A stretch of DNA of 20,911 bases, taken from positions 1 to 20,911 of the IMG/VR virus record IMGVR_UViG_3300037069_002560, one strand, 5' to 3'. The stretch comes from a virus. The position numbers and the translations under genes are program-made. Each line of letters opens with the position of its first letter. Within the stretch, counting starts at the first letter, position 1. The notes beneath the pieces were generated by a model. The model did no database searches and had not been told where the DNA came from. It saw only the letters and a program-made list of their open reading frames with translations. Below, one piece after another: positions 1-20,911 of the stretch.

Positions 1-1085
1 TCGATGTCGAACAGCGGGTTCGGCGCGGTGTGGACGGTGATCTGCCAGGCGAGCGCGAGCGCGGCCTGCAAGTCGTTGTCGGCCATCGCCTGCGCGGTCG
101 CAGTGTCAGTCGCCAAGGATGTTTGGACGAAGTTCGGCACATCACCCATCGGCCCGGCGTAGTACGTCGGCGATGACGGGTTGGTGTCTTTCGCTTCGGC
201 GCGGATCGGCGCAGTCGACCCGGACGCCGAGCCGGGCGCGTTCTGCGGCCCGGTACCTGACACGATCACGTCGTTGTAGATCCGGTCACGGGTGAACGTC
301 ACCGTCACCGCGACCGGGGTGGTGTACGGGGTCCCGCCGACCGGATGGTTGTAGGTGCCTTGCGCGGTCAGGTCATCTTCGGTGAAGTTCCACACGATCG
401 GCTGCCCCGCCGGGTCGGGGATCGGGTAGCCGACGACGATGCCGTTGCGGTCGAAGAACAGCTCGTAGCCGGCTGCGGATGCCATGTCCTGCGCCGCCTG
501 CCACGGGTCGGACCCTTCGTTGTAGCTGGCGGTCGGCACGGTCGCGTTCGTCGGGGTGATGTTGTAGCGCAGCGGCGGGTTCGAGCCCCACACCTGGTTC
601 AGCAGGTGCTCGATCTCGTCAACGAAGTTCCCCGTCGACGCGGGCACGTTGTACGGGGCGAGGAACTTCCGCTGGCTGATCACCCATGACCGGTCGTACA
701 CGTCCATCGTGACGACCAGGTCGATCGTCGAGTCTTCAACGACGGTGGTGGCCATCGAGAACAGGCCGAGAGGAATCCACTCGGTCGGCGTCTGCGACGG
801 GTCCGCTTGGACCGCGACCTCGATGAAGACCTCGTTCCCGAACGGGGCGAGGACACTACTGGGGGAGGTGGGGAGCAGCGCCTGCGGCGGGATCGACGGT
901 ATGAGCTCGACGGTGATGCTGCCTTGGCGGCGTTGCGCGCCGTTGCGGTCTTCGGTGATCACACAGTCCGACACGGGCATCACGTAGGTTGTCGCCGCGC
1001 CGCCGCTGTAGACGGTCAACCGGGCCATATACAGGTTTGAGCCGAACCGCAGCGCATCCTTGAACCCGGTCGACGCCTGCTGCAC
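1..1085 (-). CDS. Minor tail protein, tail-hub/baseplate-hub-like (3' end outside window)
   Basis: An open frame on the minus strand starts at GTG 1085 and runs off the left edge, giving 361 visible residues. The start is chosen because an AAGGGA Shine-Dalgarno lies about 7 bases upstream and the previous gene stops at 1104. The N-terminus (about 1-60: FKDAL at 8-12, ITEDRNGAQRR at 43-53) looks like the DUF5047-type N-terminus of actinophage minor tail proteins. Residues 150-275 carry hub-like features: SDPWQAAQDMASAAGYELFF at 192-211, then a Gly-containing strand and YNDVIVSG at 270-277. In siphophages such proteins form the tail tip between the distal tail ring and the receptor-binding proteins, and the position just after another large minor tail gene fits. 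The family assignment is from recalled sequence pattern. The C-terminus, where extra host-binding or enzyme domains could lie, is not visible. Confidence 0.75.
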   Translation of the reverse strand, partial: MQQASTGFKDALRFGSNLYMARLTVYSGGAATTYVMPVSDCVITEDRNGAQRRQGSITVELIPSIPPQALLPTSPSSVLAPFGNEVFIEVAVQADPSQTPTEWIPLGLFSMATTVVEDSTIDLVVTMDVYDRSWVISQRKFLAPYNVPASTGNFVDEIEHLLNQVWGSNPPLRYNITPTNATVPTASYNEGSDPWQAAQDMASAAGYELFFDRNGIVVGYPIPDPAGQPIVWNFTEDDLTAQGTYNHPVGGTPYTTPVAVTVTFTRDRIYNDVIVSGTGPQNAPGSASGSTAPIRAEAKDTNPSSPTYYAGPMGDVPNFVQTSLATDTATAQAMADNDLQAALALAWQITVHTAPNPLFDI

Positions 1086-1103
1086 CGCTATCCCTTCCCT
1101 TCC

Positions 1104-4100
1104 CTACACCGGCGGCCGGGGTTGCGCGATGAACGTGACTGACGTCTCGTGGTGCGGCGCGGCGGCGGTCGACGGGTGCAGTTGCGCGTCTTTCGTCTTG
1201 TTGCCCATGCCGCCGGACATGCCGCCGCTTTGCGGGCCGAACCGCGCGTAGTACGACTCACCGAACGGCGACGACAGGAAGATCGTCTTCTGCGACCGGA
1301 GCAGCTTTGTGAGGCCCGCGTAGGTGGGGGAGTCGAACGTCTCAAACGTTGCGGCGCCGTCGGTCAAACCCATCGCGTTCGCGACGACGATCGGCGTCTG
1401 CTGCCCCATGACGAGGTGCGCCGCGGACTGCTCGGTGACTTGCGGGTTGAACTGGGTCACCTGCGCTGCGACCGCGGTGGACAGGTCGGTCGGGTCGAAC
1501 TCCCACCACTCGTACGTGTCGAGAGTCACGTTGCTGCTGGTCGTTCCGGCGCTGACGAGCACCGTCCCGCCGGACATCGTGACCGAAACGATCGCCGTGT
1601 AGCTGTACGCGACGTACGGGATGACTTCGGCGTCGACCGTCGAAACGGTTTCGCTGACCGGCAACGCGAGGGGTGTCGTCACCGAAGCGCCGCGCACGTA
1701 CAGCCCATCCGAACGCAGCAGGCTGACACTCGCCGACCCTACGAAGCCACCCGCATACCAGGTCGCGCTCGATCCTGGGCGGATACCGGCCTCGTCGAAG
1801 TAATGCACCTCGGATGCGGCGGCTGAGGTGATCGTGGCGACCAGGGTGGCGAACGCCGCACCGGCCGGTGCGTTCGCGGTGACGTGAGCCTGCGTCCATC
1901 CGGTTGTCGTGTCGGTGACGGTGCTGCCGGTCGACGTTGAGAGCAGCGTGCCGGCCGCGTTGTACCAGGCGATGCCGACGGACACTGACCGGCCGGTTGT
2001 CGCCGCGAAGAACGCGCCCATGCCGGTGTACTGCTGCCCCGCGACGACCGCGTACCCGCCGGTGCCGGTCGCGGTGGAACATGTCGCTGTGCCGGTCGCG
2101 GTCGCGGTGACCGCGAGGCTGTAGCTGCCATCTTCGGATTCGCCGGTCGATTGCGCGATCGAGCAGTTCGTGGTCGCGACCCACGAGCCGATGCCGCTCT
2201 CAAACGACGCGTCCGCAGCCGACAAGATATTGTCGGTGCCTTGAACCGCGAGGTCGATGAGCGGCAGACCGGTCGTCGAATCGGTGCCGGTCGTTGCGGT
2301 GATCAGCGGGGGTGCTGGCGCGTCGAACGCCGCAGTCGCGGATGAGTAGATCCAGTTCGACGTCACCGGGCCGGTTTCGGTGACCTGCACGTAGAACCGG
2401 TAGGTGACACCGTTCACGAGTGGTGTGCCGACTTGCACGGAGCCCGGGTTCCCGGTTTGCAGCCCCGAATCCCACGTCGGTGTGGACGTCGCCGGGTTGA
2501 AACCGCCCGCGCTGTACTGCGCTGCGGAGAACACTTTCGCTTGCCAGTTGGTGATCGAAGCGCCCGCAGCGGGAGTCGCGGTCCATGTGATCGTCGGCTG
2601 CGCCGAGGGGGTTGAGCCACCCGGTCCGCTGACGTTCAGCACCGGCCCCGCTTGGGCGTTGAAGGTGAAGTCGGAAGCGAAGGCGCCCTGCAGGTTCGCC
2701 CCGGATTCCTGCGACGCCATCGACCAGTTGTAGGTCGACCCGTCGGCGATGCCGGCGGTGATCGGTCCGACCGTGAATGTGCCGCCGGGCGCGGTTGAGA
2801 TCGCGTTCCACACGATGGTCGACTGCCACGCGGACGTGGTGGCGTTCCAGTAGGAGTAGGCACCAGATGTCTTCAGCCGCAGCGCGTACGCGTTCTGGTT
2901 CCTACCGTCGGTGGAGTTGTAGCGGCCAGCGAAGGTGACCCCGGACGCCGCGTCGAGGTAGCTGCTGTTACTCGGCGATTGCAGCGACGGTGCGGATGGT
3001 GCAGCTGCGAACGGCGTGTAATCGCCGGCAAGCCCGTACGTCACCGGCGAACTCGACGTTTCGAGTACGGTCTGCCATGACACGACCATCCCCGGCTGCG
3101 TCACGACCCGCAGGTTCCCCTGCCCCGACAGGAAGCCGGTCGCCGTTAGGGAGTCGTCGTTTGTGACCGCCCCATCCCATGCCACACTCGACGACACCGT
3201 GCAGCCGAGCCGCACAACCTGCGCGACGCCGCCGCTCGGCGCCTTCTGAGCGATGATCCATAGCCGGTTAGGTGTCGCCGGGTCGACGAACGTATCCCAC
3301 TCGAGATAGGTGCCGGGGTCCCCTAGTGCGGCCGCCTGCCCGGTCGACGCCGGGGAAGCGTCCAGCGATGCAGTGGCCGAGAACCGGGCGATCTCCACGT
3401 CGCCACTCGTCGTATACGACGGTGCGAGCACGGCGAACAGGTTCGACGAGACCCGCAACACGCGAACCTTCGTGTTCGAGCTGAGGCTCGCGGTCGCCAT
3501 CGAGTTCGTAAGCACCACATTAGTACCGAGCGCACCGGCCGAGGTAACGCTCCAAGACCCGACCACTAGCTGACTGTTGATCCCCACTGCCGAGACCCCC
3601 GAGGGGGTACCGAAGCCATCGGTGGCCAGAGCGATGTTACTTGCGGACGCGTTGCTGCCCGAACCGAGGAATCCGCCCTGACCGAAAGCAGTGACGATGG
3701 TCCCCGAGCCGGCGAGTGCCGCCCCCGCGTCGCAGATCGCGTACAGGTTGACCGATGTTCCGCCGCCCGGCGCAACGAGAACCATCAGATGCCCGGCCGA
3801 GCTCGTCCCGCCGCCCGTGTTGCACCACGCAGCCGCGAAACCAAACAGCGGCGTCGAAGCGCCAACGTTGCCGTTGAGCGCCGCCTGCGCCGCCCACGAA
3901 TACCCGGCGCCCTTCTTGAAAGCCTGCACTTGCAAATAGCCCGACGGGGAGTAATGGCGTCCGACAACGAACAGGTTGTCGGACGCGTCGCGCACAAGCG
4001 CGAAACACAGCGGCTCGCCACCGGGGGAGAACGATGCGCCCCCCGTGCCCGTGTCGAGCGTCGCGACCGTGTTAACCGTCACATGATCCGACGAGTACGC

Positions 4101-4238
4101 GAGAATGTAGCTACTCGACGACGGGTCGAAGTAGAGGAACGCGTCGGTCCCGTCGGACAGCTGAATCAGGCAACTATCGACGTTCTGCAGCCGGTCGTAG
4201 GTCGAGCCACTGCTCGCCAGCGTGTACTTCGCGCTCAC
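1104..4238 (-). CDS. Large minor tail protein with propeller-like, Fn3-like and carbohydrate-binding-like regions
   Basis: A 1044-residue protein starting at GTG 4238, overlapping the previous stop as GTGA, with AGGGG upstream. Residues 1-405 are repeated short beta strands with Gly/Asp turns, suggesting a beta-propeller. Residues 413-530 and 531-640 look like two Fn3-like beta-sandwiches (strands ending in YNWSMAS and YRFYVQVTETG). Residues 665-822 resemble a CBM4/9-type jelly roll: ASFESGIGSW at 677-686, two Cys at 692 and 720, and a closing VHYFDEAGI at 811-819. Residues 823-1003 (WWEFDPTDLS, then FLSSPFGESYYARFGP) look like a conserved tail-attachment module. The last 40 residues are Gly/Met/Pro-rich. 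By position and composition this is a tail-tip protein that probably contacts the cell envelope or a surface glycan; that role is inferred. No catalytic motif was recognised. Confidence 0.8.
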   Translation of the reverse strand: MSAKYTLASSGSTYDRLQNVDSCLIQLSDGTDAFLYFDPSSSSYILAYSSDHVTVNTVATLDTGTGGASFSPGGEPLCFALVRDASDNLFVVGRHYSPSGYLQVQAFKKGAGYSWAAQAALNGNVGASTPLFGFAAAWCNTGGGTSSAGHLMVLVAPGGGTSVNLYAICDAGAALAGSGTIVTAFGQGGFLGSGSNASASNIALATDGFGTPSGVSAVGINSQLVVGSWSVTSAGALGTNVVLTNSMATASLSSNTKVRVLRVSSNLFAVLAPSYTTSGDVEIARFSATASLDASPASTGQAAALGDPGTYLEWDTFVDPATPNRLWIIAQKAPSGGVAQVVRLGCTVSSSVAWDGAVTNDDSLTATGFLSGQGNLRVVTQPGMVVSWQTVLETSSSPVTYGLAGDYTPFAAAPSAPSLQSPSNSSYLDAASGVTFAGRYNSTDGRNQNAYALRLKTSGAYSYWNATTSAWQSTIVWNAISTAPGGTFTVGPITAGIADGSTYNWSMASQESGANLQGAFASDFTFNAQAGPVLNVSGPGGSTPSAQPTITWTATPAAGASITNWQAKVFSAAQYSAGGFNPATSTPTWDSGLQTGNPGSVQVGTPLVNGVTYRFYVQVTETGPVTSNWIYSSATAAFDAPAPPLITATTGTDSTTGLPLIDLAVQGTDNILSAADASFESGIGSWVATTNCSIAQSTGESEDGSYSLAVTATATGTATCSTATGTGGYAVVAGQQYTGMGAFFAATTGRSVSVGIAWYNAAGTLLSTSTGSTVTDTTTGWTQAHVTANAPAGAAFATLVATITSAAASEVHYFDEAGIRPGSSATWYAGGFVGSASVSLLRSDGLYVRGASVTTPLALPVSETVSTVDAEVIPYVAYSYTAIVSVTMSGGTVLVSAGTTSSNVTLDTYEWWEFDPTDLSTAVAAQVTQFNPQVTEQSAAHLVMGQQTPIVVANAMGLTDGAATFETFDSPTYAGLTKLLRSQKTIFLSSPFGESYYARFGPQSGGMSGGMGNKTKDAQLHPSTAAAPHHETSVTFIAQPRPPV

Positions 4239-4567
4239 GGCTTACCCCTACTCGCGCGCCACGCAGCCAACGCCGCCGCCACACCAGGCAGCCCCCGCAT
4301 CGACGGGTGCACCGAATCGCCACGCTCATGCGCCGCCGCGTGCTCAGCTTTCACCGCAAGCCCAATCGCGACCCGGCCCGGGAAACCGAAATCACGCCGG
4401 CCGCCGTCCCACGCCGCCCGCGCTTCCTGCGCCAACTCGGCCACCCACCAGCCGCGGGAACAGTTACCGCACAGCCACGGCGCGCTCTGCGGTTGACCAA
4501 CATGCGGCACCAACTGGCAACCGCAGCTCGGGCAGCTCGTCAGATAACCGGTCGACGGACCGCTCAC
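4235..4567 (-). CDS. Small zinc-ribbon protein between tape measure and minor tail gene
   Basis: A 110-residue protein starting at GTG 4567. Its start overlaps the tape-measure stop (GTGA) and its stop overlaps the next start (GTGA), so it is probably translationally coupled on both sides. The N-terminus holds a zinc-ribbon pattern, C12-x2-C15 and C33-x2-C36, followed by WW at 40-41 and an alpha-helical segment (AELAQEARAAW). The C-terminal half is Ala-rich and basic, without membrane segments. No specific function is recognised. Its place in the tail operon argues for a tail-assembly factor or small tail component, but a regulatory role cannot be excluded. The gene is supported by codon bias, tight coupling and the intact metal-binding pattern. 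Confidence 0.7.
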   Translation of the reverse strand: MSGPSTGYLTSCPSCGCQLVPHVGQPQSAPWLCGNCSRGWWVAELAQEARAAWDGGRRDFGFPGRVAIGLAVKAEHAAAHERGDSVHPSMRGLPGVAAALAAWRASRGKP

Positions 4568-7329
4568 CGCAAACTCCCCCCGCGAAGACCCGCCACCAGC
4601 TGCGACTGGCTACTACGCACCGCCCGGACGACCGTCCCCGGAAGCGCCGCCTGCCGGTCAAGGCTCGACTTCTGCGTCTTCAACTGCTCCTGCCCGTTGC
4701 GGGTCTGCGCCTGCAACTCGGCGAGGATCTGCTTGAGAAGCCGCGACGAGTCGTTCGACGACCCGGCAGCGCCGAGCGGTGTCATCCCGGCGCCGATACC
4801 GGCACGAACATGCCCATTGATCTGGCCCGACATGCTCGACAGCACCGGCATGACGTGCGTCGCGTAGCCCTGCCGCAACCCGACCCCGAGACCACGCATG
4901 ATCAGCTGCCCGTTCTCGACCAGCAGCACCGCGTCCTTGCTCGGCGGACCCTTCAAGTTCTTGATCCAGCCGCCGAGGCTGCCCAGCCAGCTCGTGACGT
5001 CTTTCCAGACGTGCTTCATGCCGTCCCACAAGCCCTGGATGATCTTCATGCCGACGTCGTACAAGATGTGCGCGACGTCACCGAGCGCCTTGATGATGTT
5101 GCCGGGCAGGTTCACGAACCACGTCTCGGTCGTGTTCCACCACGAGAGGATCCCGGTCGTCACCTCATTCCACAGGTTCTTGAAATAGCCGGCGACGTCG
5201 TGCCACATGCGGGCGAAGAAACCCCCGGCGGCGCTCACCCAGCCGGGGATCGTTCCGGTGAAGAACCGGCCCATCGGCTGAATCACGTCACTGTCGATCG
5301 CGTGCCACGCGTCGACCGACCACTTCTTGATGTCGGACCACACTTGCTTCCAGTGCGTCACGAGAAGGATGATCCCCGCGATCAGCCCGGCGACCGCCAG
5401 CCCGATGCCGACGATCAGCGCAACGACCGGCACTGCGTCCAACGCCCACATGGCGACAGTCAGAACACCGACAGCAGCAGCACCGACGATCAGCAGGCCA
5501 CGCAGCACACCGAAGTGTTTGATGAGCTCGTACACGCCGAGACCCACACCGATCAGCACACCGAGCACACCGACACCGAGCGCGACCTGCAGCGCACGCG
5601 CGCCGAAACTCGCCGCGACCTCACCTTCGGCCATCACATTCTCAGACGCACCCAACCCGAGGAAACCAGCAGCTGCACGCCCCAGGGTCGGCACGATGTT
5701 GCGGAACAAGCTGGACAGCAGACCGAGCTTCCCGGCGATCAGGCCAAGACCAACGACCCACGCCCCGAACGGGTTGCTCGTGAACGCCTTCAGCACCGGC
5801 AAAACCGCACTGAGCACCGCCGTAAGCGCTTTCGTCACAGCCGGCGCGACCGTCAAGTAGACACTGCCGAAGCCCTTCACCAAGCTCGGCAGCAGCTGCA
5901 GCAACGCCAGGATCTCCTGCTTGTGCGTCTCGAACACCGAATGCATCGACGACTGGCCCTGAGCGGACGCTTCCCACGCGTGCAGCTTCGTCAGCATCGC
6001 CGTCAGCGACTGCAGAATCCCCGACGCGGTACCGGCGTCGGCGTGGAACAGTTGGTACACGTCCGCGACGAGGATCTTGATGAACGCTTCCCAGGTGCGG
6101 AACAAGCCGATCAGGTGGTTCACACCCGACGCCCACTTCGACCAGCCGGCGCCGTTGAAATGCGTCGTCAGCTTCGCCAGCGCAGCGACCATCCCGCCGG
6201 TCTGCGGGGCAACCAGGTTGATCGTGCGCAGCAGCAGCTCGATACCCTGGTCGAACGCCTGCATCGCGGTCGGCAGGCGGGACGAGAAAATCCGCTCCAG
6301 GTTCGTGAAAATCCCAAGCCCACCATTGTTGCCGGACCGGCCGAGCCAGTCGAACAACGGCTGCAGCGACGACTGGATGATGCCCATATTCTTCGCGGCG
6401 TACTTGCCGAGTGTCGGCAGGAACTTCTGACCGACCTGCATCGCCTGCGTGATGATCTGCGCGCCGAGTTTCTCCGCGGTGCCAGTCACCTTGTCGTACA
6501 TCGCCTTGAAGCCCTGCGCGGTGTTCGCCGCCGCCAGGACCGCCTGCTTCGCGACAGGTGAGAAGCTGGCCAGCGTGTAGTTCAGTTGCGCCTGCGCGTC
6601 CTTAGCTTGGGTACTGCTCGCGCCGTACACGGCGATCGCCCGCGCGAGCGCGTTCTGCGCCTGCACCACGTTCTTCGTGTCGCCCGCGGCCTGCCCGATA
6701 CCGCCCGCGTCGGTGAGCATCCCCACACCGGTCACACCGGCTGCGCCCAACCCGAGCAGGCCACCACCGATACCGGCACCGACAGCCGACCCGCCAAGAC
6801 CACCCAGCGTCATCAGCAGATGCTCCGGGCCCAGCCCTGCGAACGACGCGAGCGAACCGAACCCGGCCATACCAGCGCCGATACCGAACCGGCCGATACC
6901 ACCCGCGCCGCCGCCCCACAGCAACGTCCGCAACAGGCCAGCACCCGCACCGCCGCCGGCACGCCCACCAGCGGCACCCGCAAGCGCACCGAGGATGCCG
7001 CTGCCGCCGCCGCCTGCGGCCCGCAGATCCGTCATCGGGATCGAGCTCGCGCGGATCGCATCCGCGATCGCCATCGGCGCCGCCTCACGCGCCCACGACA
7101 CCGCGTCGTAGTGCAGCTTCAGCGGCACCGTGATGCCCTCACGCGACAACGCCGCGCTCAACGCACGGAACTTCGCGATCGCACCCGCCGTCTCCAGCCC
7201 GAGAGTCGCTTTCGCCTCGGACCGGCCCCACTGCTCGAGCAGGCCCTTCGCCTCACGCAGTTTGGCGATGAAGTCCACGGCCGACCCGCCGAGCGTGGCG
7301 ACCACAGGGGGGAGGTACCCGTTAGCCAC
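4564..7329 (-). CDS. Tail tape measure protein
   Basis: The tape measure spans the inside of the tail, sets its length and is ejected during DNA entry. The preferred start is GTG 7329 (921 residues, reading ANGYLPPVVATL), because GGGAGG sits 5 bases upstream. An alternative GTG at 7335 lies too close to that site. After a helical N-terminus come a Gly-rich hydrophobic stretch (about 105-215), a helical middle, several long hydrophobic helices (about 495-545 and 575-660), and a Trp-rich amphipathic region (about 660-790). A conserved-looking LKGPPSKDAVLL segment follows near 792-803, then a polar coiled-coil-like end. The protein is the longest in the tail cluster apart from the minor tail protein and lies downstream of G/T, as expected. 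The usual rule of about 0.15 nm per residue would give a tail near 140 nm (inference). Confidence 0.93.
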   Translation of the reverse strand: MANGYLPPVVATLGGSAVDFIAKLREAKGLLEQWGRSEAKATLGLETAGAIAKFRALSAALSREGITVPLKLHYDAVSWAREAAPMAIADAIRASSIPMTDLRAAGGGGSGILGALAGAAGGRAGGGAGAGLLRTLLWGGGAGGIGRFGIGAGMAGFGSLASFAGLGPEHLLMTLGGLGGSAVGAGIGGGLLGLGAAGVTGVGMLTDAGGIGQAAGDTKNVVQAQNALARAIAVYGASSTQAKDAQAQLNYTLASFSPVAKQAVLAAANTAQGFKAMYDKVTGTAEKLGAQIITQAMQVGQKFLPTLGKYAAKNMGIIQSSLQPLFDWLGRSGNNGGLGIFTNLERIFSSRLPTAMQAFDQGIELLLRTINLVAPQTGGMVAALAKLTTHFNGAGWSKWASGVNHLIGLFRTWEAFIKILVADVYQLFHADAGTASGILQSLTAMLTKLHAWEASAQGQSSMHSVFETHKQEILALLQLLPSLVKGFGSVYLTVAPAVTKALTAVLSAVLPVLKAFTSNPFGAWVVGLGLIAGKLGLLSSLFRNIVPTLGRAAAGFLGLGASENVMAEGEVAASFGARALQVALGVGVLGVLIGVGLGVYELIKHFGVLRGLLIVGAAAVGVLTVAMWALDAVPVVALIVGIGLAVAGLIAGIILLVTHWKQVWSDIKKWSVDAWHAIDSDVIQPMGRFFTGTIPGWVSAAGGFFARMWHDVAGYFKNLWNEVTTGILSWWNTTETWFVNLPGNIIKALGDVAHILYDVGMKIIQGLWDGMKHVWKDVTSWLGSLGGWIKNLKGPPSKDAVLLVENGQLIMRGLGVGLRQGYATHVMPVLSSMSGQINGHVRAGIGAGMTPLGAAGSSNDSSRLLKQILAELQAQTRNGQEQLKTQKSSLDRQAALPGTVVRAVRSSQSQLVAGLRGGSLR

Positions 7330-7372
7330 GAACACCTCCCAGTCTGGTCACCGCCGTCGCGCCAGCGGACCT

Positions 7373-7822
7373 TTACACTCTGCGGATCGCGTCCGCCCAA
7401 TGGCGGCGCATGATGCGGTTGAAGTCGCGGCGGATCAGCATCGTCGCCGGCTTCAGATAGGGCTGCGGTTTCTGGTACACGTGCTTCGCTGCATGCCACA
7501 CACCCGAGTCGTCACGCCAACGCAGCATCGGCGCGCGCACCGGATAGATGTGGCCGCCGAGCTCACGGATACGCCCGTACACCGTCGTCGGGCCGACACG
7601 CGCCACGTAGCGGGCGAACCCCAGCGGTGTCGGACCTTCAGTGCGGAACGACCGGCGCAGGCTGCCCGGCGAATACCCGCCGTGGCTCGGCCCGATCGGT
7701 GCCGCAGCCCGCCCCAGCGCCTCCAACCGGAGCGCGCCTTCCATCACACCAGCAGCTGTCGCCACATCAAGCCGGGCGATCAGCTTGTCGATCGCCGCGG
7801 CCGCTTCGCCTTCACCGGCCAT
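7373..7822 (-). CDS. HK97-gp10-like tail/connector component
   Basis: A 149-residue basic protein. The ATG at 7822 overlaps the end of the T frame by 11 bases, so translation is probably coupled. A longer in-frame extension to 7861 has no Shine-Dalgarno support and lies within T. The pattern matches the HK97-gp10-like family: an N-terminal helix, SPGSLRRSF (51-59), YGRIRELGG (82-90) and KPQPYLKPA (118-126), then a basic helix. In HK97-type phages this protein belongs to the neck or tail-completion region and is normally encoded between the connector genes and the tail tube gene. Here it sits between the assembly chaperones and the tape measure. Family assignment is moderately confident; the exact role is not established by sequence. 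Confidence 0.7.
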   Translation of the reverse strand: MAGEGEAAAAIDKLIARLDVATAAGVMEGALRLEALGRAAAPIGPSHGGYSPGSLRRSFRTEGPTPLGFARYVARVGPTTVYGRIRELGGHIYPVRAPMLRWRDDSGVWHAAKHVYQKPQPYLKPATMLIRRDFNRIMRRHWADAIRRV

Positions 7823-8518
7823 TACGCGCCGCCTTGATCTGATCTTCCGCGATCTGCGCATCGAGTTCGCCGAACTCCAACGCCCAGTCGATGACGTGCG
7901 CCGGCTCTTCGAGGTACTGCTCGTGCGTCAGACCGGGATATAGCTTTCGGTAGATGTGCTCTCGCCACCGGTCGGCGACGTCGGCGTCAACCCCGCCTGC
8001 GCGTCCCTCAAGCGCCCATCGGAGTCGCTTGAGGGCGAAGTAGGGGAACCCTGGTCAGGGTTCGGCGAGAAGTCGACATCGGCTAGGGCCACCGCCGCCG
8101 CGGAAGACTTCGTCGCCTCGGCCAGCGCGTCGTACAGCGCCCAGTCGAGGTCTTGGACGGTGTCCATCGTCGGCAGCGGCTCCGGACGCGTCCACGACAC
8201 CAGCAGCGCGACGATCGCCGCGTCCTGCATCTGCCCGAGCTTGTCGCCGTCCGCCATCGACAGGTCGAGACCCTTCAGCGCTTTGTCGATGGCAGCGGCC
8301 GCCGCCTCCACCGCCTGCTTAGCTTCCGCCGACCCGGGGTCGGCAGCAGCGGCTTTCACTGCCTGCTCCTGGCGTTCAAGCAGGTCTGCCGGCAGTTTCA
8401 TCAGCACAGGCGCGGCGGCCATCGATGCGCTGCGGATCAGCCGCCTGCGCCGTTCCGTCATCTCCCCAGGGCCGAACAACGTCGCCTGGCCGCCGGGGAT
8501 GTCAATCGTTGTCGTCAA
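7812..8518 (-). CDS. Tail assembly chaperone GT fusion made by -1 frameshift
   Basis: The -1 frame is open from just after a TGA at 8055-8057 to a TGA at 7812-7814. Read from 8051 it encodes 79 residues: GFPYFALKRLRW, a helix with DRWREHIYRK, then YPGLTHEQYLEEPAHVIDW, ending KAARNGR. The YPGLT..QYL..P..V segment is a familiar signature of the T half of actinophage chaperones. T has no start of its own, so it must be expressed as G(1-156 or 157)-T by a -1 shift near 8042-8051. A perfect 10-bp stem follows the site at typical distance. The GT fusion bridges the tape measure and tube protein in lambda-like tails. The exact slip codon is inferred; no canonical X-XXY-YYZ heptamer is present. Confidence 0.85.
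7928..8518 (-). CDS. Tail assembly chaperone (G product, zero frame)
   Basis: A 196-residue protein starting at TTG 8518, with GGAG about 10 bases upstream and a 26-base gap from the tail tube stop. The body is helical (Ala/Lys/Glu-rich 45-145, WALYDALAEATKSS at 126-139). The last 40 residues after DFSPNPDQ (149-156) are Ser/Thr/Pro-rich and lie where a second frame is also coding. Its position between tail tube and tape measure, and the overlapping -1 frame that encodes a T-like domain, identify it as the G chaperone. This chaperone binds the tape measure and recruits tube subunits; it is not part of the finished virion in lambda-like models. The stop is TGA at 7928-7930. Confidence 0.85.
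   Translation of the reverse strand: MTTTIDIPGGQATLFGPGEMTERRRRLIRSASMAAAPVLMKLPADLLERQEQAVKAAAADPGSAEAKQAVEAAAAAIDKALKGLDLSMADGDKLGQMQDAAIVALLVSWTRPEPLPTMDTVQDLDWALYDALAEATKSSAAAVALADVDFSPNPDQGSPTSPSSDSDGRLRDAQAGLTPTSPTGGESTSTESYIPV
8005..8035 (-). promoter_or_regulatory. Frameshift-stimulating stem-loop
   Basis: CCCTCAAGCG (8035-8026, minus strand) is exactly complementary to CGCTTGAGGG (8014-8005), giving a perfect 10-bp stem with an 11-base loop. It begins 6 bases after the TCC-CCT candidate slip site, or 9 after GGT-TCC, matching the usual spacing of stimulatory structures. It lies inside coding sequence in both frames. Confidence 0.7.
8042..8051 (-). promoter_or_regulatory. Probable -1 ribosomal frameshift slip site
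   Basis: On the minus strand the zero-frame codons CAG GGT TCC CCT cover 8053-8042. A -1 shift here gives GGG TTC CCC TAC, leading into the T domain. Candidate slips are G-GGT-TCC (8051-8045) or T-TCC-CCT (8048-8042); each keeps good pairing in only one of the two sites, so neither is canonical. The site is bounded upstream by the -1 frame stop at 8055-8057. Confidence 0.6.
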
Positions 8519-8544
8519 GGTGTCTGCTCCGTTCCGTGGTGCTC

Positions 8545-9723
8545 CTAGTAGGCGGTGATCTGCGCGTTCGCCACATCGAAGAGAATCGGTGATTTCCCGC
8601 CGGCCAACGCGTCGGCCGCCGACGGGAGAAGCTCGATGTCGAGAGTCGCCTCGACATACTCCTTGCTCCGGTCGAGCTCACCGGTCTTGAACTGCGCCCG
8701 GCTGGAGTGCGCGCGCATCGCGTAGCCGCTCGCGACGTCGTAGAACGACAGGTCGAGCGATTCCTGCGTGCCCGCCAGGTACTGCGTCAGCTCCGGCGCA
8801 CCTGACTGTTCGACGAACGTGAGCTTCCCGGACACGTCGATCGCGTCAGCGAAGAACAGGTAGTAGCTCTGCGTGCCGGTCAACGCCGGGATCGGCTTCA
8901 CCTTGCGGGCGAACGTCAACTGCCAGTCGACGAGGTGGTCGATCGCGGTGCCGGCGACCGCCGCGTTCAGCGTCCAGCCGGGTGTCGCACGCACATCAGT
9001 AAACGACGTGCTCGGCGTGCTCGGCGTGGTCGCCGGGTCGCCCATCCAGTCGACCGTGTACTCGACGAGACCGGTCGCGTTGCCTTTCAACGTCAGCTTG
9101 TCCAGCTGCGCGGAGGTGATCTGCCGCCACTCTTCACCGTCGTAGTCGAGGATCGTCGCAGACGGCGGCTGGTTACCGGACCCGGCGTTGTTCAGCAGGC
9201 TCACCTCGTGCTTCGTCAGCCCGGTCACTGTCTCGCCGCTCGCGTGCGCGTACTTGACCGCATAGTCCAGTGTCGCCACATACGGGCCGATACCGCTGAC
9301 CGAAGTGATGCGGTGCGTTTCGAGGACGGCCCCCGTGCCGATGACGATCCATTGGCCGGCAGTGACGACACCGGTGATCGACGCCGTCAGCGCACCGACG
9401 GTGGCGGGCGCGGCGAGTGTCGTACTCGCTGGCGCCGCTGTCACTGTGTCCGCCGATCCGAGCAGGCAGCGCAACAGCACCGGGAACGAGTCGAGGTAGG
9501 GGTACGAGTCCCAGCCGTGAGAGTCGTACCGCAGGCCCCGGATCAGATCCTGCGTGCTCGTCATGTTGCCCTGCAACGTGTCGTCCGTGATCACATTCAG
9601 GTCAGGCTTGTACTTCGGCGATTTCACCGGCAACGCGAACAGAGTCGTCGCAGGCGTGCCGCGGGTGGCTTCGATCCCGAGCAGCAGCTCGGTCTGATGG
9701 GTGGCGTAGGCGACCCGGGTCAT
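8545..9723 (-). CDS. Major tail (tube) protein
   Basis: A 392-residue protein starting at ATG 9723. GAGGAG from the end of the preceding gene serves as ribosome-binding site, with that gene's TAG only 3 bases upstream. The N-terminal pattern (LLGIEATRGTPA at 14-25, LPVKSP at 31-36) is typical of siphophage tube proteins, as is the beta-rich body with DYDGEEWRQI and FKTGELDRSKEY segments. The protein would stack as rings around the tape measure. Residues about 99-170 look like an extra beta module (TAGQWIVIGTGAVLETHRIT, SVSG) inserted in the tube fold. Position directly before the G/T chaperones and tape measure supports the call. The size exceeds minimal tube proteins, consistent with the insertion. 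Confidence 0.85.
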   Translation of the reverse strand: MTRVAYATHQTELLLGIEATRGTPATTLFALPVKSPKYKPDLNVITDDTLQGNMTSTQDLIRGLRYDSHGWDSYPYLDSFPVLLRCLLGSADTVTAAPASTTLAAPATVGALTASITGVVTAGQWIVIGTGAVLETHRITSVSGIGPYVATLDYAVKYAHASGETVTGLTKHEVSLLNNAGSGNQPPSATILDYDGEEWRQITSAQLDKLTLKGNATGLVEYTVDWMGDPATTPSTPSTSFTDVRATPGWTLNAAVAGTAIDHLVDWQLTFARKVKPIPALTGTQSYYLFFADAIDVSGKLTFVEQSGAPELTQYLAGTQESLDLSFYDVASGYAMRAHSSRAQFKTGELDRSKEYVEATLDIELLPSAADALAGGKSPILFDVANAQITAY

Positions 9724-9726
9724 CTG

Positions 9727-9948
9727 CTACTCCTCGGTAACGGCCGGCGCGGCGACCGGCGGTTGGACGTCCTTCTTCGCCGCAGCCTTCGGCTTGGCGG
9801 TTGACAGGTGCGGGTCGCTGAACTTCTCCGGCAGCGACACGTCGGCGCTTTCGCCGGGGCCGAGCTCGAGCGTCGTACCGGTCTCGGCGTTGACCAGATG
9901 CGGCCAGGTGCGTCGCAGATGGTGGGTATTTGTGACGCGGTGCAGCAT
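9727..9948 (-). CDS. Small protein of unknown function between tail terminator and tube genes
   Basis: A 73-residue protein starting at ATG 9948 with AAAGGGG about 8 bases upstream. Its stop lies 3 bases before the tail tube ATG and its last codons supply that gene's GAGGAG site, so expression of the two is probably coupled. Residues 1-45 look like a short beta domain (LELGPGESADVSLPE). Residues 48-73 are a Lys/Ala/Pro-rich flexible tail. Short proteins of this look occur in head-tail joining clusters of actinophages, but I recognise no defined family. A virion joining or decoration role is possible and unproven. Confidence 0.65.
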   Translation of the reverse strand: MLHRVTNTHHLRRTWPHLVNAETGTTLELGPGESADVSLPEKFSDPHLSTAKPKAAAKKDVQPPVAAPAVTEE

Positions 9949-9974
9949 CGAGCGACCCCTTTCGAGGAATGGGC

Positions 9975-10481
9975 TCAGTGGTTGACGAGCTCGAGCGCGG
10001 TGACCTCGACGACGGAGAACACTTGACTGGCCTGCAACCGCAACGGCCGCGGCATCTCAGCGCTCACATGCACATCCGCCTCGCCGACATCGTCACCCTC
10101 GCCCCACTGGAACACCGCGTCCGGCGCTCCGGCGTTGCGGTTAGCGAGGATCGCTTCGACGAGGGAGTCGAGGAACGCGTCGTTCTCCGCGCCGACGTCT
10201 TGCGTGTCAGCGGTTTTCGACCGGAACACGCACACCAGCCCGACGGAGTAGGCGCGCATCTTCAGACCGGACGTCGGGCCGCCAAGCGCGATCCGCCGTT
10301 CGCTCTGCTCCCGCAGGTGCACGAAGATGACCGCCCCGGAAGTGTGGCCCGGGTCGTTGTTCGCGACGAAGTCCCCTTCGGGGGTGAACTTCGGCGGGTG
10401 CTGAAACACCGTCCCGAGGTTGGTGATACCGGCGGTGCTGAGGTACTCGGCGACCGCCTGGCGGACAGCGGCGCGTCCCAT
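9975..10481 (-). CDS. Probable tail terminator / tail completion protein
   Basis: A 168-residue protein starting at ATG 10481, three bases from the upstream stop. It has the mixed alpha/beta outline of gpU/tail-terminator-like proteins. An N-terminal helix (RQAVAEYLSTAG) leads into strands around GAVIFVHLREQSERR and RAYSVGLVCVFRS. Next come a helix DAFLDSLVEAILANRN, an AVFQWGEGDD turn, and a final strand VFSVVEVTALEL. Such proteins cap the tail tube and bind the head connector. Its position between the head-tail adaptor and tail tube genes matches that role. The sequence family is divergent, so a stopper or other neck protein remains possible. Confidence 0.6.
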   Translation of the reverse strand: MGRAAVRQAVAEYLSTAGITNLGTVFQHPPKFTPEGDFVANNDPGHTSGAVIFVHLREQSERRIALGGPTSGLKMRAYSVGLVCVFRSKTADTQDVGAENDAFLDSLVEAILANRNAGAPDAVFQWGEGDDVGEADVHVSAEMPRPLRLQASQVFSVVEVTALELVNH

Positions 10482-10484
10482 CGA

Positions 10485-11459
10485 CTACCGGCCGGCCTTG
10501 ATGCGGACCTGGTACGGCGCGAGCATCGACATCGCGACCTTCAGGTCGGTGAACTCGTCGCCGCCACTGTCCTGCTCCTTCTCGGGGGCGGTGAGCTCCT
10601 CGAGCACGAGACTGTTGTCGCCGCGGGTCTTGATGAGCACCGTGGACAACAGGATCACTGCCTCTTCGACGTCGGATGGGATCGACGTGACCGGCAGGAA
10701 GTCCGGGGCTGCGGGCAAAGCGTGGTCGTACAGCAGCGGCGTGGCGGTGGTGATCGTCGTCCCTGAGACACTCGCGACGACGAATGTCTCGGTGTCGACC
10801 CCGTCGACGATCGTCATCCGCATCCCGTTCAGCACACCGAGCAGACCGGTGCCGCCGTCGGTCGCAGCGACGTTGACCGTCGACGACCCGGCGGTGACGG
10901 CACTGGCGAGCTGTGTGTGCGGGTAGCCGTTCACGTACGACCAGACGACCGCGTAGGACGACCCTGCGGTTGAGAAGGTGAACGCGCCGTTGTCGCGGCC
11001 GACGATGCCGGCCGACAGCGGCACGTAGATGGTGCGGCGGCCGATACGGATCCCGGTCGGGTCCGCGAGCGGTGCGAGAGCATTCATCGACGGACCGAGG
11101 TCGATGCCGTTGACTTGGATGACGGGCTTGTAGTCGCAGACGAGCCGCAGTTGGCGGCCGAGGACCGGGACCTGCGCAACCTGCACGGACAGTGTGGCGG
11201 CGAGGCTCGCTCCTTTAGCCGCGGCGTCCGCGCCGAAGCAGATCCGGTCAGCCCACGCCGACGCGCGGCGCAGCGTGTCCGCAAGCGCACGGTCCTGGTC
11301 GGCGGCGGTCCCGGACACCACCAGGTCGGAGGTGTCCATCGCGGTTGGCGCGTACTTGTACTGGCTGATCGACAGGTACGGGATCGGTGCGCCCGCACCC
11401 CCGACCGCCGGGTTGATGACCGGCGTGGCGAACGGCGTGGGGGAGTAGGGCTGGGTCAT
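10485..11459 (-). CDS. Head-to-tail connector (adaptor) protein
   Basis: A 324-residue protein starting at ATG 11459, 32 bases after the preceding stop, with only a weak GGTGAG-like site upstream. The N-terminal part is helical around DRALADTLRRASAWADRIC (56-74), as in gp6/gp15-like adaptors that dock on the portal ring. Beta segments follow (RIGRRTIYVPLSA). Near the end is another helix PSDVEEAVILLSTVLIKTRGDNS (261-282), resembling the C-terminal adaptor helix. Residues about 184-252 form an extra beta module (LNGMRMTIVDG, ETFVVASVSGTTI) similar to one in the tail tube protein. Placement after the capsid gene and before the tail terminator supports a neck role. Function is assigned from context plus helix pattern, not a diagnostic motif. 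Confidence 0.65.
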   Translation of the reverse strand: MTQPYSPTPFATPVINPAVGGAGAPIPYLSISQYKYAPTAMDTSDLVVSGTAADQDRALADTLRRASAWADRICFGADAAAKGASLAATLSVQVAQVPVLGRQLRLVCDYKPVIQVNGIDLGPSMNALAPLADPTGIRIGRRTIYVPLSAGIVGRDNGAFTFSTAGSSYAVVWSYVNGYPHTQLASAVTAGSSTVNVAATDGGTGLLGVLNGMRMTIVDGVDTETFVVASVSGTTITTATPLLYDHALPAAPDFLPVTSIPSDVEEAVILLSTVLIKTRGDNSLVLEELTAPEKEQDSGGDEFTDLKVAMSMLAPYQVRIKAGR

Positions 11460-11491
11460 GCGCTCTCACCAACCCTCTCCCTCACAGCGGT

Positions 11492-11917
11492 TTACTTGGC
11501 CTTCGCGCCGGCGGCAGCGGCCGCCTTCGCCTTGGCGTCCGCCTCGACTTTCGCGTCCGCCTCGGCCTTCGCCTTCGCCTCGGCCTCGAGCTCGGCGATC
11601 CGGGCCTGCATCGCCTGCACCACGATCGCGTCGATCGTGGGCTGCGAAGAGCCCGCGGGCAGCGACTCACGCACGTCTTCGCTCACATCGTGCGGCTGGT
11701 AGAACCGCTCCGAGCCGGGGTGCCGGAAGTTGAGCAGATGAGCACCGACATGGTCCGGCACATCGAACCAACCGGCTTCGTCGGCCGTGTACCGCTCGTC
11801 CTCGTGCGAGATCGACGTCGCACCGGTCGGCACGAGACGCTCTTCCGACGTCCGCTTGCCAGGCCGAAGCGGATCCGGCACCCGAGCCCACGCGGACCGA
11901 AACTGCTTGATGAACAT
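11492..11917 (-). CDS. Small head protein of unknown role, Ala/Lys coiled C-terminus
   Basis: A 141-residue protein starting at ATG 11917 with GAAGGG about 8 bases upstream. A longer in-frame reading to 11989 is rejected because it would translate through a strong hairpin and has no ribosome site. The N-terminal two thirds is globular with DEAGWFDVPDHVGAHLLNF (46-64) and a helix around QPTIDAIVVQAMQARIAELEAEA. The last 30 residues are almost only Ala, Lys, Glu and Asp, a likely helical or disordered arm produced by a repeat-rich stretch of DNA. It follows the capsid gene, where decoration, head-completion or connector proteins are common. No defined family is recognised. A strongly structured leader (11938-11995) sits directly before it. 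Confidence 0.65.
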   Translation of the reverse strand: MFIKQFRSAWARVPDPLRPGKRTSEERLVPTGATSISHEDERYTADEAGWFDVPDHVGAHLLNFRHPGSERFYQPHDVSEDVRESLPAGSSQPTIDAIVVQAMQARIAELEAEAKAKAEADAKVEADAKAKAAAAAGAKAK

Positions 11918-11937
11918 GGAAATCCCTTCTTGGGGTT

Positions 11938-11995
11938 GCTGCTCCGTGGAAGTCCCGGTGCGGCGGCACGGAGCAGCGGACCGCCGCACCGGGAC
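11938..11995 (-). promoter_or_regulatory. Structured leader: 15-bp hairpin with a competing 11-bp pairing
   Basis: GTCCCGGTGCGGCGG (11952-11966) is perfectly complementary to 11981-11995, a 15-bp stem with a 14-base loop. Within that loop, 11967-11977 (CACGGAGCAGC) is perfectly complementary to 11938-11948. The RNA can therefore fold as the long hairpin, as an alternative hairpin, or as a partial pseudoknot. It lies 18 bases after the capsid stop and ends 7 bases before the GAAGGG-containing ribosome site of the next gene. There is no U-tract, so it is not a classic terminator. Confidence 0.7.
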
Positions 11996-12012
11996 GACTA
12001 AGCGACCGACCG

Positions 12013-13527
12013 CTACGCGCCGGCGCCGATGTTGTCCAAAACGCCCATCACGGCCGAAGCCTTGTTGATGAACGCCTGCATCGACCGGACCTCGAAGTCG
12101 TACCGAGGGCCACCGTTGGCGCCTGCAGCGCGGTTCGCGCCGTAGTCGAACCGGAAGAAGTCGTACTGCGTGCGGACCTGCAGCGCAGCGGTGACATTCG
12201 ATCCGGGGAACGGCAGCTGGTCGACGACCGCGACGATGCGGCCAGGCGGCAGGTTCGGCTGCAGGTGCAGCGGAATCGGCCGACCGTTGACGGTCTTGTT
12301 CAGGTACGTCGCGACGTGACCGCCAGCGACGACCTCACCGCGACCGACCTTGTCGTCCGGCACCAGCCACGTCACGGCCTGCGGGTTGTCCAACACCGCG
12401 TTCGCGATGTCGGTCAACACCTGACTGCCCATGAGCATCCGGGTCGGCGTGACCTGGTAGGTGTCGTAGATCGACCGGTTCATGTCGTCGATCTGCTCGA
12501 GCGCCGCACCGGAGACAGTCAGCGCGCTACCGTTGAGGGACTTCCAGTACGCGCCCTGGCTGACACCCGAGCCGGGGGTCACCAGGTTCGCGGTCGCGCC
12601 CGGGGTCAGCGCTTGATCCGGTGATGCGGAGAAGTCACCGAGGATCGACGCGGCGAGCCCGTTCCCCCAGTACGTCTGGTACGACGTGTCGGCGACAGGC
12701 ACCGACGCGGGGCCCGGCTGCCCGGCGTTGTAGAGCCCGGCGTACCCGGTCGGCACGTTCTGTGTCGTGCCGGGGACCGACGTGATGGTGACGGTGTTCG
12801 TCGGGGTAGTGGTGTAGTACTTCTCGGTGCCGGCGCCGGTGCTGACGTACCAGTCATAGCCGGTCGCGCCCTTCACCGCAGGCACCGATGCGGTCACCGA
12901 GTTCGTCGAACCGGTCAACGCGCCAGTGTTCGCCTCCGCTGAGGCCACACCGGAACCGCCGTAGTACCAGTTCATCCCGGACCGCGCCGCGGCCTTCACG
13001 TACACCGTGACAGCACCGATGGTGCCGCCTGTGCTGGCCGAGACGAGCGTCGGGGTGCCGATTGCCGGCAACGCGAAGCTCTGCGCGTTCAGCTCGTGAC
13101 GGTCCAGCATGATGAGCAGCTGGTTGATCGTCTGCAGCGTGTCGACAGCGAGCACGTCGGCGTAGTCAGCGCCCTGCGCGATCGCGTCCCACGTGACCAG
13201 ACCACCCGCGCCGACCGCCGCGTACGGCGCGTACACCCACTGGTTCTGGATGTTGATGACCGGCGCCGCTTCGCTCTTCGGCACACCACCGTCGGGCTGG
13301 CTCGAGTTGAGGTTGAGCAGCACTTGGAACATCGCCGCCGTCGCGCCCTTGCCTCGGCCACGGGGGACCGAGTTGAAGAACGGGACGTCGACCGGGACCC
13401 ACGACATGATGTCGTCGAGAAGGTCGATACCCGCGATGCCGGTGGTCGTGTCGATACCGGCGGTCGCGGCCTTGATCATGCTGAAGGTGTCCTCGGTGAC
13501 GCCGAGAACGTCTGCACCCCAAGACAT
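12013..13527 (-). CDS. Major capsid protein, HK97-fold, with inserted Ig/Fn3-like domain
   Basis: A 504-residue protein starting at ATG 13527, with a strong AGGAG site 8 bases upstream. Order of parts: N-arm (1-45), a PFFNSVPRGRGKGATAAMFQ segment (49-68), a helical spine (DVLAVDTLQTINQLLIMLDRHE, 124-145), an inserted beta domain (about 157-254), then the rest of the core. Core signatures include TPTRMLMGSQVLTDIANAVLD (360-380) and a late YDFFRFDYGANRAAGANGG segment (455-473). The insert carries VKGATGYDWYVSTGAG (218-233) and NTVTITSVPG (244-253), typical of Ig/Fn3-like phage surface domains. Position after protease and scaffold genes, plus its own structured leader and best ribosome site, fit the most abundant virion protein. 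No separate N-terminal delta domain is seen; a separate scaffold gene is present instead. Confidence 0.88.
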   Translation of the reverse strand: MSWGADVLGVTEDTFSMIKAATAGIDTTTGIAGIDLLDDIMSWVPVDVPFFNSVPRGRGKGATAAMFQVLLNLNSSQPDGGVPKSEAAPVINIQNQWVYAPYAAVGAGGLVTWDAIAQGADYADVLAVDTLQTINQLLIMLDRHELNAQSFALPAIGTPTLVSASTGGTIGAVTVYVKAAARSGMNWYYGGSGVASAEANTGALTGSTNSVTASVPAVKGATGYDWYVSTGAGTEKYYTTTPTNTVTITSVPGTTQNVPTGYAGLYNAGQPGPASVPVADTSYQTYWGNGLAASILGDFSASPDQALTPGATANLVTPGSGVSQGAYWKSLNGSALTVSGAALEQIDDMNRSIYDTYQVTPTRMLMGSQVLTDIANAVLDNPQAVTWLVPDDKVGRGEVVAGGHVATYLNKTVNGRPIPLHLQPNLPPGRIVAVVDQLPFPGSNVTAALQVRTQYDFFRFDYGANRAAGANGGPRYDFEVRSMQAFINKASAVMGVLDNIGAGA

Positions 13528-13540
13528 TGGGGGATCTCCT

Positions 13541-13637
13541 GTTCTCCCCGCTCACGCGGGGTCCGTGCCGACGTCGGGGCATGAAAAAAGCCACCGCGAC
13601 GGGTGGCCTTTCGGGTTGGCCCCGCGTGGGGCAGAAC
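13541..13637. repeat. Inverted pair of related hairpins flanking a terminator stem
   Basis: The plus-strand hairpin CCCCGC-TCAC-GCGGGG (13546-13561) and hairpin GCCCC-GCGT-GGGGC (13619-13632) are inverted, imperfect copies of each other including the neighbouring GTTCT (13541-13545) and AGAAC (13633-13637). CACGCGGGG (13553-13561) pairs exactly with CCCCGCGTG (13620-13628). They bracket the terminator stem at 13590-13607. This fills the 115-base gap between scaffold and capsid genes. Confidence 0.7.
13584..13607 (-). terminator. Intrinsic terminator between scaffold and capsid genes
   Basis: On the minus strand, GCCACC-CGTCGC-GGTGGC (13607-13590) forms a 6-bp GC-rich stem with a 6-base loop and is followed by T6 (13589-13584), the classic rho-independent form. 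It lies inside the operon, 57 bases upstream of the capsid ATG, so complete termination would silence capsid and tail genes. Partial termination or antitermination is implied. No convincing promoter was seen between it and the capsid gene. Confidence 0.75.
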
Positions 13638-13642
13638 GGGTG

Positions 13643-14332
13643 TTAGACGCCGATGACCTGCTGGTCGTCGGGCAACGCCCGACGGTTCGTGATCAGCGGG
13701 GTTCCGCGACCTGAGATCGTCGCGACCTGGCCCGGCTCCGGGTTGGCGATGAGCTTCGCCATCGTGCGCCGGCGTGCAGCGTCACGCCGCTCGGTCTCGT
13801 TGCGCGCGTTGTCGACTGCGGCGTCGAGCTCCTTGAACACGCTCGAGCCTTCGCCACCGCGCGGGACCCCCGCTGCGTTGACCATCGGACGGGGACGTGC
13901 GTCCTGCTCAGCGATCGCGACGACCTGCTTCTGCAGGTTCTGCACGGTCTCGCTGATGTCGGCAAGGCTCTTGCTCAAGTCCGCCGTGGGGATCTGCGTC
14001 GCCGACTGCCCGTCCTGGGCCTTCGCGGCAGCCTCTGCCTCACGCTTCGCGGCCTTCTTTGCGGCCTTGTCCTTGCTGGCCTGCTTGGCGGCACGACGAA
14101 CCTCGTCGCGCTCGTCCAGCAGCTTGATGAGCTCGTCGCGATCCATGTCGATGATCTCCTTCGATGTTGGAGCGTCGCCCTTGGACGCTTCCGCCTTCTC
14201 GCGCGCCTCGAACTGACGCGCAAGCTCCAATGTGCGCTGAGCGGCCTCGACCGCCTGCTGCGCGAGTGCGATGTCGTGCGCTTCCCAAGCACGGCTGCCA
14301 GGCGTTTCCGCCGAGCCGTTGGCCGCCGACAT
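13643..14332 (-). CDS. Possible internally initiated short scaffold (229 residues)
   Basis: Methionine 224 of the scaffold frame is an ATG at 14330-14332, preceded by an AGAAGAAGGGC stretch that gives a Shine-Dalgarno-like AGAAGG about 8 bases upstream. The start falls at the junction of the disordered acidic linker and the conserved helical scaffold part (PGSRAWEAHDIALAQQ). Several phages make a scaffold from an in-frame internal start, lambda C/Nu3 being the best known. This is an inference from position and site quality; the GAAGAAG run also simply encodes Glu-Lys-Lys-Lys. Confidence 0.35.
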   Translation of the reverse strand: MSAANGSAETPGSRAWEAHDIALAQQAVEAAQRTLELARQFEAREKAEASKGDAPTSKEIIDMDRDELIKLLDERDEVRRAAKQASKDKAAKKAAKREAEAAAKAQDGQSATQIPTADLSKSLADISETVQNLQKQVVAIAEQDARPRPMVNAAGVPRGGEGSSVFKELDAAVDNARNETERRDAARRRTMAKLIANPEPGQVATISGRGTPLITNRRALPDDQQVIGV

Positions 14333-15001
14333 CGGCTTGCCCTTCTTCTTCTCGACCTCATCGGTCTGCGACGTGGCCTCACCGCGGCCACCGTCGTCGT
14401 CGGACGCGTCCGCGTGATCACCGGTCAGGTCGACGTCGTCTGCTTTCTGCGCGCCGTCGGTCTGCGAGTCGGCCTCACCGCGAGGCACGTCCTTGTCCGG
14501 CGCCGTGTCGCCCGGCCCGCCGTCCTCCGGCGGTGTGTCGTCTTGCGCGGCGACCGCCGGCCGCTGCCCGCCGTCGTCGGCGACTTCGCTGACCGGCGCA
14601 CCCTCCGGCGCGCACAGCTCCTCGGTCTGGTGCTCGCCCTGCGCGTGGTCGACTTCTTTGCTCACGTGCCACTCCTCCGGCAGTAGATGGGTCAGGTGAA
14701 GCGCACGAGCGCGGGCGATGATGTGCCGCTTCGCTTCGGCCTTGTCGCCGGTGTACTCGGCGAGCCGGCCGATCGCGGACTTCAGGTGCCCCTCGTCCGG
14801 GATCGGAAAGTCACCGTTGGGCATCGCGACACCGGAATCGGCGTACTTGCGGCGCGCGGCGGCCGACACGTACTTGACGAGGCCGTCGGCGGACAGGCAG
14901 CTGTCGAGGTTTTTCAGCATCAGCCACGCAGTGCCGTTCGCCGGGCTACCGACGGCGTCGACACGCTCAGGCTCGAGGAACTCGAACTCGGTGATTCCCA
15001 T
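13643..15001 (-). CDS. Capsid scaffold protein with N-terminal accessory domain
   Basis: A 452-residue acidic protein starting at ATG 15001, with AGGAG upstream next to the protease stop. The N-terminus (RVDAVGSPANGTAWLMLK, 13-30) matches the start of protease/scaffold polyproteins. Residues 59-111 (AMPNGDFPIPDEGHLKSAIG, then helices ending LLPEEW) form a small conserved helical domain resembling DUF6582. Residues 115-223 are an acidic Gly/Asp-rich linker. From 224 to about 355 lie strongly charged helices, including an Ala/Lys/Glu-rich coiled coil (314-343); 350-385 are another coiled coil, followed by a basic tail. This fits an internal scaffold that nucleates the shell and is cut by the neighbouring protease. 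An internal ATG at 14332 may give a shorter scaffold. The catalytic protease is in the adjacent gene, so this is not expected to be an enzyme. Confidence 0.75.
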   Translation of the reverse strand: MGITEFEFLEPERVDAVGSPANGTAWLMLKNLDSCLSADGLVKYVSAAARRKYADSGVAMPNGDFPIPDEGHLKSAIGRLAEYTGDKAEAKRHIIARARALHLTHLLPEEWHVSKEVDHAQGEHQTEELCAPEGAPVSEVADDGGQRPAVAAQDDTPPEDGGPGDTAPDKDVPRGEADSQTDGAQKADDVDLTGDHADASDDDGGRGEATSQTDEVEKKKGKPMSAANGSAETPGSRAWEAHDIALAQQAVEAAQRTLELARQFEAREKAEASKGDAPTSKEIIDMDRDELIKLLDERDEVRRAAKQASKDKAAKKAAKREAEAAAKAQDGQSATQIPTADLSKSLADISETVQNLQKQVVAIAEQDARPRPMVNAAGVPRGGEGSSVFKELDAAVDNARNETERRDAARRRTMAKLIANPEPGQVATISGRGTPLITNRRALPDDQQVIGV

Positions 15002-15003
15002 GA

Positions 15004-15612
15004 CTACCTGCTCCTGAGGTTGGCCAGCGTCTCAGCGCTGGGGGTACGTCGCCTCGCTCGGCCTTGCGGAGAGAACCCGTTGTACTTGCCAGCTTTGACG
15101 TCAGCCCACGTCGGCGCGTCCCACTGCACGCCGAGGAGCCAGTCGCCAGCCTTGATGACGACGTCGGAACCGTCAGCGGCCTTCAGATGCCAGTCGGGGC
15201 CGCGGTAGATATAGCTCTCGACGACGGTGCCGTGGCCGGCCGTGCCGTCAACATGGTTCAGCCCGATCTCGCGGGACTTCTGCATGTACGACCACGCGGC
15301 GTCCTCGAGCACATCCTGGTTAGCGAAGTCTTGGAAACCGTCGGCGGCCTTGCCGACGTCGGGCAGGTTCGCGCCGTACGCGAGCCCGAGGGTGAACCGC
15401 CGGTCACTGTCGGACTTCACGACGAAACACGCCACGTCGTCGCCGCTGGCTTTGACCGCGCCGGCGTCGCGCAGCGTCGCGACGATGTTCGCGGCGGCTT
15501 GCTGCGTCGAAATCCCGGCCGCCTCAGCGGCGCACCGCAGGTCGGTCAGCGTGATATGCCGGGAGTCGCCGTGCGCGTCGTCCGGGCGGTCACACCCGCA
15601 GGAGAGGCACAT
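15004..15612 (-). CDS. Prohead maturation protease, XkdF-like (S78-type)
   Basis: A 202-residue protein starting at ATG 15612, sharing one base with the upstream TGA and preceded by a GAAGGAGAAG site. A longer reading up to 16047 is rejected because it overlaps two genes without ribosome-site support. The N-terminus (CLSCGCDRPDDAHGDSRHITLTDL) is a Cys-rich segment frequent in actinophage proteases, followed by a helical part. The C-terminal half follows the XkdF / Peptidase_S78_2 outline: a GLNHVDG histidine (H120), VVESYIYRG (130-138), KAGDWLLGVQW (154-164) and W-ADVKAGKYNGFSPQG with S181. H120 and S181 are the probable catalytic pair. The enzyme would cleave scaffold and capsid N-termini in the prohead. 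It sits next to its presumed scaffold substrate. Confidence 0.85.
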   Translation of the reverse strand: MCLSCGCDRPDDAHGDSRHITLTDLRCAAEAAGISTQQAAANIVATLRDAGAVKASGDDVACFVVKSDSDRRFTLGLAYGANLPDVGKAADGFQDFANQDVLEDAAWSYMQKSREIGLNHVDGTAGHGTVVESYIYRGPDWHLKAADGSDVVIKAGDWLLGVQWDAPTWADVKAGKYNGFSPQGRARRRTPSAETLANLRSR

Positions 15613-15974
15613 CACTTCTCCTTCTCGCCGACGAGACTGTTCCATGGCACGAGCACGGTGCAGAACTCGCTCGCGAACTTGGCGTTCTTGGCGTTGTTGT
15701 CGATGAGCAGCGACACGTTGCGTTTGCGGCAGAACTTCGCTTTCGCCTTGTGCGGCGGCGCGGGGAACACGACGATCTCGTCCCAGCAGTGACCGAGCCC
15801 GAGACTGTTCAGGTAGCCGATCTTGTCGGCAACATCCTGCTGCGTCGGCTGGTCGGTGCTGCACCCGGTCATCACGATCACGACGTGGCCGGCAGCGCGT
15901 AGCGCGGTCATCAGCGACTGCATCGTCGCCGGGTCGGCGTCGATGGTGCCGTCGAGGTCCACGCCGACGATCAC
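15612..15974 (-). CDS. HAD-superfamily phosphatase-like protein inside the head operon
   Basis: A 120-residue protein. The start is GTG 15974, overlapping the portal-fusion stop as GTGA, because GAGGAGG lies just upstream; an ATG at 16013 has no such support. Motifs of a minimal HAD fold are present: D6-L-D8-G-T-I (motif I nucleophile and acid/base), VIVMTG with T36 (motif II), a Lys-rich stretch near K80 (motif III), and LLIDNN with D92 (motif IV). N93 replaces the second acidic residue often found there. There is no cap domain of note, so macromolecular or nucleotide phosphate substrates are possible. Small HAD proteins occur in phages as nucleotide or DNA-end phosphatases. Here the gene lies between portal and protease genes, not in a metabolism cluster. 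The substrate is unknown. Confidence 0.75.
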   Translation of the reverse strand: MIVGVDLDGTIDADPATMQSLMTALRAAGHVVIVMTGCSTDQPTQQDVADKIGYLNSLGLGHCWDEIVVFPAPPHKAKAKFCRKRNVSLLIDNNAKNAKFASEFCTVLVPWNSLVGEKEK

Positions 15975-18900
15975 GGGCCCTCCTCGTAGTGCGGGGCGAT
16001 CGCGCACCGGCACTGCGGATGCTCCGGCGCGAGCGGTGTCCCGTCACCCCAGCGGTGCGGGTTGTGGGCCGCGATGTCCGCGCAGATCGGGCACGGATCC
16101 GCCGCGGTGAGCAGGTCCCACATCGGCACGCCGTTATCGCGGTACATCGCCGCGCTCGCCGCCGACATGGCCCGGTTCACTTCGGTCACGGCGATCAGGT
16201 GCGCGCGCTTCGGGTCCTGCAACGCGGCGTCGATCGCGTCGGCGATCTGCTGCACCGACCATCCTTGCGCGAGGCCATCCTCAACGGCCTTCGCGATGAG
16301 GTTCCTGGTCGTGTCGTCGATGCCCTTGATACGGACGCCGACAGAGTCGAGCAGCCGCTGGAAACCACCATCGGCGACGAGCCGCGACGCGTCAGGATGC
16401 CCCGGCTGCCACGCGCCCCAGTCGATGCGGTTGATCTCGTCGACGAACGGTCCGTGCGCGTCCGGGGTCTGCTCGAGCGCGTCTTTGCCGCCGGCGAGGT
16501 ACGCGTCGACGTACAGCTCGTGCAGCGTGTCCCGAAACGCCTTGTCGTCGAAGGTGAGTAGCCGGCCGAACGACCGCGCCAGGTCGCGTGCCGCATCTGA
16601 CTTCGCCGGGATGTTCGTGACGCCCTGGTGCTCAAGCAGCCACCGGCGCGCGATCGTGCTCGCGGTGATGACGGTCGCGAGAGCACCGGCGATCGCGATC
16701 GTCCAGTGCGCGACGAGCAACGCCTCGAGGTGTCCCCAAGGGCCGGGCCGCAGCGCCGACGCCGCGCCGCTCGCCCCGGACGTCGTGCTACTCGCAGCAG
16801 TCGCTGCCCTGCGGCGTCGTTGCTGCTGCTGCGCTTTTGGGCCGACACCACCGGCTTTCGCGGCGCGGCCAAGCGCCGACGTCACCAGATGAGCGTCATT
16901 TGCAAGCTCGCGGCGCACCGTCGGGTTCATCGACAAGTCCGCCGGGTCGAGCCACAGGATCGCCTCGAACCCGTCACCGTCAGGGTTCGCCCCCATGTCA
17001 CGGTTGGCCAGGTCGAGCATCGACTCCGAGCCGATCTCGTACACGTGCCCGCGGTAGATGCCGTTGCCGGAATCCCACGAGCCGACGGACGTCGCCGAGT
17101 CGGGCAAGTCGAGGCCGGTCTCCTCTTCCCACTCGCGGATCGCACCGCCGGCAGAGGTTTCGCCGTCTTCGAGGTGACCGCCGGGAAACTCCAGCGCGCC
17201 GGCGGCCGGGTCGTCGTCGGTGTGTGCGCGTTGCAGCATCAGCACACGGCCGGTGTCGCGGGCCCGCAACGCCAACCCGGCGATCGGCGGCTCACCAGCG
17301 GCTTTCGCGCACGAGTCGCGGCCCACGCCGTTCAGCTGCGCCGCCAGGTCGACGTCGAGGTGCTCGAACGTGAAGTCGCGCCACCGGCCGGCATCGACGC
17401 GGCGCTTCGCGAACCGGCGGAACGCGGCGAGCTCGGTGGCCACCGCGGTCGCCTTCGCCGCCTGCTTCGCCTTCGCGTCGGCTTTCGCCTTCACCTTGGG
17501 CTGCGGCTTGGCCGGCGGCGTACCCGCGCCGTTCGCCTGCGGTGCCGCGCCCTGCTGGCCAGCCTGCTGCGCCTGCGCCGCCTGCTGCGCGCCTTGGGTG
17601 GCCGGCGTCATCAGCGGCTGGCCGAGCGGCATCGGCGGCCGCTGCACGACACTGCTCGGCACCGGGGCGAGTGTCTCCGGGTCGATGTCACCGGACTGCG
17701 ACTCCAGCGACTCCAGCGTGATCGGGCCGAGCTTCTGGTTGTCGATGAAACGCGGCACCCGCAGCCGAGGATCGACCGGCTTACCGAGCACATCGGAGCG
17801 AACCTCATCCGGCGACTCGGCACCCATGTCGACGTACACCTGGTGCACGCGCGCTTCCATCAGCCGGTCCTCACGCTCACGGCCGGTGTCGAACGTGACC
17901 GCGATCGGCAACTGCAGGTCGTCCTGCAGCACCTCGTTGAGGATCGCCTCGTAATACTCGGTGTTCGGCAACGTCGTCAGCCGGAACTGCGTGTCGACCT
18001 GACTCTCCGAGCTCGACTTGTTGACCTGGTCGAGGATGCCGAGATCCTGCGGCACGAGACCGAATGCGGCGATCGTGCGACGCGCGACGTACTCGGCGAG
18101 CTTCGGGTCGAACGTGTACGGCTTGTAGACGAACGGCTTCTCACCAGCCGGGATGAACCACGCGCCGTGGCGGCCCTTCTGGTTGTTCTGAAACCACGCG
18201 TCCCACGTCTCCTGCAGCTCGGCGAGCGCATCGGGATCGCTCATGCCTTCCGGCGCCGACAGCAGCATCTCCGGGACCGCGCCCTCGGTGAAGAACTCGA
18301 GGAAGAACATCTGCAGCCGCACATCGGTGTTGGCGTTGATCAGGCACGTTTCGATCGGCGCGACACCGTACGGCGACTCCGTCACCGGCCACTGCGGCTC
18401 GTAGATGACGTCCTTCGCGTTCAGGTCAGCCCACGGGATGCCCTGAATGATCTGCTGATAGGCGGGCGCGTCGCCGTCAGGAACATCACCGTAGAAGTCG
18501 ATGAGCGGCATGATCGTCGTGCCGTCGATGTACTTCAGATGCGTCAGCTGGCCGCCGCGGTTGCGTTCCTTCCACAAGCACCCGGCGTCGTAACGCAGCA
18601 CATCCATCGCCCACGCCGCGAACCAGGTGTTGAAGTTGCGGCGGCCGTCCGGCTTACGCAGGAACCGCTTCGCTTCCTTGAGCTCAGCGGCGACATTGCC
18701 GTGGTAGCCGTCCATCGGCTTGAACAGCAGACCCATCGACCGGATGTCGTTGATGATGTGCCGGGCGCAGATCATCGCGATGTCGTAGCCCTCGAAAATC
18801 TGCTTCATCGAGTCGAACGGCAGCCGGTTCGGCCGGGTGTCGGTCGTGATGTTGCGGCCCGGCATGTAGTTGTACTGCCGGGGACGCTTGTCGTAGCCGA

Positions 18901-19249
18901 TGAACGGGGTCAGTGGCCGGCCGGGGGAGAACGGCTCGACGAAGTCCAGGCCTTGCCGGCGCATCGCGACCTCGATGACTTCCGGCGTCGCTACCAGGCG
19001 CGTCGGGGCGAGGTCCTGCGCTGCCTTACGCGCCAGATCGACCGCGCGCATCGGCTGCAGCGGCTTACCGAGCCGCGCGGGGATCTCCGGGCGGGTGGCG
19101 GCGACGAGCACATCGGCGACCTGCTTGACTGCGGCGCGCTGCGCCTGCGGCACACCGGTGAGCCGGTCCGGCCGCATCGCGACCATCACCGCATGCTCGA
19201 CGGTCTCCAGCGCCACCTGACGGGGGCGCGGGCGCAGGGTGAACGCCAA
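15971..19249 (-). CDS. Portal protein fused to a Nudix hydrolase and a MuF-like domain
   Basis: A single uninterrupted 1092-residue frame. The start is TTG 19249, fixed by a perfect AGGAGG 6 bases upstream. Residues 1-530 are a portal protein (conserved-looking YNYMPGRNITTDTRP at 127-140, wing and stem helices to about 500). Residues 540-605 are a Gln/Ala/Pro then Lys/Ala linker, and FRRFAKRRVDAGRWRDFTFEH (610-630) is a typical portal C-terminal tail. Residues 655-790 form a Nudix domain with an intact box: G691-x5-E697-x7-R705-E706-W-E-E709-E710-x-G712. A hydrophobic helix lies near 846-868. Residues 895-1085 are a MuF/SPP1-gp7-like head morphogenesis domain: TEVNRAMSAA (1022-1031), DPCPIC (1051-1056), HPQCRC (1077-1082). 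The portal forms the DNA channel and MuF is a minor head protein. The Nudix substrate is unknown. Confidence 0.88.
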   Translation of the reverse strand: MAFTLRPRPRQVALETVEHAVMVAMRPDRLTGVPQAQRAAVKQVADVLVAATRPEIPARLGKPLQPMRAVDLARKAAQDLAPTRLVATPEVIEVAMRRQGLDFVEPFSPGRPLTPFIGYDKRPRQYNYMPGRNITTDTRPNRLPFDSMKQIFEGYDIAMICARHIINDIRSMGLLFKPMDGYHGNVAAELKEAKRFLRKPDGRRNFNTWFAAWAMDVLRYDAGCLWKERNRGGQLTHLKYIDGTTIMPLIDFYGDVPDGDAPAYQQIIQGIPWADLNAKDVIYEPQWPVTESPYGVAPIETCLINANTDVRLQMFFLEFFTEGAVPEMLLSAPEGMSDPDALAELQETWDAWFQNNQKGRHGAWFIPAGEKPFVYKPYTFDPKLAEYVARRTIAAFGLVPQDLGILDQVNKSSSESQVDTQFRLTTLPNTEYYEAILNEVLQDDLQLPIAVTFDTGREREDRLMEARVHQVYVDMGAESPDEVRSDVLGKPVDPRLRVPRFIDNQKLGPITLESLESQSGDIDPETLAPVPSSVVQRPPMPLGQPLMTPATQGAQQAAQAQQAGQQGAAPQANGAGTPPAKPQPKVKAKADAKAKQAAKATAVATELAAFRRFAKRRVDAGRWRDFTFEHLDVDLAAQLNGVGRDSCAKAAGEPPIAGLALRARDTGRVLMLQRAHTDDDPAAGALEFPGGHLEDGETSAGGAIREWEEETGLDLPDSATSVGSWDSGNGIYRGHVYEIGSESMLDLANRDMGANPDGDGFEAILWLDPADLSMNPTVRRELANDAHLVTSALGRAAKAGGVGPKAQQQQRRRRAATAASSTTSGASGAASALRPGPWGHLEALLVAHWTIAIAGALATVITASTIARRWLLEHQGVTNIPAKSDAARDLARSFGRLLTFDDKAFRDTLHELYVDAYLAGGKDALEQTPDAHGPFVDEINRIDWGAWQPGHPDASRLVADGGFQRLLDSVGVRIKGIDDTTRNLIAKAVEDGLAQGWSVQQIADAIDAALQDPKRAHLIAVTEVNRAMSAASAAMYRDNGVPMWDLLTAADPCPICADIAAHNPHRWGDGTPLAPEHPQCRCAIAPHYEEGP

Positions 19250-19259
19250 CGTGGTCCTC

Positions 19260-20789
19260 CTAGGTGGTCGCAGGCTCGGGGGTGCGCGTCGCTGGGCACA
19301 TCACGCACCGGTCGCCGCGCCAGCGGTGGTCGCATGCAGCGGATTGGCGCGCAAGCCGCTGCGCGTGCTGCAAGCGCCCGAGCGACGGGTTGCGGAACCG
19401 GTCAGGGTTACCGCCTGCGGCTGTCTTCTCGAGGTCTTTGCGCAGGTACTCAAGGAACGCCTCGCCGTGGCTGTAGGAGCCGGCGAGCAGGATGTGCGCG
19501 GCCATGCCGATCGTGACCGCCTGGTCGTCGTGGCCGTTCGGGTCATGGTCGAGCCGGGTCACGCCTGGGGTCGTCTCACGCAACCGCACCCGCAGGAGCT
19601 CTTCACGCAGCGCCGGGGTGTGCGGGACTGTGATCTGCCGGTTCCGGAACGCCATGACGAGCGCGGCCGCGACCTGCCCGACGCTCGTGGTGGTGAACGG
19701 GAACTCCACAGCACGCACACCGCGCCGGTTCAGGTTCTGCATCGCGCCGACGAACTGTGTCGGGTCGCCGTACACCGTCGCCCGGTTCCACTTCGGGGCG
19801 GTCCGTGCCAGCCAGTCCTCAACCGCTTGGATCTGCACCGGCTTGCTGCGGGTGCCTTTCCAACGTTCGATGTGGTCGACAATGAGCCGCTTCGCGCCGC
19901 GAGGGTTCTCCGCATCGAGCGGCTCGGCGTGCGCGATCGTCATCACTGTCGCGTCGTTGCGGATACCGATGTCGACGAGGATCAGGTACTTCACGTCGGG
20001 GATCGGCCCGCGGCTCGGCCGGCCCTTCGCCGCGTCGTAGTCCTCGACGCGGATCGCGCGGTCCTCAGCCTCGGTCCACTTGTTCAGCACGAGCCGGTCG
20101 AAAGCGCTCGGGTCGGTCTTCGCGAACTCGCGGCGCAGCCGCTCGATCTCGGCTTTCGACTGCCACGGCACCGGCCCGGGCGCCTCATACACGCGCCAGC
20201 CGCTGTCTTCCTTCGCCATCTCCAGGATGCCGTGCGACCAATGCGAAGGCTCACCGGCGCTGGTGAGGATGATCAGCCGGCAGCCCGGTGTCTTCTGCAC
20301 GGTGGTCCGCACCGCCTGATAGACGCGTTTCGCACCGCGTGTTTCCGGCCACTGCGCGAACTCGTCGAGGATCAGCAGGTGCGTGTCGCGCCGGCCCCAC
20401 GACCCGGAGTCCGACTGGGCCATGACACGCACCGTCGCGCCGTTCGCACCGCGGATCCGCTCGGCTTCGACGGTCAGCGCCTCATCCAAGCCGGGGGTCG
20501 CCCCGATGAGCGCCGTCATCGCGTCGATCAGGATCGTCGCCTGCTCGGTGTTCGCCGCGACGACGTAGGCGTTGGCCAGCGGCGGCGCCTCAGCGAGCAG
20601 CCACGCGATACACACACCGGCGACGTCGGTCGTCTTCGACCCGCCGCGGCCGCGGGTCAGGAAATGCAACCGGGGCCCGTTCTCAGCGAAGATCGCATCG
20701 GCGTCGGCACGTTGGAACGTGGCCGCGACAACGCCCCACTCCTTGCCGTTCTCCAGCACGAGCCCGTACATCACGTCCAGGGCGTCCAC
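19260..20789 (-). CDS. terL: Terminase large subunit
   Basis: A 509-residue packaging motor. The start is GTG 20789, 8 bases after the upstream stop; the reading WGVVAATFQRADADAIF before the P-loop matches the usual N-terminus, although an internal ATG at 20773 cannot be excluded. ATPase half: Walker A TRGRGGSKT (45-53), Walker B LLILDEF (138-144) and coupling motif IILTSAGEP (173-181). Nuclease half (RNase H-like): LVDIGIRND with D273, VYGDPTQF with a second acidic residue near 347, and HDDQAVTIGMA as the third acidic site. The last 25 residues carry a Cys/His cluster (C486, H488, C495, C498) that could bind zinc. The portal gene follows after 10 bases, as in most tailed phages. The product cuts concatemers and pumps DNA into the prohead. 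Confidence 0.93.
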   Translation of the reverse strand: MDALDVMYGLVLENGKEWGVVAATFQRADADAIFAENGPRLHFLTRGRGGSKTTDVAGVCIAWLLAEAPPLANAYVVAANTEQATILIDAMTALIGATPGLDEALTVEAERIRGANGATVRVMAQSDSGSWGRRDTHLLILDEFAQWPETRGAKRVYQAVRTTVQKTPGCRLIILTSAGEPSHWSHGILEMAKEDSGWRVYEAPGPVPWQSKAEIERLRREFAKTDPSAFDRLVLNKWTEAEDRAIRVEDYDAAKGRPSRGPIPDVKYLILVDIGIRNDATVMTIAHAEPLDAENPRGAKRLIVDHIERWKGTRSKPVQIQAVEDWLARTAPKWNRATVYGDPTQFVGAMQNLNRRGVRAVEFPFTTTSVGQVAAALVMAFRNRQITVPHTPALREELLRVRLRETTPGVTRLDHDPNGHDDQAVTIGMAAHILLAGSYSHGEAFLEYLRKDLEKTAAGGNPDRFRNPSLGRLQHAQRLARQSAACDHRWRGDRCVMCPATRTPEPATT

Positions 20790-20797
20790 CCTGCGGC

Positions 20798-20911
20798 CTA
20801 TTCCTCGATCGCGCGGAGCCGGCGTCCGCGGTCAGCGATCTGCGTCACCGATTCGGTGGCGAGCCGCTTCGCCCACGCGGCGTCTTTCAGCAGCTTCTGC
20901 CGGCCGGTCGG
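20798..20911 (-). CDS. C-terminal end of an unidentified gene upstream of terminase
   Basis: The minus strand is open from the right edge to a TAG at 20798-20800, giving 37 residues: basic and helical (GRQKLLKDAAWAKRL, then DRGRRLRAIEE at the end). It stops 8 bases before the terminase GTG, so it belongs to the same operon. Position would fit a terminase small subunit or another packaging gene, but the visible part has no diagnostic motif. Confidence 0.55.
   Translation of the reverse strand, partial: PTGRQKLLKDAAWAKRLATESVTQIADRGRRLRAIEE

Follow-up and report, generated by a model that had tools for sequence, protein, structure and literature searches.

The RNA of the major capsid protein (MCP) gene analyzed here is structured beyond chance on both flanks in the capsid family, and far more so on the downstream flank than on the upstream one. 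The explanation that we prefer, to which we give about an even chance of being right, is that the MCP cistron is enclosed by two RNA structures acting as punctuation, the upstream of them being the 115-nt gap that precedes the capsid gene. In the predicted sequence of events, some of the transcripts that carry the portal, protease and upstream genes would end at the U-tract of the gap, where the stem would protect their 3' ends, and the remaining transcription would read through. The read-through RNA would then be trimmed by host nucleases to a capsid mRNA with a 5'-proximal hairpin and a long 3' hairpin, and this mRNA would thereby have an amount and a lifetime of its own, distinct from those of its low-copy neighbors. 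Weighing against this explanation, a terminator placed before the gene of highest copy lowers its transcription unless efficient read-through or stability compensates. The late operon of a phage yields hundreds of capsid subunits and few portals, which is often ascribed to 'translation efficiency'; a capsid cistron flanked by RNA marks, the downstream one near-universal in the capsid family and the arrangement recognizable in the isolated Arthrobacter phages Sonali and Mufasa8, would open this question to direct testing.

The stretch of DNA analyzed (hereafter the window) is an IMG/VR virus record of 20,911 bases with its genes coded on the minus strand, to which all coordinates given below refer, in an order resembling that of Arthrobacter phage Sonali. 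The gene for the terminase (20789-19260) and that for a portal-MuF fusion of 1092 residues (19249-15971), in which a NUDIX hydrolase domain (about residues 657-717) sits between the two parts, precede the gene for a capsid maturation protease (15004-15624, 5' end approximate; Peptidase_S78_2, XkdF-like, E = 4.6e-16), a gene for 452 residues (13643-15001) and the MCP gene (12013-13527; 504 residues, 39.8% identity to Sonali gp7), downstream of which further head and tail genes are found. The initial annotation was broadly correct in speaking of an operon of overlapping genes; its naming of the gene upstream of the capsid gene as a scaffold gene is not established, this 452-residue gene product giving no Pfam or PHROG match above cut-off. 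The gene is the positional equivalent of Sonali gp6 and Mufasa8 gp5. The MCP start (ATG at 13527) and reading frame are consistent with those of the relatives. An upstream in-frame AUG, contained in the CATGCCC sequence described below, was considered as the true MCP start and rejected, the frame being inconsistent among the relatives, two of which (L021 and L022) read CATACCC. Another record (IMGVR_UViG_3300036651_002277) encodes a terminase 100% identical to that of the window and probably represents the same phage; it breaks off before the gap, within the gene that precedes the capsid gene.

The gap (13642-13528) extends from the stop of the ORF at 13643-15001 to the MCP start codon. It opens with arm 1 (GTTCTGCCCCACGCGGGG; 13637-13620) or the first hairpin (GTTCT followed by GCCCC-ACGC-GGGGC; 13619-13637), identified from the sequence as an inverted repeat, and continues with the terminator hairpin (GAAAG followed by GCCACC-CGTCGC-GGTGGC; 13590-13612), identified by folding and inverted-repeat search, whose 6-bp GC stem GCCACC/GGTGGC occupies 13607-13590. 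The T6 tract (U6 in the RNA; 13584-13589) comes next, and behind it lie the tail CATGCCCC (13576-13583), common to many other terminators, and the palindrome CCGACGTCGG (13568-13577), seen in both sequence and fold within a small stem TGCC..GGCA. Arm 2 or the capsid-proximal hairpin (CCCCGCGTGAGCGGGGAGAAC; CCCCGC-GTGA-GCGGGG followed by AGAAC; 13541-13561), again identified from the sequence as an inverted repeat and closed by a GTGA loop of the GNRA type, is located directly before the Shine-Dalgarno (SD) sequence AGGAG (13536-13540), which is 8 nt before the capsid ATG. According to the repeat search, the two arms share a 9-nt perfect inverted repeat (CACGCGGGG/CCCCGCGTG) with a spacing of 58 nt, plus GTTCT/AGAAC. 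All three structural elements of the initial annotation are therefore present: a stem with T6 oriented with transcription (13607-13584), the two bracketing hairpins able to pair together (9 bp plus GTTCT/AGAAC), and the GTGA-loop hairpin near the capsid ribosome site, for which protection of the 5' end of a processed capsid mRNA is a plausible candidate role.

With its GC-rich stem-loop and a U-tract immediately 3' of the stem on the transcribed strand, the central element is by sequence a putative intrinsic terminator. It resembles Rho-independent terminators also in its short loop, in the A-tract before the stem and in its orientation with the operon; unlike those standing at operon ends, it is located inside the late operon, with 56 nt between the end of its U-tract and the start codon of a structural gene. 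A consensus terminator scan of the window did not list it; we think that the scan may miss it, since the stem can extend into the U-tract by A-U and G-U pairs. No sigma-70-type promoter was found between the terminator and the capsid gene, either by a scan or by eye; Rfam 15 gave no family at gathering score and nothing relevant at a relaxed threshold for the window; and a DNA comparison of the gap with isolated phages yielded nothing beyond short and weak matches (E = 0.06) in unannotated parts of Arthrobacter phages.

Searches with the MCP yielded about 88 loci from viral contigs, MAGs and isolated phages, 67 of which are non-redundant at 95% MCP identity. Their pre-capsid gaps are 20 to 123 nt long; a hairpin of -9 kcal/mol or better is contained in 49 of the 67, leaving 18 without a strong hairpin, and the 49 hairpin-bearing gaps divide into 11 with a strong U-tract, 10 with a partial one and 28 with none. 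Compared with dinucleotide shuffles of the 64 testable non-redundant relatives, hairpins followed by a U-tract (T>=5/8) were observed 8 times versus 0.38 expected, and hairpins of -18 kcal/mol or better 21 times versus 7.6 expected. Hairpins of -9 kcal/mol or better (41 versus 37.6, by a search differing slightly from that behind the count of 49) are of a moderate strength expected by chance, because the gaps are GC-rich. Strict terminators were found in 20 of 86 gaps, duplicates included, versus 0.9 expected. In the ten-member clade of the window, the U-tract is absent from the other nine, five of which have no strong hairpin. On the tree, the U-tract has changed at least 5 times and the hairpin state 12 times, so that the upstream mark is recurrent but labile; it is also dispensable, since most relatives have lost the U-tract or keep only part of it and the hairpin is not strong in 18 of the 67. 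RNAalifold, applied to the set of upstream gaps, gave only 4 pairs, two of them with compensatory changes, a low yield that is due to the differing stem lengths of the relatives. This lability, together with the finding that shuffled GC-rich gaps fold well too, would suit the view that the gap is a product of chance or a relic, in which the stems are incidental to a GC-rich spacer and do nothing. We consider that view quite improbable in light of the excess of U-tract hairpins at the pre-capsid position across the relatives and of the window itself, where the 131 nt around the gap fold at -58.5 kcal/mol, a value that no dinucleotide shuffle out of 200 equaled (z = -3.28), and where T6 is the only place on the coding strand, over the whole 20.9 kb, with at least 5 consecutive T.

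In the window and many relatives, U6 is followed by CATGCCC; 19 of the 67 relatives have this sequence within 120 nt upstream of the MCP gene, versus 1.15 expected. Additional copies of a hairpin with T5-6 and CATGCCC were noticed in three loci, at 1673 nt before the capsid gene (L063), at 9771-9787 (L055) and at 3333 nt after the capsid gene (L078). The string GGGNTTTTTTCATGCCC was found in at least 120 stretches of viral contigs, versus 47 in all for a scrambled tail. Among the viral matches listed, and with near-duplicates removed, an SD sequence and an ORF follow within about 60 nt of hairpin-U6-CATGCCC in 48 of 98, versus 23 of 88 with other trinucleotides and 3 of 32 with the scrambled tail, these counts being affected by the shared ancestry of the contigs. 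The genes behind the tail, among the matches listed, are most commonly those for tail tube proteins (three Pfam families, with 14, 6 and 4 of 69 genes), next those for head scaffolding proteins and then some for major capsid proteins. In many viral contigs (loci L090-L209), a terminator-like hairpin, CATGCCC and an SD sequence immediately precede genes for tail tube, scaffold and capsid proteins. A literature search with the string TTTTTTCATGCC returned no relevant paper. Five exact copies of GGGNTTTTTTCATGCCC were found in 297 bacterial genomes of one phylum; they resemble ordinary terminators, and two of them are located close after a tRNA-like sequence. Among the trinucleotides after the U-tract, CAT is over-represented, and ATT and TAT are also common. 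Accordingly, CATGCCC was rejected as a phage-only signal, and its occurrence in what appear to be bacterial terminators favors a true terminator over a special signal.

Another possibility, which we hold to be distinctly less probable than an even chance, is that the gap serves for processing only, its hairpins acting as ribonuclease barriers or guides with a cut in the U-rich linker or at the C of (G)CAU and with no termination. Consistent with it, the hairpins remain in the 28 of 67 relatives without a U-tract, the post-capsid hairpin mostly has none either, and the stem is followed in several relatives by GG↓CAU or GU↓CAU, fitting the preferred cut RN↓CNU of the RNase E of M. smegmatis, a mycobacterium (PMC10641625). 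The window, however, reads UU↓CAU; the roughly 20-fold enrichment of U-tract plus hairpin over shuffles is not predicted by processing alone; and the same tail stands behind the terminator-like hairpins of the bacterial genomes. A further reading, that a full terminator keeps the capsid part of the late operon off (for example, in a lysogen) until a phage antitermination system allows polymerase to pass, is unlikely. Although a canonical stem and U6 immediately before the capsid gene, and the recurrence of terminator-like sequences before structural genes in many viral contigs, are what such a gate would display, the terminator does not gate the portal, protease and terminase genes, which lie upstream of it, the 20,911-base fragment contains no gene identified as an antiterminator or lysogeny gene, and close relatives with the same capsid gene have no U-tract.

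The initial annotation had further proposed an attenuator, in which the outer arms, by pairing with each other, could hide or expose the terminator, thereby setting the scaffold-to-capsid ratio. The arms are indeed able to pair (9 bp plus 5 bp), and their pairing dominates the full-length ensemble (P 0.83-0.93). The order of the elements in the RNA, however, is arm 1, terminator, U-tract and arm 2, so that arm 2 (13561-13541) cannot affect termination, being transcribed only after the U-tract (13589-13584); the segment that would do the switching is thus not made before the terminator is complete. When pairing was computed for transcripts that carried 0-300 nt of upstream RNA and ended at U3, at U6 or at full length, each base pair of the terminator had a P of 0.88-1.0 at every transcript length. 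In the best fold of the full gap (-56.9 kcal/mol), the outer arms pair around an intact terminator (P 0.996), and the fold with forced local hairpins (-52.0 kcal/mol) again contains the terminator; therefore the outer arms neither hide nor expose it, and no mutually exclusive structure that removes it was found. As for the stem conservation in relatives on which the initial annotation made its proposal depend, a hairpin with a U-tract before the capsid gene is borne out in the wider family, but the arms are not, as they were found in no relative's gap upon reading by eye. The proposal is contradicted by the order of synthesis, by thermodynamics and by this absence, which makes it very improbable, and in the explanation that we prefer the gap contains no ligand- or arm-driven switch.

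The downstream counterpart in the two-mark explanation is a hairpin with a perfect 15-bp stem (11952-11995), detected by both the structure scan and the repeat search, that begins 17 nt after the capsid stop and ranks first among the structural outliers of the coding strand. The second strongest outlier on this strand is a 12-bp hairpin (GCGTCCGACAAC..GTTGTCGGACGC; 4006-3947, z = -4.6) inside the large ORF 4238-1104. In the profile of local structure around the MCP gene over all loci, the clearest peak is located 20-60 nt after the stop (mean z of -2.0 and -1.6 in 60-nt windows), and 52% of the windows at 20-40 nt after the MCP stop are below z -2, versus a background of 3%. The best post-stop window is below z -3 for 81% of 64 MCP stops (median best z -4.16), versus 11% of 213 other ORF stops chosen for being followed by at least 40 nt of gap (Mann-Whitney P = 8e-26). 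Of the 24 strong hairpins behind these other ORFs, 8 belong to the stop just before the MCP gene, that is, to the pre-capsid gap. The sequence of the post-MCP stems varies widely between relatives with the pairing kept. Compared with the terminator-like element by itself, the two marks around the MCP gene, and most of all the one behind it, are the better conserved and more general feature. Because the post-capsid hairpin mostly has no U-tract, the two flanks need not work alike. In Sonali and Mufasa8, U7 behind a hairpin and then a long hairpin are both placed directly after the capsid gene rather than before it, indicating that the placement of terminator-like and long hairpins around the MCP gene varies.

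It is worth comparing this arrangement with those of other systems. The gene 10 (capsid) module of phage T7 comprises the promoter phi10, an upstream RNase III site and the terminator Tphi, and the capsid cistron of the window is similarly set apart from its neighbors by flanking RNA structures; in contrast to T7, no phage polymerase or promoter was recognized in the window, the upstream mark is itself terminator-like, and the downstream hairpin mostly does without a U-tract. The puf operon of Rhodobacter has an intercistronic stability hairpin, and the hairpins described here could likewise give the segments of one mRNA different lifetimes. The SAS/ESAS elements of Cluster K mycobacteriophages are SD-containing start-site elements with a 13-bp consensus, GGGATAGGAGCCC, next to the start codon; about half of them have 17-bp imperfect inverted repeats just upstream, mostly with spacers of 4-13 bp, the RNA pairing of which finds little support according to the authors, and the SAS sites are repeated in the non-structural half of the genome (PMC3203893). 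The gap shares with them an SD-containing start site with inverted repeats upstream but differs in its spacer of 58 nt and in being a single element before a structural gene. The SAS consensus is absent at the capsid start, where the context reads AACAGGAGATCCCCCAATG.

The loop of the post-capsid hairpin may connect the capsid cistron with the next gene. In the window, 11 nucleotides (11977-11967) of the 14-nt loop are complementary, 11 of 11, to CACGGAGCAGC (11938-11948), which lies 3 nt behind the hairpin and upstream of the SD sequence, ending about 20 nt before the next start codon (11917). In eleven loci of clades A (that of the window) and B, the loop matches the SD sequence of the next gene itself, in the forms GGAGGAC (two loci), GGGAACC, GGAGCC, AGGAGAGCA, CAGGAGGTC (two loci), AGGAGGTCA, AGGGAAC, GGAGCAA and GGAGGT, all 0-9 nt before the start codon. 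When each loop was paired with the leader of another locus in 5000 permutations, the loop-leader match sum of clades A and B (165) exceeded the permuted value (132.4 ± 5.5), with none of the permutations as good, which indicates co-variation, for a relation that had been noticed by eye on part of the same data before the test. For nine newly fetched B-like loci, the sum was 47 versus 42.7 ± 2.5 (P = 0.07), so that the co-variation was not independently confirmed, in a small set that includes related loci, at least two of which (L375 and L382) are not independent of the discovery set. The same permutation test gave no loop-SD signal in clade C or in the upstream gap (P = 0.94). Loop-SD pseudoknots of translational control are exemplified by the leader of T4 gene 32 and by IncI repZ, which the loops and SD sequences of the relatives, with co-variation in the discovery set but P = 0.07 in the new loci, may resemble; the window differs from them in that its 11-bp match stops about 20 nt short of the next start codon and follows the stem at a distance of 3 nt. 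Because only these 3 nt separate the match from the 15-bp stem, a full pseudoknot is sterically doubtful in the window, and the two pairings are probably alternatives. We would put forward only tentatively, as less likely than not, that structured RNA delimits the capsid mRNA on both sides and that, in clades A and B, the downstream loop reaches the next SD sequence, so that one element would both end the capsid message and throttle translation of the gene that follows. The capsid SD sequence is itself found inside a small hairpin in the upstream gaps of four relatives (L002, L012, L040 and L085), for example AUGCCC-AGAAA-GGGGCAU and GGUAACUC-GAAAG-GAGUUGCC.

Follow-up and report, generated by a model that had tools for sequence, protein, structure and literature searches.

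That phage head proteins may deliver an enzyme cargo is an idea that has been put forward from independent data in two accounts (PMC9503650; PMC5512222). As far as its passages on these fusions show, the first (Iyer et al., 2022) describes Nudix domains fused to MuF, to the portal or to a head serine peptidase, and proposes that these fusions are packaged and injected, to act against ADP-ribose signals. The second, which appeared in 2017, reports in its corresponding passages 2H domains fused to MuF or to the portal, and there, in the MuF polymorphic toxins and the phage polyvalent proteins, MuF or the portal is likewise a carrier of enzyme domains. Among cultured phages, Sonali (gp3, MK411746) and Mufasa8 (gp3, MN586027), both infecting Arthrobacter, encode behind their terminase a portal-Nudix-MuF protein with an intact Nudix box. 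The portals of the Bcep781 group (Bcep1 gp18 and others) bear a Nudix domain at their C-terminus, and the GenBank record of Bcep1 notes a similarity of its portal to Nudix proteins, while Streptomyces phage Gilgamesh gp52 and its homologues in Streptomyces prophages, located in the head cassette, belong to the Nudix subfamily studied here. A literature search found no paper on the Nudix domain of the Bcep781 group or on that of Sonali and Mufasa8, and none in which an anti-defence role of Nudix was tested, one review of CBASS mentioning Nudix twice.

The window considered here, by which we mean the whole stretch of 20,911 nucleotides of IMG/VR record IMGVR_UViG_3300037069_002560, comes from an uncultivated phage whose host is probably an actinobacterium. 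Its minus strand carries a siphovirus-like head cassette, with the gene of the terminase large subunit (positions 19260-20789; Pfam PF03354, 6.1e-5, slightly under the curated cut-off), the fusion gene, the gene of an XkdF-type head protease (15004-15630; PF14550, 4.7e-16), a probable scaffold gene and that of a probable major capsid protein (12013-13527), the latter named from its position and length as compared with Sonali and Mufasa8, not from a profile. The fusion gene (15971-19249, minus strand) is a single open frame coding for 1092 residues. It starts with a TTG codon at 19249, six bases after a perfect Shine-Dalgarno sequence, AGGAGG (19256-19261), just behind the terminase gene. Three Pfam profiles match the protein above their curated cut-offs, Phage_portal (PF04860, residues 160-484, 1.9e-23), NUDIX (PF00293, residues 660-775, 4.9e-15) and Phage_Mu_F (PF04233, residues 985-1084, 3.6e-9), which bears out the uninterrupted portal, Nudix and MuF frame proposed in the sequence-only reading of this DNA. 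A family HMM extends the portal domain to residues 92-529 (17663-18976); its profile and the place of the gene directly behind the terminase make it a Caudoviricetes portal, with residues 1 to about 85 lacking a clear counterpart in Sonali and Mufasa8. The MuF domain (residues 962-1086 with the family HMM; 15992-16366) has the two motifs that had also been claimed, C1053-x2-C1056 and H1077-P-Q-C1080-R-C1082, and with its profile it belongs to the MuF / SPP1 gp7 family. It forms the C-terminus, which ends at residue 1092 with no toxin domain after it, so that the protein is not a MuF polymorphic toxin. The Nudix domain (residues 655-782; 16904-17287) is flanked by two linkers predicted to be disordered (pLDDT below 50), the first rich in Ala, Pro and Gln (residues 537-593; 17471-17641), the second in Gln, Arg, Ala and Ser (residues 795-831; 16757-16867). 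Before it comes a conserved helical joint, 'AFRRFAKRR..WRDFTFEHL..LN' (residues 609-652; 17294-17425), after which the cargo is exchanged in relatives. An identical protein is encoded on a second contig (L005).

The likeness to the described systems is close. The proteins of Sonali and Mufasa8 are about 40% and 35% identical to that of the window, but the 'RDFxF' element of the joint was not found before their Nudix domain. The partners of Nudix in the window, portal and MuF in a single polypeptide with it, are among those named in the relevant passages of PMC9503650, and the role proposed there is the one favoured here, whereas the systems of PMC5512222, as far as its passages show, bear a C-terminal toxin in place of a small-nucleotide hydrolase set between portal and MuF. 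The Bcep781-group portals differ further, with no MuF in the same protein and a distant Nudix sequence, and in Gilgamesh gp52, of the same Nudix subfamily and about 47% identical, the partner is an S78 prohead protease, unlike the portal of the window. To judge from those passages of the 2022 account, the general type of fusion has been known since then, and the protein of the window is a well-formed additional member. What we add is the retention of the RE..EE core, at least nine gains or losses of the Nudix domain, exact swaps with 2H at the joint, and an appended ADP-ribosyltransferase (ART).

The Nudix box (GX5EX7REUXEEXGU, residues 691-713; 17111-17179) is intact, as first read, each residue being present in G691-x5-E697-x7-R705-E706-W707-x-E709-E710-x-G712-L713, with a tryptophan at the U position 707 that is common to the family. 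The fold check suggested at the time also came out in favour of a Nudix enzyme: modelled alone with AlphaFold from an alignment of 65 sequences, the region adopts the alpha/beta/alpha Nudix fold (pLDDT 88.9, pTM 0.84), and the 50 best matches listed by Foldseek against the PDB are all Nudix proteins, of a generic kind. The Nudix block remains confident when the whole protein is modelled, with pLDDT values, taken per ten residues, of about 77-91 except in one weak loop (near 57). The domain is very probably catalytic. By profile, its nearest PDB families are MutT or CTP-pyrophosphohydrolase-like, not ADP-ribose pyrophosphatases. The latter are marked by a proline about 15-16 residues past the Nudix box, a position occupied here by G and N (residues 728-729). 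The clade to which the fused Nudix domains are assigned in the passages of PMC9503650 is T4-NudE-like, in contrast with the MutT-like character of the best solved relatives of ours; in our Nudix tree, made from a short alignment with few columns and long branches, T4-like NudE is a long branch.

A scan of IMG/VR with the Nudix domain gave 308 confirmed relatives on uncultivated virus contigs, mostly placed between portal and MuF, from which the best 80 were kept. Among 54 open reading frames of this set, the window, Sonali and Mufasa8 included, Pfam recognized NUDIX in all 54, the portal in 50 and MuF in 33. A scan of genomes gave 23 good matches, every one in an Actinomycetota record, followed by a gap and then, in other bacteria, by short matches near the Nudix box at about 1e-9. 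Eleven of the 23 are portal-Nudix-MuF proteins, and nine are proteins of 633-838 residues resembling Gilgamesh gp52, with one (L103) confirmed by Pfam as an S78 protease-Nudix fusion. When recruitment used the portal only, 43 of 68 complete open reading frames had a Nudix domain and 25 lacked it; this share of 63% is not a prevalence, the query alignment having been built from Nudix-bearing portals. With such numbers, and with Sonali, Mufasa8 and the 2022 report, the claim that a Nudix domain between portal and MuF is unusual is not supported, and rarity of the fusion is rejected: it is common in this clade of portals. The same fusion is thus present in phages already reported, and a role is demonstrated in none of them, as far as the passages of PMC9503650 show. 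As the same order of three domains recurs in dozens of divergent relatives, the fusion is not due to chance, and the many orthologues together with purifying selection rule out an artefact of frame. As a side observation, the MuF-Nudix protein of L117 (6678-11375) contains an additional peptidoglycan-binding domain (PF01471, 1.8e-13), and in two prophages, of Arthrobacter and Pseudarthrobacter (L107, L109), the 'RDFxF' element follows the Nudix domain rather than preceding it, which suggests a separate insertion or a rearrangement.

The active site has been kept with great constancy. Of 89 distinct Nudix domains, 84 match the pattern G-x5-E-x7-RE-x2-EE exactly, a count in which the genome-scan rows are biased since a REWxEE pattern was used there, the viral scan having been made without one. 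Four more have an extra loop residue only, so that RE..EE is kept in 88 of 89; the single exception (L057) has lost E710. Domains recruited through the portal alone tell the same story, with 34 of 35 distinct ones keeping RE..EE. Conservation of this metal-binding core in both sets argues that Nudix catalysis is under selection. In close pairs dN/dS is roughly 0.1-0.35, in the Nudix domain as well as in the portal, and the Nudix domain is shown to be under purifying selection.

Along the portal tree, Nudix switches between present and absent 11 times, and at least nine of these switches, gains or losses, are forced by well-supported branches. Five relatives have a 2H phosphoesterase at the Nudix position: Pfam scores it slightly above the curated cut-off in L239 and L242 and slightly below in L191 and L205, and in L223 the domain is truncated by the contig end and gives no Pfam match; the complete domains retain both HxT motifs. 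One sister pair (support 100) is formed by the portals L239 and L244, which share 80% identity over residues 1-616; past the joint the first continues with 2H and the second with Nudix. L194 and L223 are likewise sisters (support 96), 73% identical over their first 772 residues, an identity that spans a 'VADGHHRA' domain, named ParB/sulfiredoxin-like by eye, before Nudix in one and 2H in the other. A third member of their clade (L206) has this GHHR domain with neither enzyme, and two relatives (L177, L071) have both Nudix and 2H. Like Nudix, 2H cuts phosphate bonds of nucleotides, and the two are the main cargo alternatives. Such natural swap pairs on near-identical portals are absent from the passages of PMC9503650 on these fusions and, as far as these show, apparently undescribed before. 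Separately, the GHHR domain, of 130 residues, occurs near the cargo in L194, L016, L025, L223, L206, L045 and L071, and Pfam gives it only very weak matches to DUF1015.

As the C-terminal side of the portal faces the capsid interior, an enzyme placed between this domain and MuF would be located where the genome leaves the head. We give about an even chance to the reading that the fused Nudix is an interchangeable enzyme of the head interior, which would act early in infection by destroying a signal made of a nucleotide or of ADP-ribose; signal clearing, already among the roles first suggested, is thus kept as a leading one. The Nudix domain would be a cargo on flexible linkers at the portal vertex; that there are twelve copies is a fair inference from the analogy with portal dodecamers. 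Assembled as part of the portal, it would be exposed to the cell, or carried into it, with the entering genome, and would hydrolyse a molecule of the NDP-X type, most probably an immune signal of the host made from NAD or ADP-ribose, or from another nucleotide, so that the incoming phage would be protected. The slot may have become modular because hosts differ in the signals that they use. The family of the window's Nudix is found not only on the portal but also on the S78 head protease (Gilgamesh gp52, L103) and on MuF alone (Pam4, L117), which makes placement in the head the constant feature and the enzyme the variable one. We would extend this, tentatively, to the portal-MuF of actinobacterial phages at large as a cargo slot that has evolved with its joint at a fixed place, where Nudix and 2H, also in combinations with the GHHR domain, would be exchanged as modules that destroy nucleotide signals at entry, with about 12 copies per virion at the genome exit. 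Were this the case, the portal vertex would be a delivery site for counter-defence enzymes acting before any phage gene is expressed. The two cultured fusion phages, Sonali and Mufasa8, and the natural exchanges between Nudix and 2H make the published idea directly testable.

Against the signal model stand the closest PDB matches, which are MutT-like, and the generic character of the structural matches; the sequence does not give the substrate. MutT/NudG-like relatives would suit an enzyme that acts late in the producing cell, before or during packaging, when free cytoplasmic portal rings would hydrolyse damaged or surplus nucleotides, as in MutT-like house cleaning, or late nucleotide signals that abort the cell, and the Nudix of the head protease would likewise be abundant late. 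We nevertheless hold this to be unlikely, as a portal fusion provides few copies per virion with no obvious advantage over a free enzyme, almost all the fusion partners found are head components, and Nudix is exchanged with 2H enzymes, for which no action on dNTPs is known. The portal remains in the virion, and delivery of the Nudix domain would require either action in place or proteolysis. That the XkdF-type protease cuts the fusion at both disordered linkers, so that free Nudix or Nudix-MuF would be the injected payload, agrees with the position of these linkers on either side of the domain, with the protease gene adjoining the fusion gene and with L196, which encodes a Nudix-MuF protein separately from the portal; the data allow no prediction of a cleavage site and give no sign of cutting, and we consider it distinctly unlikely. 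A structural or sensing spacer that binds a nucleotide and gates packaging or ejection, hydrolysis being unimportant, would explain why most members have the domain at one set place between two structural ones, but it is very unlikely: many of the complete orthologues (25 of 68) do without Nudix, the active site is kept in 88 of 89 distinct domains, and an unrelated fold, 2H, can replace it.

Returning to the destruction of a signal at entry, an ADP-ribosyltransferase (PF03496) is found at the C-terminus of portal-MuF polypeptides with Nudix (L072, 1384-7980) and without it (L190, 5728-9726), and these two cases, the only ones, agree with a NAD/ADP-ribose setting. ART-like tails seen by eye in L045 and L047 were confirmed neither by Pfam nor by a model made from the two Pfam-positive domains, their E-values being circular and hence discounted, nor, for L047, by a PDB search with its tail. 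Residues ~1200-1248 after MuF in L030 (4144-8100) have a weak match, below the cut-off, to PI3/PI4-kinases (0.0017), possibly a further effector. Intein-like sequences also invade these proteins. A Hint insertion, named by eye, in L195 (C-terminal residues ~1118-1457; same protein family in L200, L201 and L102) and in L039 and L183 splits the MuF motif at HPxC|CRC ('HPQCFPAG...VVHNCRCALAP'), within the conserved metal-binding site, and large intein-like insertions break the portal domain in L055, L086 and L072 (Pfam LAGLIDADG_3 in all three) and, by eye, in L071.
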